DNA from: an uncultured Coriobacteriaceae bacterium
Lineage (GTDB): Bacteria > Actinomycetota > Coriobacteriia > Coriobacteriales > Atopobiaceae
Direction: 5' to 3'
DNA: 64,000 bases
Assembly (NCBI GenBank): GCA_902790135.1
Contig: CADAQM010000014.1
Coordinates: forward strand, 1-64,000
Position 1 is the first letter of the stretch. Each line of letters opens with the position of its first letter. Below are positions 1 through 64,000 of the stretch, one piece after another. The position numbers were made by a program, and so were the translations under genes. Below the pieces are notes generated by a model, which was not told the origin of the DNA, ran no database searches, and saw only the letters and a program-made list of their open reading frames with translations.

Positions 1-88
1 CGTCGTGACGGACCCCGTCGGGCGCCCGTCGTCTGGTGACGGGAAGTGGCTCACAAATCCGTGACGGGAGCGGCTCAACAAGGCTTGA

Positions 89-665
89 CAAAACACATGC
101 CGCGCCAAGTCGCCCGGCGGCGCCGAGAAGAGGGCCAGGCGCGAGGACGGCGCCGACGACCTCGTCGGCCGCGACTTCGCGGCCGACGGGCCCAACGAGG
201 CATGGTTCGCCGACATCACCTACGTGCACACGCGCCAGGGCTGGCCCTGCCTGGCCGTCGTGATGGACATATGGTCGAGGATGGTGGTCGGCTGGTCCAT
301 GGGCGAGCGCATCGACGCGGGGCTCGCCGACGACGCGCTCGGGATGGCCATAGCCAGGCGCAAGCCGCCCGAGGGGTGCGTCCACCACTCGGACCACGGC
401 AGCCGGTACGCGTCGCTCCTGCTGGGAAGGACGATGCGGGAGCACGGGATAGGGCCCTCGATGGGCTCGGCGGCCAGCCCCTGGGACAACGCGCCCACCG
501 AGTCGCTCATGGGAACGATCAAGTGCGAGTGCGTGCACGCGCGCACCTTCGACAGCCGCGAGCAGGCGGCCCTCGAGATCTTCGAGTACATAGAGTGCTT
601 CTACAACAGGCTCGAGCCCGCTGGAGTTCGAGGAGGCGCATGCCGCGCAGCCGCTCGCCGCGTGA
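89..665 (+). pseudogene. IS3-family transposase (OrfB) remnant, first copy
   Basis: This is the catalytic half of an IS3-family transposase. The frame is open after a TGA at 86-88 and carries all three acidic residues of the RNase H-like integrase core: D in FADITYV (near 212), D in HHSDHGSRY, and E in DNAPTESLMG exactly 35 residues later. It is broken at its end: after ECFYNR a short internal deletion shifts the frame, and the expected ending (PLEFEEAHAAQPLAA) is found in another frame up to the TGA at 663-665. The N-terminal OrfA and OrfB parts are absent. The sequence to about 700 (ending GGGTGACATTCACA) looks like the right terminal repeat. Non-functional. Confidence 0.85.
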
Positions 666-700
666 TTGCCACCTGTAAACGAAAGTGGGTGACATTCACA

Positions 701-1537
701 TTCAAGAGCACCTACTACCACCAGCTCGGGCACCTCACCGCGCCGGAGGGGCCCGACTGGCTCGGCGACGCCGTCGAGGAGGAGTTCGAGGCCGAGCACC
801 GGAGCCGCGGCTGCCGGACCGTCTGGGCCCGCCTGCGCATGCGGGAGGAGCCGATCGTCGTCTCCGAGAAGCGCGTGCGCGCCAAGATGAGGGAGCGCGG
901 GCTGCGCGTGTGCTACGCGGGGAGGCGCAGGAGGTACAGCTCCTACGCCGGCGAGGTCGGCGACCGGCCGCCGAACCTGCCGCTGCGCGCGGACGGCACC
1001 CACGACTTCCGGGCCGGGGCGCCCAACGAGGGGTGGGTCACCGACATCACCGAGTTCAGGCTGCCCGGCGACGCCCGCAGGGCCTACCTCTTGCCGGTCG
1101 TCGACCTGTTCGACGGGAAGCCCGTGGCCTGGTCGATCTCGCCCAGGCCGGATGCCGCGCTGGCCAACTCGTCCCTGGAGGCCGCGTGCGCGCAGCTCGG
1201 CGAGGGCGATAGGCCGTTCTGCCACAGCGACGGCGGGTGCCACTACCGCTGGGGCGGCTGGGCGCGCATCTGCGAGCTCCACGGCGTGACGCGCTCGATG
1301 TCGCGCAAGGGGCGCTCCCCGGACAACGCCGCGTGCGAGTGGTTCTTTGGCAACCTGAAGAACGAGATGTTCTATGGCCGCGACTGGCGCGGCGTCTCCT
1401 ACGAGCAGTTCGCCGCGACGCTGGACGAGTGGATGCGGCGCTACAGCACGCACAGGATCAAGGCGTTCCGCGAGGACGGCAGGACGGTGTACGATACGAT
1501 CGACAACCGCAGGAGGCGGCTGGGGCTCGCCACGTAA
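701..1537 (+). pseudogene. IS3-family transposase (OrfB), 5'-truncated second copy
   Basis: This is a different IS3-family OrfB that begins abruptly at the STYYHQL motif, normally some way into the protein. It then runs intact through an HTH_21-like segment (GCRTVWARLRMR), the DDE core (D in VTDITEF, D in HSDGGCHY, E in NAACEWFFGNLK, again spaced 35 residues) and a normal C-terminus. It is fused in frame to the preceding remnant, so a chimeric 437-residue reading frame exists from about 224. The junction suggests the first element inserted into the second one's 5' part. No OrfA and no ribosome binding site are visible, so activity is unlikely. Confidence 0.8.
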
Positions 1538-1546
1538 GGTGGCGAG
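1526..1546 (+). terminator. Hairpin over the transposase stop codon
   Basis: A perfect 8-bp stem (CTCGCCAC / GTGGCGAG) with a 5-nt loop contains the TAA stop of the IS3 remnant. There is no clean T-run after it, so it may be an IS end structure rather than a terminator. Confidence 0.4.
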
Positions 1547-1550
1547 TCCA

Positions 1551-2095
1551 ATAAAACGTCCGCACCCCCATATTACACTATTTCGATAAAAATTATTAAC
1601 ATGATATTAGTGCTAAAAGCACGATAGATCCTGCACGGGCTTTCATAAAAACAAATATGAACTCACCTCGAAATAAGGTTCGGCTGTCACGATGCGTGTA
1701 GAGCACCTGTGAAAAAACCAATTGATCGCCAACTGCATTAGCCAAATTTCGAAGAGCTATTCAAGAGTTGTCTTCATCCTAAATGTATTTGATACCTGTA
1801 ACACCGCACCTGTTGCCAATACATTGTATTTAGAGAACACAGAGCTAGAGCCTCAATGAATTTCGATTATAAGCTGATATCGCTAGAATACTGTTACGTA
1901 GTAAATTTGCAAGACTTTGGAGAATGCAGATTGAGTCCGCTAAAAGTCTATTTAGCTTGTAATCTGGTTTTCAGAAGATTGCAACACTTCAAAGGATGCT
2001 ATGCTTGAAAACGAGACAGAAAGTAGATTACGATCCTCAAGATTTTGCTTTCTTAAAATTTGAGTCAGACTTGTTATCTTGTAAAGGGAGAAGAA
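1551..2095. other. AT-rich intergenic region, no gene seen
   Basis: This stretch is very AT-rich compared with the rest of the window and has stops in all frames. It marks the left edge of the AT-rich island. It should contain the promoter of the gene starting at 2096, but I cannot choose a convincing -35/-10 pair among many AT-rich candidates. Confidence 0.6.
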
Positions 2096-4654
2096 GTGAA
2101 AAGGGTTAACTTCTCTTCAGTGTTGAAAAGAGTTCGTAACATCGCAAATGATTTAGCGAATACATCGCAAGATGTTAATAATCGTTTAGAGAAATATAAA
2201 GCAAACATGTTTGCGGCTGAATATACAGCAATTAGAAGAAATGCAAAAATCGATAGTAAAACTATATTGTACGAAAGTTTTTGGGGACGTGGACTGATTG
2301 ATAACCCATATGCTATATTTAAATACTTGCTGTCAAATCGAGAGTATAGCGAATACACACATATATGGTGTATAGAAGATCCTGAAATTTGTGCAGACTC
2401 AATTGAGCGATACTCAAATTGCGGTAATGTCAAATTTGTAGTCAAAAATACATCTGAGTATTATCAGGCTCTTTCTTCAGCGAAATACCTTATTAATAAT
2501 GTAACATTTCCAAGTTATTTTGTTAAGAAAGAAGGACAAATTTACATTAATACATGGCATGGTACACCACTAAAAAGCATGGGGTATAACCAAACTGGTG
2601 GAAACATGTCCTCTTCGAATACAATGAGGAATTTCTTACAGGCAGATTATCTCATTTCTGCAAATGACATAATGACTGATATGTATCTTAATAGCTATAA
2701 GCTGAAGAATCTCCTTCCCGGATGTATAATTCAAGAAGGTTACCCTCGTAACGATCTTCTGCAAACGACGAAACGTTCTGAGATTGAAGAGAAACTCAAA
2801 GAATGTCACATCGAAATAGACTCAAGCAAAGAGGTAATTCTTTATGCTCCAACATGGAGAAAGAACTCCCGTGCTGCAGCATTGCAAAGTGCTGAGGAGC
2901 TTATAGCGTTTAAGGAGTCTCTTGAAGCACTCATTGGAAAAGATAAATACCAAATACTTATAAAGCCCCATCAGTATGTATATAATATCATCAAAGAGTA
3001 TGATGAATACGAAGGAATTTTCGTTCCTAGTACAATTGATAGTAATGAGTTGATGTCTATTGTTGACATATTGGTTTCAGACTATAGTAGTATATTTTTC
3101 GATTATATGGCTCTAAATCGTCCAATTCTGTTCTACATTACAGATGCAGAAACCTATGCTGCCGATAGGGGTCTATCGTTTAGTCTTGATAGTCTTCCTG
3201 GACCATATACTAATAATCTAGAAGAAATCGCATATTATATTAATAATATTAACGATGTAGCGGTAAAGTATTGCGATATCTATAATGGCCTTTCTTCGAA
3301 GGTCTGTACCTATGATGATGGTAACGTTTGTAAACGTATAACTGGTCTTATTTTTGGCAATGAAGATGGTGTAAACCTCATCTATGGTGGACACGAAAAA
3401 AGGCGTCTTTTGATTTCAATTGGTCTTGTCAATGAGAATGGCATAACGCACGCGCTCTTCAGTCTTTTAAATGCATTTGATTATGATAATTGGGATGTAA
3501 CTGTATACGTCTCAGCAAAATCAAATGACAAAGAAATGGTTCGTAAGATTAATGAGGACATCAACAGCAATGCTCGCGTTCTTGTTCGTGTAGGGCCTGT
3601 CGATAGCGACCGTAAGACGCTGATTAGAAGAGAGTTCGTCGAAAAACAGGGGCTTCGAAATGCTTTCTGGAAGGCCTTGTATCCATTCGATGTGTTGAAG
3701 CTTGAGTTCAAGCGGGCATTTGGATGTGCTGAATTCGACTACATCGTTGACTATAACGGGTATGGCACCTTATTGATGCCGATGCTTGCTCAGGGTGAGG
3801 CAAAGAAGAAGTCCGTATGGCTCCATAATGATATCTATGCAGATATGAATAAGGTGGTTTTAGGTAAGAAACCTAATTTTATACCTTTGAACCTAGTTAC
3901 ATCTTTCTACTATAGGTATGACAACTTGGTTTCCTGCGGAAAGTCCGTTATGGAAGTAAACAGGAAAAACTTGGCAAATAGAAAAACGTATTCTAAATAT
4001 AGATATGCCAAGAACACGTTTGACTATTCCAGATTCTTAGATTGCGAACAAGAGAGGGAGGTTGTCAAAGTCGACGGTGTAGAATACTATCTTACGACGC
4101 CGGCCTCAGAGTTCGAGCCATGGTCGCCCGCAATCCTGTTCAGAATGCCAGAAAAGGGACATAAGAACTTCGTTACAATGGGTCGGTTCTCAACGGAAAA
4201 GAATCACCTATGTCTCATTGACGCATTTGGAAAGTTTGTAAGTAGTAATCCTGAGGCTCGACTCTACATCATTGGAGGCGGTCCAATGGAAGTTGATATT
4301 CGGGATCGTATACGTGCGCTGGACCTAGAAGAGAACGTTATCCTTACAGGTCGTCTTCAAAACCCATATGCTGTCATGAAGCGGTGTGATTGCTTCATAC
4401 TGCCGTCAATACATGAAGGTCAGCCACTCGTGCTATTGGAAGCACGCGCCTGTGGCCTACCGATCATTGTCTCGAATTTCTCGTCGGTGAAAGACTCGCT
4501 GTTCCCGAACGGTCAGCTTGTAATCGAGCCAACTGAAGAGGGAATCCTCGAAGGCCTGTACTCTTTCGCTCGTGGTGAGGTACCAACTGTTGAGTTCGAT
4601 ATCCAGAAGTACAACCAAGAGGCATATCAAGAGTTCATTGACGCCATTATGTAA
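2096..4654 (+). CDS. Two-domain protein: CDP-glycerol glycerophosphotransferase plus GT4 glycosyltransferase
   Basis: 852 residues with two enzyme halves. The N-terminal half (about 1-420) is a TagB/TagF-type polymer glycerophosphotransferase domain: NTWHGTPLKSMGYN near 154 with the conserved His, YAPTWRKN near 265, and SDYSSIFFDYM near 335. The C-terminal half (about 435-850) is a GT-B fold glycosyltransferase of family 4 type, with GRFSTEKNH, a GGG phosphate loop and PSIHEGQPLVLLEA, the EX7E-like nucleotide-sugar site. I chose GTG 2096 because a GGGAG sits 5 nt upstream; TTG 2060 in the same frame has no such site. The predicted role is adding glycerol-phosphate and a sugar to a cell-surface polymer at the cytoplasmic face. 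Base composition is far more AT-rich than its neighbours, which suggests recent acquisition. The next gene starts 10 nt downstream. Confidence 0.85.
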   Translation: MKRVNFSSVLKRVRNIANDLANTSQDVNNRLEKYKANMFAAEYTAIRRNAKIDSKTILYESFWGRGLIDNPYAIFKYLLSNREYSEYTHIWCIEDPEICADSIERYSNCGNVKFVVKNTSEYYQALSSAKYLINNVTFPSYFVKKEGQIYINTWHGTPLKSMGYNQTGGNMSSSNTMRNFLQADYLISANDIMTDMYLNSYKLKNLLPGCIIQEGYPRNDLLQTTKRSEIEEKLKECHIEIDSSKEVILYAPTWRKNSRAAALQSAEELIAFKESLEALIGKDKYQILIKPHQYVYNIIKEYDEYEGIFVPSTIDSNELMSIVDILVSDYSSIFFDYMALNRPILFYITDAETYAADRGLSFSLDSLPGPYTNNLEEIAYYINNINDVAVKYCDIYNGLSSKVCTYDDGNVCKRITGLIFGNEDGVNLIYGGHEKRRLLISIGLVNENGITHALFSLLNAFDYDNWDVTVYVSAKSNDKEMVRKINEDINSNARVLVRVGPVDSDRKTLIRREFVEKQGLRNAFWKALYPFDVLKLEFKRAFGCAEFDYIVDYNGYGTLLMPMLAQGEAKKKSVWLHNDIYADMNKVVLGKKPNFIPLNLVTSFYYRYDNLVSCGKSVMEVNRKNLANRKTYSKYRYAKNTFDYSRFLDCEQEREVVKVDGVEYYLTTPASEFEPWSPAILFRMPEKGHKNFVTMGRFSTEKNHLCLIDAFGKFVSSNPEARLYIIGGGPMEVDIRDRIRALDLEENVILTGRLQNPYAVMKRCDCFILPSIHEGQPLVLLEARACGLPIIVSNFSSVKDSLFPNGQLVIEPTEEGILEGLYSFARGEVPTVEFDIQKYNQEAYQEFIDAIM

Positions 4655-4664
4655 AGGTATACCT

Positions 4665-6485
4665 ATGTTGACTATTGAGAAGGTCTATCAAGAGAACAAG
4701 AAGAGCGTTGATGCTTGGAAGAAAGCAAGCCGTACAGCAGGCGGAAGACTGAAGCGCAATATATACTTTGGCACCCAGTGCAAAGAACCAGTCAAGCGTG
4801 GCCAGACGCTGGTTTGGATAGGGTCAACCTTTGCTTCTACAAATGAGGTTGAGCAGAAACGTGTTACCGCGCTCGTGAAGCTACTTGTTGAGAGATCATC
4901 AGTTAAAGTCTTTTGCGAAAATGAACAAGCAAAGAATGAATTATCAGAACACTATTCCAAGGTTATAGTGGGAAACGAGAGGGAAGCTCTCAATTTACTT
5001 GCTACAAGTGAAAACGTTGTGTCAGTTGCGATGTTGCCGATTCTATACAGGAAGAGAAGTGGGCAGCGACATGTACATCTCATAACCGAATCTGACTTCG
5101 TTAGCTCACGATATGAACGAGCAAACAATGGGCTTGCATGCATTTTCAGTACAGACCAGATTGTGGCACGTTCCATTGAAGAAATGAACAGATTTGCAGC
5201 AATCTACCAGTTGAATGGGGCATATAAAGGGTCTTTAATCTGCATTGATCAAGATCATCTGGTCGATGTAGTGCTGGATGACGCTGGCGATGCAGTTGGG
5301 GTAACAACATGTAATATTGATTGTCAAGCAAAGAAAAAAATTTTGCTGTTCTGCGATTGCTGCCCAAATAATATCTCAAGTGAATACTGTCAACATCTAA
5401 TCAAATCAATCGATTTAGATGTATTCGATGTGACAGTAGTTCTTCAGTGTTATAACGAACCGGTACTGGCATATCAATTCATAGACGATTTGGATGAAAG
5501 AGTACGAATATTTAGTCGTATTGGCTCTTTCTCCTGTGATGCAGATGACTATGTGAACGTGCAGGTTATTAATGAGATTGTTCTAGATTCCAACGATCCG
5601 GTTGGATTGCTCAAACTCGTCCCACCTTCGATACTTGAGGATGAAATTGACCGCATTCTGCCAGGAATGGAGTTTGATGCATTTGTTTATTGTGCGCGAG
5701 ATCGAAAGATGTGGACACTCCTTTCGTCAGCCATAAGAGCTTCTCATAAGACAATGCTTCAGCTTGAATATCGGAGTAGCGTGCTCATCAATACAGACGA
5801 TGAAGAGAAGCTGCTCAGATTTGTGAACAAGGCCAAGTTGATAAGCTATATATTTCATTCTGTGGGATTTGCAAACAGCGAAATGATGAAAGGCCTAGTA
5901 CCACATTTGAATAATACCGATGTGTGGACCTGGAATAGCGTTGTTCCAATCTTGAAAACCTCACATAACGATAATATTCGCAGCATTCAAACTGAAGTAG
6001 AAGGCAGACAGCTACAGCTTGTAGTCCAAGAAAACAAGAAACAAAATGGGCCGATAAAGGCATACATATATAGTCCTTTTATCGCACAGAAGCCTCATTA
6101 CATGACCTTTATCAATATCGATGAAGCAAACGGTTTCTTTAAGTCTTTAAAGTGGAATGATAACAACTATACTCTATCCATATTCGTTGAGAATTCATCA
6201 TCACTCTCACCCTTCGTTCAGTTACCGGAGAGTACAGAGGATATACGGATAAATGACTTGAGCTCTTTTGTTAATAGTCCACTTTCGTCGTATTATGTCT
6301 CAACGTTCGACGGCTATCTTAACGTTACCGATTCAGAGGACAACTCTCTGAAGGCTTTAGTTCTGGAAATGGGACTGCCTTTATATAGAGAGGTATCCGG
6401 CGAATTGGTGCCAGAACAGATTGACACTAACAAAGCAGAACAGATTGATAGGCTACATAGCGTCAATCGTATCTTTGGAGTGTAG
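4665..6485 (+). CDS. Uncharacterised partner protein related to the preceding gene, no catalytic motifs
   Basis: 606 residues. ATG 4665 is preceded by AAAGG at 7-nt spacing, and the gene lies 10 nt after the previous one, so the two form an operon. I do not recognise a named family. The layout mimics the upstream protein: residues about 210-400 (KKILLFCDCC, then FDVTVV, RVRIFSRIG, MEFDAFVY) align by eye with the N-terminal lobe of the upstream protein's GT-B domain (RRLLISIG, WDVTVYV, RVLVRVG, AEFDYIV). The WHG, PTWR and DYSS motifs and the EX7E site are missing. It could be a non-catalytic partner or a degenerate paralogue. It is AT-rich like its neighbour. Its stop codon touches the convergent next gene with no spacer. 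Confidence 0.6.
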   Translation: MLTIEKVYQENKKSVDAWKKASRTAGGRLKRNIYFGTQCKEPVKRGQTLVWIGSTFASTNEVEQKRVTALVKLLVERSSVKVFCENEQAKNELSEHYSKVIVGNEREALNLLATSENVVSVAMLPILYRKRSGQRHVHLITESDFVSSRYERANNGLACIFSTDQIVARSIEEMNRFAAIYQLNGAYKGSLICIDQDHLVDVVLDDAGDAVGVTTCNIDCQAKKKILLFCDCCPNNISSEYCQHLIKSIDLDVFDVTVVLQCYNEPVLAYQFIDDLDERVRIFSRIGSFSCDADDYVNVQVINEIVLDSNDPVGLLKLVPPSILEDEIDRILPGMEFDAFVYCARDRKMWTLLSSAIRASHKTMLQLEYRSSVLINTDDEEKLLRFVNKAKLISYIFHSVGFANSEMMKGLVPHLNNTDVWTWNSVVPILKTSHNDNIRSIQTEVEGRQLQLVVQENKKQNGPIKAYIYSPFIAQKPHYMTFINIDEANGFFKSLKWNDNNYTLSIFVENSSSLSPFVQLPESTEDIRINDLSSFVNSPLSSYYVSTFDGYLNVTDSEDNSLKALVLEMGLPLYREVSGELVPEQIDTNKAEQIDRLHSVNRIFGV

Positions 6486-8177
6486 TCATTTATTAGATTG
6501 GAGCACGTAGCCTCGCGCAACGCATATCTCGGCAGCTCGATGTGCCTTCTTGCCAACTATAGAAGCATCCTTGAGCTCCGCGATGAGCGTGCTGTCGGTG
6601 CCCTTCGCCATCCACATAAGGTACGAGCCGTCAGGCGCGAGTGCGCAGAAGCGCTTGAACCTGACACCGCAGAGCATCTGTCCTGCCTCACGGGCAAAAT
6701 AGTCCCCTAGTCTACCCTCAAGGAGTCTTGAAGCCGACCTGTGGCCACTCATCAGCTCGAAGGTTTTCTTCTCGCTGGAGGACTGCACCTGTCGTCTGAC
6801 GATTACCAGCATGTGCACCTTGCCGGCTAGCTTTCGGAATGCTTCGATGGCACCTTCGCTGTAGCTTGCTGTGGTGATGAGTACGGTGTGGTCATTCGCG
6901 CGGGCAATAATCTGGTCGAGCAGTGTCTCGCGTACGCGCTTCTTTCCAAGGCTGAAGACATAGAGCGCGTCGTCGATGTCCCACTGCTGGTGCTTCTCAA
7001 GCTGAAGAGTGCCTTCGTTGCCATGGAGCATCAGCGACAGCAGGCTTTGCGCGGCATGCCCCGTGTGGTGGCTACAAAAACGCTGTCCAAACTGCTCGTA
7101 TCCGTCAATGGGGCTTGCGTTGCCGAGCTGTTCGACAAGCTCATTGGCGCTTGAGACGATGGGGAACGGAAGTGAGCGATAGGGGAAGTAGGTTCCCTTG
7201 TCGGTCATGTATTCGTCTTCGTCGTACGCGAATAAGACAATCGGTCTTCCCGTGACGGCGTAGTCGAACATCACGCTGGAGTAATCGGTAACCAACACGT
7301 CGCAAGCGGCAAGGAAGTCGTAGGTCTCGTATTGCTTAGGGAAGGGTTTCACGTGTTGGAAGGCGGTAAAGTCGACTGCACCCTGAACGACGAAGTGAAG
7401 GTTGACATAAAACGTCTGGTCATCACGCAAGGCTGCGTCTATGTCAGTTAGCAGCTGGGTGACCTGCTCGATCTGGCCCTCGCTGTCGGCCGTCCTTCCC
7501 GACCCGCGCCAAGTGGGCATGTATGCGATGACTTGCTGATCATCGGGTATATGCTCCCGTGCGCGCATAAGAGCATAGATACTGCCATCCGAGAACACAT
7601 CGTTTCTCGGGTAGTCGCACACTACGCTCGCCCCAGAGAAGAAAGGCATCAGGTCGTAGTCCTCCATGAACACGTCTTTTGTGTACTCGTTCGGAAAGAG
7701 ATCATAGTCGGCCGTGAGAAGGTTCTTTTGCACATTGGCAAAGCTGCGCAGCGAGTTCTCGATGTCGCTCATGCCGAGGCGCTTGAGCGGGGTGCCATGC
7801 CAAGTGTTCAGGTACACCTGGTCGGGGCGCTTGGTGAAGTAGGCCGGAAAGGTGTTGTCGTTGAAGAGGTACTTGGCTCGTGCGAGGCACTCGTTGTACT
7901 CGTCTGACTCGAGCACTACAAGACGAATCCGGTCCAACCCATAAGCAGAGAAGCGCTCCTTGGCAGCGGGGAGCATGTCTTTGTTGACCGAGAACACGGG
8001 CTCAAAATCCCTATAGGCGGGATTTGAGCAGAGCTCCTTCACCAAGGCAAACATGTTGCCGTTTATGTTTTTGCCAACTCCAGCCTCGAACAGGCAGGTC
8101 CTCTCCCACAGGGGACGCCTGAGCTGCTTGACGTAGCGGTGGTAAGGGGCCTGATGTGCTTGAATGCTTGGGGGCAC
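6486..8177 (-). CDS. CDP-glycerol glycerophosphotransferase family protein
   Basis: 563 residues, TagB/TagF-type. Motifs: NTWHGTPLKRLGM near 124-136 (conserved His), YMPTWRGSGR near 235, and TDYSSVMFDYA near 300. The last 180 residues are an extra C-terminal domain of unknown role. I prefer GTG 8177, which lies 17 nt after the upstream gene's stop with a GGGAG at 10-nt spacing; an in-frame start at 8228 would overlap that gene by 34 nt and add non-family sequence. It is the last gene of a four-gene minus-strand set (12418 to 6486). The family transfers glycerol-phosphate from CDP-glycerol to teichoic-acid-like polymers; the actual alcohol-phosphate here is unproven. Confidence 0.85.
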   Translation of the reverse strand: MPPSIQAHQAPYHRYVKQLRRPLWERTCLFEAGVGKNINGNMFALVKELCSNPAYRDFEPVFSVNKDMLPAAKERFSAYGLDRIRLVVLESDEYNECLARAKYLFNDNTFPAYFTKRPDQVYLNTWHGTPLKRLGMSDIENSLRSFANVQKNLLTADYDLFPNEYTKDVFMEDYDLMPFFSGASVVCDYPRNDVFSDGSIYALMRAREHIPDDQQVIAYMPTWRGSGRTADSEGQIEQVTQLLTDIDAALRDDQTFYVNLHFVVQGAVDFTAFQHVKPFPKQYETYDFLAACDVLVTDYSSVMFDYAVTGRPIVLFAYDEDEYMTDKGTYFPYRSLPFPIVSSANELVEQLGNASPIDGYEQFGQRFCSHHTGHAAQSLLSLMLHGNEGTLQLEKHQQWDIDDALYVFSLGKKRVRETLLDQIIARANDHTVLITTASYSEGAIEAFRKLAGKVHMLVIVRRQVQSSSEKKTFELMSGHRSASRLLEGRLGDYFAREAGQMLCGVRFKRFCALAPDGSYLMWMAKGTDSTLIAELKDASIVGKKAHRAAEICVARGYVLQSNK

Positions 8178-8194
8178 AGCTATCAATCTCCCGC

Positions 8195-9832
8195 CTACTT
8201 GAGTGTTCGCTCGATTTCCAGCGCGCACTCATAGATTCGCTTGCAATTGTTCTTGTCGCGATGAGCGTACCAGCGTGCTGCAGAGGCCTCCTGTTGCTCG
8301 GAAGGAACGAAGCCGCCTTCGATAGTCTTGCGCAAGCCCTCGATGAGGCTCTGGGCATTCATGTAGCAATCACCAGGTAGCTCGGTCTCGAAGTCGATGT
8401 ACGAGCCGGTCTTCTCCATGTAGAGAGGACGATCGAAGTGGAAGAACAGGGCTGGCTTTCCCTGGTAGACGGCGTCCCAGACAGCACTGGAATAGTCGGT
8501 GACCATCGCAGAGCACCCCATGATGATCTGATTGAGGGGAGCGTCATCTGGCTGCAGAATCTGGACATGCTCGTTCTTTGAGCTGAGCAGATGTGACAGG
8601 TGCAGGAACAGAGGATGCAGGAACACCTGAAGCGTCGCATTGTGCTCGGCAAGGCACTCCTCAAGCGCGGGGTCGTTCAGCAGCTGCTGATATGACTGGT
8701 AGAAGTCCGTCTGCATGAACTCCTCTTCGCTGTCATTGGAGAGCCACTCACGCCAGGTGGGCATGAGCAGAATCTTGGGTGCGGCAGGGTCGGAGTGATC
8801 CTCGAGTGCATCCCAGCGGGCCTGACCAAGCACAGGCACGTGCTCTGCATCGTAGCCAAAGCTCCCGGTGATGACGTCCTGTTCACGTTCAGAGGAGACC
8901 AGGAAGTAGTCAACCGGATGCCAGCCCGTTGCGCCCATGCGTTTGTCGGTGCGCTTGAATGCCATGACACCGTGCTGTAGGAAGAACGTCATCGTCTTTG
9001 CCAGCTTGTGTTTGGTGTAACCTGGGCGCGACCGCACGGGTGACAGATGAATCTTCGTCTCTGAGCCGACGAGCATCTCTGCTGCGATGCAGTAGAGGAA
9101 CTGGCGGTAGCTCATGAACTTGAGCACGTTGCTGCTATAGGGCTTCACACGCTCGTAGTCTGTCGAACGGGGATCGATGACAAAGAAGATGCGCTTGCGC
9201 TCCTCTGGTGGCAGGTTCTCCATGCAGTATTTGAAGAAGTAGAAGCCATTGTCCTGGGCACGCTCGCACTGCTTCTCATACACGATCCAAATGCGCTTAG
9301 CCTCAAGAGGCTTTCTGAGAGCCCTGTAGGTGAACCAGGCAGCAATTTCTTTTGCCAGATACCATGGCGAGTCATACCAGGCGCGTTCGCGATAGATGAG
9401 GGCGAAGGTACGCCGACCCGTGAGATAGGGAATGACGATGGCGTCGCCTGGCAAATACGCCTGGAATGCGTGCTTGTAGAACTGCCTACGCTGCTTGGCA
9501 GTGCACTTGAGCTCGAAGGGAGTCTGGTCCTCAATGGGCTGGTCCTTCTCCCCCACAAGAGCGATCACGTCCCAGCGGGCGTCATGCCATTGCAGCGTGG
9601 CCAGATCGATTTCGGCTTGGTATCTGCCGTGCTTGTCCAGCGGTTTCACATCGATGAACTGCTGAATGCCCTTGCACTCGGGCGTCCACTCGCCCATACC
9701 GTCCTCTCGTTGGGCTATAAGGATGCGTACGGTCGCGTCAGTATCCGAAAGGGCTTCACTTGGGATACGAATCGTGAGGCTCAGGTGACCCTTGCGTGAC
9801 AACGACCAGTGCTCAAGGGGGATGCTCTCCAT
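8195..9832 (-). CDS. CDP-glycerol glycerophosphotransferase family protein with N-terminal extension
   Basis: 545 residues. The start is ATG 9832 with GGGAGGA 7 nt upstream. Residues 1-110 form an extra beta-rich-looking domain (repeated hydrophobic/charged alternation, e.g. LSLTIRI, WDVIALV). The TagF-like core follows: FFLQHGVMAFKR near 284-295 (His287), LMPTWREW near 355, and TDYSSAVWDAV near 450. The QHG form instead of WHGTPLK separates it from its operon neighbours and is typical of TagF/TarL-like elongating polymerases, so this member may extend rather than prime the polymer (inference). Membrane-associated cytoplasmic enzyme. Confidence 0.85.
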   Translation of the reverse strand: MESIPLEHWSLSRKGHLSLTIRIPSEALSDTDATVRILIAQREDGMGEWTPECKGIQQFIDVKPLDKHGRYQAEIDLATLQWHDARWDVIALVGEKDQPIEDQTPFELKCTAKQRRQFYKHAFQAYLPGDAIVIPYLTGRRTFALIYRERAWYDSPWYLAKEIAAWFTYRALRKPLEAKRIWIVYEKQCERAQDNGFYFFKYCMENLPPEERKRIFFVIDPRSTDYERVKPYSSNVLKFMSYRQFLYCIAAEMLVGSETKIHLSPVRSRPGYTKHKLAKTMTFFLQHGVMAFKRTDKRMGATGWHPVDYFLVSSEREQDVITGSFGYDAEHVPVLGQARWDALEDHSDPAAPKILLMPTWREWLSNDSEEEFMQTDFYQSYQQLLNDPALEECLAEHNATLQVFLHPLFLHLSHLLSSKNEHVQILQPDDAPLNQIIMGCSAMVTDYSSAVWDAVYQGKPALFFHFDRPLYMEKTGSYIDFETELPGDCYMNAQSLIEGLRKTIEGGFVPSEQQEASAARWYAHRDKNNCKRIYECALEIERTLK

Positions 9833-9935
9833 CTTGTGTCCTCCCGGTAGGTACTCGTGAACGGCGATAGATGTGATCCGAGGTCAGCGTCTCGCTTCAA
9901 AGCGAATGACTTGTCGCTTCGAATGCGTGACCCTC

Positions 9936-11075
9936 TTAGCCTAGATGTTCTTCGATAAGTTCTGCAAGGCGAATTGTGCTCTGCGTCAAGTCGACTCCGT
10001 CGAAATAACGTTTGATGAAGGTATCATACTTAGAGCGAATGCCCGAGAGCTGTTTGTAGTCCCCTATAGCCTTCGCGATTTCCCGTGCCGCATCGGTACC
10101 AAAGAGCAAATCATGAGAAACCGGATCTATGTTGAGGCCAGGAGACGTCTGGTAACGTTCGATGTCAGGCATGAAGAACAGCACAGGTACACCGACAAGA
10201 CCGGCCTCAAGAGATATGGCCGAGTAGTCCGAAATCATGACGTCGGCAATGGGAAGCAGGCTCGTCGTGCTCCTTCCGGGTAGGACATACACGTGGTCAT
10301 GCTCCGCGAGCACGGTCTCGTCAATAACGGTGAGCGGATGCTTTGAGACGATCAGGTTGACGTGGATGTCAGACAAAGCCCGCGCAAGATCCTCCACCGC
10401 GGTCGTGAGCCAGCGGGCACCTTCGTCGCGTCGAAGGGTTGGAGCATAGAGCACATTGATGTTTCCGTTGTCTAGCCAGGAATACTGCTCTCTGAGGCTG
10501 TCCGAAAGGTCTTGGGTGGACATGCGCCTGGTTAGGGCTTCGAGATGCGGTAGCCCCAAAGCGCATACCCTGTCCGGGGAATATCCAAATGCCTGTGCGT
10601 ACGCCTCGATGGCGCCAGGGCCAGCAGCGACAATGAGGTCATAGTTCTTGTGCATACGAGCGACGCGCGCCTGTTTGGAGGTTCGACCAGCAGGGGTGTC
10701 GAGACACTGGTATCCAAATCGTTTGATGGCCCCCGCTGCGTGCCAGAGCTGGATAACGTAGGAACCTGTGCGCTTCTTGGGGATGCAGACCACAGGGTTG
10801 TAGCCATCTAGTACCAGCACGCGAGATGTGCAGGCAAGCCAAAGCTGTGCGAGCATGTTGCGGGCAAATTGCAGCTTTCCACTAAGCTCGGAGTCCGTAG
10901 TACTGATTCGCACATCAAGCGTGGGATCGGCTTCCTTTAACTCCGATGCAAGCAGTCGGAAGTCTGCCGAGGGTACGTGCGACTGCCGCGAGAGGAACGC
11001 GACGCGACGGCGTAGGGGAAACAGCTGGAAGATGGCCGCAAGAAGCCTCAGGCCCACCGCGAGGATGCGCATCAT
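9936..11075 (-). CDS. CDP-glycerol glycerophosphotransferase family protein (TagB-like)
   Basis: 379 residues with a hydrophobic, basic N-terminus (MRILAVGLRLLAAIF...) that probably binds the membrane. Motifs: QLWHAAGAIKRFGY near 100 (conserved His), YAPTLRRDEG near 215, and SDYSAISLEA near 290. The start is set by translational coupling: ATG 11075-11073 overlaps the TGA of the upstream gene (11074-11072) in an ATGA, with GAGGA about 9 nt upstream. The frame is open further upstream to 11225, but that part is antisense-like sequence inside the neighbour. The short TagB-like size suggests it adds a single unit (primer role) rather than polymerising (inference). Confidence 0.87.
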   Translation of the reverse strand: MMRILAVGLRLLAAIFQLFPLRRRVAFLSRQSHVPSADFRLLASELKEADPTLDVRISTTDSELSGKLQFARNMLAQLWLACTSRVLVLDGYNPVVCIPKKRTGSYVIQLWHAAGAIKRFGYQCLDTPAGRTSKQARVARMHKNYDLIVAAGPGAIEAYAQAFGYSPDRVCALGLPHLEALTRRMSTQDLSDSLREQYSWLDNGNINVLYAPTLRRDEGARWLTTAVEDLARALSDIHVNLIVSKHPLTVIDETVLAEHDHVYVLPGRSTTSLLPIADVMISDYSAISLEAGLVGVPVLFFMPDIERYQTSPGLNIDPVSHDLLFGTDAAREIAKAIGDYKQLSGIRSKYDTFIKRYFDGVDLTQSTIRLAELIEEHLG

Positions 11076-12418
11076 GAAGAGGCTTCCTCTTCTGGACCAG
11101 TGTAGGTGACATCGTCCACACCAAAGAAGATGTGGTCGATGGCACGCTCCGCAGCATGTCCGTCGTCCTTGGGGCAGAAGCGTGCTCGGAAGTCCTTGTA
11201 CTGCTTGCCGTAGGTCTCCTCCCACGTATCGAGCTCACCGATGGCTGCAATGACCTCCTCGGTGTTGACGCACTTCGGGCCCGGAAGGGTGCGCGGGTCA
11301 AAGTAGAAGCCTCGTACCTCTCCCTCATAGAACTCGAAATCAGGCCAGTAGAACACCATCGGGCGCCCTGTTACGGCATAGTCGAAGAATACGGAGGAGT
11401 AATCGGTCATCAACACGTCGGCAATGATATAGAGGTCATTGATATCAGGCACGGCCGCCGCGTTGAAGACGAAGTCACCATAGCGGGTGAAGTCGAACTC
11501 GTTGGCAATGTAGTAGTGTGGACGGAAGAGAACGCACCACTCGTCAGAGAGGTTGCGCTCGAGCAGGTCGAAGTCAATGAGGGTGTCCTGCACGTAGCCA
11601 ATGCCCGCCTTGTAGTCGTTGTCACGCCAGGTCGGAGCGTAAAGCAGTAGCTTCTTGCCCTCTGGAACGCCAAGTTCCTCCATGATGCGCTTCTTGGTGG
11701 CGGCAAGAGCCTCAGGCGTCTCGCAGGCACGTGCGATTGCATCGTTTCTCGGATAACCCACCTCGAGCACCACCGACGGGCGGCGCTCCTCAGCGAGGCC
11801 GAAGGCATCGCTCAAGTGCTGAGAGGTGAAAGGCGACGGGGAGATGAGATAGGTCCACTTCGCAGAGTCCATCTCAAAGCGTTTGGCAAGTTCAAGCGTG
11901 GTATTGAGAGCGTTGTTGGTGTCGATCTGCACGTCGTAACCCAGGCGCTTGAGTGGTGTGCCGTGCCAGCACTGGACGTACACCTGCTCTGGTTTTGGCA
12001 GCATGTATTCGGGGCAGCGCGCATTGAAGATCCAGTATTTGGCGCGGCCGAGCAGCTTGCGGTACTCCTCCGAGCTGCGACGTACTATATGAGCACGCGA
12101 GAGACGTGGGTCAGACTGAAACTGTTCGAGCTTGCTCTCTCGGAAGATCCACCACAGCTCATAGTCGTCAAAGCGAGGGTCGGCGCACATGGCCTCGTAG
12201 ATGGCACGGGGAGTGTCGGCAAACGAGCGTCCCATGAAACAGCTGAAGACCACGACCTTCTCATCGACAGGGGTGTTGGCCGTGAGCTTCTCATAGTGCC
12301 TACGTTCATAGGCCCACCAACGAGCGCGTGACCACTGCCTCAGGCGAGGGAAGTAGCGAAGTATGGCCTTTGACCACTTGCGGATCGTGCTTAGTATTAT
12401 CTCACGAGGTGTGCTCAC
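11072..12418 (-). CDS. CDP-glycerol glycerophosphotransferase family protein
   Basis: 448 residues, first gene of the minus-strand operon. It starts at GTG 12418 with GGAGG 5 nt upstream. Motifs: QCWHGTPLKRLGYD near 155-168 (conserved His), YAPTWRDND near 260, and TDYSSVFFDYA near 330. It covers the full family core with no extra domain. It shares the intergenic region 12419-12662 with the divergent DUF6541 gene. Reaction by family: transfer of an alcohol-phosphate from a CDP-linked donor to a lipid- or glycan-linked acceptor at the cytoplasmic membrane face. Donor identity is not visible from the sequence; no tagD-like glycerol-3-phosphate cytidylyltransferase is in the window. Confidence 0.88.
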   Translation of the reverse strand: MSTPREIILSTIRKWSKAILRYFPRLRQWSRARWWAYERRHYEKLTANTPVDEKVVVFSCFMGRSFADTPRAIYEAMCADPRFDDYELWWIFRESKLEQFQSDPRLSRAHIVRRSSEEYRKLLGRAKYWIFNARCPEYMLPKPEQVYVQCWHGTPLKRLGYDVQIDTNNALNTTLELAKRFEMDSAKWTYLISPSPFTSQHLSDAFGLAEERRPSVVLEVGYPRNDAIARACETPEALAATKKRIMEELGVPEGKKLLLYAPTWRDNDYKAGIGYVQDTLIDFDLLERNLSDEWCVLFRPHYYIANEFDFTRYGDFVFNAAAVPDINDLYIIADVLMTDYSSVFFDYAVTGRPMVFYWPDFEFYEGEVRGFYFDPRTLPGPKCVNTEEVIAAIGELDTWEETYGKQYKDFRARFCPKDDGHAAERAIDHIFFGVDDVTYTGPEEEASS

Positions 12419-12594
12419 GTGTGCCTCCGCGCCAGGGATGGTGTCGGTGTGTCACATAGGAGTATAGGGGAAGCAGCCATCCGCTGGTCAGGCTTGGTTT
12501 GCGGGTCGTGTGGACATTTGAAGGAAGACGCCGAAAAAAGCCAGATATGGTAGGGATGGTCTCCCACGCGACGAGCGCACAGCCATGCGCACCA

Positions 12595-12624
12595 TACTTT
12601 TGATGTGTACGCTATCGGTATAAT
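12595..12624 (+). promoter_or_regulatory. Promoter of the DUF6541 gene
   Basis: A perfect -10 box TATAAT at 12619-12624 has a -35-like CTTTTG at 12597-12602 (16-nt spacer) or TACTTT at 12595-12600 (18-nt spacer). It lies about 40 nt before the start at 12663. Confidence 0.55.
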
Positions 12625-12662
12625 GTGGGAATCTCATGTTACGTCGTATGAGGAGCCAGTCT

Positions 12663-14678
12663 ATGTGGGTTCAGTTCTTTTTCATTCTGCCCGTGTGCGT
12701 TGTCCTGCTCTACTTGCCAGGCTGCCTCTTTTCCCGTGCCCTTTCCAACGACGCCATTACGGTCTTGGCTACGGCGCCGCTTGTAACCGTAACTGCGTAT
12801 GCCTTGCTGGGCATTGTATACGGTGAACTGGGGGTCTACACGAGCTGGGCGACACTGGTCCTTCCTTCTGCTGGCGCGGGTCTTCTCTGCTGTCTGGTTG
12901 CGCAGAAGTTAAGAAAGTGGCCTCAACTTGGTCGTAACGAGATTGCCGATGAGCTCAAGACGTACGTGCCCTATCTCATAGTTGCCGCAGTGGTCTGCTT
13001 TCTCTATCACATCAAACCACTCGATGGTCCCAACTCGTTTTTGGCAAAGACCGACAACACCTACCACCTCAACCTCATTGCCCACAATCTGAACTCCGGT
13101 GACTGGTCAATGCTTCACAGCACGCTCTATGACCGTCCGGATGAACTGGCGACGTATTATCCAGCAGCTTGGCACATCATCCCGACCATCCTCTGTCAGG
13201 CGACCGGCTGCACAATTCCCATGTCGGTCAACGCCTTCATAGCGACCCTCCTTTGCCCTGTCATCCCAACCTCGGCCTTTTTCTTTATGCGGAAGGTGTT
13301 TGGCACAGACAACCCCTTTGCATTGAGGCTTGGGGCCGTTCTGCCCCTTGCCTTTGTGGTGTATCCATGGCAGATACTCCTTGAGGCCAAGCATCCCTTC
13401 TTTCTTGGCATGACCTTTCTTCCGGTTGCCCTTGCCCTCTTTATAGCCGTGATAGAGGGAGCCTTGCAGCGGGAGTTCGACCGAAGAATGCTGGGATTGC
13501 TGGCTGTCGCTCTTCTCGCCTGCTTGCTCGCTCACCCAAGCACGGCCTTCTCCTTTGGCCAGCTGCTTGGGCCCTATATCGTATGGGTCATCTGGCGAGA
13601 ATCCACTGCCAAAGGACTCACGAGGAAGACCTGTATGCGCGGCATTCTTCTCAACGGGGCTTTTGTTGCCTTCGCGGTGGTGCTTTGGCTGGTGTGCTAT
13701 AGGATTCCAGGTCTTGGCGGTGTCACGAGCTATGATATCAAGCCATTTGCCGGCGTGACTCTGGCCGTGACGGAGGCGGGCTTGCTGGGTTTCAAGAACA
13801 TCCCGCCCGAGATTCTCTTGGCGATATTCATGTGGCTGGGAATTCTGTTCTCAATCTATATGCCTCGCTACCTGTGGCTTGTTGCTGGATATGCCTTTGC
13901 CTGCATGCAGTATGTGCTTACTGCCATCTCCGGCGGTCGACTCACCCACATTCTGACGGGCTTTTGGTACTGCGATTACAAGCGCGTCTCTGCCATGGCT
14001 TGCGTCATGGCTCTACCCTTGGCGGCGTTGGGTTTGGAGATGTGCGTACGCCTGTGCCAGAAATTCTTCGAGATGCTGACCCACCCGGAGACAGACGAGC
14101 GTGACAGACGATTTGCCCAGATGCTTGTCCCTGTCCTTGCTGTGGGCGTGGCATTCGTAATCGTCTTCTACCCCAGCTTCAAGCTGCCGGGTGCGTCACA
14201 CAAGACCCCCACCGCCTTCGGGCGTGTGTCGAAGGAGCTGTCCGACTGGAATTCCTACAAAAAGCCTTACTATGCGGTCTTGACTGACGATGAGGTCGAC
14301 TTCCTCGAGGAGGTCAAAGAAGAGGTTGGCAGCGAAACCGTCCTCAACGTGCCGGGTGACGGCAGTGCCTTTGCCTACGTGGAGCTGCAAATCGACGTGT
14401 ACTTCCGTCGTTATGGGCCTTTCCGTAAGCCAGGCGAGGGGATCATCATGAGCAGGTTGTACGACCTGGCGTCCGATGCCGAGGTCCGTACCGCTGTGGA
14501 TGAGAGTGGGGCCCGTTACGTCCTGCTCCTCGACGAGGATCCCAACACTGAGGAAGCAAGCTACTTCAACAACTTCGGAGAGGGCTACTGGATGGGACTT
14601 CTCTCTATAGATGAGCAGACACCAGGCTTTGAACTGGTGCTCTCTGAGGGAGACATGCGCCTGTACCGAATCTTGTAG
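12663..14678 (+). CDS. DUF6541 family polytopic membrane protein
   Basis: 671 residues. The start at ATG 12663 (MWVQFFFILPV) is preceded by GAGGAG at 7-nt spacing; an in-frame ATG at 12636 lacks a site. The first 450 residues hold many hydrophobic helices, and the last 170 residues form a soluble, probably extracytoplasmic domain. The overall plan resembles GT-C-type lipid-linked-sugar glycosyltransferases and matches what I know of DUF6541, which is often found in actinobacterial surface-glycan loci. The acidic DNTYHLNLIAHN segment after the early helices could be the equivalent of a GT-C catalytic loop (inference). No activity is established. It sits between the glycerophosphotransferase operon and the nucleotidyltransferase pair. 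Confidence 0.7.
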   Translation: MWVQFFFILPVCVVLLYLPGCLFSRALSNDAITVLATAPLVTVTAYALLGIVYGELGVYTSWATLVLPSAGAGLLCCLVAQKLRKWPQLGRNEIADELKTYVPYLIVAAVVCFLYHIKPLDGPNSFLAKTDNTYHLNLIAHNLNSGDWSMLHSTLYDRPDELATYYPAAWHIIPTILCQATGCTIPMSVNAFIATLLCPVIPTSAFFFMRKVFGTDNPFALRLGAVLPLAFVVYPWQILLEAKHPFFLGMTFLPVALALFIAVIEGALQREFDRRMLGLLAVALLACLLAHPSTAFSFGQLLGPYIVWVIWRESTAKGLTRKTCMRGILLNGAFVAFAVVLWLVCYRIPGLGGVTSYDIKPFAGVTLAVTEAGLLGFKNIPPEILLAIFMWLGILFSIYMPRYLWLVAGYAFACMQYVLTAISGGRLTHILTGFWYCDYKRVSAMACVMALPLAALGLEMCVRLCQKFFEMLTHPETDERDRRFAQMLVPVLAVGVAFVIVFYPSFKLPGASHKTPTAFGRVSKELSDWNSYKKPYYAVLTDDEVDFLEEVKEEVGSETVLNVPGDGSAFAYVELQIDVYFRRYGPFRKPGEGIIMSRLYDLASDAEVRTAVDESGARYVLLLDEDPNTEEASYFNNFGEGYWMGLLSIDEQTPGFELVLSEGDMRLYRIL

Positions 14679-14721
14679 GGAGGAAGAACGGGCTAGGCTG
14701 GTTCGCTCGGCAAAGAGTCGC

Positions 14722-15378
14722 TCACTGTCTTGTAAGGTAGATGTCTGAGTAGCCGTTCAAGACCCAGCGAACGGCGTTCTCATAATCATTCATCGTGTCA
14801 ATCTCTTTGGTGCGAATGTAGAGGTATTTGGTAGGCAGTCCAGGCTCGAGCAACTGATAGACATGACCGTCTCCGGTGAGCGCCCGCGAGGAAAGGAACT
14901 GAGACACACCAGTCCACTCAAACGTCCCTCGTTCACGCGAGAATTCCGTCACATACCCGTCCACTACGGTAGTGAGCACAGGGTTGTCGGTGCCGGGCGC
15001 AGTGACGCCTATGAACTCATCTTCCTGTTCGAGCAAATACTTCATATCGTCAGGATGGATGAGAAGGTCTCCGTCTAGCGTAAGGATGTAGTCGTTAGCG
15101 TACTGTGCCGCGAGGCTGACGCTTGCGCCAGTTCCGTTGTGCTTGTAGTCGTGATTGAAGACAAAATTGATGTCTCGACGATATTTGTTGACCACATCTA
15201 TGACTTTTTCAGCCTGATATCCAACGACGATGCGGACATCATCGATATCGTCCAGCATCCGCAGCGTCCGAATGATGAGAGGAATCCCGTCAACATCAAC
15301 GAGGCACTTGGTCGTTCCAATGCCAAGGCGTTTTCCCATGCCCGCGCAACTTATAACAACCGTTCGAGAAACTGACAT
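14722..15378 (-). CDS. NTP-transferase family nucleotidyltransferase (probably activates a surface-polymer alcohol or sugar phosphate)
   Basis: 218 residues with the nucleotidyltransferase signature near the N-terminus (ISCAGMGKRLGIGTTKCLVDVDG, residues about 9-31; shown shortened as AGMGKRL and TKCLVDVDG) and LTLDGDLL near 96 for metal binding. It resembles small LicC/MobA-like cytidylyltransferases rather than RmlA. Its start ATG 15378 lies inside the HAD phosphatase gene (28-nt overlap) behind GAGGAG at 8-nt spacing, so the two are translationally coupled. A HAD phosphatase with a nucleotidyltransferase points to making and activating a small phosphorylated alcohol for the nearby phosphotransferases (inference). 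The substrate cannot be read from the sequence. Confidence 0.75.
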   Translation of the reverse strand: MSVSRTVVISCAGMGKRLGIGTTKCLVDVDGIPLIIRTLRMLDDIDDVRIVVGYQAEKVIDVVNKYRRDINFVFNHDYKHNGTGASVSLAAQYANDYILTLDGDLLIHPDDMKYLLEQEDEFIGVTAPGTDNPVLTTVVDGYVTEFSRERGTFEWTGVSQFLSSRALTGDGHVYQLLEPGLPTKYLYIRTKEIDTMNDYENAVRWVLNGYSDIYLTRQ

Positions 15379-15953
15379 AGCTTCTTCTCCTCATATATCG
15401 CATGAGTGGCAACCTCTAGTACTGAAGGAGCGATCGGACGCACTCCTCCAAAGCCGATTCCAACCTTTGCAGTGGATATCATTTGGGCGTCGTTGCTGCC
15501 ATCGCCCACTGCGACGTAATCTTTGGTGAGCTGTGCGACCGAGGCGCTCTTGTCGATGACGCTCACCACGTCTACTAGCCGGTCGTTGCGTACGATGCCT
15601 TTGGAGCAGTAGACATTGTTTGACATCCCGATGCGCTCCATGAGACCCGAAATCCAGACGTCCAGGTTTCCGGTGACGATGAGACACCGCTGACTGTTGT
15701 CGCGCATGAAGCGGACAAGCTCCTCATGGACGGGAATCTGTGCTATGCGAGAGTCAATCTGCGAGACGGGAATATCCTCAAGCAGGCGTACGCGTGAGAG
15801 AAAGCTCTGCTTAAAAGGCATGTTCTCGTACATAGCCTGCTCAGTGAGCTTTCTCATCTGCTTTCCAAGGCCAATTTCCTCGGCAATGGTTGGAAGAATC
15901 TCCTGCTTGGTGATGGTCGAGTCGAGGTCGAAAAGGAAGAGGTGGTCACTCAT
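15351..15953 (-). CDS. HAD-superfamily phosphatase (phosphoserine-phosphatase-like)
   Basis: 200 residues with all HAD motifs: FDLDSTIT (motif I, residues 8-15, nucleophile Asp), IVTGNLD (motif II), a Lys near 133 (DKSASVAQL), and VGDGSNDAQM (motif III/IV, near 148). The alpha-helical insert after motif I is the C1 cap of the PSP-like HAD-IB group. Its 3' end overlaps the nucleotidyltransferase start by 28 nt. It lies downstream of the YidC-sulfatase gene on the same strand (24-nt gap), so the three probably form one operon. The likely role is dephosphorylating a small metabolite for polymer precursor synthesis; the substrate is unknown. Confidence 0.78.
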   Translation of the reverse strand: MSDHLFLFDLDSTITKQEILPTIAEEIGLGKQMRKLTEQAMYENMPFKQSFLSRVRLLEDIPVSQIDSRIAQIPVHEELVRFMRDNSQRCLIVTGNLDVWISGLMERIGMSNNVYCSKGIVRNDRLVDVVSVIDKSASVAQLTKDYVAVGDGSNDAQMISTAKVGIGFGGVRPIAPSVLEVATHAIYEEKKLCQFLERLL

Positions 15954-15977
15954 TTGGCTCTCCGAAACTGATATCTT

Positions 15978-18764
15978 CTACTGCAGGCTCTGGGGAACCT
16001 GTCCGTTGCCTTCGTAGCTCCAGCTCATATTATCAAATAGAGGCCCATCAATCGCATACCACTCACCATCGGATACGTCGAGCTGGGTGCTCTCCGCAGT
16101 GTTGTATCCATATATGTGCCAGTGCCTTGATGTCGTCAGGTACTGGGTGTCCTTCTTCTGTTCGCTCGTGATGGCTTTTCCAGTCCAGGGGTTTGTCGGA
16201 TGCTCCACGGCGCCCGACAATGCAAGTGTGGGCACATCGGCATTGGTCATGAACTCGTCAGAGACGGAGAGCTCCGTTGAGCCGAAGTCCTTGAAGAGCA
16301 GTACCGGATTGACCCACTGCGCATCGACGCCATTATCCATCTGCATGTAGTCGAACTGGGCCAGCCCATAGCCGTGATCCGACGCAATGATGATGCGCGT
16401 GTTGTCGTAGACCCCCTCTGCGCGCAGGTAGTCAAGCCATTTGCCAATCTGGATATAGGACGCCATGTTGGCCATGTAATGCTCTACCGTATCATCGACA
16501 ATCACACCGCTCGCTCCCTCTGCAGAGTTGAGGTGATTCAAGAAGTCGTCGTAGTAGGCACTGTTATCCACCTGCGCCGCAGGCTCGTAATCGGGCAATT
16601 GGAGAATGCAGGGCTTATGCGGCGTGGTGTTGTAGAGGCTCACAAAGCAACTCACGTCGTCATCATCGATGAGCGTCAGCTGTGGTAGGTGCTTGAGCAC
16701 CATATACTGCGGCACGAATGTCCAGTCGATGTCGGAGAGGTCGTACGCAGCCATGCCAAGGTAGTGACCGCGGTCGTACAGTATGGGCTGCAACCAGAGG
16801 GGGGCGCACTTAAAGACGCTATAGCGGAAGACGCGACTCGTACGCACCTCGTCGAAGTCCTCCTCACTGACTGACCCCTCGGCGTTAAAGTCATAGTGAC
16901 CGGGCGTATGGTAAGTACGGATGTTGTCCCATTCATCGAATATCGAGAGGTCGCCGGGCTCCTGGTAGCCGGCGTAGGGTGGGTCGCATACCGTGACGTC
17001 CCACCCCTCCTCAGCGAAACTCACGGGCACAACGCGCAGGGCGTCGTTTTGAGCCTGTCCGAGCGTAATGTCAGTCGAGTTGATTACCGCAGGCGTGTAC
17101 TCATAACCGCCAAAGAGGGCGGGCGTGCAGATATCGGTAAAGAACCCGAAGGACATGGTGTTGGGGTAATAGGTAAAGCCCGCAAACTGCTCTGCCAGCT
17201 CGGGCTTCTCGTCCAGGCAGAGTGGAAAGTCCGCGCCGATAGCCCTGTCGATGCCAAGGAACACGACATTCTTTCCCGTGCGGCTTAGGTGGAGAATCTG
17301 GTCGTCTTGGGACAGCTCCTGCTCGTCAGACTGCAGCGTGGCATTTGCCTTTACCATCTCGTTCGAGACCCTTACGCGCACGAACGTCATGGCGAGTGCC
17401 GCTATCGTTGCCGCGCCAAGGATTGCCTGAAGAAGGCGTGGAGCCCGTGTCCACAGCCAACAAATGGCAACCAGGACAAGAATCAGGGCCAACAGGTTTG
17501 TCAGCTTATCCATAACGGAAAAGGCAACCTTTGTGTCGAACACAAACTTCGAGTTGAGGTTGCCAAGCCCTGTGCCAAAGAACATGTAATCAACGACCGC
17601 AAAGCAAGCCAGCACAAAGAAGACGAGGTTGGTTGCGCGCTTGGCTTTATCACTCATGAGGTAGTGGAATACTTGCGCCCACAAGAGGAAGACGCCGACG
17701 GCTATGCAGGTGGCGGACCACGCAAATCGCATCGGGTCCATCGAAGTTCCCGCCTGCACGAACTCGGTGGGACTGTCTGCGATTACGGATGCCGGAATCA
17801 AGAGGCCCATAAAGACGGTAAGGAAGGCACAGCTGAGCAAAAAGGTCCGTGTGCTGCAGGCGTTGGAAGCCAGCAGGGTCTCCCATGCCTTGCGCACAGG
17901 GGCGAGACGGGAGCTGGTGCCCCGACGAGACAGGATGGAGGCAACGAGTGGTGTCCAGCAGCCTATGAGCAGCAGGGTGCAGAGCACCAATCCGGTGGCG
18001 CGCCCAAATGCATCCCAAGTACCCAGCGCTAGCAGGCTGATTACGAATAGGGTGCCAGCTGCGGCAAGCAACGCAATGGCAACTTCACGCGGATGCTTGA
18101 GAACCTTCATAAACACGTTCTTTGCGAGCGAGAATACCTGGTTGCATGTCCAGTAGAGCACCAATCCGGCAGGGCGATCGTAGAGCAGAACAAGGAACAC
18201 GAGGGCGAGGCCATAAGGAACAGCTTGCTCGCGTATGGACCTTCCGCGGTTGTAGACGAAGCAGGCGGCTGCGTTGATGGCAGTCATGAGAATGGGCAGC
18301 ACGTTGATGGAGAACCCACCCAAGGAAATGAGTGCGTCAGGAGCACCGAGGTCAGCGATGCCGAGAAAGGAAGCGCCCTTCAAGGCCTGCATGGACGACA
18401 GACAGTTGTAGGCCGCCATGAAGAAGGGGATCTGCAGGAGCAGGGATATCGAGCTTCTGAGCTGGTAGTAGGGCTTGTAGTTCTGCTGGCGGTAGTACTC
18501 CGTGAGGACCATGACCCTCTCGTCGCCCGAGAAGGCGCGATTGATGTGGGTCACCCAGTGCGCCATCTTGTCCTGTCTGTCGCGCTCCTCTTCCTGGATG
18601 GCATCGGCCCGTCGGTACATGGGAAGCATGAGCAGGCTTATGACCACGCTTACGCCTATGCAGGCTGGCCCCGGATTGCCGAGCAGCCGCAGAAGCAGAC
18701 TGAAGACAACTTCCACGAGCATTTCGATGGGATATATCACTATGAGATAGAGCCAGTGAGACAT
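15978..18764 (-). CDS. YidC-like membrane domain fused to a sulfatase/LtaS-like phosphotransferase domain (copy 1)
   Basis: 928 residues. Residues 1-225 match a YidC/Oxa1 core (helices, the LLMLPMY segment, a charged hairpin, and the YQLRSSISLLLQIPFF segment). Six or so further helices follow (about 230-480), then an extracellular alkaline-phosphatase-superfamily domain (about 510-900) with NVVFLGIDRAIG, YPNTMSFGFFTDICTP, FGGYEY, and ASDHGYGL near the metal site. The position of the conserved YidC groove arginine is Ser (VVISLLMLP). I chose ATG 18764 because of AGGAGG 8 nt upstream and because it aligns with copy 2; the frame stays open to 19001 without family sequence. Its role may be transfer of a phospho-alcohol to surface polymers outside the membrane (inference). 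A paralogue lies at 38029-40791. Confidence 0.82.
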   Translation of the reverse strand: MSHWLYLIVIYPIEMLVEVVFSLLLRLLGNPGPACIGVSVVISLLMLPMYRRADAIQEEERDRQDKMAHWVTHINRAFSGDERVMVLTEYYRQQNYKPYYQLRSSISLLLQIPFFMAAYNCLSSMQALKGASFLGIADLGAPDALISLGGFSINVLPILMTAINAAACFVYNRGRSIREQAVPYGLALVFLVLLYDRPAGLVLYWTCNQVFSLAKNVFMKVLKHPREVAIALLAAAGTLFVISLLALGTWDAFGRATGLVLCTLLLIGCWTPLVASILSRRGTSSRLAPVRKAWETLLASNACSTRTFLLSCAFLTVFMGLLIPASVIADSPTEFVQAGTSMDPMRFAWSATCIAVGVFLLWAQVFHYLMSDKAKRATNLVFFVLACFAVVDYMFFGTGLGNLNSKFVFDTKVAFSVMDKLTNLLALILVLVAICWLWTRAPRLLQAILGAATIAALAMTFVRVRVSNEMVKANATLQSDEQELSQDDQILHLSRTGKNVVFLGIDRAIGADFPLCLDEKPELAEQFAGFTYYPNTMSFGFFTDICTPALFGGYEYTPAVINSTDITLGQAQNDALRVVPVSFAEEGWDVTVCDPPYAGYQEPGDLSIFDEWDNIRTYHTPGHYDFNAEGSVSEEDFDEVRTSRVFRYSVFKCAPLWLQPILYDRGHYLGMAAYDLSDIDWTFVPQYMVLKHLPQLTLIDDDDVSCFVSLYNTTPHKPCILQLPDYEPAAQVDNSAYYDDFLNHLNSAEGASGVIVDDTVEHYMANMASYIQIGKWLDYLRAEGVYDNTRIIIASDHGYGLAQFDYMQMDNGVDAQWVNPVLLFKDFGSTELSVSDEFMTNADVPTLALSGAVEHPTNPWTGKAITSEQKKDTQYLTTSRHWHIYGYNTAESTQLDVSDGEWYAIDGPLFDNMSWSYEGNGQVPQSLQ
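18408..18539 (-). repeat. 132-bp inverted repeat copy inside YidC-sulfatase gene 1
   Basis: This segment (residues 76-119) matches 38254-38385 of the paralogue at 130 of 132 positions. The two copies are in opposite orientation and about 20 kb apart. Flanking sequence of the two genes diverges at once, including at synonymous positions. Confidence 0.9.
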
Positions 18765-19086
18765 CTGCTCCGCCTCCTCTATTAGGACGTCCCCAGTCTC
18801 GGGGTCGCGAGCAAACAAGTATCCAGGCGAGCGGGGTGCCCTCGCTAGATGCTGGATACGATAGCATATTCCCCGTGGCACCCTTTTCGACCTAAAGACA
18901 ACGCCGAAAGTACAAGAAGCAGCAACTGATACTCTCAGCCCATAGACCACAAGCTTATACATGCAGTTTGTGTTGCGGCCGACGGAAGACCGGCGGGGCA
19001 CAAGGTGCGTGTGTTAGCATCTAGGAATTGTTGTGGATTGATTACTAGGCCCCGACTTTTGCAACATGTTGAAGGGATGAAATACC
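18765..19086. other. Divergent intergenic region between YidC-sulfatase 1 and the transpeptidase gene
   Basis: This region must hold promoters for both flanking genes. On the minus strand a -10-like TATGCT is visible near 18866-18871. On the plus strand no clear pair is found. An 8-bp word CTAGATGC (18844-18851) recurs inverted as GCATCTAG near 19017-19024. I see no gene. Confidence 0.45.
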
Positions 19087-21753
19087 ATGCAGTTCAAACA
19101 TCCGCGCAGCGCGATTGTGTCCTGCGGCCTGGCTCTTGTCCTGGGTTTTGCAGCCCCGTCGGTTGCACTGGCTGCTACCGATGACGGTAGCGCGGGCGAC
19201 GATTCGCTTGTCACCCAAGCCGCAGAGGATCTTGCGGCTCTGAGCGAAGAGCCAAGCGTCACCGCGCCTGAGAACCAGGACGGGATTGAGGTCTCGACCG
19301 GTTCCGAGGATACAACCGAGGCGCCTGAGACCGACGGTGCCGTTGACGAGACAGCCGATGGCTCCAACGCCGTAGACGAGGCGCCTGTCCAGGAGCAGCA
19401 AGCACCGGAAGAGCCCCAAGTGGAGCAGACCGCCGAGCCTGCTATGACCACACAGAGCACGGAGCCCACAGCAGATTCTTCGGGGCTGACTGTGCTTGCG
19501 GACCCTGGTGATAATAAGCAAGAGGATTCTCTGAAGAATGTCCCAGAGGGTTATTACATGATTGGATCTGCACTCAATTACACGACGGTGCTGGACGTGG
19601 CTGGCGGCTCGTCGAGCAACGGAGCAAATGTGCAGGTTTACACGGCGAATGGCACGGACGCCCAGAGGTGGTACCTGACCTATGTGGGAGATGGGTACTA
19701 CACCATCCGTCACGTCGGTACACAGCAGATGCTGGAGGTGCAGGGCGAAAAAGGTGAGAACGGCGCAAATGTACAGCAGAACCAGCCAAAGAATACGGAT
19801 GCGCAGCAGTGGCGCTTTGTCGATGCAGGCAGCGGTCAGTACAAGATCGTCTCACGCCTGGCGTCAAATTTGGTTCTGGACGTGTGGAGTGGCAAGAGCG
19901 CAAATGGCACCAATGTCCAAATCCACTACGACAACAATAGCGACGCCCAGAGATTCCGCTTGCTAGATGCGACTCAGGCTGACCCAAGCACGACAAACTT
20001 GGATGACGGAGCCTATTCGATACTGGTTGCTTCGAACAATCTTTACAGCGTCGATGTGAAGAATGGCTCCAGATCGGCGGGCACCAACGTTCAGCTCTAT
20101 CGCGGCAACGGCTCGCAGGCGCAGCGGTTCTACTTTGTTGCAGACGGCGAGGGGTACTACACGATTACCGTCATTGGCAGCGGTAAAGTGCTGTCGCAGG
20201 TGAACAAAAGCGTTCTGAACGGAAACAACGTCCAGCAGGCGGCAAACAACGGATCGAACATTCAAAAGTGGGCGATACACCAGCAGGCGGACGGCAGCTA
20301 CGAGATTGTCAACAAGGCGACAAACCTCACGCTTGATATCGCGGGGGGCAAGATTGCCAACGGCACGAACCTCCAGGGCTACAAGGACAATGACACGAAG
20401 GCTCAGCGTTTTACCTTGAAGCCCACCCTGGCGCTCACCGCGGGCATCTATGAGATTGCCAGCTTCAAGAACTTGAGCAGCATCATCAACGTAAAGGGTT
20501 CATCGACGGGGAGCGGCGCATCCTTGGAGCTCCAAAAGGATGCCAACCTGTTGTCAGAGCGCTTTGAGGTGCTAATTGAGGGGAATGCTTATCGCATTCG
20601 GACGGCGTCGTCGGGTGGTTACTTGACGTACGACTCGAGCAAAGGTCTCATTCAGTCCAACCAAAAGGCGGTGAGCAGCAACAACAAGTGGAATCTCGTC
20701 TGGAATGGGACATACTTCTCGCTGGCAAACGCGGCTAAGGGGGAGGTGCTGGATGCAAAGGGTGGCAATTTTTCCAGCGGGACGGTCATCCAGACCTACA
20801 AAATGAACGGGACTGACGCGCAGCACTACTACTTCATTGCCGCAAACCTGCTTCAGAATGGAACCTTCATCATCAAGTCGGGTGTGGGCACCGCGCTGGA
20901 TGTAAAGGGCGGCGCAACCACCAACCGTGCAAACGTCCAAGCGTACACTTTGACTGGTGCACAGTCTCAGCAATTCACCGTCAAGGCGACGGGTTCGACG
21001 ACCAATACGTACTCGATCGTGAACGTTAAGTCGGGCAAGGCGGTTGAGGCGAATGCATCGAAGAACGTCCAGCAGTATACAAACAAGGGCAACGACAACC
21101 AGCTTTGGGTGGCCGCGATTGCCGATGGCGGCGGCGTGACCTTCTTGAACGCTGACTCCGGTTTGGCTTTGGATATTAAGAACGGCTCAGCCTACAGCGG
21201 CGCCAATGTCCAAACGTACACTGCAAATGGCACAAAGGCCCAGAGGTGGACCCTGCAAAAGTACGGTTGGTACACAGAGAACGGTAAGCACAACTTCTAC
21301 AACGCTAGTGGTAAGGCAACAACCTGGAATCAGTCTGCGTACAACTCCTGGACGAAGATCAAGTCAATGACGAGCAAGACGAAATACTTGGGTGCGCTCG
21401 ATCAGAACCTCCTTTACGTGACCTTCTTCATCAGAGAGGCTGATTGCTGGGTGCCCTGCGAGAACTGGATCTGCTCCGTAAACGCACATGGTCGTACCCC
21501 GAAGGGCACGTATGCCATTAGGAGCAAGGCTGAATACGTCTTGACGCATTTTGGGTCCGGCTCTTGGTACTGGTCGCACTGGGGTCCCGACTACCAAGCC
21601 TTCCACTCGGTGCTTACTGCGCCCGGCAGCAAGAGAGTCACGTACAGTGGTCTGGGCAGGCGCAATACCAGCGGATGCGTGCGCTGCCCAATGGAGAAGG
21701 CATATTGGGTCTGGAAGAATGTTCCTATCGGCACAACTGTCTACAGCTACTGA
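19087..21753 (+). CDS. Secreted ricin-repeat (RICIN) L,D-transpeptidase
   Basis: 888 residues. Residues 1-30 are a signal peptide ending AAPSVALAA; 31-155 are an acidic Glu/Thr/Pro linker. Residues 155-715 carry about twelve beta-trefoil modules with the pattern GANVQ...DAQRW, enough for four ricin-type lectin domains. The C-terminus (about 745-888) is a YkuD-type L,D-transpeptidase: NAHGRTPKGTY, a His near 830, and SGCVRC with the catalytic Cys at 864. The enzyme would cross-link peptidoglycan stem peptides or attach proteins to them, while the lectin part binds a wall glycan, probably the polymer encoded around it (inference). A weak site (GAAGGGA) precedes ATG 19087. No LPXTG or transmembrane anchor is seen. 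Confidence 0.88.
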   Translation: MQFKHPRSAIVSCGLALVLGFAAPSVALAATDDGSAGDDSLVTQAAEDLAALSEEPSVTAPENQDGIEVSTGSEDTTEAPETDGAVDETADGSNAVDEAPVQEQQAPEEPQVEQTAEPAMTTQSTEPTADSSGLTVLADPGDNKQEDSLKNVPEGYYMIGSALNYTTVLDVAGGSSSNGANVQVYTANGTDAQRWYLTYVGDGYYTIRHVGTQQMLEVQGEKGENGANVQQNQPKNTDAQQWRFVDAGSGQYKIVSRLASNLVLDVWSGKSANGTNVQIHYDNNSDAQRFRLLDATQADPSTTNLDDGAYSILVASNNLYSVDVKNGSRSAGTNVQLYRGNGSQAQRFYFVADGEGYYTITVIGSGKVLSQVNKSVLNGNNVQQAANNGSNIQKWAIHQQADGSYEIVNKATNLTLDIAGGKIANGTNLQGYKDNDTKAQRFTLKPTLALTAGIYEIASFKNLSSIINVKGSSTGSGASLELQKDANLLSERFEVLIEGNAYRIRTASSGGYLTYDSSKGLIQSNQKAVSSNNKWNLVWNGTYFSLANAAKGEVLDAKGGNFSSGTVIQTYKMNGTDAQHYYFIAANLLQNGTFIIKSGVGTALDVKGGATTNRANVQAYTLTGAQSQQFTVKATGSTTNTYSIVNVKSGKAVEANASKNVQQYTNKGNDNQLWVAAIADGGGVTFLNADSGLALDIKNGSAYSGANVQTYTANGTKAQRWTLQKYGWYTENGKHNFYNASGKATTWNQSAYNSWTKIKSMTSKTKYLGALDQNLLYVTFFIREADCWVPCENWICSVNAHGRTPKGTYAIRSKAEYVLTHFGSGSWYWSHWGPDYQAFHSVLTAPGSKRVTYSGLGRRNTSGCVRCPMEKAYWVWKNVPIGTTVYSY

Positions 21754-21794
21754 TTGCTAAAGCCCGGCAGAACGCTACTCTGAGCGTCTGAAAT

Positions 21795-21827
21795 AAAAGC
21801 ACCACGCCCATCGGCGTGGTGCTTTTT
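21795..21827. terminator. Rho-independent terminator
   Basis: A perfect 14-bp stem (AAAAGCACCACGCC with its complement) with loop CATC is followed by a T-run. The A-run before the stem makes it bidirectional, serving both the transpeptidase gene and the convergent DUF616 gene. Confidence 0.92.
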
Positions 21828-21887
21828 CTACTTGCGGAGTCGCGCCGCGCGACCCCTTTTGACTGCCTCCTGTGCCTGCCCTCCCAA

Positions 21888-22829
21888 TCAGCTGCGTCGA
21901 TGGCCGGCGATGTTGATCTTGGTGTCCTGATAGGGATTGCGTCCCATGCTGGCTGCAGGATCGAGGGGGATGCCGCAGCGCCAAAGCGCATAGGGTAGCG
22001 AGATTTGATCGCGCCCGCCTTTGGCCCTGTCCATGGCCTCCCACCAGGCGAGGAATGCCTTGTGTGCTATATCGCTTGTAAGGTCAGTGGCTACGATGTT
22101 GGTTTCAAGCAGACCATAGTCAAGCGGGAAACCTTCGGCTACATAGCTCGCCACCTCACGATCAATTGCCTCCGCATTGCCCTTGCCGGCAGCCTTGCAG
22201 GCCAGGGCCTCCTCGGCGATGGTGTCACGATGACGATGTCGGTGCATGGTGAAGCCCACAGCTGGATCGATGAGCTCGACGTAGTAGCTGAGATCCGATA
22301 TCGGCTGGACGTTCCCGTCCACGTATACTGAGGCGTCAAAACTCTCGGCAAAGAGCTCATGAGGGTGCGACTTGAGGTAGCGACTGGCTAGCGTGTTGGC
22401 ACCAAGTCGCTTGACCTCCTCTGGAAAAGGCCTGAACTCCCATCCTTCTGCGTCTCTCAGGTGCTCATTGTTAGAGAACAGCACGTAGCTGATACGATCT
22501 GCACGGTAGACAGGTGGGCGCAAAACGTCGTAGCTGCCAGCGACACACGTGTACACGACCACGCGCTTGTTGGGGTCGCCCGGCCTCAGGCTGGCCTCCC
22601 ACTCCTCAGGGGTGAGATTGGGCTGTTCGGGATGGTGTGGTGCTTTGGATAAGGCCAAGTAGGCCTTAAGCTCGCGCAATGCCCGCTTCACGCCTGCGGG
22701 GCTCATGTCGGAAAGGAATCTCCTCACGTTGCTCTTGCGCACGCCCGCCAGGTACTCCTTTGAGGTTTGCAGCTCGATTATTTGTGCATTAAGCGTCTCG
22801 ATGGCACGGATGGCACTGGCTTCGTCCAT
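21888..22829 (-). CDS. DUF616 (TOD1/MUCI70-like) glycosyltransferase-like protein
   Basis: 313 residues. The start ATG 22829 has GGGAGG about 7 nt upstream. Residues 1-85 are helical and charged. The core then begins with VVVYTCVAGSYDVLRPP near 90-106 and DRISYVLFSN, and continues with YVDGNVQPISD (a DxD-like metal site) near 170 and HRHRHRDTIAEE near 197, all typical of DUF616. Related plant proteins are glycosyltransferases, and bacterial members occur in polysaccharide loci. Predicted role: sugar transfer in surface glycan assembly; donor and acceptor unknown. It is transcribed towards the terminator at 21795. Confidence 0.8.
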   Translation of the reverse strand: MDEASAIRAIETLNAQIIELQTSKEYLAGVRKSNVRRFLSDMSPAGVKRALRELKAYLALSKAPHHPEQPNLTPEEWEASLRPGDPNKRVVVYTCVAGSYDVLRPPVYRADRISYVLFSNNEHLRDAEGWEFRPFPEEVKRLGANTLASRYLKSHPHELFAESFDASVYVDGNVQPISDLSYYVELIDPAVGFTMHRHRHRDTIAEEALACKAAGKGNAEAIDREVASYVAEGFPLDYGLLETNIVATDLTSDIAHKAFLAWWEAMDRAKGGRDQISLPYALWRCGIPLDPAASMGRNPYQDTKINIAGHRRS

Positions 22830-23411
22830 ACTTGCCTCCCAAGGTTAAGTGGGCTATGAATGCAGGTACCAATGATACCTCAGGGTCTTGCTAGGTTAGC
22901 CGCCGTCGCGCAGGGAAGGTTGCGACTTCCTGGCCTAAGAGTGAGGAGAGGGCCGATCACCTGCTTGGGACTGTCCGAAGGCCTTTAGTCTAGCAGGGGG
23001 CCTTGATCAGGCCAGAGCGGAGGCTCTTGCCAATTGCCTTCGTGACCTTCAGCTGGAGGTAGAGGCTACGAGGCTGGAACTAACGGGTGTTTCTTCAACC
23101 ATTGCATCGAGCCCAACACAGAGCTCTTCGCCGCATTCGGTCTTGCGGTCCCAACCAGGAGTATGCGGCCTGCGCACGTCCGCCGGCTCAGCTCAAAGCC
23201 ATATCCCGAAAGGGCTTCCCCCGCCTTGGTTCACTTCAGAACGCAATAGATTGAACATGGACGTTTGCACAGGTAATGGCCTGGTTCTCCAGTAAGGGCC
23301 GTGGGGAGGAGGTTATGGTGCTAAAGATGGTCTCAGCCCATACAGGGGTTTAAGCATATCGTTGCAGTATAATTCGCTGTACAAAAATGAGATGCCACAC
23401 CCAAGAACAGG
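22830..23411. other. Intergenic region upstream of the flippase
   Basis: No supported gene is present; a long minus-strand frame entering from 24263 is a shadow of the flippase. A perfect -10 hexamer TATAAT lies at 23368-23373, about 40 nt before the flippase start, without a clear -35. The remaining sequence may be decayed coding sequence, but I recognise no family. Confidence 0.5.
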
Positions 23412-24911
23412 ATGCCCGTGAATCGCAAGGTCTATCTCAATACAGCAACATCGCTGTTGCTGCAGGTTACGACGGTGGTCTGTGGATTCATCTTGCCAAG
23501 GCTCATACTGACGCATTTTGGTTCTGCGGTAAATGGCCTCATAGGTTCGATCAATCAATTTCTCGGCTTCATCACCTTCCTCGAGATGGGTGTCGGAGGA
23601 GTCGTACAGGCTAATCTTTATAAGCCAATAGCCGACCATGACGAGGACAAGATCAGTGCGATTGTCACGTCGGCAGACAAGTTCTTCCGACACCTCGCAC
23701 TCATCATCCTGGCCTTTGCCATCGGGATGCTGCTGCTGTATCCCCTTCTCGTCATCGACGAGTTTGACTATCTGTACACTGCAACGCTCATCGCGGCAAT
23801 TGCCATCAGCATGTTTGCGCAGTACTACTTCGGTGTTGTGAACCAGATATTCCTTGATGCGGATCAGCACGGCTACGTCCATTTCATTCTGGAAACCGTG
23901 ACGCTGGTTCTGAACACAATCGCCGCGGCGATTATCATCAATCTTGACGGCAGCATTCAATTGGTTAAATTTGCTTCGTCGTGCATATACCTCCTGCGTC
24001 CGTGGCTCCTCTATATTTATGTCAAAGAGCGCTATCACATCGATCGACATTTCAAGTATGAAGAGGAGCCGATACGGCAAAAGTGGAACGGCGTCGCCCA
24101 ACATCTTGCCGCAATCATCAACGACAGTACGGACGCTATGGTGCTGACGGTCCTCTCGACCCTCCAGAACGTCTCGATTTACAGCGTGTACAACCTGGTG
24201 GTAAGTGGAGTACGCGCCATCGTGGTGGCAGCGACGCGCGGGATGGGAACCTACCTCGGTCAACTCTGGGCGACAAGGTCAGAAGATTTGAAGGGGATTT
24301 TCGAATACTTCGAGTGGCTGTTGCATACGGTGGTGTGCTTGGTGTGCGGTTGCACGCTGGTTCTGATCGTGCCATTCGTATCTGTATACACGCGCAGCAT
24401 CACCGACGCGAACTACCATCAGCCGCTCTTTGCCGTGTTGGTCACCTTGGTCTGCACCCTTTACTGCGTGAAGCTCCCCTATTCCCAGATGATAAACGCC
24501 GCAGGCCACTATAAGCAGACGCAGCACCTGTACATATATGCGGCGATCATCAACATGGGCATCTCATTGGCCACGGCTCGCAGCCTTGGGCTCATAGGAA
24601 TAGCGATGGGCTCGCTGATCGCGATGGCCTTTCAGTGCCTAGCAGAGGAGTCATACTGTTCTGCACACTTCGTCGTCCGGCCTACATACGACTTCGTCAA
24701 GCGGATGCTTGTGAACGCGCTCACGCTCGTGCTGGGCTATGCCCTCACTTTCGGTATCGCCCTTGGTGACCTGACCTATGCGGCATGGGTTCTCATGGCC
24801 ATCAAGGTGCTTTTGATATGGCTCGTCGTCGCCCTGGGCGTCAACGTGCTGCTATATCGGCAATACACGCTGAGGCTGCTCTCGAAGCTGCTCTCGAAGC
24901 TGCGTAGGTAG
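23412..24911 (+). CDS. Wzx-type polysaccharide flippase (MATE/MOP superfamily)
   Basis: 499 residues with about 12-14 hydrophobic helices. The N-terminus (NRKVYLNTATSLLLQ, GFILPRLILTHFGSAVNGL, and EMGVGGVVQ near 57) matches the MOP-superfamily polysaccharide exporters that flip undecaprenyl-linked repeat units. The start could be ATG 23412 or GTG 23418; both have only a weak AGGA upstream. The GT10 gene follows 30 nt downstream, so the two are probably co-transcribed, and together they suggest the fucosylated repeat unit is flipped by this protein (inference). No large polymerase (Wzy) is evident in the window. Confidence 0.85.
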   Translation: MPVNRKVYLNTATSLLLQVTTVVCGFILPRLILTHFGSAVNGLIGSINQFLGFITFLEMGVGGVVQANLYKPIADHDEDKISAIVTSADKFFRHLALIILAFAIGMLLLYPLLVIDEFDYLYTATLIAAIAISMFAQYYFGVVNQIFLDADQHGYVHFILETVTLVLNTIAAAIIINLDGSIQLVKFASSCIYLLRPWLLYIYVKERYHIDRHFKYEEEPIRQKWNGVAQHLAAIINDSTDAMVLTVLSTLQNVSIYSVYNLVVSGVRAIVVAATRGMGTYLGQLWATRSEDLKGIFEYFEWLLHTVVCLVCGCTLVLIVPFVSVYTRSITDANYHQPLFAVLVTLVCTLYCVKLPYSQMINAAGHYKQTQHLYIYAAIINMGISLATARSLGLIGIAMGSLIAMAFQCLAEESYCSAHFVVRPTYDFVKRMLVNALTLVLGYALTFGIALGDLTYAAWVLMAIKVLLIWLVVALGVNVLLYRQYTLRLLSKLLSKLRR

Positions 24912-24941
24912 TTCGATGTCACGTTAGAGGAAGATGTCCGA

Positions 24942-26003
24942 ATGAAGAAAGAGATCAGGGTTTACTCGGTCCACCCCTGGGCCAACACACTAGAGAACTT
25001 CATGATTCGCTATCACTTCGATAGGCTGACATCTGACTTCGATTTTGTCTGGGACGACAAAACGCCCCAGTACGTGTTTGCCAGCGAGCATATCTACAGC
25101 AGCTACCAGGCGTTTCGCGACTTCTTCCGCCTGTGGGAGAGCGGTCGTGCCAAGGACCGCATCTTCATAGGGTATCTGGAGGAGGCAATCGAACCCGACC
25201 TCAACCTCTTCGACTATGCGGCGGTATACTCTACCGAGTTCGCAAGGATGGACCGGGTCACCAGGCTGCTCCCCGTGCATACGAAATTCAAGATCTTCTA
25301 CGTGCCGGAGAGCCATCCTGCGGCCTCCCCCCAAGAGGCGAGGGACATCCTGCGGCAGAAGACCAAGTTCTGCGACTTCCTCTACAGCCACGCCTACCAG
25401 GAGCGTGACGACATATTCACCGCCCTCAGCGAATACAAGGGGATCGATGCCCTGGGCGCCCGATTCCACAACACGGACTACAAGCCGACGGGCTTCTTTG
25501 GCCATGCACAGGAGACCACGGCCCTGCACAGGCCCTACAAGTTCACCATTGCCGTGGAGAACGGCTCCCTTCCCGGGTACACCTCCGAGAAGCTGATGAC
25601 CGCCTTGCAGGCCAACACCGTGCCAATCTATTGGGGCAATCCCGAGATAGCCGATGACTTTAATCCAGCCTGCTATATCAATGCAAACGACTGCACCGAT
25701 TTCCACGACCTTATAGAGAGGGTCAGGGAGATCGATACGGACGACGAGCTCTGGTGCAGCATGATAAGCCAGCCTTGGCAGACCGAAGAGCAGGTCAGAA
25801 GGGAAGAGGCCCAGGTCGAAGAGTACTATCGGTTCTTTCACGACCTCTTCTCATCCTCGGTGTCGGATGCGAAGCGGCTATCATGGACCATGCACATGGA
25901 TGCTTATCAGGATTGGGTGCGAAGGAACGCCCCGGTAAGGCCGACGGTGTTTCACAAGGGGCTCGGCGCATTGATGCGCCTTGTGAGGTCCACAAAAGGC
26001 TAG
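24942..26003 (+). CDS. GT10 family fucosyltransferase-like glycosyltransferase
   Basis: 353 residues. The C-terminal half carries the GT10 donor-site signature: KFTIAVENG (near 203), GYTSEKLMTALQANTVPIYWG (near 215-235; key residues Y, S, E, K and the final YWG) and FNPACYINAND. GT10 enzymes add L-fucose from GDP-fucose in alpha-1,3 or alpha-1,4 linkage, as in Helicobacter pylori Lewis-antigen mimicry. The pathway genes for GDP-fucose (gmd, fcl and the mutase/ManC fusion) lie just downstream. Because a ColD-like dehydratase is also present, the natural donor might instead be GDP-colitose. Cytoplasmic, acts on a lipid-linked glycan (inference). No frameshift or repeat tract is seen, unlike the phase-variable H. 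pylori genes. Confidence 0.88.
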   Translation: MKKEIRVYSVHPWANTLENFMIRYHFDRLTSDFDFVWDDKTPQYVFASEHIYSSYQAFRDFFRLWESGRAKDRIFIGYLEEAIEPDLNLFDYAAVYSTEFARMDRVTRLLPVHTKFKIFYVPESHPAASPQEARDILRQKTKFCDFLYSHAYQERDDIFTALSEYKGIDALGARFHNTDYKPTGFFGHAQETTALHRPYKFTIAVENGSLPGYTSEKLMTALQANTVPIYWGNPEIADDFNPACYINANDCTDFHDLIERVREIDTDDELWCSMISQPWQTEEQVRREEAQVEEYYRFFHDLFSSSVSDAKRLSWTMHMDAYQDWVRRNAPVRPTVFHKGLGALMRLVRSTKG

Positions 26004-26477
26004 GTCAGCGGCAAGCGTGCCGGACGCTCCTGCGTTCGAACGTCCTCCAGTTTGATCTTGAGCGGGGGGCACGTTCACCCTCCGCCTGGCCCCGCCCTTT
26101 TCGGACGGATTCATGTTTTGCGACTTACATCCTACCGATGCGGAATCCATGCCACCTTTTCGGAGGATGGTCCAATTTGGCTTTCGATTTTGCAAAAGAA
26201 GGTTTACGTCATTTTTGCTTCGTGCAGAACAACTGAAAACCTTAATCTCGGTAGTGGCCGCCATACCCATGGGTGCCGCCCTATCGTCACTGACGGAAAT
26301 GGTGCCCATCATGTTTTGTATGTTGTTCGCGGGGATATCACAAGTGACTACAGCCCTCTTACCGTCCCATTGGTAGCGAAAGGGTCAATCGCGCTGAATA
26401 TCAAACCTTGGACTATGGGTCCGAACGATAGCATCCTTCAAGAATCTTTGTTTATAAACCAAGGCAACGTATCTAAT
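26004..26477. other. Intergenic region upstream of the GDP-sugar operon, no gene seen
   Basis: The sequence becomes less GC-rich than the genes around it. Short frames on either strand lack ribosome binding sites and known motifs. It probably holds the gmd operon promoter near its right end, ahead of the tandem palindromes at 26478-26523. Confidence 0.5.
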
Positions 26478-26523
26478 GTTACCCTGTAACTCATCCAACG
26501 GTTAACCTGTAACCCGCTCAACG
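26478..26523 (+). promoter_or_regulatory. Tandem palindromic operator candidate before gmd
   Basis: Two adjacent 23-bp copies (26478-26500 and 26501-26523; 18 of 23 positions identical) each start with a palindrome. Copy 1 is the perfect GTTAC-CCT-GTAAC; copy 2 is GTTAA-CCT-GTAAC. They end 13 nt before the gmd start, so a bound regulator would block transcription or translation start. I do not recognise the regulator. Confidence 0.55.
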
Positions 26524-26536
26524 GAAGGAGAACTTT

Positions 26537-27625
26537 GTGAAAACTGCGCTTATTACGGGCGTGACGGGGCAGGACGGATCCTACCTGTCCGAGCTCCTGC
26601 TGGAGAAGGGTTACGACGTCCACGGCATCATCCGGCGAAGCTCGGTGGACTACCGCGAACGCATTGCCCACCTCGAGGGCCACGAGCGTTTCCACCTGCA
26701 CTACGGTGACCTCTCCGACAGCATGAGTCTGGTCAAGGTAATCAGCTCGGTGCGTCCAGACGAGGTCTACAACCTGGCGGCCCAGAGCCACGTACAGGTG
26801 TCCTTCGACGTGCCGGAGTTCACAGCTGATGTCGATGCCACCGGCGTCCTGCGCGTGTTGGAGGCCGTGCGGGCCTGCGGGCTGGAGCACACCTGCCGCA
26901 TCTACCAGGCTTCCACCTCGGAGCTCTTCGGCAAAGTGGAGGAGGTTCCACAGAGCGAGACGACCCCCTTCCATCCCTACAGCCCCTATGCGGTGGCCAA
27001 GCAGTACGGCTTCTGGATTACCAAGGAGTACCGCGAGGCCTACGGCATGTACTGCTGCTCGGGCATCCTCTTCAACCACGAGAGCGAGCGGCGCGGCGAG
27101 ACCTTCGTCACCCGAAAGATTACCCTGGCGGCCGCCCGCATAGCCCAGGGCGTGCAGGACAAGCTCTACCTAGGCAATCTCGACAGCCTGCGCGACTGGG
27201 GCTACGCGCGCGACTACGTGGAGTGCATGTGGCTCATCCTGCAGCAGGACGCTCCCGACGACTACGTGATCGCCACAGGCGAGCAGCACACCGTGCGCGA
27301 GTTCTGCGAGCTGGCCTTCCGCGAGGCGGGGATTACACTCCGCTGGGAGGGCGAGGGCGTGGGCGAGCGTGGCATCGACGAGGCCACCGGGCGCACCCTC
27401 GTGGAGGTATCCCCGGACTTCTATCGGCCGACCGATGTGGTCAACCTGCTGGGCGATCCCTCCAAGGCCCGCCGGGAGCTGGGCTGGGACCCCATGAAGA
27501 CCAGCTTCGAGGAGCTGGTGGCCCTCATGGTCAGGCACGACATGGAGAAGGTGGCCGTGGAACGTGTCGAGGAGCGCGTGCGGACCAACCTGGCGGAGTA
27601 CCTGGAGCGAGGTGTCGTGAAATGA
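26537..27625 (+). CDS. gmd: GDP-mannose 4,6-dehydratase
   Basis: 362 residues, normal length. It is an extended SDR: the NAD(P)-binding [18 protein letters not shown] at residues 3-20, IRRSS near 32, a YNLAAQSHV stretch, STSELFGK with the catalytic Thr/Ser and Glu near 125-132, and [11 protein letters not shown] with the catalytic YxxxK near 148. It converts GDP-D-mannose to GDP-4-keto-6-deoxy-D-mannose, the branch point for GDP-L-fucose, GDP-colitose and related sugars. It starts at GTG 26537 with AAGGAG 7 nt upstream and overlaps fcl by an ATGA. Its GC content and codon bias are higher than fcl's, which hints at separate origins. Confidence 0.95.
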
Positions 27626-28575
27626 CAGCGTCAATCGACAGCGATGCAAAGGTCTATGTGGCAGGTCATCGTGGCATGGTCGGTTCTGCCATCGTACGAG
27701 AGCTTATACGGAGGGGCTACAGCAATATTGTAACGCGCACGAGTTCGGAACTGGACTTAAGACGGCAGAGCGACGTCGAGGAGTTCTTTTTCGAAGAGCG
27801 GCCCGCGTACGTGTTTCTCGCTGCCGCAAGGGTAGGGGGGATACAGGCCAACATCGATATGCCTGCAGAGTTTCTCTACGACAACCTTTGCATACAAAAT
27901 AACGTAATAGAGTCCTCCCGCAAAAGCGGTGTGAGCAAACTGCTCTTCCTCGCCTCCTCGTGCATTTACCCTCGGCTTGCCCCACAGCCAATGAAGGAGG
28001 AATACCTGCTTGATGGCAAGCTTGAACCTACCAATGAGGGTTATGCGCTCGCCAAGATAGCGGGTCTTAAGATGTGTCAGTACTACAACATGCAGTACGG
28101 TACTGACTATATCAGCGTAATGCCGTGCAACATTTATGGGTACGGTGATAGTTTCGACCCAGTACGGTCGCACGTGGTTGCAGCGCTCATACGAAAGGTT
28201 CATGAGGCAAAGGTGTCTGGAAGTAAGGTCATACCAATGTGGGGGACCGGTACGGCACGACGTGAGCTCATGTTTGTCGACGACTTGGCCAATGCATCCC
28301 TGCACCTCTTCGAGCGGTACTCAGGAAACGATTTCTTCAATGTGGGGACCGGTACGGATGTGTCTATCCGTGAACTTGTCGAGATGATCATGGAAGTGGT
28401 CGGATATGACGCTGAGCTGGCGTTCGATACGCGCAAGCCCGACGGCATGCCGCAAAAGCTCATGGATGTCTCGCGTATACGTGAGGCAGGTTGGACGGCA
28501 AAGACGAGCCTCAAGGAGGGTTTGGAGAAAACCTACCGTTACTTCCTCGAAGAGGTGCTTCCCAACGAAAACTAG
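27622..28575 (+). CDS. fcl: GDP-L-fucose synthase (or GDP-L-colitose synthase-like epimerase/reductase)
   Basis: 317 residues, normal length. SDR enzyme with [16 protein letters not shown] at residues 9-24, LAAARVGGI near 67, SSCIYP near 107 (catalytic Ser and the region of the epimerising Cys), and YALAKIAG near 135 (catalytic YxxxK). It epimerises C3/C5 and reduces C4 of GDP-4-keto-6-deoxymannose to give GDP-L-fucose with NADPH. ColC of the colitose pathway is closely related, so with the adjacent ColD-like gene it may also act on the 3-deoxy intermediate (inference). ATG 27622 overlaps the gmd stop (ATGA); a longer open frame from 27223 is antisense to nothing useful and is rejected. Confidence 0.92.
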
Positions 28576-28625
28576 GCAAAGCTACGTCAGCTACTGTTGG
28601 AGATCGACTCCATAGGAGATTTACT

Positions 28626-29783
28626 ATGATATACAGTCTTTCGAATGATACATGGGGCGATGAGGAAATCAGGGCAGCACATGAGGTCATAGACTCTCGC
28701 TTTTTTACTATGGGTAAACGCGTAAGCGAGTACGAGAGGGAGTTTGCGAAAAAGTTTGGCTCAAAGCATGCTGTGATGTCCAATTCCGGATCATCAGCAA
28801 ATCTGCTCAACATGGCGGCGCTCGTCTACTCGGGCAGGATGCATGTGGGGGACGAGGTCCTCGTGACGGCCGTTTCTTGGAGTACGACATATTTTCCCAT
28901 TGTACAGATGGGCCTCAGGCCGAGGCTCGTCGACATCGAGCTGGGGACTCTCAATGTGGACATCGCGCAGCTTGAGGCAGCGCTCACCCCAAGGACCAAG
29001 GCGGTTATGGCAGTCAATCTGTTGGGCAATCCGAATAGGTTCGACTCGCTGCTTGAGTTCTGCGAACGGCACCATCTGATACTTATCGAGGACAACTGCG
29101 AGTCCATGGGAGCAACTTACGACGGCAAGGCAGCCGGGACGTTTGGTGTCCTAAGTTCCTTCTCGACGTACTACTCGCATCACCTCTGCACCATGGAAGG
29201 CGGAATGAGCCTGACCGATGATGACGAGATGTACGAGTACCTGCTCTGTATTCGCTCGCATGGGTGGACGAGACATCTTCCCGAAAACGCCTCGATACAC
29301 TCGAAAAGCGACGATCCCTTTTACGAGAGCTTCAACTTCATCATGCCCGGGTTTAATGTTCGCCCGCTCGAAATAGAGGCAGCCATCGGTCTCGAGCAGC
29401 TTAAGAAGCTTGACGGTTTCGTAGCCCAGCGCAGGGAGAATGCTCGATATTTCCTAGAAAGCGTTGCGGCGCTTGGCCTCATCACTCAGGAAGAGGTCGG
29501 CCAGTCTTCTTGGTTCGGGTTCTCAATCGTCCTCCCCGAAAGGATGGACGGGCAAAGGGATCGCTTCACGAGCGCACTGCGTGACAGCGAAATCGAGGTC
29601 CGCCCCATTGTGGCGGGCAACTTTGCGCAACAGAAGGCCATGAAATTCATGCACGGCAGTGTTTGTGGGCCGCTGCATAACGCAGACTACGTGCATCGGA
29701 ACGGATTCTTTGTGGGGAATCACTCTGTCGAAATGAGCCGGTGTATTGACCTGCTATGCGAGACACTCAAGTCAGTGCTGTAG
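28626..29783 (+). CDS. DegT/DnrJ-fold PLP enzyme with active-site His: ColD/RfbH-type sugar 3-dehydratase
   Basis: 385 residues. The aspartate-aminotransferase fold is shown by NSGSSANLL near 53-61 (PLP phosphate), IEDNCESMG near 154 (Asp156 to the PLP ring) and STYYSHHLCTMEGG at 180-193. The Schiff-base Lys of sugar aminotransferases is replaced by His186 (SHHLCTMEGG), as in ColD (His188 of a 388-residue protein) and RfbH/E1. Such enzymes do not transaminate a sugar but remove its C3 hydroxyl. Downstream of gmd, the natural substrate would be GDP-4-keto-6-deoxymannose. No FeS cysteine cluster of the E1 type is evident. AGGAG precedes ATG 28626; an upstream in-frame start at 28491 lies inside fcl. 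Confidence 0.83.
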   Translation: MIYSLSNDTWGDEEIRAAHEVIDSRFFTMGKRVSEYEREFAKKFGSKHAVMSNSGSSANLLNMAALVYSGRMHVGDEVLVTAVSWSTTYFPIVQMGLRPRLVDIELGTLNVDIAQLEAALTPRTKAVMAVNLLGNPNRFDSLLEFCERHHLILIEDNCESMGATYDGKAAGTFGVLSSFSTYYSHHLCTMEGGMSLTDDDEMYEYLLCIRSHGWTRHLPENASIHSKSDDPFYESFNFIMPGFNVRPLEIEAAIGLEQLKKLDGFVAQRRENARYFLESVAALGLITQEEVGQSSWFGFSIVLPERMDGQRDRFTSALRDSEIEVRPIVAGNFAQQKAMKFMHGSVCGPLHNADYVHRNGFFVGNHSVEMSRCIDLLCETLKSVL

Positions 29784-29807
29784 AGAGAGGTTCCCAAAGT
29801 CCATGGG

Positions 29808-32800
29808 ATGTTAGTGAAACTGGATGAGCAGATGCCCGATAGGCTCTTATACGATAAGTGGATACGTGCCCTTGATGGATCGGTGGAACCTTGGGAAGCC
29901 GTCGAGCTGGCTCAGCCCGATGCTCGTGAGGATGCTTTTGCTGGTGACCTTCGCTTTGGCACGGGTGGGATACGCTGCCTCATGGGAATCGGTCCCAACC
30001 GCATGAATCGACTCACGATCGGTAAGGCTGCGCAGGGGCTGGCCAACTGGCTCAATGACCTTCCCGGGCACAAGACGGTCGCCATTGGCTATGACACGCG
30101 TTTCCACAGCCGTGAGTTTGCCGAAACGACGGCATGCGTGCTTGCGTCCAGCGGAATCAAGGCGCTCATCTTCTCGTCCCCGCAGCCCACGCCGGTGCTC
30201 GACTTTGCAACCAGAAGATTGGGCTGCAGCGTTGGCGTGGTAATAACGGCATCCCACAACCCCAGGGAGTACAACGGCTTTAAGGTATATGGTCCAGATG
30301 GGGTGCAGGCGATCGATGGCATGGCTCGCGCTATACAGGCGCGGATCGAGGAAATCGACCCCTTCGAAGACGTCAAGTTCATGGACTTCTCGTCAGCCCA
30401 GGAAAGGGGCCTGATCTCCTATGTCGATGACAAGCTCCTTCTAGAATACCGTGAGTCAGTGCTCGGCTGCCGGCTTGGGGTCGACTGCTCGAACCTATCC
30501 GTCGTCTACTCCCCTTTGGATGGGACCGGGCTGGTACATGCGAGAGCGATGTTGGAGAGCCTCGGCGTTGCGTATTCGCTCGTCGAAGAGCAAGCTGGCA
30601 TGGACAGCAGCTTTAGCAGCTGCCCCAAGCCCAACCCCGAGAATCCCGATGCGATGGCGATGGGCATGACCCAGATGGTCGACAGGGGAGCAGACCTCTT
30701 TCTGGCAACCGACCCCGATGCGGATCGCGTTGGCGTGGCATGCCTAGATGAGGGCAGGCCTCGCTTGCTGACGGGTAACGAGGTCGGGATTCTGTTGCTG
30801 GATTGGATATGCAGGCACCGCAATGCAGGAGAGGGGAATGCCGTCGCAGTGACCACGGTGGTATCCGCCCCTCTGGCAGACGACATCTGCAGGTGCAACG
30901 ACGTCGAGCTGAGGCGAGTCCTCACGGGCTTCAAATACGTCGGTGAGCAGATCGGACGCATCGAGTCCGCAGGGGATGAGTTCCTCTTCGGTCTCGAGGA
31001 GTCCGACGGCTACCTGCGGGGCACGTACGCCCGCGACAAGGATGGTATCAACGCGCTCATGCTCGTATGTGAGATTGCCGCCTACTACAAGATGCGTGGG
31101 CAGACCCTTGCGGAGGCGTTGGAGTCGCTCTATGCACGATATGGCTATTCGCTTGGGAGACAGATTTCCTTTGAGCTGCCCGGCTCCGACGGGAAGGCTT
31201 CGGTTGGCAGGTTGATGCGGCGCCTTCGCGAGACCCCGCCTCGCAGCATCGCCGGTAGGGAGATAACGGACACGGTGGATTACCTCTCTGGTGTGCCGAT
31301 ACCCGTCGTGGGCAGGCCAAGGGACGAGCGCCTCCCTCCCTCCAACGTGGTCGAATGGCGCCTGGAGGATGGCTCGCGCGTGATCGCGCGGCCGTCTGGC
31401 ACCGAGCCAAAGCTCAAGGTGTACGTCTTCGCAAATGGACCGTCACGGGACTCCGCCGAGTCGCTTCTGAGGACGATGGTCTCCGAGGTGCGGACGTTTC
31501 TGGATCAGAAGGAACTCGAGAAGAATGAGGGAGGAACCATGACACACGTTGTGCTCCTTTCGGGTGGCTCTGGCGCCCGTCTCTGGCCGCTTTCCAACTC
31601 CGCCCGCTCAAAGCAGTTCCTAAAGGTGCTGCGCGACGAGGCGGGAAACCACGTCTCCATGGTGCAGCGCGTCTTCGGGCAGATCGCCGCAGTTGACGAG
31701 GACCTTGACGTTACGATTGCCACAAGCGCCGTGCAGTCAGGCGCGCTCTCCCTGCAGGTGGGAGGACGCTTCGAGCTTGCAGCAGAGCCCGAAAGACGTG
31801 ACACGGCGCCAGCCATCATGCTTGCATGTGCCCACCTTTCCATGGTGCAAGGCGCGTCAGACAATGACCCCGTGGTAGTCATGCCTATCGATACGTATGC
31901 CGACCAGGAATACTACGACAGGATTCCCGCCGTGGCCGATGCCGTGCTCGCTGGCGTCTCGGACCTCGTGCTGCTCGGGGTCACGCCCACCTACCCGTCC
32001 GAGAAGTACGGCTATATATTGCCGGCCTCCACCGAAGGCGACGTCTGGCCAGTTGCGACTTTTCGCGAGAAGCCAGACGTAAAGACTGCCGAGGGCTACA
32101 TAGAACAAGGCGGTCTTTGGAACTGTGGGGTCTTCGGCTTCCGCTTGGGATGGTTGAGGAAGCTCTCCAACGGCTACTACAATGCGGAAAGCTACAATGA
32201 CATGCTCGCGCACTATGGCGAGCTGCCGAAGAACAGCTTTGACTACGAGGTTGTAGAGAAGGCCCAGAGCATCTCCGTTGTTCCCTACTCGGGTACGTGG
32301 AAGGACCTGGGGACGTGGAACACGCTTGCAGAGGAGATGGCTGAGCCATACTCGGGATCCGTCTGGGTGGACGAGGCAACGACGTCCAACGTTCACGTCA
32401 TCAATGAGACCAGGCTGCCTATGGTTGTCGCGGGTGTATCGGATGCCGTGGTCGTGGCAACCGCAGACGGCATTCTGGTTACCGGAAAGGATGCGAGTTC
32501 TCACATTAAGGTACTTGTCGAAGAGGCTTCCAATGACAGGCCCATGTACGAACGTCGCGAATGGGGCGAATACCGGGTGGTTGATGCCGGCGATTACGAT
32601 GATGGCAATCATACGCTCACTAAGGAGCTTGTTCTGAATTCTGGCAGACAGTTATCCTATCAGCGGCACCACCATAGGGCCGAGGTATGGACTATCGCGA
32701 GTGGCATTGGCGAGGTCGTGCTTGACGGAGAGGTGATTCCTGTAGAAGCTGGTGATTCTGTTCGCATTGACCCCATGCAGATGCATGCAGCGAGGGCTAT

Positions 32801-32885
32801 AACTGAGCTTCATATCATAGCGGTGCAGGTCGGATGGCCTCTCGTCGAGGAGGACATTGAGCGCTTTGGTTTCTATTGGGAGTAG
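29808..32885 (+). CDS. Fused phosphohexomutase (PMM/PGM) and mannose-1-phosphate guanylyltransferase / PMI-like cupin
   Basis: 1025 residues. Residues 1-577 are a full-length PgcA-like alpha-D-phosphohexomutase: TASHNP with the phosphoserine at 149, DPDADR for Mg, GLEESDGYLRG for sugar, RPSGTEPK for phosphate. Residues 578-1025 are a type II ManC: LLSGGSGARLWPLS (GTP site), FREKPD, and a C-terminal cupin with YQRHHHRAEVW (metal-binding His). Together they catalyse mannose-6-phosphate to mannose-1-phosphate to GDP-mannose, feeding gmd upstream. The two enzymes are normally separate. An excellent internal ribosome binding site and ATG at 31539 suggest a free ManC can also be made. The start at 29808 has no close site; a GAGAGAGG is 18 nt away, so it may be weakly translated or start at ATG 29832. 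Confidence 0.9.
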   Translation: MLVKLDEQMPDRLLYDKWIRALDGSVEPWEAVELAQPDAREDAFAGDLRFGTGGIRCLMGIGPNRMNRLTIGKAAQGLANWLNDLPGHKTVAIGYDTRFHSREFAETTACVLASSGIKALIFSSPQPTPVLDFATRRLGCSVGVVITASHNPREYNGFKVYGPDGVQAIDGMARAIQARIEEIDPFEDVKFMDFSSAQERGLISYVDDKLLLEYRESVLGCRLGVDCSNLSVVYSPLDGTGLVHARAMLESLGVAYSLVEEQAGMDSSFSSCPKPNPENPDAMAMGMTQMVDRGADLFLATDPDADRVGVACLDEGRPRLLTGNEVGILLLDWICRHRNAGEGNAVAVTTVVSAPLADDICRCNDVELRRVLTGFKYVGEQIGRIESAGDEFLFGLEESDGYLRGTYARDKDGINALMLVCEIAAYYKMRGQTLAEALESLYARYGYSLGRQISFELPGSDGKASVGRLMRRLRETPPRSIAGREITDTVDYLSGVPIPVVGRPRDERLPPSNVVEWRLEDGSRVIARPSGTEPKLKVYVFANGPSRDSAESLLRTMVSEVRTFLDQKELEKNEGGTMTHVVLLSGGSGARLWPLSNSARSKQFLKVLRDEAGNHVSMVQRVFGQIAAVDEDLDVTIATSAVQSGALSLQVGGRFELAAEPERRDTAPAIMLACAHLSMVQGASDNDPVVVMPIDTYADQEYYDRIPAVADAVLAGVSDLVLLGVTPTYPSEKYGYILPASTEGDVWPVATFREKPDVKTAEGYIEQGGLWNCGVFGFRLGWLRKLSNGYYNAESYNDMLAHYGELPKNSFDYEVVEKAQSISVVPYSGTWKDLGTWNTLAEEMAEPYSGSVWVDEATTSNVHVINETRLPMVVAGVSDAVVVATADGILVTGKDASSHIKVLVEEASNDRPMYERREWGEYRVVDAGDYDDGNHTLTKELVLNSGRQLSYQRHHHRAEVWTIASGIGEVVLDGEVIPVEAGDSVRIDPMQMHAARAITELHIIAVQVGWPLVEEDIERFGFYWE
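31528..31541 (+). promoter_or_regulatory. Internal Shine-Dalgarno and ATG for a separate ManC
   Basis: GGGAGG at 31529-31534, 4 nt before the in-frame ATG 31539-31541 that begins the ManC half (MTHVVLLSGG). This is a better initiation site than the one of the fusion itself. Confidence 0.7.
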
Positions 32886-33380
32886 TCCATCACATACTTG
32901 CCCAGAGGCTGGCCGGTGTAGGCCTGCTTGGGACTAGAAAAAGCAAGGGCGTAAGGGAACGGCAATGCACGGGCATGTGCCATACAGTGACTCTGGCTGG
33001 CGGTGGCGCAAAGCCAAGTCTCCATGAGCATGTCCCATACTTTGTGCCCAACAACCGGTTTGACGTCAGCGTAATATTGGGTTCGGATAAGGAAAGCGAT
33101 GGCGCCGCCAGATTTGACCGCTGCGCACGCGAGTCTTACACACAGGTGGTTCCAATCGAGCACATGGGGGATGATTTTCTACAGCAGCTGCGCTTTTCAC
33201 CGGGGAACGAGGAGACGCGTAGCCTGTCGCGCTTGAAAGATGCGCGCAGACGTTCTTTGCCACTACGTGATGCTGTGCCAAAGCCCGTAATTTTAATCTA
33301 ACTATGCGAGAATAAGCGGTACGCTATCAACCTACGTTATGCGGGCGTGAACTCGCGCTCCAGCCGTGAAGGAAGAATAC
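32886..33380. other. Intergenic region with a possible gene remnant
   Basis: A plus-strand frame from about 32876 to 33301 reads protein-like in its second half (for example FDVSVILGSDKE and MGDDFLQQLRFSPGNEET), but it has no ribosome binding site, overlaps the preceding stop and matches no family I know. It may be a decayed gene. The promoter for the gene at 33381 is not clear. Confidence 0.35.
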
Positions 33381-34295
33381 ATGCCTATGATTCCATTAAA
33401 TGAGATATATCCCTTGCGTCGTCTGCACTATGCCTTGAACTACGAGATACCCTTGAAGCTCCTTGGCGAGGAACGGACGGAGCGCAAGAGGTTCAAGGAC
33501 ACCTTTGGCTTCGAACCCAACCTGGAGAATCCCCAGACGCTCAACGAGAAGATCATTTGGCTTAAACTCCATGACCACAGGGATCTGTGCACTCTGGTTG
33601 CCGACAAGTATCGGGTGCGCGACTATTGGGCAGAGAACTTTGGTCCGGAACACCTAATCCCCCTCGTGGGCAAGCTTGATAGCTGGAAGGATGTGCGTCG
33701 CGAGGTCTTTCCCGACTACCCCACCATTCTCAAGTGCAACAACGGGGCTGGTACGTGGCATATCGTGCGCGACCCGGATGCCGTTGACTACAAGTGGCTA
33801 CGTAAGCACGCCCGCATCTGGATGAACTTCAACCACTATTACGCGACGCGAGAGTGGCAGTACAAGAACGTCAAGCCCTGCTTGCTCATAGAGAAGCTGC
33901 TTCTGACGCCAGAAGGCAAGGTTCCCGAGGACGTAAAGATCTTCTTCTTCAACGGCGAGTGCGCCTTCATCTACAAGGTCATCAATCGCGAGACCGACAA
34001 CTACCGTGCCTTTTTCTCGCCGGAATGGGAGCTGCTGCCCTTCCAGTTCACCTCAAAGGCAAAGTACAAGGTCATCGACAAGCCCATCACCGAGCCTCGC
34101 CCCCAGCGGCTTGACGACATGATCGCCATAGGGTCCGAGATCGCCAAGAATTTCAAGAGCGTGCGCGTGGACTTCTACGACATGGGCGAGGAGTTCTATT
34201 ATGGCGAGATCACCCTCTGCCATGGGGGTGGCTATAACTCCTTCTTCCCCCCGGAGTACGAGGAGAAGTACGCGAAGATGCTCAAGATCGATTAG
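33381..34295 (+). CDS. TupA-like ATP-grasp family protein
   Basis: 304 residues. The family's landmarks are present: NPQTLNEKIIWLKLHD near 50, DKYRVRDYW near 73, PTILKCNNGAGT near 115, LLIEKLL near 155, EDVKIFFFNG near 168 and VRVDFYD near 252, followed by EITLCHGGGYNSFFP. TupA itself is tied to teichuronopeptide synthesis, and family members are common in capsule loci. By fold it would use ATP to join an amino-acid or other carboxylate to an amine or hydroxyl on the glycan (inference). ATG 33381 has GAAGGAA 6 nt upstream and is preferred to the in-frame GTG 33366. Confidence 0.85.
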   Translation: MPMIPLNEIYPLRRLHYALNYEIPLKLLGEERTERKRFKDTFGFEPNLENPQTLNEKIIWLKLHDHRDLCTLVADKYRVRDYWAENFGPEHLIPLVGKLDSWKDVRREVFPDYPTILKCNNGAGTWHIVRDPDAVDYKWLRKHARIWMNFNHYYATREWQYKNVKPCLLIEKLLLTPEGKVPEDVKIFFFNGECAFIYKVINRETDNYRAFFSPEWELLPFQFTSKAKYKVIDKPITEPRPQRLDDMIAIGSEIAKNFKSVRVDFYDMGEEFYYGEITLCHGGGYNSFFPPEYEEKYAKMLKID

Positions 34296-34332
34296 GGCTT
34301 GTGGGCGTGAGGGAGAGCCGAGGAGCGATCCC

Positions 34333-35526
34333 TCACGCCCGGCCCAAGAGCTTGCGGAGGAGTTGGACGGGGCGGGTGTCGTACACGAGGTCTATGAGGT
34401 AGTACGTCCCCATCTGGCGGATGCAATAGCGCTTGATCTTGGCGTAGTCGCCCTCACGGAACATCTTGAGCACCAGGTCACGGTCTGCAGGCTTTGGCTG
34501 GGGCGTGCGGACCGCCTCTCCCGATGCCGAGATGTCCTCAATCGCACAGGCTTCGAGCCTGAGGTTGGCATTATGGACAAGCGTACTTCCCTTGGATGAG
34601 TTGGCAAGTACGGCGGAGATGCCGCATGTGGGGTCAAAGGGACCCCCGTTGGCCGTCAGAAATTCCGGCTTGGTGTTCTCGATGCCCCAGAAGTCTCCCA
34701 AGGAGAGGTCGCCCACGCGTCTAGGGCAGGCGTAGGGGCAGGTGTGGCACGACTCCCTATAGAACTTGGAGTATTGGAAGAGGTACCAGTAGGCCTCCTG
34801 CAGGGCAGTGTTACGCACGGTCTTGCCGTTTGCAAGCTCGTATCTCGGCTTGTATCCGACTCCACGCGACTTGTCACGAAAGGCATAGCCCACAATCTCA
34901 CTGCGATGCTTCTTGGCTAGGTAGGCAAGATAGAGGTTGAGATGGGCGTGGGAGGTGTTGCCATGGCAGAAGATGTCCACGGTGTACAGGCCCTCGTGGT
35001 CGCATCCCAAGTAGCCGTAGAGCCCGGCAATCTGGCAGGGAAGGCCCGCAAATAGGACCCGCCCCCCCTTCTTGAGGGCATCCTCTACCTCGTGGAAGAC
35101 GGGATAGGCCTCGCCAAGGACGTACTTGGAATTCTGCAGGCGTGCCAGGCCCGCCTCATCCCGTACCGCCTCGTGGACGACATGGGCAACGGAGTGCGAA
35201 ACGTGCATGACGGCGCCGTAGACAACGCCGCCCTCGCGCAGGAAGCCACGGGCAACTTCATAGAAGGCACCGCCCGAGGCAGATGTCAGCAGTACCTCAC
35301 GGGACGGCGACTGTGCCGCAAAGACCGCCTCCTGCGTACGAAGCTCTGGGGGGTTGTGCACGGGACAGGTTTTCGTGCATCGCCCGCAGTGAACGCAGGC
35401 ATCGTCATCAATCACCGCGCGAGCAAATCCGTCGGGACGGTCGTCCATCGAGATTGCCGCAACTGGGCAGGCTACTAGGCAAGCTCCGCATCCCGTGCAT
35501 CGGGCGCCATCCACTACCCCGGTCAC
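34333..35526 (-). CDS. FrhB-like iron-sulfur protein (coenzyme F420 hydrogenase/dehydrogenase beta subunit family)
   Basis: 397 residues. The N-terminus is a two-cluster ferredoxin: CTGCGACLVACP and CVHCGRCTKTCP (residues about 10-57). The FrhB-type domain follows, with SASGGAFYEVARGFL, FAGLPCQIAGL near 160, VDIFCHG near 185, HTCPYACPRRVGDLSLGDFWGI near 265-285. Proteins of this family in glycan loci often sit with polysaccharide pyruvyl transferases and are thought to act in redox modification of sugars; the function is not settled. It overlaps capA-like by a GTGA (GTG 35526 on TGA 35525-35523). An ATG at 35541 in frame is also possible but has no ribosome binding site. No CofE/F420 biosynthesis genes are visible. 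Confidence 0.85.
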   Translation of the reverse strand: MTGVVDGARCTGCGACLVACPVAAISMDDRPDGFARAVIDDDACVHCGRCTKTCPVHNPPELRTQEAVFAAQSPSREVLLTSASGGAFYEVARGFLREGGVVYGAVMHVSHSVAHVVHEAVRDEAGLARLQNSKYVLGEAYPVFHEVEDALKKGGRVLFAGLPCQIAGLYGYLGCDHEGLYTVDIFCHGNTSHAHLNLYLAYLAKKHRSEIVGYAFRDKSRGVGYKPRYELANGKTVRNTALQEAYWYLFQYSKFYRESCHTCPYACPRRVGDLSLGDFWGIENTKPEFLTANGGPFDPTCGISAVLANSSKGSTLVHNANLRLEACAIEDISASGEAVRTPQPKPADRDLVLKMFREGDYAKIKRYCIRQMGTYYLIDLVYDTRPVQLLRKLLGRA

Positions 35527-36680
35527 GACTTCGACTTCCATTCGCGAATGACAAGGTCGCTCATAATCTCGTAGTGGGTCTCGCAGGAGAGCCAGTTGTC
35601 CAATATGAGCCAGTCGGTCTTGGTGAAGCGCTTGCCATAGAGATAACGGCTGTAGAGCCTGCCGGTAAGCTTGTCGAGTCCGGCGAAGATGGGGAATCTG
35701 CTATACCAACCAAAGAGACGATCGAGGTAGAACCGGCGACGCTCTTGCAGGCGCTTTTCGTAAAGGTCCTGGAAGTGCTCCTCGTCCTGGATTTCTCTGC
35801 CGCGCTCCTCAAAGGCTTCGAGAACAGCCGAACGCTCCTCGTCGGTTGCAAGGTGAATGGTGTCCTCGGGCTTGATGCGCACATTGAAGTTTACGCTCAG
35901 GCTCTCTTTGCTGATGTCCGCCTCGATGAGCAGACCCGAGAAGCGGAACTCGTTTTTGGTTGGCCGGGCAAAAAAGAAATCCCCCTGGCCATAGACGATG
36001 GTCTTTCCCTTGTAGACCTCGGAGCAGCCGATGCAGTGGGTATGTTGTCCGACCACGAGGTCTGCCCCACAGTCTACAAACTTGCGAAGGGCACGGCGCT
36101 CGTTGGGCAGGGGGTAGCGGTACTCGATCATGCCGCCGTGGTAGAACACGATGAGCTGGTCGCAATGGGTCTTTGCCTCGCGAACCTCGTCAAAGCTGAC
36201 CAAAGGGTCGTAGGGATTGACACCAGCCGTGTGCTCGCCGGCTGCGTTGAACTCGTGCTCGGCGCAGACATAGAAGCCCACGGTGAGGTCGCCGAACGTG
36301 AGATAGAAGGGCTTACGGGCCTCCTCAATGTCTTGGCCCGCTCCGACGCTCGCAATACCATGCTCAGCGAGGACCTGCTTGGTGTGTTCGATGCCTTCGG
36401 CTCCAAGGTTGATGGAGTGGTTGTTGGCTAGCACCATGAGGTCTGGATGGATGGCATCAACGCCTGGCATGCAACGTTCGGGCGTGGTGATGATCGGCCC
36501 GTATTTTGGGATGGCTGAGCCGGCGCCCTCGATGGCCGTCTCGAAGTCGAACACGCGGTAGTCAAAGCTGGCAAGATAGTCCAGCAGCTCACGCCCATAA
36601 AGCGTCTCTGCGTCACCCTGCTCGAAGAGGTCAAAGTTTGCCTTGGTCGGAGCAAAGTCGCCGCCAATAAAAAGTCTCAC
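35523..36680 (-). CDS. CapA family (PGA_cap) metallophosphatase-like protein
   Basis: 385 residues. The calcineurin-like fold of CapA/PgsA is seen: IGGDFAPT at 5-12 (GD metal motif), DFETAI near 45, LANNHSINLG near 84 (NH motif), VFYHGGMIEY near 178 and VGQHTHCIG near 208, then YGQGDFFFARP. There is no signal peptide or transmembrane helix, unlike membrane CapA, so it is probably cytoplasmic. Related proteins act in poly-gamma-glutamate or capsule synthesis. GTG 36680 has AAGGAG 4 nt upstream. The FrhB-like gene is translationally coupled behind it, suggesting a joint modification step. Confidence 0.82.
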   Translation of the reverse strand: MRLFIGGDFAPTKANFDLFEQGDAETLYGRELLDYLASFDYRVFDFETAIEGAGSAIPKYGPIITTPERCMPGVDAIHPDLMVLANNHSINLGAEGIEHTKQVLAEHGIASVGAGQDIEEARKPFYLTFGDLTVGFYVCAEHEFNAAGEHTAGVNPYDPLVSFDEVREAKTHCDQLIVFYHGGMIEYRYPLPNERRALRKFVDCGADLVVGQHTHCIGCSEVYKGKTIVYGQGDFFFARPTKNEFRFSGLLIEADISKESLSVNFNVRIKPEDTIHLATDEERSAVLEAFEERGREIQDEEHFQDLYEKRLQERRRFYLDRLFGWYSRFPIFAGLDKLTGRLYSRYLYGKRFTKTDWLILDNWLSCETHYEIMSDLVIREWKSKS

Positions 36681-36867
36681 GGGACTCCTTCTTCTGTGGG
36701 CTAAAATAATGAGATTGTCATTTTACCCCTGTTCCTCACTGATTGATAGCTCTCTTCCGCCTGTCTGGAGCCTATGGTGACGGGGATAGGCTGGGGGATG
36801 CTGCCAGAAAACCCCTCCTGCTTGGTGTAGAGTGAAACCATACGTGCGATCGAGAGGATTCACTTAG

Positions 36868-37974
36868 ATGATTCGTGTGGCTCAGGTGATGGGCAAGATG
36901 TTTGGCGGTGGAGTTGAGTCCGTAGTCATGAACTACTACCGCCACATCGATCGTAGTCGCGTGCAGTTTGACCTCCTGGTCTGCTCTGATTCTGGGCTCG
37001 TGCCAACTGAGGAGGTCGAATCCTTGGGAGGGAGCATCATCGAAGTCCCCCCATATGAGAACGTTCTGGCCTACCAGCGCGAACTGAAGCGAGTTCTCTC
37101 GCAAGGGGACTGGCCAATCGTTCACAGCCATCTCAGCACCCTTTCGGTTTTCTCGCTTCGGGCGGCAAAGGCCGCTGGTGTTCCGGTGCGAATAGCCCAC
37201 AGCCACATGGCCTGGAGCAGCGGCATCAGTGTCAAAAGCTTGATTGAGCGCTCGCTGTGCCATTTTTCAAACCTGTATCCGACCGCACGACTGGCCTGCT
37301 CGCGGGAGGCGGGAGAGTGGCTGTTTGGGAAGCGCGTCCCGGTTGATCTGATGTACAACGCCATAGACCTCGACAGGTTTGCGTTTTCAAAATCGGTTCG
37401 TGACGCGGAGAGGGCTCGCCTAGGCATTGCAGAGGACGCCTTTGTGGTTGGCCACATCGGCCGCTTTTCCTACCAAAAGAACCACCCCTTCCTGCTGAGG
37501 GCTTTCGAGGAGCTGTTGGCCCTGCGCGAAGACGCCGTCCTCGTGCTCGCGGGAGGAGGCTCCAATGACAAGCGTCTGGATGCAGAGAGATGGGTGAGTG
37601 CCCATGGGCTATCCGACAAAGTGGTTTTTGTAGACTTTACCGAGTTTCCGGAGAGGCTCTACTGCGCCTTCGATGTGTTTGCGCTTCCTAGCTTCTTTGA
37701 GGGATTGTGCGTCGTTGGCATCGAGGCTCAGGCTGCAGGCTTGCCATGTATCCTGTCGGATCGGACAACTCGTGAGGCGAACGTCTCTGGTACGGTGCAG
37801 TATCTGCCCATAGATGACCCTCGCCTGTGGGCAGAGGCCCTTGCGCAGATCGAACGCGGCTCCAGGATTTCTGTCAACCGCGAGCAGTTCTCCAGCTATG
37901 ACATAGTGCAGGCCGGGGCTTGGCTCACCGACTACTACGAGCGGCTAGCCGAGCAATCCCGCACAGCCAACTAG
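36868..37974 (+). CDS. GT4 family glycosyltransferase
   Basis: 368 residues, complete GT-B fold: GKMFGGGVESVVMNYYR at 8-24 (acceptor lobe), HSHLSTLSVFSLRAAK near 90, VGHIGRFSYQKNHPFLLRAF near 195, LAGGGSND near 230, and PSFFEGLCVVGIEAQAAGLP near 272-291 with the EX7E catalytic/donor motif. It resembles EpsF/CapM-like enzymes that add hexoses during exopolysaccharide assembly. The start ATG 36868 has GAGAGGA about 9 nt upstream. It diverges from the CapA-like gene and leads, 54 nt before, to YidC-sulfatase copy 2. Confidence 0.88.
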   Translation: MIRVAQVMGKMFGGGVESVVMNYYRHIDRSRVQFDLLVCSDSGLVPTEEVESLGGSIIEVPPYENVLAYQRELKRVLSQGDWPIVHSHLSTLSVFSLRAAKAAGVPVRIAHSHMAWSSGISVKSLIERSLCHFSNLYPTARLACSREAGEWLFGKRVPVDLMYNAIDLDRFAFSKSVRDAERARLGIAEDAFVVGHIGRFSYQKNHPFLLRAFEELLALREDAVLVLAGGGSNDKRLDAERWVSAHGLSDKVVFVDFTEFPERLYCAFDVFALPSFFEGLCVVGIEAQAAGLPCILSDRTTREANVSGTVQYLPIDDPRLWAEALAQIERGSRISVNREQFSSYDIVQAGAWLTDYYERLAEQSRTAN

Positions 37975-38028
37975 ACCACGGACCTTCCGTTATAAGAACC
38001 ATCCGCCACAAAGCCCAGGGGGCCGACC

Positions 38029-40791
38029 TTGCTTCATATCATCTATGACATCGTGATTCAACCGCTCGTATATTTGATCGAGCTCGTGTTTGCTGTGGGA
38101 TACCGGCTTACCGATAGTCCGGGGCTTGCCATCGTGGGTGTGTCCGCAGCCGTAAACCTGCTGAGCCTGCCCCTCTACCGCATGGCTGACGCCATCCAGG
38201 AGCAGGAGCGCGCCCGTCAGGAGGCGATGGCAGGATGGGTGGCACATATCAAGCGCGCCTTCTCGGGCGACGAGAGGGTCATGGTCCTCACGGAGTACTA
38301 CCGCCAGCAGAACTACAAGCCCTACTACCAGCTCAGGAGCTCGATATCCCTGCTCCTGCAGATCCCCTTCTTCATGGCAGCCTACTCGTATCTTTCTGAT
38401 TTGTCCCTGCTGAGGGGTGCCTCCTTCCTCTTTTTGAATGACTTGGGAAGCCCCGATAGCCTGTTTAGCGTTGGTGGCTTTGCCATCAACATCATGCCCG
38501 TGCTCATGACCGCCCTCAACGTTGCGGCGTCCGCGGTCTATACGCGCGGCATGTCCTTGGGAGACAAGGTCCGCACCTACGGCCTCGCGATCATCTTCCT
38601 CGTTCTGCTCTACGATAGCCCCTCTGGGCTTGTGTTCTACTGGACTTGCAACCAGCTTTTCTCGTTGGGCAAGAACATCTTCATGAAGGTGGTCCCGAAT
38701 CCCCGCAAATGGGCCCTCCTGCTTGCCCAGGCCTGTGTTCTCGGGGCCTGCGCATGGCTTGTGGTTGACGGGAAGGTATCGTCACCAAGGCGCGCCATCG
38801 TTATCGCTCTATGTCTTCTTGTGTTTGAGATCATCTGGTGGTGGTCATTTACACGCAGTCCGAAAAACGAGACCGAGGCTGCCACGGTGTCCCCTGACGA
38901 TCGTCGTGCCACCACCCGCCAGTTCTTCTCCGCAGCGGCGTTGCTGGTTGTTCTGATCGGTGTGCTCATTCCTTCTGCGCTTATAGCGGATTCTCCGATC
39001 GAGTTTATGGTCGGCAGCAACAGTCCCTTGAGCTACATCGTGCACGCAGCCTGTGTGTGGGCGGGCGTCTTTCTTCTGTGGTGGGGGACCTACTACATGC
39101 TCTCGGACGATGGTGCGCGGAAATGGCACGCACTTGCCCTGTGGCTCCTTTGCGGCGTGTGTCTGCTAGACTACTTTGTCTTTGGCCGCAACCTGGGCAC
39201 AATCACCACTGCCCTGAAGTATGACAACGGCGTCAAATATGCCCTGTCCGAACAAGCTATCAACTTCATGGCGCTCGCGGCCTTGCTTGTGGCGATGTAT
39301 GCAGTATGGAGATGGCGTCGGCTTCTCGTGCTTCCGGTTACCTGTGTGACGGCACTCTCCCTTGCGTTGATGTCCGTCGTCAACGTGCATACCATAACGA
39401 CTTCCGTGGCGCAGAATCGGGCGCTTCTCGAGAAGTCCGATGGAAATGAGCTTGTGCTTCCCGATGGCACCCCGCGCCAGATCTTCCATCTCTCCCAGAC
39501 GCATCGCAATGTGGTTATTATCTACCTGGACCGCGCCATATCGGCTTTCGTTCCCTTCATCATGGAAGAGCGGCCCGAGCTCGAAGCCCAGTTTGACGGC
39601 TTTGTCTACTACCCCAACACGCTCTCCCATGGTTGGTATACCAACTACGGGGCACCGGGGATCTTCGGTGGCTATGAATATGTGCCTTCTGCTATGAACC
39701 AACGTGCCGACGAGGGGCTTGCCGACAAGCACAACGAGGCTCTTTTGCTTATGCCCACGCTCATGTCGGAAGAGGGGTACCAGACCACCGTCATTGATCC
39801 ACCGTACGCCGGGAGTTACACGTTGGGCGTGGATCTTTCCATGTACGGACAGCTTGACAACACCGAGGCCTACAAGATAAACGGTGCCTATACGGAGCTG
39901 GTCCAGAATCGTCTGGGCGTCGGCGCCTCCTCAAGGCTTGAACGCAAGTTCGTCTTCTACGGGCTGTTCAAGGTCGCCCCCGAGCTGGTTCAACCCAGAA
40001 TATATGACAGGAGCCTTTACATGACTCCCTCGAAGGCCACCTACCCCAGCAAGCGCCTGCGTGATGAGCTGAGCGTGCTAGAGCTGCTCCCCGAGCTGAC
40101 GGATATCGAGTCAGACAAAGGTGGGTTCGTCCAGCTGTACAACAACACCACTCACGAGCAGGACTTCCTGCAGTTGCCGGACTATGAGATATCCGACGCC
40201 GTGAACAATGCCGGTCTCGAGGACTATGGTCGGTTTGAGCTTAACGGCGTGACCCTCACTCACATGACCACCGACGACCAACGCATGCACTATCACGTAA
40301 ACGCTGCTGCTCTCATGCGACTGGGAAGATGGTTCGACTGGATGAGGGACCAGGGCGTCTGGGACAACACTCGCATTATCATCGTCGCGGACCACGGACG
40401 TGGTCTGCATTGCCTGGATGACTTGGTGTTTGATGACTACCTTGATGTCATGAAGGTCAACCCGCTTCTTATGGTCAAGGATTTTGAGGCAAGCGGCTTT
40501 GCCGTCTCGGATGAGTTCATGACCAACGCTGATGTGCCGGCGATTGCCATGGCTGGTGTCATCGAGAATCCCGTGAACCCCTTCACGGGCAATCCCATTG
40601 ACACCTCAGACAAGGAAAACCATGAGCAGCTGGTAACCCTTTCCTCACACTTCAAGACCGGAACGAACCACGGAAACACCTACGACACTTCGGATGCCCC
40701 GTGGTACTCCGTCCACGACAACATCTTCGATCCTTCAGACTGGACTCGTTACGAAACATACGAAGACGCGATTCGGGCGGTGCCGCAATAG
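38029..40791 (+). CDS. YidC-like membrane domain fused to a sulfatase/LtaS-like phosphotransferase domain (copy 2)
   Basis: 920 residues, co-linear with copy 1. Residues 1-225 are the YidC/Oxa1-like core (VSAAVNLLSLPLYRMADAI; the groove arginine position is Asn), followed by further helices to about 480 and an extracellular sulfatase-superfamily domain with NVVIIYLDRAIS, YPNTLSHGWYTNYGAPG, IFGGYEY, VADHGRGL and SDEFMTNADVP. The nucleophile is uncertain: copies 1 and 2 share a Thr (FFTD/WYTN), whereas a C-x-P motif in copy 1 (ICTPAL) is G-x-P here. Starts at TTG 38029 with AGGGGG 6 nt upstream. Probably works outside the membrane on lipid-linked polymer (inference). Residues 76-119 are encoded by the near-identical 132-bp patch. 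Confidence 0.83.
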   Translation: MLHIIYDIVIQPLVYLIELVFAVGYRLTDSPGLAIVGVSAAVNLLSLPLYRMADAIQEQERARQEAMAGWVAHIKRAFSGDERVMVLTEYYRQQNYKPYYQLRSSISLLLQIPFFMAAYSYLSDLSLLRGASFLFLNDLGSPDSLFSVGGFAINIMPVLMTALNVAASAVYTRGMSLGDKVRTYGLAIIFLVLLYDSPSGLVFYWTCNQLFSLGKNIFMKVVPNPRKWALLLAQACVLGACAWLVVDGKVSSPRRAIVIALCLLVFEIIWWWSFTRSPKNETEAATVSPDDRRATTRQFFSAAALLVVLIGVLIPSALIADSPIEFMVGSNSPLSYIVHAACVWAGVFLLWWGTYYMLSDDGARKWHALALWLLCGVCLLDYFVFGRNLGTITTALKYDNGVKYALSEQAINFMALAALLVAMYAVWRWRRLLVLPVTCVTALSLALMSVVNVHTITTSVAQNRALLEKSDGNELVLPDGTPRQIFHLSQTHRNVVIIYLDRAISAFVPFIMEERPELEAQFDGFVYYPNTLSHGWYTNYGAPGIFGGYEYVPSAMNQRADEGLADKHNEALLLMPTLMSEEGYQTTVIDPPYAGSYTLGVDLSMYGQLDNTEAYKINGAYTELVQNRLGVGASSRLERKFVFYGLFKVAPELVQPRIYDRSLYMTPSKATYPSKRLRDELSVLELLPELTDIESDKGGFVQLYNNTTHEQDFLQLPDYEISDAVNNAGLEDYGRFELNGVTLTHMTTDDQRMHYHVNAAALMRLGRWFDWMRDQGVWDNTRIIIVADHGRGLHCLDDLVFDDYLDVMKVNPLLMVKDFEASGFAVSDEFMTNADVPAIAMAGVIENPVNPFTGNPIDTSDKENHEQLVTLSSHFKTGTNHGNTYDTSDAPWYSVHDNIFDPSDWTRYETYEDAIRAVPQ
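38254..38385 (+). repeat. 132-bp inverted repeat copy inside YidC-sulfatase gene 2
   Basis: It matches 18408-18539 (minus strand) at 130 of 132 positions; the two differences are both single purine changes. It occupies exactly the same codons (76-119) in both genes. Confidence 0.9.
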
Positions 40792-40841
40792 GACTCACAA
40801 AGCACGCATCCTCAGATGGGTGAGGAGTCCTCGATGGCATA

Positions 40842-40867
40842 GGGGCCTCAGGCACGTCTGAGGCCCC
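40842..40867 (+). terminator. Strong hairpin after YidC-sulfatase 2
   Basis: A perfect 10-bp GC-rich stem (GGGGCCTCAG and complement) with a 6-nt loop stands 50 nt after the stop. The T-run is poor, so it may be a terminator with weak tail or an mRNA end structure. Confidence 0.6.
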
Positions 40868-41055
40868 CTAAAGGATGCGACACCGTTTACGCCCGGCTTT
40901 TTGAGCGTGAACTCACAGCTCATGCTGAGCTGCATGATGGGCATGGCATAGATCAAGAGGGGGGCTTGGCGTCGTGTCTGCCCACGGTCGGCGGCGCCTA
41001 CGGGCTACAATAGGTAGGGCAGGAAGTCGACGAATGAATCCTTGCGAGGTGACAC

Positions 41056-42072
41056 ATGGGTGCATCCCTCCAGATACTGCTCGCTACGTACAACGGTGAG
41101 CGCTACGTGGCAACGCAGCTCGAATCGCTACTCGTTCAGGACTTCACCGACTTTGAGGTGCTCGTGTCGGACGACCGCTCTTCGGACGCTACCCTGGAGA
41201 TCGTGCAGCGCTACGCGGAGGCCGATACACGCATTCGCGTGCTGGACAACGACGTTCGCCATGGCAATGCACGCGACAACTTCTTCTCGCTGCTTAAGCG
41301 GGCGGCGGCTCCATACGTCGCCTTCTGCGATCAAGACGACCTGTGGCTACCAGACAAGCTTGCGGTTGAAATGGCCGAGATGCATCGACTCGAGATTGCA
41401 TACGGAGCCGATGCGCCTCTACTCGTCTATTCGGACCTAGCTGTTGCCTCCGAGGACCTCTCCATCATTGCCCCGTCGCTTCTCGCATACTCGGGTGCCG
41501 ATCCACACCGCTTGAGCCTCGCAAACCTCATGTCTCAGAACACTGCGGCTGGCTGCTCGATTGTCGTCAACCGACCCCTCTATCGCGACACAATGCGTCT
41601 GCCGGCAAACGTGGATGGCGTTGGAATGCACGACTGGTGGATGATGGTGACGGCTGCCGCCTTCGGACACATCGGATACGTGGACCAGCCGACGTCGCTC
41701 TACCGCCAGCATGGCGACAACTCCGTAGGCGCATCGTCGGGCTCACCACTCGATATCGTCCGCAACCTTGGAGCGTATGCCAGCGCACTCCTCCCCAACG
41801 AGCAGCAGCTCGGGGCCATCGAGATGCGCGTGCGGCAGGCGGGCGCCTTTGCGGAGGCGTATGACGGGCAGCTGAGCGAACGCGACCAGGAGCTCTGCGA
41901 GGGGCTTTCGCGCCTTCTCGATCTGCCGCCGCTCGCACGTCTGCGCTGGTGTCACAACCACGATGTACGCAATGCCACCCCCATCATGCGTCTCGGCATG
42001 GCGTGGGAGATGGCACTCTACGATCAGGGACGCGCGAGGCTGGCACACGAGCAGGCTGAGCGGGAGTCGTGA
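41056..42072 (+). CDS. GT2 family glycosyltransferase (rhamnosyltransferase-like)
   Basis: 338 residues. The GT-A fold starts at once: LQILLATYNGERYVATQLESL at 5-25, VLVSDDRSSDAT near 36, and FCDQDDLWLPDKL near 89-101 (DxD-type metal site, QDD), then HDWWMM near 192. It resembles WbbL/RfbF-type rhamnosyl- or related transferases that act on lipid-linked oligosaccharides. AGGTGACAC precedes ATG 41056. The next GT4 gene begins 37 nt downstream, in the same operon. No dTDP-rhamnose genes are in the window, so the sugar is not known. Confidence 0.87.
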   Translation: MGASLQILLATYNGERYVATQLESLLVQDFTDFEVLVSDDRSSDATLEIVQRYAEADTRIRVLDNDVRHGNARDNFFSLLKRAAAPYVAFCDQDDLWLPDKLAVEMAEMHRLEIAYGADAPLLVYSDLAVASEDLSIIAPSLLAYSGADPHRLSLANLMSQNTAAGCSIVVNRPLYRDTMRLPANVDGVGMHDWWMMVTAAAFGHIGYVDQPTSLYRQHGDNSVGASSGSPLDIVRNLGAYASALLPNEQQLGAIEMRVRQAGAFAEAYDGQLSERDQELCEGLSRLLDLPPLARLRWCHNHDVRNATPIMRLGMAWEMALYDQGRARLAHEQAERES

Positions 42073-42109
42073 GGGCCTGCGCGCCTCAGCGTCACGGAGG
42101 ATGATCTTT

Positions 42110-43294
42110 ATGGGTGATACCAAACGCACATGGCCCATCGTGCTCTTTTCTGCTCGCTACCTCCCCAGCGTGGGTGGCGTGGAGTTCTTTACCGCTAACC
42201 TTGGGGAACGCCTCGCGAGCCAAGGACGCGAGGTCATTGTGGTGACCACCGAGCCGACGAGCAGCACGTCGCAGGACGTACGACGCACGGTCGGCGACGG
42301 TACCATGGAGGTCCTGCGTCTCGATTCCTTCGGGCCAGCGCGTATGCCCTTCGCCAAGCGCAATGCACGCAATCGTGCACTGCTCACGCGACTGGAGGAC
42401 AGGGCACCTTTCCACGCCCTCATAAACACGCGTTTCTACGATCTCTCGACACAGGCGGCACGGCTCTGCAGGCGCGTGGGCGTGCGACCGGTCCTCATCG
42501 ATCATGGGACTGGCTACATCAAGTTTGAGAGCAGGGTCCTTTCGCTCGCCTCGAAGACTGCCGAGCACGCCATTACCGCGAACCTCAAGCGATACCCCGT
42601 CGACTACTACGGTGTCTCCCAGGATGCGTCGCGCTGGCTGGGGAACTTCGGCATCACCTCATGCGGCGAAATCCACAACGCACTCGACAGTGCACGGTTC
42701 GCATCGCAGGCGAGCGATCGAGACTTTCGCGTTGAGTTTGGCATCGGCGACCATACGGTGTGCATAGCATATGCGGCGCGACTGCTCGCAGACAAAGGTG
42801 CAGACGTGATGCTGGAGGCGGCGCGCGCATTGCGAGAGAATCAGCGCATCCACTTCTTCCTGGCGGGGACGGGGCCTCTCGAGGACGAGGTCCGCGAGAC
42901 CAGCCGAGAGCTGCCGAACTTGGACTACGTCGGGATGCTCAACCACGCCGATCTTGCCGCGCTACTCTCCACCTGCGACGTGTTCTGCCTACCTACGCGT
43001 TATAGCGAGGGCCTGCCCACCTCTCTTCTCGAGGCAGCGGCATGCTCGTGCGCACTCGTGTCCTCGCACGCCGGCGGGGTGGACGAGATCATACCGACGC
43101 AGGACCACGGCGTCATCCTCAAACATGCTGAAGCGACGGACCTCGTGCGCGCCCTGATGATGCTTACGGAGGACCCCGACCGTCTTCGCATGCTGCAGCA
43201 GACGGCACGTGAATTCGTCAGCGAGCAGTTCTCGTGGGACCACACGGTGTCGGAGTTGCTAGCAGCTTTCGATCGCGCGGAGCAAGGCTGGTAA
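42110..43294 (+). CDS. GT4 family glycosyltransferase
   Basis: 394 residues, complete GT-B protein. LFSARYLPSVGGVEFFTANLG at about 10-30, then GIGDHTVCIAYAARLLADKGADVML near 205, FLAGTGPLEDEV near 245 and PTRYSEGLPTSLLEAAACSC near 295 (EX7E). I set the start at ATG 42110 because GGAGG (42096-42100) is 9 nt upstream; ATG 42101 directly abuts it. The family retains configuration and adds a hexose or similar sugar from a nucleotide donor. Follows the GT2 gene by 37 nt. Confidence 0.87.
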   Translation: MGDTKRTWPIVLFSARYLPSVGGVEFFTANLGERLASQGREVIVVTTEPTSSTSQDVRRTVGDGTMEVLRLDSFGPARMPFAKRNARNRALLTRLEDRAPFHALINTRFYDLSTQAARLCRRVGVRPVLIDHGTGYIKFESRVLSLASKTAEHAITANLKRYPVDYYGVSQDASRWLGNFGITSCGEIHNALDSARFASQASDRDFRVEFGIGDHTVCIAYAARLLADKGADVMLEAARALRENQRIHFFLAGTGPLEDEVRETSRELPNLDYVGMLNHADLAALLSTCDVFCLPTRYSEGLPTSLLEAAACSCALVSSHAGGVDEIIPTQDHGVILKHAEATDLVRALMMLTEDPDRLRMLQQTAREFVSEQFSWDHTVSELLAAFDRAEQGW

Positions 43295-43465
43295 GGTATG
43301 GCTTCTTTCGCATCACCACGTTGGGCCTCGGATAGCGTCGCGAAAAGGCGACGCCCTGTCCGCACGCGAGCACTGTTGGGGCTTTCCTGTAAATGTATTT
43401 AGCGTGTGACAAGGCGGCAGATTGCGCTGCCAGAGAACGTCTCTGATACATTTCACAAGGAAAGA

Positions 43466-43487
43466 TGTGCGACAGTTGTTTCGCACA
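43466..43487. promoter_or_regulatory. Palindrome upstream of the glycerophosphotransferase gene
   Basis: Perfect 7-bp arms TGTGCGA and TCGCACA with an 8-nt spacer lie 26 nt before TTG 43514. It could be an operator or a 5' UTR hairpin; the start-proximal location would allow either. Confidence 0.35.
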
Positions 43488-43513
43488 ATTAGTTTGTGAG
43501 TTTGGAGTCCGGT

Positions 43514-44797
43514 TTGACACAGGTGATTTCCTACATCGACCCAGGCACAGGGAGCATGCTCTTCACCGTGCTTATCGGGGCAATAACGACTCTGTTCTTC
43601 TTTGCACAGCGGCTCATGATCAAGCTGAAATTCCTGATAAGTGCTGGCAGCGCTCGGGATGATGAGCAATCCGAGACCTTGCCAGTGGTCATGTTCAGCG
43701 ACGACAAGCGCTACTGGAAGTGCTTCAAGCCTGTTTGCGACGAGCTTGAGCGTAGGAAGATTCGTGCAAGCTACTGGACTGCCTCGGAAGACGATCCCGG
43801 CTTGGATGCAAAGTACGAGTATGTCGAGACGCGATGCTTGGGCACACTCAACCAGGCCTTCCTCAAGCTCAACACCATGAGGGCTGATATCGTGCTTTCG
43901 ACGACGCCCGGGTTGGACGTATACCAGTGGAAGCGATCGAAGAACGTCAAGTGGTACGTCCACTTCAAGCATGGTGCAGACACCACGGTGGGATACCGTA
44001 TGTTCGGGCAGGACCACTATGATGCCATCCTCGTCTCGAGCCAATTCATGGTCGACCAGATCCGAGAGCTGGAGGCAAAGCGCAACCTACCTCCCAAGGA
44101 CGTGCGAATCTGCGGAGTGACCTATCTCGATACCATGCGCGACAGGCTCGAAGCGTGGCAAGCGGAGCATGGAAAGAGGACTCTCCCTGCCGACAGCGAC
44201 GACATCACCGTCCTCTTCTCGCCGACGTGGGGACCAAGTGGTCTATTTGCCCGTTATGGAGACAGGGCACTCGAGGCCGTTATCAACACGGGCTACAAAG
44301 TCATCGTCCGTCCCCATCCCCAGTCGCTTACGTCCGAGAAGGAGAACATCGACCGATTGGTGAAGAAGTTCCCCGAGAACGATCGACTCAGGTGGAGCTT
44401 TGACAACGACTACTTCGCCACGCTGTGCGAGGCCGACGTGATGGTTTCCGACTTCTCGGGCATTACCTTCGATTACCTCCTCGTCTTCGACAAGCCAGTG
44501 CTCTATTCCATCGCAGACTATGACAACTCCGTCTACGATGCCTGCTGGCTCGACGAGCCGGCCTGGCACCACCGCAACTTCCACCGGGTTGCAGTCGAGT
44601 TTGACGACAAGAGCTTCCCGCACATGCGAGAGATAATCTCTAATGCGGTTACGAGTGTCGAATTCGCGGAGGAACGCAAGAAGTTCAGGCAGGAGGCGTG
44701 GCCCACTGCCGGGCATGCCGCAGAAAACATCGTCGACTACCTAGAGGAGCGTCTCGCTATCATACGAAGCGAAGAAGCTGATGGGGACAAAAGCTGA
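43514..44797 (+). CDS. Membrane-anchored CDP-glycerol glycerophosphotransferase family protein
   Basis: 427 residues. The N-terminus has the YIDPGTGSMLF motif followed by a transmembrane helix (TVLIGAITTLFFFAQRL), then a TagB/TagF-like core: VHFKHGADTTVGYR near 148 (conserved His), LFSPTWGPSG near 233 and SDFSGITFDYLL near 310. I prefer TTG 43514 with GGAG 6 nt upstream over GTG 43496, which has no site. It is the seventh gene with this fold or part of it in the window and the only one with a clear N-terminal anchor. Transfer of glycerol-phosphate or a similar group to a surface polymer at the membrane is expected. Confidence 0.85.
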   Translation: MTQVISYIDPGTGSMLFTVLIGAITTLFFFAQRLMIKLKFLISAGSARDDEQSETLPVVMFSDDKRYWKCFKPVCDELERRKIRASYWTASEDDPGLDAKYEYVETRCLGTLNQAFLKLNTMRADIVLSTTPGLDVYQWKRSKNVKWYVHFKHGADTTVGYRMFGQDHYDAILVSSQFMVDQIRELEAKRNLPPKDVRICGVTYLDTMRDRLEAWQAEHGKRTLPADSDDITVLFSPTWGPSGLFARYGDRALEAVINTGYKVIVRPHPQSLTSEKENIDRLVKKFPENDRLRWSFDNDYFATLCEADVMVSDFSGITFDYLLVFDKPVLYSIADYDNSVYDACWLDEPAWHHRNFHRVAVEFDDKSFPHMREIISNAVTSVEFAEERKKFRQEAWPTAGHAAENIVDYLEERLAIIRSEEADGDKS

Positions 44798-44870
44798 GCG
44801 TTCCGCTTGAGCTCGTGCATGAGGGAGGTGGGTGCATAGGCTGCGCGCCGTGGCCCATCTCGCCTCGCTG

Positions 44871-45218
44871 TTAGTCCTTCTCGCTCTCCTGATCCTCCAA
44901 CCTCAGCGCCATCTCCTGCGCCAGCTGGTTCACGCGATCCTTAAGGGTCGATATCTTAGCCGTATTGCGGAACTCCTTTATCAGCAGCAGTGCCGTGATG
45001 GCGGCAAACACTAGGTTTGCTGCCGATTGGAACCCAAACAGATTAGCGAAGAAGAACACGATTTGAGGGAACGCGCCAAGAAGCACAAGTACGACTGCGA
45101 GCGCAATCCAAAAGAGGGAATCATCAATGAGGATGTGCCTTTTGTGCACGGCATGCACGACCACGATGAGTATGACAATGGCACCGCCAAGTAGGAGGAG
45201 CTGTTGGGACAGAGGCAT
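44871..45218 (-). CDS. DUF2304 family small membrane protein
   Basis: 115 residues with three hydrophobic helices (LLLLGGAIVILIVVVHAV, LFWIALAVVLVLLGAF and LVFAAITALLLI) and a charged coiled-coil-like tail (TLKDRVNQLAQEMALRLED). DUF2304 proteins are regularly paired with GT2 dolichyl-phosphate-mannose-synthase-like enzymes, as here, and may anchor the enzyme or flip its product. ATG 45218 has GGTAGG about 6 nt upstream and lies 8 nt after the GT2 stop; a longer frame to 45350 lies inside the GT2 gene. Confidence 0.85.
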   Translation of the reverse strand: MPLSQQLLLLGGAIVILIVVVHAVHKRHILIDDSLFWIALAVVLVLLGAFPQIVFFFANLFGFQSAANLVFAAITALLLIKEFRNTAKISTLKDRVNQLAQEMALRLEDQESEKD

Positions 45219-45226
45219 GCAATCAC

Positions 45227-45907
45227 CTACCGGAACCAGAGGAAAAGGACGATTGAGGAGACGGAACGCAGCATGTAGCGAGCCGCACGAAGCGGCTTGA
45301 GGTAGCTCTCGCCGCCCTGGCGCTCGCGAACCGTAATCGGAATCTCGCAAATAGTGGCACCGTTGCGGATGAGGAGGGCTAGCGTGTCAGGCTCGGGCTC
45401 GATGTCAAAGCCCTTTGCGAAGGTTTCGATCATCTTGGGACCGTACATGCGAAGGCCGCAGGTTGGGTCGGTGACGGTGGTGCGCGTGGCAGCGCGGATG
45501 AGACCCGCGATGATGCGCGAGCCCATGTTGCGCATGCCCATGGCCTTTCCGCCTGCAAGGTAGCGTGAGCCAAGGACGATGTCGCAGCCAGTCTCTTCCA
45601 TTTTGCGGGCCATCTCGGGGATGTAGCTGGGTACGTGCTGGCCGTCGGCGTCGAACTGCACAACGGCGTCGTAGCCGTTCCTCATGGCATACTTCATGCC
45701 CGTGCGTACGCCGGAGGCCAGCCCGCAGTTTATCGGCAAGTCCACATGGCAGAGGTGCAGCTCGTCGCAGATGTCTCCCGTGCGATCGGTGGACCCGTCG
45801 TTGACAATGAGATAATCGATGTCCGGGCAACTACTCGTTAGCTCGTGAATGGTATCGGCGAGCGCTTGCTCTTCGTTATACGCAGGGACTACAACAAGTA
45901 TCTTCAT
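45227..45907 (-). CDS. GT2 glycosyltransferase, polyprenyl-phosphate sugar synthase type
   Basis: 226 residues. Compact GT-A enzyme: ILVVVPAYNEEQALADTI at 3-20, IVNDGSTDRTGD near 34, VVQFDADGQHVPSYIPEM near 82-99 (DAD metal motif), LGSRYLAGG near 111 and DPTCGLRMYG near 146. The size and DGQH motif match DPM1/DPMS-like enzymes that load a sugar on undecaprenyl phosphate. With the DUF2304 gene behind it, it probably feeds GT-C type transferases outside the membrane, for which the DUF6541 protein is a candidate (inference). Confidence 0.88.
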   Translation of the reverse strand: MKILVVVPAYNEEQALADTIHELTSSCPDIDYLIVNDGSTDRTGDICDELHLCHVDLPINCGLASGVRTGMKYAMRNGYDAVVQFDADGQHVPSYIPEMARKMEETGCDIVLGSRYLAGGKAMGMRNMGSRIIAGLIRAATRTTVTDPTCGLRMYGPKMIETFAKGFDIEPEPDTLALLIRNGATICEIPITVRERQGGESYLKPLRAARYMLRSVSSIVLFLWFR

Positions 45908-46222
45908 GGGGCACCACGTCTAATTGCAAATGGCCATTGACAGAAGGATATCGTATTTGTCGAGAGCCTCATAATGATATACGAATCCGTTGTAAGTCGA
46001 GGAGAGAAGCGATGTCGGCCAAGCGGACCCTGCGCCGGCTGGAGAGGCTGGTCTCCTGATACGGTCAGGAAGGCGCAGGCCTTTATTCCTGTCACCCAAA
46101 CGCAGCCATTTCATGGAACGTGTGACTACACGGAATGTCGCTGCCACCTGCTGCTACACTTTGCAAGGAAAAAGCGGCCACAGGACGCTGGCCAACAGCA
46201 GGAAAAGACGAGGGGGAGCGGC
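45908..46222. other. Divergent intergenic region before typA, with a candidate promoter
   Basis: The typA frame stays open upstream to 45974, but that part has no conserved residues. An extended -10 (TGCTACACT, hexamer 46155-46160) about 60 nt before typA is the best promoter candidate; no good -35 is seen. Confidence 0.45.
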
Positions 46223-48061
46223 ATGCTTCAAGACTCCATCCGCAACATCGCCATTATCGCGCACGTCGACCACGGTAAGACAACGCTGGTTGACAAGCTG
46301 CTGCGCGCGGCCGGTGCGTTCCGCGACAACCAGCAGGTTGCCGAGCGCGTGCTCGATAGCAACGACCAGGAGCGCGAGCGTGGCATCACCATCCTTGCGA
46401 AAAACATCTCGATCTCTTACAAGGGAGTCAAGATCAACGTCATCGACACACCGGGCCACGCCGACTTCGGCGGCGAGGTGGAGCGCGTGCTCAAGATGGC
46501 TGATGGTGCGTTGCTGCTGGTAGACGCCGCAGAGGGTCCCATGCCCCAGACGCGCTTCGTGCTCTCGCACGCTATTGCCTGTGGGCTGCGCATCATGGTG
46601 GTCATCAACAAGATCGACCGTGATGGTGCCAACCCCGAGAAGGCGCTCAACGACTCGCTCGACCTGATGATGGACCTCGGTGCCGACGACGATCAGCTCG
46701 AGTTTGCCATGGAGCACGTTATCTATGCCTCCGCGGTCAACGGTTTCGCCCGTCTCGAGGCAGACGACGACGGCATGGACATGTTCCCCCTGCTCGACAT
46801 GATTGTGGACGCGCTTCCTGCGCCAGACGTGGACCTCGAGGGTCCGCTCGCCATGCAGTGCGTGACGGTGGACCACTCCAGCTACGTGGGTCGCATCGGC
46901 ATCGGCCGTGTCTTCTCGGGCACCATCCACCAGGGCGATAAGATCCTGGTGGTCAAGAACGACGGCAGCCGTGCGATGAGCCAGGTGAAGCAGCTCTTCA
47001 CCTTCGACTACCTCGGCCGCAAGGAGTGCAAGGAGGTGGGGGCTGGTGACATCGGCGCTGTCGTGGGCATCGACTCCACCGACATCGGCGATGTCTACAC
47101 CGATCCCAACGACCCCGTCGAGCTCGATCCCATCGAAATCGACCCGCCCACCATGGCCGTCGTGTTCGAGGCCTCAACCAGCCCTCTTGTCGGTCGCGAG
47201 GGCGACATCGTGGGCGGCCGCCAGCTTAAGGAGCGCCTCGACCAGGAAGCCGAGAACAACGTGACCATGCGCATTGAGGAGCTGGCTGACAAGACCGGCG
47301 TCGAGGTCGCTGGTCGCGGCATCCTGCACCTCTCCGTGCTCATGGAGCAGATGCGACGCGAGGGTTACGAGTTCCAGGTGGGTCGTCCGCGCGTCCTGTT
47401 CAAGAAGGGCAAGGACGGCGAGCGCCTCGAGCCCGTCGAGCAGGCGGTGGTCGAGTGTCCCAACGAGTATTCCGGCAAGGTCATCGAGGTGTTTGGCACT
47501 GCTGGTGGCACCATGACCAACATGGAGGCAGGTGTCACGCAGACGCACCTCGAGTTCAAGATCCCGACCCGCGGCGTCATGGGTCTCAAGAACCGCATCC
47601 TCAACGTGACCCACGGCGAGGCGGTCTTCTATCACACGTTCCTCGAGTACGGCCCGTTTGCCGGTGACATCGGCAGCCGCCAGAACGGCGCAATGATTTC
47701 AATGTCCACCGAGAAGGCGGTGGCCTACGCGCTGGGCACGCTGCAGGAGCGTGGCGCCCTGTTTGTGGCGCCCGGCGACGAGTGCTACGAGGGCATGCTG
47801 GTGGGCGAGCGCAGCAAGCCTGGCGACATGGTCGTCAACATCGCACGCACCAAGCAGCTGGGCAACCAGCGCTCCAGCACCGCCGACATCGCCGTGCAGC
47901 TGACTCCCCCGCGCACCTTCTCGCTCGAGGAGGCGCTCGAGTACATCGCCGACGACGAGCTGGTGGAGATTACGCCCAAGAGCATCCGCATGCGCAAGAA
48001 GATTCTGTCGGACATCGAGCGACGCAAGTGGAACGTCCGCCACGGCCTGGTCAAGAAGTAA
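46223..48061 (+). CDS. typA: Translational GTPase TypA/BipA
   Basis: 612 residues, normal length. The G domain has [10 protein letters not shown] (P-loop, 12-21), RGITI (switch I, near 51), [14 protein letters not shown] (G3, near 72) and NKIDRDGA (G4, near 128). Domains II, III and V follow, and the TypA-specific C-terminal domain ends with [10 protein letters not shown] and RRKW. It binds the 70S ribosome and aids subunit biogenesis and stress adaptation, for instance at low temperature. The start ATG 46223 has GGGGGAG 5 nt upstream. A housekeeping gene outside the glycan locus. Confidence 0.96.
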
Positions 48062-48180
48062 CCGATTCCGTTGCCCTCGTGAGGCGCCTGGAGCGTACTG
48101 CTTTGGAAGGCTGGAGTGGATGGAAATCGCCGGTTCGTACGCTTAGAATCTCAGAAAACAGCTTTTAGCAAAGGAGCACC

Positions 48181-48636
48181 ATGGTCGAGCACAAGGAGAG
48201 GGAGCCTCGCATATCGCCTCAGCTCGACGACCTGTCTTGCGATCTCATGGGAGAGGCGCTGGATCGCTTGGCCGAAGGCCGCGCAGTAAACGTGCTGCTC
48301 GCCTTGGGTGATGCAAAGGGGAACGTCGGGTTTTACGAATTCTCCGATGACGGAGAAGAGGCGTGCCTTGTGGGTGCCCGCGAAAAGGTGAGAACCGTCA
48401 AGCGTTCGGGAGGCGACGACTCCTTTGGCTTGGCCACTCCATGCATGTATGCCATTTGCTACGAAGGGGCAGTGGCTGACGACGCGGACGATTATGTCGA
48501 CGCGCTCATCATGGAGTTTGGCGAAAAGGGAAGACCCGCCTACTCGGCTTTCTCGTACTTTGACGGGCGCGGCAGTGGAGACGACTTCGCTTGGAGCGAC
48601 CCGGCGCCTGCTGGTGAGGTGGAGAATCTCATCTAG
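48181..48636 (+). CDS. Hypothetical acidic protein
   Basis: 151 residues, acidic, no signal peptide or membrane helix. I do not recognise a family. AAAGGAG lies 6 nt before ATG 48181 and codon use is like the neighbours, so it is a real gene. Visible features are an amphipathic first helix (LDDLSCDLMGEALDRLAEG), a beta-rich middle (VNVLLALGDAKGNVGFYEF) and an acidic end. It stands alone between typA and the convergent TRIC gene. Confidence 0.75.
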   Translation: MVEHKEREPRISPQLDDLSCDLMGEALDRLAEGRAVNVLLALGDAKGNVGFYEFSDDGEEACLVGAREKVRTVKRSGGDDSFGLATPCMYAICYEGAVADDADDYVDALIMEFGEKGRPAYSAFSYFDGRGSGDDFAWSDPAPAGEVENLI

Positions 48637-48717
48637 GTCGTATGTGGTGCTGATGCCTACGTGTTGGGCGGAAAGCTTTGGCAACAATAGAATGAGAGGC
48701 GGGAAGGCGCGAGAATC

Positions 48718-49518
48718 CTACGCTCCTCGACCAGCGCCGCCCCTACGGCGTTCCTTTTGGCGCCTGTGCTGCTGGAGGGCGTGGTCGGCCTCGTTGTCCG
48801 TGGCCTCCTTCGCGGCTTGAGCGACGTCAAGAGCAGCTTTTTTGAGACCTGGCCCCAGGTCGACCTCCGCGGGAGAGTAGATGTTGTAGCGCAGACTCAG
48901 GCGGCGAAGAAGCACGGTGACCAGAACGCAGATGACGGCTGACCAGACCTTGTCAAAGGCGAGTGGCAGCACGCACAGGTAGTACGTGACGGAGCCCGCC
49001 ACGGCGCAGAGCGCGTACCAGTTGCTGCGCCTGAAGATGCGCGGAACCTCACCCAAGAATACGTCGCGCATCATGCCACCGCCGACGCCGGTCATCACGC
49101 CCATGAAGATGACGGGCACGGGATTGAGCTGGTAGATGATGGCCTTGTCCGTACCGGCTGCGGCAAAGAGCCCTACTGAGAGGATATCGACCCACTCCAT
49201 GAGGTTCGGGTGCGCGGTGATCGAGGCGGGAAAGAGGAAGCCCAACACGCCCGCAGAGATGGAGACAACGATGGCCCAGTTGGAGCGAAGCAGGTAGACG
49301 TCACCGACTTGCATGATGGTGTCGCGGACGAGACCTCCGCCCAAACCGCAGAGGATGGCCAGGCCGATGTAGCCGATGAGGTCGAGCTTGCGTTCGCGTG
49401 CGTAGAAGAGCCCGGAGAAGGAGCCGACGACCACGGCAGCAAGGTCAAGCCAGACGGGGACGGGCACGCTGGCAGCGGTGGGGCTCTGGCTGGCAAAGAG
49501 GTCTGGAAGCGGTAGCAT
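48718..49518 (-). CDS. TRIC family cation channel (UPF0126)
   Basis: 266 residues with seven hydrophobic segments in two repeats. The glycine-rich motifs of the family are present twice: GLGGGLVRDTIM near 58 and GVGGGMMRDVFLG near 142, together with AAGTDKAI near 118. Prokaryotic TRIC proteins form trimeric monovalent-cation channels. The last 40 residues are a charged, glutamine/arginine-rich cytoplasmic tail. GTGCCATG-type context with weak site; the start ATG 49518 could also be a later one, but the first helix supports it. Confidence 0.9.
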   Translation of the reverse strand: MLPLPDLFASQSPTAASVPVPVWLDLAAVVVGSFSGLFYARERKLDLIGYIGLAILCGLGGGLVRDTIMQVGDVYLLRSNWAIVVSISAGVLGFLFPASITAHPNLMEWVDILSVGLFAAAGTDKAIIYQLNPVPVIFMGVMTGVGGGMMRDVFLGEVPRIFRRSNWYALCAVAGSVTYYLCVLPLAFDKVWSAVICVLVTVLLRRLSLRYNIYSPAEVDLGPGLKKAALDVAQAAKEATDNEADHALQQHRRQKERRRGGAGRGA

Positions 49519-49661
49519 GGCACCCCTGTGTTCTCGGGCTTGGTGGCGTCTATCTTACTCTAGCGTTGTGGCGCGCAACCTGCGGACATTTGAAGCAGCA
49601 GTGCACGAGAAGGTGAAGGTTTGCGAGCTCGAAGATTGATGCTGTACTCCGGAGAAAATTC

Positions 49662-49670
49662 TGCTATGCT
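49662..49670 (+). promoter_or_regulatory. Extended -10 promoter of tRNA-Ser
   Basis: TGCTATGCT (hexamer 49665-49670) lies 17 nt before the mature tRNA 5' end, a fitting distance for a short 5' leader. A -35 is not evident. Confidence 0.5.
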
Positions 49671-49687
49671 AAGGCATGCGATTTCAC

Positions 49688-49775
49688 GGAGAGTTGTCCG
49701 AGTGGCCGAAGGAGCACGATTGGAAATCGTGTATACGCCGAAAGCGTATCCTGGGTTCAAATCCCAGACTCTCCG
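49688..49775 (+). tRNA. tRNA-Ser (GGA)
   Basis: An 88-nt class II tRNA. Acceptor arms GGAGAGT and ACTCTCC pair fully, the anticodon loop is TTGGAAA with anticodon GGA, a long variable arm (TACGCCGAAAGCGTA) is present, and the T arm is CTGGGTTCAAATCCCAG. The discriminator is G; CCA is not encoded. It decodes UCC and UCU. Confidence 0.95.
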
Positions 49776-49848
49776 TTGAATGCGGCGGTCTCGAAAACCG
49801 TTTACCCCTTCACGGGGTACGAGGGTTCGAATCCCTCCTCCTCCGCCA
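49776..49848 (+). pseudogene. 5'-truncated tRNA-Ser (CGA)
   Basis: It begins inside the D loop (TTGAATGCGGC) directly after the last base of the preceding tRNA. It has a good anticodon arm (anticodon CGA at 49792-49794), a long variable arm (ACCCCTTCACGGGGT), a T arm (GAGGGTTCGAATCCCTC), the 3' acceptor strand CTCCTCC, discriminator G and an encoded CCA. The matching 5' acceptor strand and D stem (about 20 nt) are missing, so it cannot fold as a normal tRNA. Confidence 0.85.
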
Positions 49849-49861
49849 TCTTGTACGACAG

Positions 49862-49884
49862 ACGCCCCGCACAGGGGCGTTTTT
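49862..49884 (+). terminator. Rho-independent terminator of the tRNA unit
   Basis: Stem ACGCCCC / GGGGCGT with loop GCACA, followed by five Ts. Confidence 0.9.
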
Positions 49885-49902
49885 CATGTCACGACTTCAG
49901 CC

Positions 49903-50026
49903 ACTGGTCCGTCGATCTGGACGGAACGAGCCCCCGTTCCGTCTCTCGGAGCGGACCAGTGACGACTGGTCCGTCAATCTGGACGGAACGAGCCCCCGTT
50001 CCGTCTCTCGGAGCGGACCAGTGACG
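49903..50026 (+). repeat. Two tandem 62-bp units, each a nested palindrome
   Basis: Units at 49903-49964 and 49965-50026 differ at one position. In each, outer arms ACTGGTCCG / CGGACCAGT (9 bp, perfect) enclose inner arms GACGGAACG / CGTTCCGTC (9 bp, perfect) around AGCCCC. The result would be two identical two-tier hairpins in RNA or cruciforms in DNA. No family recognised. Confidence 0.9.
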
Positions 50027-50271
50027 CCGCTGGGGATAGCCGAGCGGAAGCCGTGGGTGTGGGGCTCGTCAAGCACCCGTCTCCCTCAAAACAGCTTCAG
50101 GTTTTCTTTCTTGGCGGGCAGCGACCGCGCTGGGGGTGTGCACCTCGTGGACGGAATGTTTCAAAACGGCATCAATGCATCAATCTGCATTGCAAGGATT
50201 TGCATGCCTGCGGTACGGTACCCACGTACTAAACACGGCATGTAGCCATGGCATCAGAAGGAGGGTCCCAG

Positions 50272-50355
50272 ATGAATAACTTCGCAATTCAGCAGAGCGC
50301 CCTCCGACGCCAGGACCGACGTACCACGCTGCGACGCCAGTGCGTGTTGTCTTAG
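50272..50355 (+). CDS. Arginine-rich leader peptide of the argG attenuator
   Basis: 27 codons. ATG 50272 stands 6 nt after a strong AAGGAGGG (50258-50265). The peptide starts MNNFAIQQSA and then holds three Arg-Arg pairs (codons 12-13, 16-17 and 21-22), six Arg in eleven residues, and ends with TAG at 50353-50355. A terminator follows 43 nt later, and argG 203 nt later. This is the classical layout of ribosome-controlled attenuation: with enough charged tRNA-Arg the ribosome passes and the terminator forms; with arginine shortage it stalls and argG is read. Too short for routine gene calls. A competing antiterminator stem is not obvious by eye. Confidence 0.8.
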   Translation: MNNFAIQQSALRRQDRRTTLRRQCVLS

Positions 50356-50398
50356 GTCTACGGAGTTTAGCTCCAAGCACACATACGGACCAGACGGC

Positions 50399-50420
50399 AC
50401 CCGGCATCGCCGGGTTTTTT
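50399..50420 (+). terminator. Attenuator terminator before argG
   Basis: Stem ACCCGGC / GCCGGGT with a 3-nt loop and six Ts, 139 nt before argG. Its position inside the argG leader makes it an attenuator rather than a plain gene-end signal. Confidence 0.88.
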
Positions 50421-50558
50421 CATGCCGATACATCACGACGATACTGGCTAGCAGCGGATATACAGAACAAAAGCAAAACAAGACACTGCGATACGAAAAC
50501 CTGAAACGAGACGAACAGAGTGAAACCACAGCGGGAAACCGCATGAAAGGATGAGAAC

Positions 50559-51809
50559 ATGAGCAACGGTAGGGAAAAGGTAGTTCTGGCGTACTCCGGC
50601 GGCCTGGACACCTCGGTCATGGTCAAGTGGCTGCAGATCGAGAAGGACCTCGATGTCATCGCCATCTGCGGAAACGTCGGCCAGGACGAGTCCGACCTCG
50701 AGTGGGTCAAGCAGAAGGCCTACAACATGGGCGCCATCTACTCCGACGCCGTCGACCTGCGCAAGTCCTATGCCAGCCGCGTGCTGACCAAGGCCATCGC
50801 CGCCAATGCCCTCTACGAGAACACCTACCCGCTGCTCTCAGCCCTCTCCCGTCCGATGCTCGCCAAGTATCTGGTGGACTATGCCCACAAGCACGGCGCG
50901 CACTACATCGCCCATGGCTGCACCGGCAAGGGCAACGACCAGGTGCGTTTTGAGACCTGCATCCACGCGCTCGATCCCGACCTCGAGATCATCGCCCCCG
51001 TGCGCGAGTGGGACCTCCTGACGCGCGAGCATGAGATGGAGTGGGCGGCCGAGCACGACGTGCCGGTGCCCACCACCGCCGCCAAGCCCTACTCCATCGA
51101 CGACAACCTCTGGGGTCGCGCCATCGAGTGCGGCGTGCTGGAGGATCCGTGGAACGAGCCGCCTGCAGACATCTGGACGATGACCGTCAATCCTGAGGAC
51201 GCCCCCGACACCCCCGAGTACGTGACGATGGCCTTCGAGCACGGCGTGCCCGTCTCCCTCAACGGCGAGAAGATGAAGCTCCTGCCGCTGATCATCAAGC
51301 TCAACGAGATCGTCGGCGCCCATGGCTTCGGCCGCATCGACATGATCGAGAACCGCGTGATTGGCATCAAGAGCCACGAGTGCTACGAGTGCCCAGCATC
51401 GCTGGCCATCATCAAGTGCCACCAGGCCCTCGAGTCGCTGGTTCTCGACCACGACACCCAGCACTACAAGCACCAGATCGACCAGACCTGGTCCACGCTC
51501 ATCTACGACGGCCTGTGGTTCTCGCAGCTCAAGAACGCCCTCGATGCCTTTATCGCCTCCACGCAGGAGTTCGTGACCGGCGAGGTGCGCTTCAAGCTCT
51601 ACAAGGGCAGCATGACCGTGGTCGGCCGCAGGAGCGACTACGCCATCTACCAGTACGGTCTCGCCACCTACAGCGAGGGCGACACCTTTGACCGCAGCGC
51701 CTCCAAGGGCTTCATCGACATCCACAGCCTGCAGAGCAAGACGTGGAGCCAGGTGCAGGGCCCCGGTGCGCATCGTGCCGCCGAGGGACACGACTTCAAT
51801 CAGTTCTAA
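50559..51809 (+). CDS. argG: Argininosuccinate synthase
   Basis: 416 residues, normal length. The ATP-pyrophosphatase P-loop VLAYSGGLDTSV is at 9-20; further signatures are YIAHGCTGKGNDQVRFE near 118-134 and KPYSIDDNLWGR near 178. It joins citrulline and aspartate with ATP to give argininosuccinate in the cytoplasm. AAAGG lies upstream of ATG 50559 (GAAAGGATGAGAACATG). Control by the arginine-rich leader and attenuator is indicated; TGCAT repeats near 50176-50206 could also be ArgR sites (weak inference). argH follows after an intergenic terminator hairpin. Confidence 0.97.
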   Translation: MSNGREKVVLAYSGGLDTSVMVKWLQIEKDLDVIAICGNVGQDESDLEWVKQKAYNMGAIYSDAVDLRKSYASRVLTKAIAANALYENTYPLLSALSRPMLAKYLVDYAHKHGAHYIAHGCTGKGNDQVRFETCIHALDPDLEIIAPVREWDLLTREHEMEWAAEHDVPVPTTAAKPYSIDDNLWGRAIECGVLEDPWNEPPADIWTMTVNPEDAPDTPEYVTMAFEHGVPVSLNGEKMKLLPLIIKLNEIVGAHGFGRIDMIENRVIGIKSHECYECPASLAIIKCHQALESLVLDHDTQHYKHQIDQTWSTLIYDGLWFSQLKNALDAFIASTQEFVTGEVRFKLYKGSMTVVGRRSDYAIYQYGLATYSEGDTFDRSASKGFIDIHSLQSKTWSQVQGPGAHRAAEGHDFNQF

Positions 51810-51832
51810 GGTACAATCTGTACGGTTGACGT

Positions 51833-51863
51833 GCGCCGCCGGCCCAAACCGGCGGCGCTCTTT
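51833..51863 (+). terminator. Hairpin terminator between argG and argH
   Basis: A perfect 10-bp stem GCGCCGCCGG / CCGGCGGCGC with loop CCCAAA, followed by TCTTTT. It stands 24 nt before argH and will reduce argH read-through or make argH depend on partial termination. Confidence 0.85.
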
Positions 51864-51887
51864 TGGCTTTTGACGCAAGGGGAGACA

Positions 51888-53309
51888 ATGGCTCTTTGGT
51901 CCGGCAGGTTTGAGCAGAGTGTAAGCGAGTTCACGCAGCGCTTTGGCGCCTCGCTCGAGGTGGACAAGAACATGTACCGCCAGGATATCGCCGGCTCGAT
52001 TGCGCACGCCAGGATGCTGGCGCGCCAGGGCGTCATCAGCCAGAGCGACTTTGAGCACATCGAGGTGGGCCTTCTTGAGATTGCCCACCAGATCGACCAG
52101 GGTCGCTTCAAGTATGACATCAACGACGAGGACATCCACATGGCCGTGGAGGGCGAGCTCATCGACGACATCGGCGCCGCCGGCCAGCGCCTGCACACGG
52201 GGCGCTCGCGCAACGACCAGGTGGCCACCGACATCCGCCTGCACGCCAAGAGCATGCTCCTCACGCTGATGGCGGAGAACTACTCCCTCCGCAAGGTCAT
52301 CACGCGCGCGGCGCGCAAGTACTTTGGCGTGGTCATGCCGGGATACACTCACCTGCAGCACGCGCAGCCGGTGCTCTTCTCGCATCACCTGCTGGCCTAC
52401 TTCTGGATGTTCACACGCGACTTCAAGCGCCTGCACGACGCCTACCAGGCCGCAGACGTGAACCCGCTGGGCTCCGCGGCACTTGCGGGCACCACCTATC
52501 CGCTGGACCGCTTCTACACCACCGAGCTTCTGGGCTTCGACCACCCCGCGCCCAACTCGATGGACGCGGTGAGCGACCGTGACTACCTGCTCGACCTCGA
52601 GTACGCGTGCAGCATGTCGATGATGCACCTCTCACGCCTGTGCGAGGAGATCGTGCTGTGGAGCACCACGGAGTTTGGCTTCATCACGCTCTCCGACAGC
52701 TATGCCACGGGCTCGAGCATCATGCCGCAGAAGAAGAATCCCGACTTCGCCGAGCTCACGCGCGGCAAGACCGGCCGCGTGGTGGGCGACCTGGTGGGCC
52801 TGATGGTCACCATGAAGTCGCTGCCCTTGGCCTACAACAAGGACCTCCAGGAGTGCAAGGAAGGCGCCATCGACGCCTTTGATACGCTGCGCGACTCCAT
52901 GATCTGCATGGAGGGCATGATCGACACGTGGACCGTGCACGACGACGTGATGCTCAAGGAGGCCGGGCTCGGCTTTACCGCAGCGACGGACGTGGCCGAC
53001 TACCTGGCCAAGCGCGGCGTGCCCTTCCGCAAGGCGCACGAGATCGTGGGCGAGCTGGTGCTGTACTGCGAGAAGCACAACAAGGGCCTCGAGGACCTGA
53101 CTCTCGAGGAGTTCAAGCAGGCGTCCCCGATGTTCCGCGACGACATCGTGGGCGAGCTCGATCCGGAGGCCATCGCGCGTGCGCGCACGACCTATGGCGG
53201 AACCGGTCACGACGCGGTGCGCCAGCAGCTTCGCGAGGCGAGCCGCACGCTCAAGCGCGACCGGCGCGTGGTCAAGGGCATCCGCGACAAGGGCGGCGTC
53301 ATCGAGTAA
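51888..53309 (+). CDS. argH: Argininosuccinate lyase
   Basis: 473 residues, normal length. Start ATG 51888 with AAGGGGAG 5 nt upstream (an in-frame frame from 51831 lies in the terminator). Signatures: LWSGRFEQ near the start, HTGRSRNDQV near 105, the catalytic Ser loop GSSIMPQKKNPD near 277-288 and YNKDLQE near 319. It splits argininosuccinate to arginine and fumarate, the last step of arginine synthesis. Forms a tetramer with shared active sites. Confidence 0.97.
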   Translation: MALWSGRFEQSVSEFTQRFGASLEVDKNMYRQDIAGSIAHARMLARQGVISQSDFEHIEVGLLEIAHQIDQGRFKYDINDEDIHMAVEGELIDDIGAAGQRLHTGRSRNDQVATDIRLHAKSMLLTLMAENYSLRKVITRAARKYFGVVMPGYTHLQHAQPVLFSHHLLAYFWMFTRDFKRLHDAYQAADVNPLGSAALAGTTYPLDRFYTTELLGFDHPAPNSMDAVSDRDYLLDLEYACSMSMMHLSRLCEEIVLWSTTEFGFITLSDSYATGSSIMPQKKNPDFAELTRGKTGRVVGDLVGLMVTMKSLPLAYNKDLQECKEGAIDAFDTLRDSMICMEGMIDTWTVHDDVMLKEAGLGFTAATDVADYLAKRGVPFRKAHEIVGELVLYCEKHNKGLEDLTLEEFKQASPMFRDDIVGELDPEAIARARTTYGGTGHDAVRQQLREASRTLKRDRRVVKGIRDKGGVIE

Positions 53310-53977
53310 ACGGCAGGCAGGCAAGCTGCGAGGAGCGAGGTGTCGGGGTTTTCCCGAGCCTTGCTCTTTTCGTGCGGCGCCCATGTGGGCCTGCCTCGCA
53401 CGGACCAGCAACATGGGCGCGGCGCAACTTGCAGGTCGAGAAACAAAACTCGCGTAAAAGTACTCAAATAAGCATTGAACGATAACGGAAGATGTTATAT
53501 CGTCTTTTTTGGCGTTAAGACAGCTTTTTTTGGCGTTAAGACAGCTTAAAACGAGAGAGGAGCACGGCGGCACCTTAATCACACCCTAACGACTGTGCCA
53601 TAACGCAAAACAAGTCAATACATCGGGCAGAGCGGAGGGAAGTCTCCGTATTGGTGCATCTCTGCAGGGTGCGTCGAGATATCCGCGCTGCGTAGAAAGG
53701 AACCAGGAGGATGACGAAGAAGACGGGCACGTGCGAGTCCGCACGCCGGGCGAGCCCGCTTTCGTCATGGACCTGCACCCTGAAGCAACCATTGCACCGG
53801 AAGCCGGACACGGCCTCTGGTGCGGACGCATTCCGAGGCGCGTTCGCCGCGATTTGCAGGCCACGTGGCCTGTTGGGTGGTGATTGATGGACGAGCCAAC
53901 GGAATGAAGCACGGAACAAAGACAGGCAAAGCAGCTTTCGAGTCGAAGCACAAACGCACGACGAAAGGAGAATGAGT
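53310..53977. other. Long 5' region of the pilus operon
   Basis: 668 nt without a supported gene. It holds the T-rich tandem repeat at 53504-53545 and a long GC-rich stretch. One 58-codon frame (ATG 53711) directly abuts AGGAGG with no spacing and resembles no protein, so I do not call it. A long untranslated leader for the pilin is likely. Confidence 0.5.
53504..53545 (+). repeat. Two tandem 21-bp T-rich repeats
   Basis: The unit is a run of six or seven Ts then GGCGTTAAGACAGC, repeated twice head to tail about 430 nt before the pilin. The second T-run is one base longer, which suggests slippage. Confidence 0.8.
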
Positions 53978-55675
53978 ATGGGTTCGAGTTGGAAGAACAA
54001 GCTTGTGGGTGCCCTCGCTGCGGGCGCCATCGTCGCAGGTCTGCTTCCTGTGACGGCGCTGGGAGCCACAGGCGCGCTGGAGGCCGACACCAAGATCAGC
54101 GTTACGGGTGTTGAGGACGGCGCTACGGTGACCGCCTACAAGGTCGTCAAGGTCGACCAGTCCAACACGGCAGTGAACGGCACCGCTGGCTGGGCGCTTG
54201 CCGGTACCTTCGGCGACATTAAGCTGACAGACATTATCGGCACCAATGCGGCCATCAGCGCAGAAGAGGCTGCCACGATCGCCGACGCCGCTCCGGATGC
54301 AAACCCCCCGCTCACAACCGTGACACTGACCAAGAAAGGCGACGCCTATGAGGCCAACGTCATCGAGCCCGGCCTGTATGTCGTCGTCGTGACGGGCACG
54401 GGTGCCACCGTCTACAACCCCATGTTCGTCTCTGCGGACTACAGCCAGGATGATCCCAACACCAACACGATTGCCGCCTCGGAGACGTACAAGGGCAACA
54501 CGGCAGTGGCCAAGAGCAGCAAGCCCACACTGACCAAGAGCGCTGATCAGGAGGCCGACAAGGCAGTACAGGCTGGGGATAGCGTGGAGTTCACCATTGG
54601 CACCCAGGTTCCGTACTACCCGAGCCCGTACTATGACGCTAACAGCGTGAAGTTCGAGATCAACGACGTGCTTGACGACGGCCTTGCCATGCCCACCAAG
54701 AAGACCGACGTGGTCGTTAAGGCAGGGAATGCCACGCTGGAAGAGGGCACCGACTACGACCTGACGCTCAACGCGACCAACCGTTCGCTCAAGATCGAGT
54801 TCAAGGCACCCTATCTCCAGAATGGGACGCGTACCGACAAGGGTGGCCTCTCCAACGGGACGACGGCTATTACCGTCAAGTACGCTGCCACCGTTGGCGA
54901 CGTGACCAAGTTCACGCAGTCCGTGCAGGAGCTCACCAACGACGCATCGATCACCTTCACCAACAAGCCTGGGACTGGCACCGACGCTACCCACACGCCT
55001 CCTCACAAGAAGACGCACCACTACACCTTTGGTGTTGACGCCAATCTCGCGGGTTCGAGCTCTGGTCAGGAAAAGACCAAGGAGCTCCGCAAGATTGCCG
55101 TTGATGCGAACGGCGAGGTCGTGTACGAGACCATCGAGACGTCCTTCACGGACACCGACAAGCAGCGCGGGCCGCTTGAGGGCGCGACGTTCGAGCTGAA
55201 GGGCACCAGTAGCGACGGCACGACGTACTCGCAGACGACGACTACCGACGAGAACGGTCGCATCTCCTTCACCGGCCTTGATGCCGACATCGTGTACACG
55301 ATGAAGGAGACCAGCGCGCCTCTCGGCTACCAGCTCGACACGACCCAGTACCAGATCAAGGTGGTCGCCGAGTACAACGAGCCCACCGCGAATGAGGACG
55401 CGACCCTCAAGAGCTACAAGGTGAAGTTCAAGAAGGCCGCCGATTCTAATTGGCAGGACCTCACCTCGTACACCATCGAGAACGAGAATGGCGAGATCAA
55501 GACTACCGTGGTCGACAATGGTTGCGTGACCGCCCTGATCAAGAACGTCAAGGCAGGCCTCCTGCCCTCGACCGGTGGCTCGGGCATCTTCTTCTACCTG
55601 GCCGTTGGCGGCGCCATCGCGGGCATCTCCCTCTACCTCATGAAGAAGGACGAGCACGCTGAGGCTGCCGAGTAA
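53978..55675 (+). CDS. Major pilin-like LPSTG surface protein (SpaH/EbpB type)
   Basis: 565 residues. Signal peptide 1-30 (KNKLVGALAAGAIVAGLLPVTALGA, a basic start and hydrophobic core), pilin domains in the middle, a SpaA/CnaB-like domain near 380-500 with an E-box (YTMKETSAPLGY), and the sorting signal LPSTG at 529-533 followed by a hydrophobic helix and KKDE tail. CnaB domains normally form Lys-Asn isopeptide bonds. The class C sortases downstream would polymerise it through a pilin lysine; a clear YPK pilin motif is not seen, only VPYYPSPYY near 205. ATG 53978 has AAAGGAG 7 nt upstream and is preferred to ATG 53972. Confidence 0.92.
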   Translation: MGSSWKNKLVGALAAGAIVAGLLPVTALGATGALEADTKISVTGVEDGATVTAYKVVKVDQSNTAVNGTAGWALAGTFGDIKLTDIIGTNAAISAEEAATIADAAPDANPPLTTVTLTKKGDAYEANVIEPGLYVVVVTGTGATVYNPMFVSADYSQDDPNTNTIAASETYKGNTAVAKSSKPTLTKSADQEADKAVQAGDSVEFTIGTQVPYYPSPYYDANSVKFEINDVLDDGLAMPTKKTDVVVKAGNATLEEGTDYDLTLNATNRSLKIEFKAPYLQNGTRTDKGGLSNGTTAITVKYAATVGDVTKFTQSVQELTNDASITFTNKPGTGTDATHTPPHKKTHHYTFGVDANLAGSSSGQEKTKELRKIAVDANGEVVYETIETSFTDTDKQRGPLEGATFELKGTSSDGTTYSQTTTTDENGRISFTGLDADIVYTMKETSAPLGYQLDTTQYQIKVVAEYNEPTANEDATLKSYKVKFKKAADSNWQDLTSYTIENENGEIKTTVVDNGCVTALIKNVKAGLLPSTGGSGIFFYLAVGGAIAGISLYLMKKDEHAEAAE

Positions 55676-55685
55676 GGCTTCCTCC

Positions 55686-55721
55686 GCAGGCCTGCGCCGC
55701 CTCCTCGCGGCGCGGGCCTGC
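55686..55721 (+). terminator. 15-bp hairpin between major pilin and downstream pilus genes
   Basis: Arms at 55686-55700 and 55707-55721 pair at 14 of 15 positions plus one G-T, with loop CTCCTC. No T-run follows, so it could stabilise the pilin mRNA 3' end or partly stop transcription, giving more pilin than minor subunits. Confidence 0.7.
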
Positions 55722-55854
55722 GCCAGCGAGCCATCGGGCTCGCACCGGCTGCCGGGTCAACCGGCGGCCGACCGGGCTCACGGCGAGAGCCGCAAGCCCA
55801 TCTGCAAGCATTCTGCGTAGGCTTTGTCCGCGCAGGAACGAGGAAGGCACCCTG

Positions 55855-56580
55855 ATGCATCTGCGTCATATGCGTCACATACCCAAGCTGCCGGGCTGCC
55901 CGCGCGCGTGCGCGCGCCGGGCGCTGGTGCTGGTCTGTGGGCTTGTCATGGCCCTCACGCTGGCACTGCTTCCGGCAGGCGTCGCGCGCGCGGCCACCAC
56001 GGGCTCGCTCACGCTCAACATGGCCTACGAGAAGAGCGGCAAGAAGACGCCGGTCGAGGGCTTTTCCGTCACGGTGTATCGCGTGGCAGCGCTCGACAAC
56101 GACGTCACGCACTTTACGCTGCAGGAGCCCTTCACCGAGCTCGGCTTTGACTTTGACCATGGCATGACCGCGCAGCAGAACAAGGACGTGGCCAAGGCCG
56201 CGTACCAGATCGTACAGAAGCAGAAGCCGAGTGGGACCTCGGCAACGTCCGGCAAGGACGGCGCCGCTCGCTTTGGCAAGCTGCCAACGGGCATGTACCT
56301 GGCCGTGCAGACCGGGGCCACAGGCGACGCCAAGAACTACGCGGAGTTCACGCTCTTCCTCATCTGCGTACCGCAGATCGACGACGACGGCATCACGTAT
56401 GATGTGGTCGCCGAACCCAAGCTGACCCCGCTCCCACCCACCACGCCGATCCCACCCAAGCGCAAGCTTGCCAAGATGGGGGACCCGTCGGACCCGCGCC
56501 TGTGGGCCACGTGCCTGACGCTGGGCGGGGCACTCTTCCTCGTTGGCGTCCGCGGACGCCGCAAGTTGAGCGAGGAATAG
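55855..56580 (+). CDS. Minor pilin with non-canonical sorting signal LAKMG
   Basis: 241 residues. Signal peptide to about 46 (basic start, hydrophobic VLVCGLVMALTLALLPAG, ending ARA), a single pilin-like domain (GSLTLNMAYE..., FSVTVYRVAAL, LPTGMYLAVQTG), then a proline-rich spacer (PLPPTTPIPPK), LAKMGDPSD at 205-213, a hydrophobic helix and GRRK tail. The place and surroundings fit a sortase signal, but the usual Thr of LPXTG/LAXTG is Met. It could be anchored by one of the two sortases, or stay membrane-bound. GAGGAAGG lies 7 nt before ATG 55855. Probably the basal or accessory subunit. Confidence 0.78.
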   Translation: MHLRHMRHIPKLPGCPRACARRALVLVCGLVMALTLALLPAGVARAATTGSLTLNMAYEKSGKKTPVEGFSVTVYRVAALDNDVTHFTLQEPFTELGFDFDHGMTAQQNKDVAKAAYQIVQKQKPSGTSATSGKDGAARFGKLPTGMYLAVQTGATGDAKNYAEFTLFLICVPQIDDDGITYDVVAEPKLTPLPPTTPIPPKRKLAKMGDPSDPRLWATCLTLGGALFLVGVRGRRKLSEE

Positions 56581-56832
56581 CCGCACGGCTCGGGATGGCG
56601 CGCAGAGCCCAGGGAGCTGGGCGTGTGCGCGAGGCCTGAGCCACGACGCGGCGGCGCCAACGGGGCTCACGGGTAGGTCCTCCAGGCGCTCGTCAGCAGC
56701 ATGTTGCCGACACTAGCACGACCGATGCCGTTACGCGGCGGCATCACAGCACGACATCCGCGCATCGCGCCATGGCGGCGCACGGATCAGAGCGAACCGA
56801 GACACCAAAACGCTAGCGCAGAGGTTCAAGAG

Positions 56833-59800
56833 ATGACACACAACAAGCGACAGACATTCAGGCTCAGCAGGGCGGCGCGCACCGGCATCGCGCTGGTGCT
56901 GAGCCTCTCCATGGTTCTGGGATCGGTCCCGACGGGTGCCCTGCAGGCGCTGGCCGCGGACACCGAGCTGCAGGACGTTGCGGCAACCGAGGACCAGGCT
57001 GCGGGCTCGGGCGCCGCCGAGCTGCAGGAGGATGCTGTCGCGACTGAGGGTGCGACGGCTGAGGGTACAACCCCCGGTGCGGGTACAACGACCGACGAGG
57101 GCATCACGTCGGACGAGACCGTCACGCCGGACGAGACCGTCACGCCGGACGAGGGTGCGGTCGCCGCGGAGGAGTCCGAAGCTCCGCAAGGTACAGTGCT
57201 CGAGGCAGAGGCCGAGGGCGTGCACGCACAGCTGGTGGTAGAGCCCGGCACCGAGCTGCCGGAGGGGTCGCATCTGGTGGTGACCTCGCTGGCGGGTGCG
57301 GTCGAGCAGGCGGCTGCCGAGAACGGGACCGTTGTCGACACGCGTGTGCAGGGGTCGAGCGACCCGTCGCCCCATCCCTCGTCGGGGAACCCGGTGGCCG
57401 CTGCGGCCGAGAAGCAGACCGTGACCGGTGCCGACGTGGCGCTGACGGGCATGAGCGACGCGGTGGACGCGTGCGTGGCCGAGCAGCAGGCCGAGCCCGC
57501 AGGTGCCCCCGAGGCCACCGCCGCAGGCGCTGAGCAGGCCATCCAGCAGCCTGTGGTCTCTGCCGCCTATGCTATCGAGGTCGTTGACGGCGCGGACCAG
57601 CTCGTCCCCGTCGATAGTGAGGACGCCGAGCTGACCGTGACCTTCCCCAAGGAGCTGGTGGAAGAGCCCAAGAGCGTGTACACCGTCACGCGCAGCGCGG
57701 CGCAGCCCCAGGACACGCCCCAGGTGACGGAGGCCAAGGGTGCGCCTGTGGCCACGGTCGCCGAGGAGCAGTATGCGGACGCGAAGGTCGCCGCCGCGTC
57801 CGTGGTCTTTGCGGGTACGGCCGAGGATGTAACGAGCAACGTGCAGGTTGACGAGGCGACCGGCACGGCGCGGCTGATGGCGGCGGGCGCTCCGAGCGTC
57901 GTCGTGACCGATGGGCCGATGCGCGCCCCGGTGAACCGGCCCTCCGACCGGGACACCAACCGCGTGTCGCTCAAGAATGACGGCTTTACGCTCAACCTGT
58001 TCAACTACTATGCCGTAGAGAATGAGTACTACTGGGGGGGAGCCGACAACAAGATAGACACAAGAGTGCGTCCTGAGGGCATCAACAGCGTCGATGGCAC
58101 GAACGAAACGCTACATCCCTTCCAGTTCTACAACGGCGGAACGTCAGGCAACGGGTACAACTGGTACACGGGTGGCTCTGCGAGCCCCATGCAGGGCATC
58201 ATGCAAAACGAGCTCGACGAGAACTACTATCCTGTTCTGGCATACCCAGATGCCAACGGCACCTCTCTTGCGTACCTCTTTGACGAGAAGCCTATCGATC
58301 AGCAGGTCAATGGCAGAACCATCCACGCCAAGGAAGTCTACGCGAACGTCGACAAGCTGTTCAAGCGCGACGAGCATGGCTACTACTCGTATGACAGCAA
58401 CAAGAACTATGCCTACTACGATACGTCACGGGGTTCCGGGGGCGACTTTTACGTCCACAAAGACACGTATAACAAGAGCGGCAGTACTACTTACAAAATT
58501 GGCTTCTTCCCGTTCAACCGGTGGACACCGCAGTCAAACAACTCGGCCAGTCCCGGCGACAAGGACCATCACTTTGGCCTGACGATGAGCGGTACCTTCA
58601 CGTTGCCCGAGACCACAGACGGCATGGCCGAGTACGTCAACCCCAACACCGAGAAGCTCGAGCGCAACCCCGTGCTGTTTGAGATGGGCGGCGACGACGA
58701 CATGCTGGTCTTTATCGACGGCGTGCTCGTCCTCGACCTGGGTGGCATCCACCAGCCCGTGCACGGAGCAATCAACTTTACCGACGGAACGGTGGACATC
58801 TATGGTGACCCACTTAATAGCCGCTGGCCCGGAACGCAGAACTCCACTATCAAGAAGGCTGAAGACACCGTTGGTGCAAAGACGCCTGAGTTCTCGCTCG
58901 TCACGAAGAACGTCAACGACAACGGCACGGACTATGGTGATAGGCCTGTGTACACCGCGAGTCTGAATAGCATCTTTGGTCTCGTAAACAAGGAGTGGAA
59001 TGGCGCTCCGGGCAGCGCGCATCGCATTGACGTCTTCTACCTCGAGCGTGGTAGCTACGACTCGAACCTCCTCGTGCGCTTCAACCTCCCGCTGACGCCG
59101 ACCACGGACCTCACTGTCAAGAAGGAGTGGTACAAGCAGAACACCAAGGAGACGGAACACCACGACTCGATCATGGTGCAGCTCTACCAGCAGGTCAAGA
59201 CAGAAAACGGCTATACCAAGCCGCGTCCGTATGGCGATCCGGTCGAGCTCAAGTACTCGGATGACTTCGAGTACACATTCACGGGCCTACCGGTTCACTC
59301 CCACCTGGAGACCGACTACTACTACACCGTGAAGGAGGGCGTTGTCATCAACGGCCAGTTCCTTCCGGCTGACGACGGACAGACCATCTCCGACGGATAC
59401 GTGTATGGTCTCGACAGCATTACCTACGAGTATGGTGGCGACACCAGCGGAAGCCTTACAGAGGCGTATCCCGACAAGGAGGACGCTGCCTTCCACAATG
59501 GCAACGGTACGCCCAAGGTGGGCACGGCGACAATCAAGAACAAGCGCGAGGGCAAGATCACCGTCCAGAAGCAGTGGCTCAACTCCGATGGCGAGCCCGA
59601 CGATGTGGACCATTCTGGCGACGAGGTTGCGGTGCAGCTGGTAATGCTGACCAAGTCTCCGCAGGACGAAACGTTCGACAATGCGATCGAGAGAGTCATT
59701 GAGGTCGTGACGCTCAATGAAGAGAACAACTGGCGCAGTGGCTTTGACAGTGACAGCATCGTGACGGGTGACACCAACGTCGAGTACGTCGTCTACGAGG

Positions 59801-61083
59801 GATACATGGACGGTGGCACCTTTGTCCGCAGCAACATCATCAGCACGAGCTCGGGAGCGCGGTACGAGCTTGACTCCACCAGGTATATGCGCACTACGAT
59901 CGACGAGTCGAGCGGAGAAATCGAGGTCGTCGTAGACCAGAATTCGCCCGATCACGTTGCCCAGAACACGCACGAGCTGTATTGGTGGATTGACGAGTAT
60001 CAGAACAGGTATTGGCTCAACCGCACCTATGGTGTGAGTGCCACCGAGCTTGCCGTGAACAACGGTTCGGCGCCGGAGATCCTGCAGGATACGGTGACGC
60101 AGCAGCTGATGATTCCCTACAGCGCGATGCTCATTCCCGATAACCCTGCCTACGACTTTGTGGTGGACGTGAGCTTTGCGGAGAGCCAAGGGCTGAACCT
60201 CACGGGCCTTTCGGTGGGTTACGGCCTTTCGGGCAGCGGTGCCACCATCACGCCGGATGGCTCGGGATACCATCTCCGTGTGCCGGCCACCTGGGCAAAG
60301 GCACATGCGGGCGAGGCGTTCACGCTCAACATCGGCGTCGCGGCAAACCAGACGCTGCAGAAGGTGGCGAATGCCGACAACCGCGCACACCTGCGGGTCG
60401 TGCCGACAAGCTACGTCGTCACGGGAATGTCTGGCCACAGTGCTCCCGTGCAGGATACGTGGGAGTCTGAGGAGAGCCTGCAGCTTCTGGCTGGTGGCAC
60501 GGGACATGCGATTATCACCAACAAGCCTCACGTTGCAACAGATGTCACCATCAAGAAGATTGATGCCAAGGACTCTCATGTGCTGCGAGGTGCCAAGTTT
60601 GTTGTGTACGAGAACACAGGCGCCGCGACGTATCACGTCACGGATGACACGCGCCCGACCAAGCGCTTCCCCAACGCAGAGACCGAGTTCGTGAGTGGCT
60701 CGGGTGGTACGGTGGTGATTGACGACCTGACCCCGGGCAACTATTGGATCATCGAGACCGAGGCTCCTGCAGGCTACCTGGTCATGGGGACGGACAACCC
60801 CATTGGCGTGGTGGTCGCGGCTGACGGCAAGGTCTCGCTCGTGGACAAGAACGGCGCAGCCATCAACAGGCCTGCGGCGACCGAGCCGTCGATTACCAGG
60901 CAGGGCAACACGGTCATGCTCACCGTGCCCAACGCACGGGCTTACGAGCTGCCGGCAGCCGGTGGGCCGGGTGCCTATCCGTTCCTGCTGGTGGGTTCGT
61001 TCATCGCCGCGCTGGCCCTCGATCGCTCCGGTGAGCTTCGCCGCAAGCTGGCGATGCTCCTGCGCCGCAGCGCTCGCGCATAG
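56833..61083 (+). CDS. Giant pilus-tip adhesin with fibro-slime (PA14-like) and Cna-B/SpaA domains, LPAAG signal
   Basis: 1416 residues. Signal peptide 1-45; acidic Ala/Glu/Thr/Pro-rich stalk to about 370; a fibro-slime/PA14-like domain (about 375-760) with MGGDDDMLVFIDGVLVLDLGG and HRIDVFYLERG; Cna-B domains at about 765-890 (LTVKKEWY) and 905-1050 (ITVQKQWLNSDGE); a SpaA-like domain near 1235-1340 (VTIKKIDAKDSHVLRGAKF, ETEAPAGY E-box); and the sorting signal LPAAG at 1373-1377 with helix and basic tail. The architecture matches tip adhesins of Gram-positive pili. ATG 56833 has only a weak AGAGG upstream; the frame upstream to 56701 has no signal peptide features. Sortase starts 4 nt later. 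Confidence 0.9.
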   Translation: MTHNKRQTFRLSRAARTGIALVLSLSMVLGSVPTGALQALAADTELQDVAATEDQAAGSGAAELQEDAVATEGATAEGTTPGAGTTTDEGITSDETVTPDETVTPDEGAVAAEESEAPQGTVLEAEAEGVHAQLVVEPGTELPEGSHLVVTSLAGAVEQAAAENGTVVDTRVQGSSDPSPHPSSGNPVAAAAEKQTVTGADVALTGMSDAVDACVAEQQAEPAGAPEATAAGAEQAIQQPVVSAAYAIEVVDGADQLVPVDSEDAELTVTFPKELVEEPKSVYTVTRSAAQPQDTPQVTEAKGAPVATVAEEQYADAKVAAASVVFAGTAEDVTSNVQVDEATGTARLMAAGAPSVVVTDGPMRAPVNRPSDRDTNRVSLKNDGFTLNLFNYYAVENEYYWGGADNKIDTRVRPEGINSVDGTNETLHPFQFYNGGTSGNGYNWYTGGSASPMQGIMQNELDENYYPVLAYPDANGTSLAYLFDEKPIDQQVNGRTIHAKEVYANVDKLFKRDEHGYYSYDSNKNYAYYDTSRGSGGDFYVHKDTYNKSGSTTYKIGFFPFNRWTPQSNNSASPGDKDHHFGLTMSGTFTLPETTDGMAEYVNPNTEKLERNPVLFEMGGDDDMLVFIDGVLVLDLGGIHQPVHGAINFTDGTVDIYGDPLNSRWPGTQNSTIKKAEDTVGAKTPEFSLVTKNVNDNGTDYGDRPVYTASLNSIFGLVNKEWNGAPGSAHRIDVFYLERGSYDSNLLVRFNLPLTPTTDLTVKKEWYKQNTKETEHHDSIMVQLYQQVKTENGYTKPRPYGDPVELKYSDDFEYTFTGLPVHSHLETDYYYTVKEGVVINGQFLPADDGQTISDGYVYGLDSITYEYGGDTSGSLTEAYPDKEDAAFHNGNGTPKVGTATIKNKREGKITVQKQWLNSDGEPDDVDHSGDEVAVQLVMLTKSPQDETFDNAIERVIEVVTLNEENNWRSGFDSDSIVTGDTNVEYVVYEGYMDGGTFVRSNIISTSSGARYELDSTRYMRTTIDESSGEIEVVVDQNSPDHVAQNTHELYWWIDEYQNRYWLNRTYGVSATELAVNNGSAPEILQDTVTQQLMIPYSAMLIPDNPAYDFVVDVSFAESQGLNLTGLSVGYGLSGSGATITPDGSGYHLRVPATWAKAHAGEAFTLNIGVAANQTLQKVANADNRAHLRVVPTSYVVTGMSGHSAPVQDTWESEESLQLLAGGTGHAIITNKPHVATDVTIKKIDAKDSHVLRGAKFVVYENTGAATYHVTDDTRPTKRFPNAETEFVSGSGGTVVIDDLTPGNYWIIETEAPAGYLVMGTDNPIGVVVAADGKVSLVDKNGAAINRPAATEPSITRQGNTVMLTVPNARAYELPAAGGPGAYPFLLVGSFIAALALDRSGELRRKLAMLLRRSARA

Positions 61084-61086
61084 CCG

Positions 61087-62163
61087 ATGGCAGACGTACG
61101 CTACATAGCTCGCCGCACCCGCAGGGTGGCCTTGCTTCTGGCCTTCCTTGCGGGCGTGGGCATCATGGTGTACCCGTTCGTGAGCAACTTCATCTACCAG
61201 CAACGGGTCAACCGCCAGCTGGCGGAGCTCTCGACTGCCGTCGACGCCGGTAGCCCCGAGGACTACGCCGCCGAGATTGCCGCCGCGCAGGAGTACAACA
61301 AGGAGCTCGTGGGCCAGACCGTGCCGGACGTCTTTGCTATCCGCGAGGGCACCACGGACAAGGAGTACGAGAGCTACCTCAACGTTCGTGGCGACCAGGT
61401 CATGGGCTCGGTCGAGATTCCCGTGATCAACGTGCACCTGCCCATCTACCACTACTCCACCGAGGAGACCCTGCTCAAGGGCTGCGGCCACATCTTTGGT
61501 TCGAGCCTGCCGGTGGGCGGGGACAGCAGCCATGCCGTGATCACCGCGCATCGCGGGCTTCCGACAGCCAAGCTGTTCACCGACCTGGACCAGCTGCGCG
61601 AGGGCGACCAGTTCTACATCAAGGTGCTGGACCAGACGCTGGCGTACGAGGTGGACAACATCGAGGTCGTGGAACCGCAGGAGACGCGCTCGCTGGCCAT
61701 CAAACGCGGTGAGGACCTGGTGACGCTGGTCACCTGCACGCCGTACGGCGTGAACACAGACCGTCTGCTGGTGCGCGGGCATCGCGTGCCGTACGTGGAG
61801 GGCGACGAGAAGCGCGTGGTCGTGCCGCATCCGTCGGCGTTGCTGCGCGTGCTGCTGGAGCTGGCGTGCGTGGCCGCGGGCGTTGCGGCGGCCATCGGCG
61901 TGCGCGTGCTGTGGGGGAGGCTGCGGTCGGCCGGTGAGGAGCGTGGGACTGCGGGCGACGGTGCCGGTGCTGACGCCGGCGGGCGACGTGGCGCGCGGGC
62001 TGAGCACGGGGCGCAAGGCGCACATCGCAGCGCGCGGGTCGAGGAGCTGCAGGCGCACCTGGGCGTGGATGAGGAGCAGCCGGACGAAGGGCGTTCGAGC
62101 GAGCACCAGCTGGGTGCGGGGCGCCGGTCGGGCGAGGGGCGGCACAGCCGTGGCGCGCGGTAA
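61087..62163 (+). CDS. Class C (pilin-polymerising) sortase 1
   Basis: 358 residues. N-terminal helix (about 14-36), sortase core with TAHRGL (His155), VTLVTCTPYGVNTDRLLVRGHR (Cys217, Arg226), and a C-terminal transmembrane helix near 250-270, the class C layout. The lid region has DVF (81-83) where class C enzymes have DP[WF]. The last 75 residues after the helix are a Gly/Arg/Glu-rich cytoplasmic tail not typical of the class; this part overlaps the next gene's start. It joins pilins through their sorting signals at the membrane. Confidence 0.92.
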   Translation: MADVRYIARRTRRVALLLAFLAGVGIMVYPFVSNFIYQQRVNRQLAELSTAVDAGSPEDYAAEIAAAQEYNKELVGQTVPDVFAIREGTTDKEYESYLNVRGDQVMGSVEIPVINVHLPIYHYSTEETLLKGCGHIFGSSLPVGGDSSHAVITAHRGLPTAKLFTDLDQLREGDQFYIKVLDQTLAYEVDNIEVVEPQETRSLAIKRGEDLVTLVTCTPYGVNTDRLLVRGHRVPYVEGDEKRVVVPHPSALLRVLLELACVAAGVAAAIGVRVLWGRLRSAGEERGTAGDGAGADAGGRRGARAEHGAQGAHRSARVEELQAHLGVDEEQPDEGRSSEHQLGAGRRSGEGRHSRGAR

Positions 62164-63055
62164 GGCCTCGCGCCCGCGCCGGCAGCTGTCTCCCGCGCGT
62201 CGCGTTCGTCGGGCGATCCTCACGGTGCTCACCTGCATCGGCCTTGCCGTGATGGCGTATCCCTTTGCCTGCAACCTGTACTTCATGTACCAGAGCGCCC
62301 GGCTGACCACGAGCTACAACGAGACGGTGGGGGCACAGTCGAACGAGGAGCTCGAGCGGATGTGGGCCGAGGCCGTGGCGTGGAATCAGGCGCACATGGT
62401 TAATGTCATCGACGATCCCTTTGCCGACGAGACGCGTGTGGTCGCGCAGAACGAGGCGTACGACCAGCTGCTGAACCCCACCAACGACGGGGTCATGGGA
62501 TACGTGGACATTCCGCGGATTGGCCAGCGCCTGGCCATCTACCACGACACGGACCCGGATGGCATGCTCAAGGGCGTTATCCAGCTGCAGGGGACGAGCC
62601 TGCCCGTGGGAGGGGAGGGCTCGCACTGCGTGCTCTCCGGGCATCGTGGGCTGGCGACGGCGGCGCTCTTTACCGACCTTGACCAGATGCGGAGGGGCGA
62701 CCTCATCAACCTCTACGTGCTGGACCACGCGCTCTCGTACGAGGTAGACCAGATCCTGACCGTGAAGCCGACCGAGATCGAGGCGCTGGACCTGGTGCCC
62801 GGCGAGGACCTGGTCACGCTGGTGACCTGCACTCCGTATGCGGTCAACACGCACCGGCTGCTGGTGCGCGGGCATCGCGTGCCATACGTGCCGCAGACGA
62901 GCCCCGTGACGGAGAGCCTGAACTTCCTGACGCCGCAGCGACTGGCGCTGATTGCCGTGGGCGTGTTGCTGGGAATGGTGCTGGTCTGGCTGGTGGACCG
63001 GCGGAGGCGCCATCGCCGGGAAAGCGAGCGACCCCAGGGTCGTCACGCCGCGTAG
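62150..63055 (+). CDS. Class C sortase 2
   Basis: 301 residues. Basic N-terminus, helix 22-48, lid motif DPF at 89-91, LSGHRGL (His165), VTLVTCTPYAVNTHRLLVRGHR (Cys227, Arg236) and a C-terminal helix near 265-285 followed by a basic tail. GTG 62150 overlaps the previous stop by 14 nt with GAGGGG about 11 nt upstream; the open frame continues upstream to 61883 inside sortase 1 without conserved sequence. Two class C sortases with one LPSTG, one LPAAG and one LAKMG substrate suggest a division of labour. Confidence 0.9.
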   Translation: MARGKASRPRRQLSPARRVRRAILTVLTCIGLAVMAYPFACNLYFMYQSARLTTSYNETVGAQSNEELERMWAEAVAWNQAHMVNVIDDPFADETRVVAQNEAYDQLLNPTNDGVMGYVDIPRIGQRLAIYHDTDPDGMLKGVIQLQGTSLPVGGEGSHCVLSGHRGLATAALFTDLDQMRRGDLINLYVLDHALSYEVDQILTVKPTEIEALDLVPGEDLVTLVTCTPYAVNTHRLLVRGHRVPYVPQTSPVTESLNFLTPQRLALIAVGVLLGMVLVWLVDRRRRHRRESERPQGRHAA

Positions 63056-63196
63056 TGCGAGTGTCGGACGTCGGCGTCCGGTGGCGTCTGGGACTCGTTC
63101 GATGCTGCTAGGGCCCGTCCAGGGGTGCTTGGGACCTCGGCCGGCGGTGTCCGCGGATCGTTCTGGGGTGCCCGGAGCTCATCCGGGGGTGCCCTC
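63056..63196. other. Short intergenic region after the pilus operon
   Basis: No gene seen. GC-rich inverted words (CCGGGGGTGCC near 63183 and GGCACCCCGG near 63230) could form a large hairpin that spans the left arm of the inverted repeat and act as the operon end. Confidence 0.35.
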
Positions 63197-63325
63197 TGAC
63201 AATAGATCCGGTTATGTACGGATTGCCGGGGCACCCCGGAGTATCGGCTCCCTGTGACCTGCGGTTTTGCCCGTGACTACTCTGGCAACTACCCGCGGAT
63301 CAATACATAACCGGATCTATTGTCA
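63197..63325. repeat. 22-bp perfect inverted repeats flanking 85 bp (MITE-like)
   Basis: Arms at 63197-63218 and 63304-63325 begin TGACAATAGATCC and are exact reverse complements over 22 bp. The spacer has no gene. Size and layout resemble a miniature inverted-repeat element or IS remnant. Confidence 0.7.
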
Positions 63326-63775
63326 CGTGGCGTTTCTGGATCGCCTTCAGAGAGGATCCCGGGCGCTCACGCGTGCGCTCGGCACCCCATCCCCTAGCCG
63401 TGACGCCGTGCAGCCGTCCTCGCGCGCCCCACCCCAGCCCATTTCCGCAAGATCTCATGGCGGCCCACTTTGGCAGCCCTCGGGGAATGCTTCACATGTA
63501 CACCGGCTTGGAGCAACCAAACAGTACAGTCGCAGGAAGCGCTTTGCGCAGCGGCATCCGCCTCGAGGCGTCATTCTCCGGCATCCCCAGATTTCCGAGC
63601 GCTGACGTCAATTTTTCCCGCACGGTGGGGCCGCCGATGCACAGCGCGCGACTCACCATGCAGGTCATAGCCCACATTCGCTTATATGCTTGATACTTAT
63701 ACTCCGGTTGCAATATCTTCGCGGCTCATACATTATGGATATCCACTCGCAATGACTCGCGGCGATTGAAGGAGC
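63326..63775. other. Intergenic region before the last gene
   Basis: Short frames on both strands lack ribosome binding sites and known motifs. A possible promoter for the last gene is TTGATA (63690-63695) and TATCTT (63714-63719) with an 18-nt spacer. Confidence 0.35.
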
Positions 63776-64000
63776 ATGCGGCTAGTCCTTGACGGAAAGA
63801 CGGCGTTCGAGTTCTGGATGAGCGTCGCCAGGCGGCCACTCGCAGGACGTGAGTTGGAGGAGCGCGGCCCGGCAATCCTGAGCACGTTCGAAGACTTCAC
63901 CTGTGCCGATCTTGAGGAAGCGTTCCTTAAGAACGGCGGTGTCGAAGGGGCGATAGAGGCCATCGTCGCCGACCCTTGTGAGCGCCGGCAGGGCAAGGCT
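63776..64000 (+). CDS. Unknown protein, 3' end beyond the window
   Basis: The first 75 codons of a gene that runs off the window. GAAGGAG lies 2-4 nt before ATG 63776. It begins MRLVLDGKTAFEFW and continues with charged, helical sequence (FEDFTCADLEEAF) and no signal peptide. I do not recognise the family; codon use and the ribosome binding site support a real gene. Confidence 0.6.
   Translation, partial: MRLVLDGKTAFEFWMSVARRPLAGRELEERGPAILSTFEDFTCADLEEAFLKNGGVEGAIEAIVADPCERRQGKA

Follow-up and report, generated by a model that had tools for sequence, protein, structure and literature searches.

A predicted GDP-L-colitose operon in a cell-wall polymer locus of an uncultured Gram-positive coriobacterium

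Gene content of the cassette and its surroundings

The window analysed here is a stretch of 64,000 nucleotides (contig CADAQM010000014.1) from an uncultured Coriobacteriaceae bacterium, and on its forward strand lies a group of genes predicted to cover the route from mannose phosphate to a 3-deoxy sugar nucleotide. The gmd gene (26537..27625, +), which starts with GTG behind an AAGGAG site, codes for a GDP-mannose 4,6-dehydratase (NCBIfam TIGR01472, 522 bits, cut-off 415) sharing 83% identity with the Gmd encoded beside colD in Hungatella (L026). The stop codon of gmd is overlapped over 4 bp (ATGA) by the start of a colC-type SDR gene (27622..28575, +), whose product is a predicted GDP-L-colitose synthase (5-epimerase/4-reductase) according to homology, tree position and residue signature. 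The colD gene follows (28626..29783, +), with ATG at 28626, AGGAG before the start and a stop codon at 29781-29783; homology and active-site columns predict its 385-aa product to be a GDP-4-keto-6-deoxymannose 3-dehydratase. The first-pass annotation had placed Gmd and an Fcl/ColC-like SDR beside this gene, and both are indeed encoded directly upstream of it. Downstream, domain profiles revealed PMM (about 1-577) and a mannose-1-P guanylyltransferase/PMI-like ManC in one 1025-aa frame (29808..32885, +). This frame is single and uninterrupted, yet it contains an internal ATG at 31539 with GGGAGG four bases upstream, so that it could represent a fusion with a retained internal start from which ManC is separately initiated. 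A GT10 glycosyltransferase gene (24942..26003, +; Pfam PF00852, 59.5 bits) lies 0.5 kb upstream of gmd. Its product, a candidate colitosyltransferase, is the sole PF00852 match in the source genome and has the H. pylori alpha-1,3-fucosyltransferase as its closest solved structure.

Four TagF-like (PF04464) genes are clustered upstream of the cassette and one lies downstream, along with genes for a TupA-like ATP-grasp protein, a PGA_cap protein and GT2/GT4 glycosyltransferases. Judged by this gene content, the region is a Gram-positive cell-wall polymer locus rich in teichoic-acid functions. Two large proteins, encoded at 15978-19001 (-) and 38029-40791 (+), combine a YidC/60KD_IMP-like first domain (Pfam 60 and 64 bits) with a sulfatase/LTA-synthase-like domain; this fusion is of unusual architecture and possibly acts as a polymerase for a teichoic-type polymer. 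An 888-aa protein (19087-21753, +) has numerous ricin-type lectin repeats and ends in a YkuD L,D-transpeptidase domain. The segment 1-6000, with a GC content of 37-45% compared to 55-60% elsewhere in the window, adjoins an integrase/transposase-core ORF (224-1537) and is probably a recent insertion.

The ColD-like protein and its catalytic site

The 385-aa protein matched the DegT/DnrJ/EryC1 family with 264 bits (cut-off 19.8). In a phmmer search of all PDB sequences its best match was E. coli ColD (2gms, 439 bits), with which it shares 53% identity over the full length, followed by RfbH (172 bits) and perosamine synthase (150 bits). Residues 184-193 read SHHLCTMEGG. The first-pass annotation had proposed that His186 replaces the PLP-binding Lys in the manner of ColD His188; the replacement of Lys by His was borne out, and the residue number shifts by one. 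The altered column in the H188K (2r0t) and H188N (3b8x) ColD mutant chains aligns with the first of the two His in SHH, which makes His185 the catalytic residue (codon at 29178..29180, +, placed by alignment to 2gms and the two mutants) and pairs His186 with ColD His189. The SHH motif was kept in all 80 retrieved ColD homologues, and the two paralogues of the Lys type from this genome carry K in the His185 column; hence, the His at this position is not a chance substitution.

The remainder of the active site agrees with this assignment. Trp85, Asp156, Ser180, Ser184 and Asn244 correspond to ColD W88, D159, S183, S187 and N248 (the PDB chain index of ColD being the residue number + 2), the cofactor-pocket residues of the ColD structures. 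The catalytic His and the cofactor-pocket columns were invariant, including Asn244, Arg246 and Trp214. In the segment aligned to the [2Fe-2S] cluster region of E1/RfbH the protein has no Cys, as in the described mechanism of ColD, which works without Fe-S, unlike E1/SpnQ with their [2Fe-2S] Cys motif (PMC8987622). The RfbH/E1 profile gave 266 bits, below its cut-off of 423. RfbH/E1 (3bcx) is likewise a His-for-Lys 3-dehydratase of the same fold, but it differs from the window protein in its CDP specificity, its [2Fe-2S] Cys cluster and its pairing with a reductase.

Phylogenetic analysis of the family, which the first-pass annotation had proposed as a check, placed the window protein on the ColD side of the tree, away from the RfbH rows, in a group with five Clostridia/Synergistota sequences (SH-aLRT 99). 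On the strength of these comparisons the protein is a ColD orthologue, and ColD function is very probable for the product of 28626-29783. It shares with E. coli ColD (WbdK; 2gms, 3gr9) the SHH site, the lack of Fe-S cysteines and an operon with gmd and a reductase; in contrast to E. coli ColD, it comes from a Gram-positive host and a teichoic-acid-type neighbourhood, and sits in a branch of Clostridia/Synergistota-like sequences (65-69% identity).

Fucose-type and colitose-type features of the reductase

The SDR encoded between gmd and colD retains the Fcl catalytic residues Cys114, Tyr141, Lys145 and His184. It scored 339 bits against E. coli Fcl and 228 bits (38% identity) against Y. similis ColC, with which it has the SDR family and the operon position in common. 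Because it resembles Fcl by raw score, ColD-free Fcl-type SDRs were sampled for comparison (n=58; 28 from the class and 30 from Lachnospiraceae, a family in which ColD was missing from 61 of the 62 genomes carrying an SDR of this type). The catalytic residues, which Fcl (WcaG) and the colD-linked window SDR share, failed to separate ColD-free from colD-linked enzymes, but some other columns did. The column of E. coli Fcl Thr280 was occupied by Thr in 57/58 ColD-free SDRs and by Met in 62/65 SDRs linked to both gmd and colD, with Met in just one ColD-free sequence; colD-linked SDRs without Gmd mostly had T, V, A or S there, not Met. The window SDR has Met276 in this column and also Cys169, Gly140, Ala212 and Tyr154, all five being shared with canonical ColC and the first four typical of colD-linked enzymes, and it has none of the Fcl-type Thr280, Thr164 and Pro207.

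In a 64-sequence SDR tree, the 30 ColD-free Fcl rows all grouped with E. coli Fcl in one clade (94/95), and every colD-linked SDR, including that of the window, fell outside it. Forcing the window SDR into the Fcl clade was rejected with a p-AU of 0.0012, a value that is somewhat optimistic as the tested group was picked after an earlier quick tree. The canonical, Yersinia-type ColC rows formed a separate clade (100/99), distinct from the Gram-positive colD-linked SDRs, and the window SDR was not a member of it. The NCBIfam Fcl model NF047922 gave 460.8 bits for the window SDR against a cut-off of 500; this cut-off was rejected as a discriminator of fucose and colitose enzymes, given that the Thr280-type enzyme of a ColD-free gmd operon (L194) likewise reached only 465 bits. 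That operon, in genome G196 of the same family, consists of gmd, sharing 88% identity with that of the window, and then the Thr280-type SDR, manC and pmm, with no colD, and by its gene content it is a plain fucose-type operon. The second SDR of genome G402 was dropped as a within-genome fucose control, its neighbour being only 36% similar to Gmd.

In genome G615, the gene for the lone Met-bearing ColD-free SDR (L154) is immediately followed by one for a His-type DegT protein and then by gmd and manC. This protein (L185:5718-6917, between the ColC-type SDR and gmd; Lachnospiraceae family) has His in the catalytic column (STYVAHTITTG) together with a cysteine-rich stretch, and its best PDB match was E1/RfbH (3bcx, 204 bits). 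By sequence it looks like a non-orthologous 3-dehydratase in ColD's place. The exception supports the view that Met at column 280 marks a 3-deoxy substrate rather than ColD ancestry, with the caveat that the L154 SDR is related to the window SDR; the role of the residue is correlative and tracks the tree, perhaps reflecting a single change. Further along the G615 contig lie an rfbF-like gene and a partial RfbH-like gene.

Predicted pathway, alternatives and distribution

Support for the GDP-L-colitose gene set named in the first-pass annotation comes from the orthology of ColD and its active-site columns, from the linkage of the genes in an operon, and from the tree position and residue signature of the SDR. 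PMM and ManC would supply GDP-mannose, which Gmd would convert to GDP-4-keto-6-deoxymannose. ColD, dependent on PMP/PLP and needing no Fe-S, would then remove the 3-OH to yield GDP-4-keto-3,6-dideoxymannose, with His185 as the acid/base and glutamate as the recycling amino donor, and the SDR would carry out C5 epimerisation and C4 reduction to GDP-L-colitose. GT10 would be the likely transferase to a surface glycan made by the surrounding teichoic-acid/polysaccharide genes.

The genes had at first been read as a branch of a GDP-fucose operon. This reading is abandoned as the leading one: the Met-type SDR groups apart from the Fcl clade, and the source genome (~97% complete) yielded neither a further Fcl-type SDR nor Fkp (fucose pyrophosphorylase), so that the locus is better described as a dedicated colitose operon than as a fucose side branch. 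A single Fcl-type SDR was also found in 16 of the 17 colD-bearing genomes tested. We consider a dedicated operon with GDP-L-colitose as its product to be the probable interpretation.

The most serious alternative is a mixed operon, in which a promiscuous SDR makes both GDP-L-fucose and GDP-L-colitose, ColD drains part of the keto intermediate and GT10 uses either or both sugars. Gram-positive SDRs of this type, overall nearer E. coli Fcl than Yersinia-type ColC, might make GDP-fucose also or instead; the full set of Fcl catalytic residues and the membership of GT10 in a fucosyltransferase family are in keeping with this, as is the finding that some GT11 colitosyl- and fucosyltransferases each take both sugars (PMC11987014). 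The position of the SDR outside the Fcl clade, Met276 and the other ColC-type residues speak against it, and we regard it as unlikely, though its share overlaps with that of the colitose reading, for a promiscuous SDR could yield some GDP-fucose there as well. Since some transferases accept both sugars, GT10 membership cannot decide the sugar, and it is an even call whether GT10 is the colitosyltransferase and a teichoic-type polymer, suggested by the neighbourhood, its acceptor.

A silent or decayed operon that yields no 3,6-dideoxyhexose appears improbable: promoter-like sites were no commoner than in shuffled sequence and ColD was absent from 11/11 sampled congeners, but all frames are intact and tightly spaced with Shine-Dalgarno sites, and the active-site residues are invariant. 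Still less credible is action of the ColD-like enzyme on another GDP sugar, e.g., GDP-4-keto-6-deoxyheptose leading to a 3,6-dideoxyheptose. Loci with a ColD homologue and no true Gmd do occur in Campylobacter and Helicobacter, so that members of the family can act on other GDP sugars, but the present operon has PMM, ManC and a true Gmd above the equivalog cut-off, its SDR carries Met where Gmd-less relatives mostly do not, and GmhA was not found in the ~97% complete source genome. The readings as a CDP-sugar 3-dehydratase of the RfbH/E1 type or as an ordinary sugar aminotransferase, for which the common fold family and the RfbH and perosamine synthase matches could be cited, can be dismissed almost entirely on account of a ColD score more than 260 bits above both, the missing cysteines, His in place of Lys and the position in the tree.

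A scan of named genomes retrieved 80 ColD loci (49-69% identity) from Lachnospiraceae, Hungatella, Clostridium citroniae, Paenibacillus, Arthrobacter, Methanobrevibacter and a termite-gut-like Coriobacteriia MAG, among others in the set; in 64 of them gmd, SDR and colD were co-directional within a span of at most 6 kb. Closer to the source organism the gene is rare: one other genome out of 399 of the same class and 2 of 396 other genomes of the phylum had a ColD homologue, and none was found in the 11 congeners. Horizontal acquisition of the cassette is the natural reading of this distribution.

Colitose (3-deoxy-fucose) is a rare sugar, described chiefly from the surface of certain Gram-negative bacteria and terminal in several of their O antigens, and the first-pass annotation had called a Gram-positive setting unexpected. 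In genomic terms it is less so, as the cassette occurs in many Bacillota, the Coriobacteriia MAG, Arthrobacter and Methanobrevibacter. No chemical report of colitose in a Gram-positive was found, a weak negative drawn from open-access papers only. A genome survey reported L-colitose pathways to be missing from TACK archaea (PMC7725333), which implies their presence in most other phyla, and a Gram-positive colitose pathway is therefore not a new genomic prediction. What is described here is a new occurrence of a known pathway, in a locus rich in teichoic-acid genes. As a broader and tentative proposal, Gram-positive gut bacteria may place L-colitose on a teichoic-acid-type wall polymer via GT10 and a dedicated Met-type "GDP-fucose synthase", with a Cys-rich E1-like 3-dehydratase from a different clade swapped in for ColD in some relatives. 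If Gram-positive gut commensals display colitose, they are a possible source of anti-colitose antibody reactivity in healthy people. Furthermore, the residue and tree signature offers a simple test for colitose versus fucose pathways, both of which current annotation (GDP-L-fucose synthase) calls fucose.

Related loci occur in other genomes. The ColD homologues of Campylobacter/Helicobacter (L046, L049, L050, L054, L058, L063, L101) have no true Gmd nearby and differ in the SDR residue at column 280; they may belong to 3,6-dideoxyheptose pathways. Within the class but outside the family of the source organism, 17 genomes contained eighteen RfbH-type sequences (L005-L021, L023; L007 with 498 bits against 3bcx), and CDP-3,6-dideoxyhexoses are predicted there. 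A third His-type DegT enzyme (YYAHHMSTVEGG), 35% identical to ColD, is encoded within L025:7379-10623 in G135, a genome of the same order; it is flanked by a 4,6-dehydratase that matches Gmd at only 33% and an SDR in which the catalytic Cys has been lost (TAVYP), and the locus probably serves another sugar.
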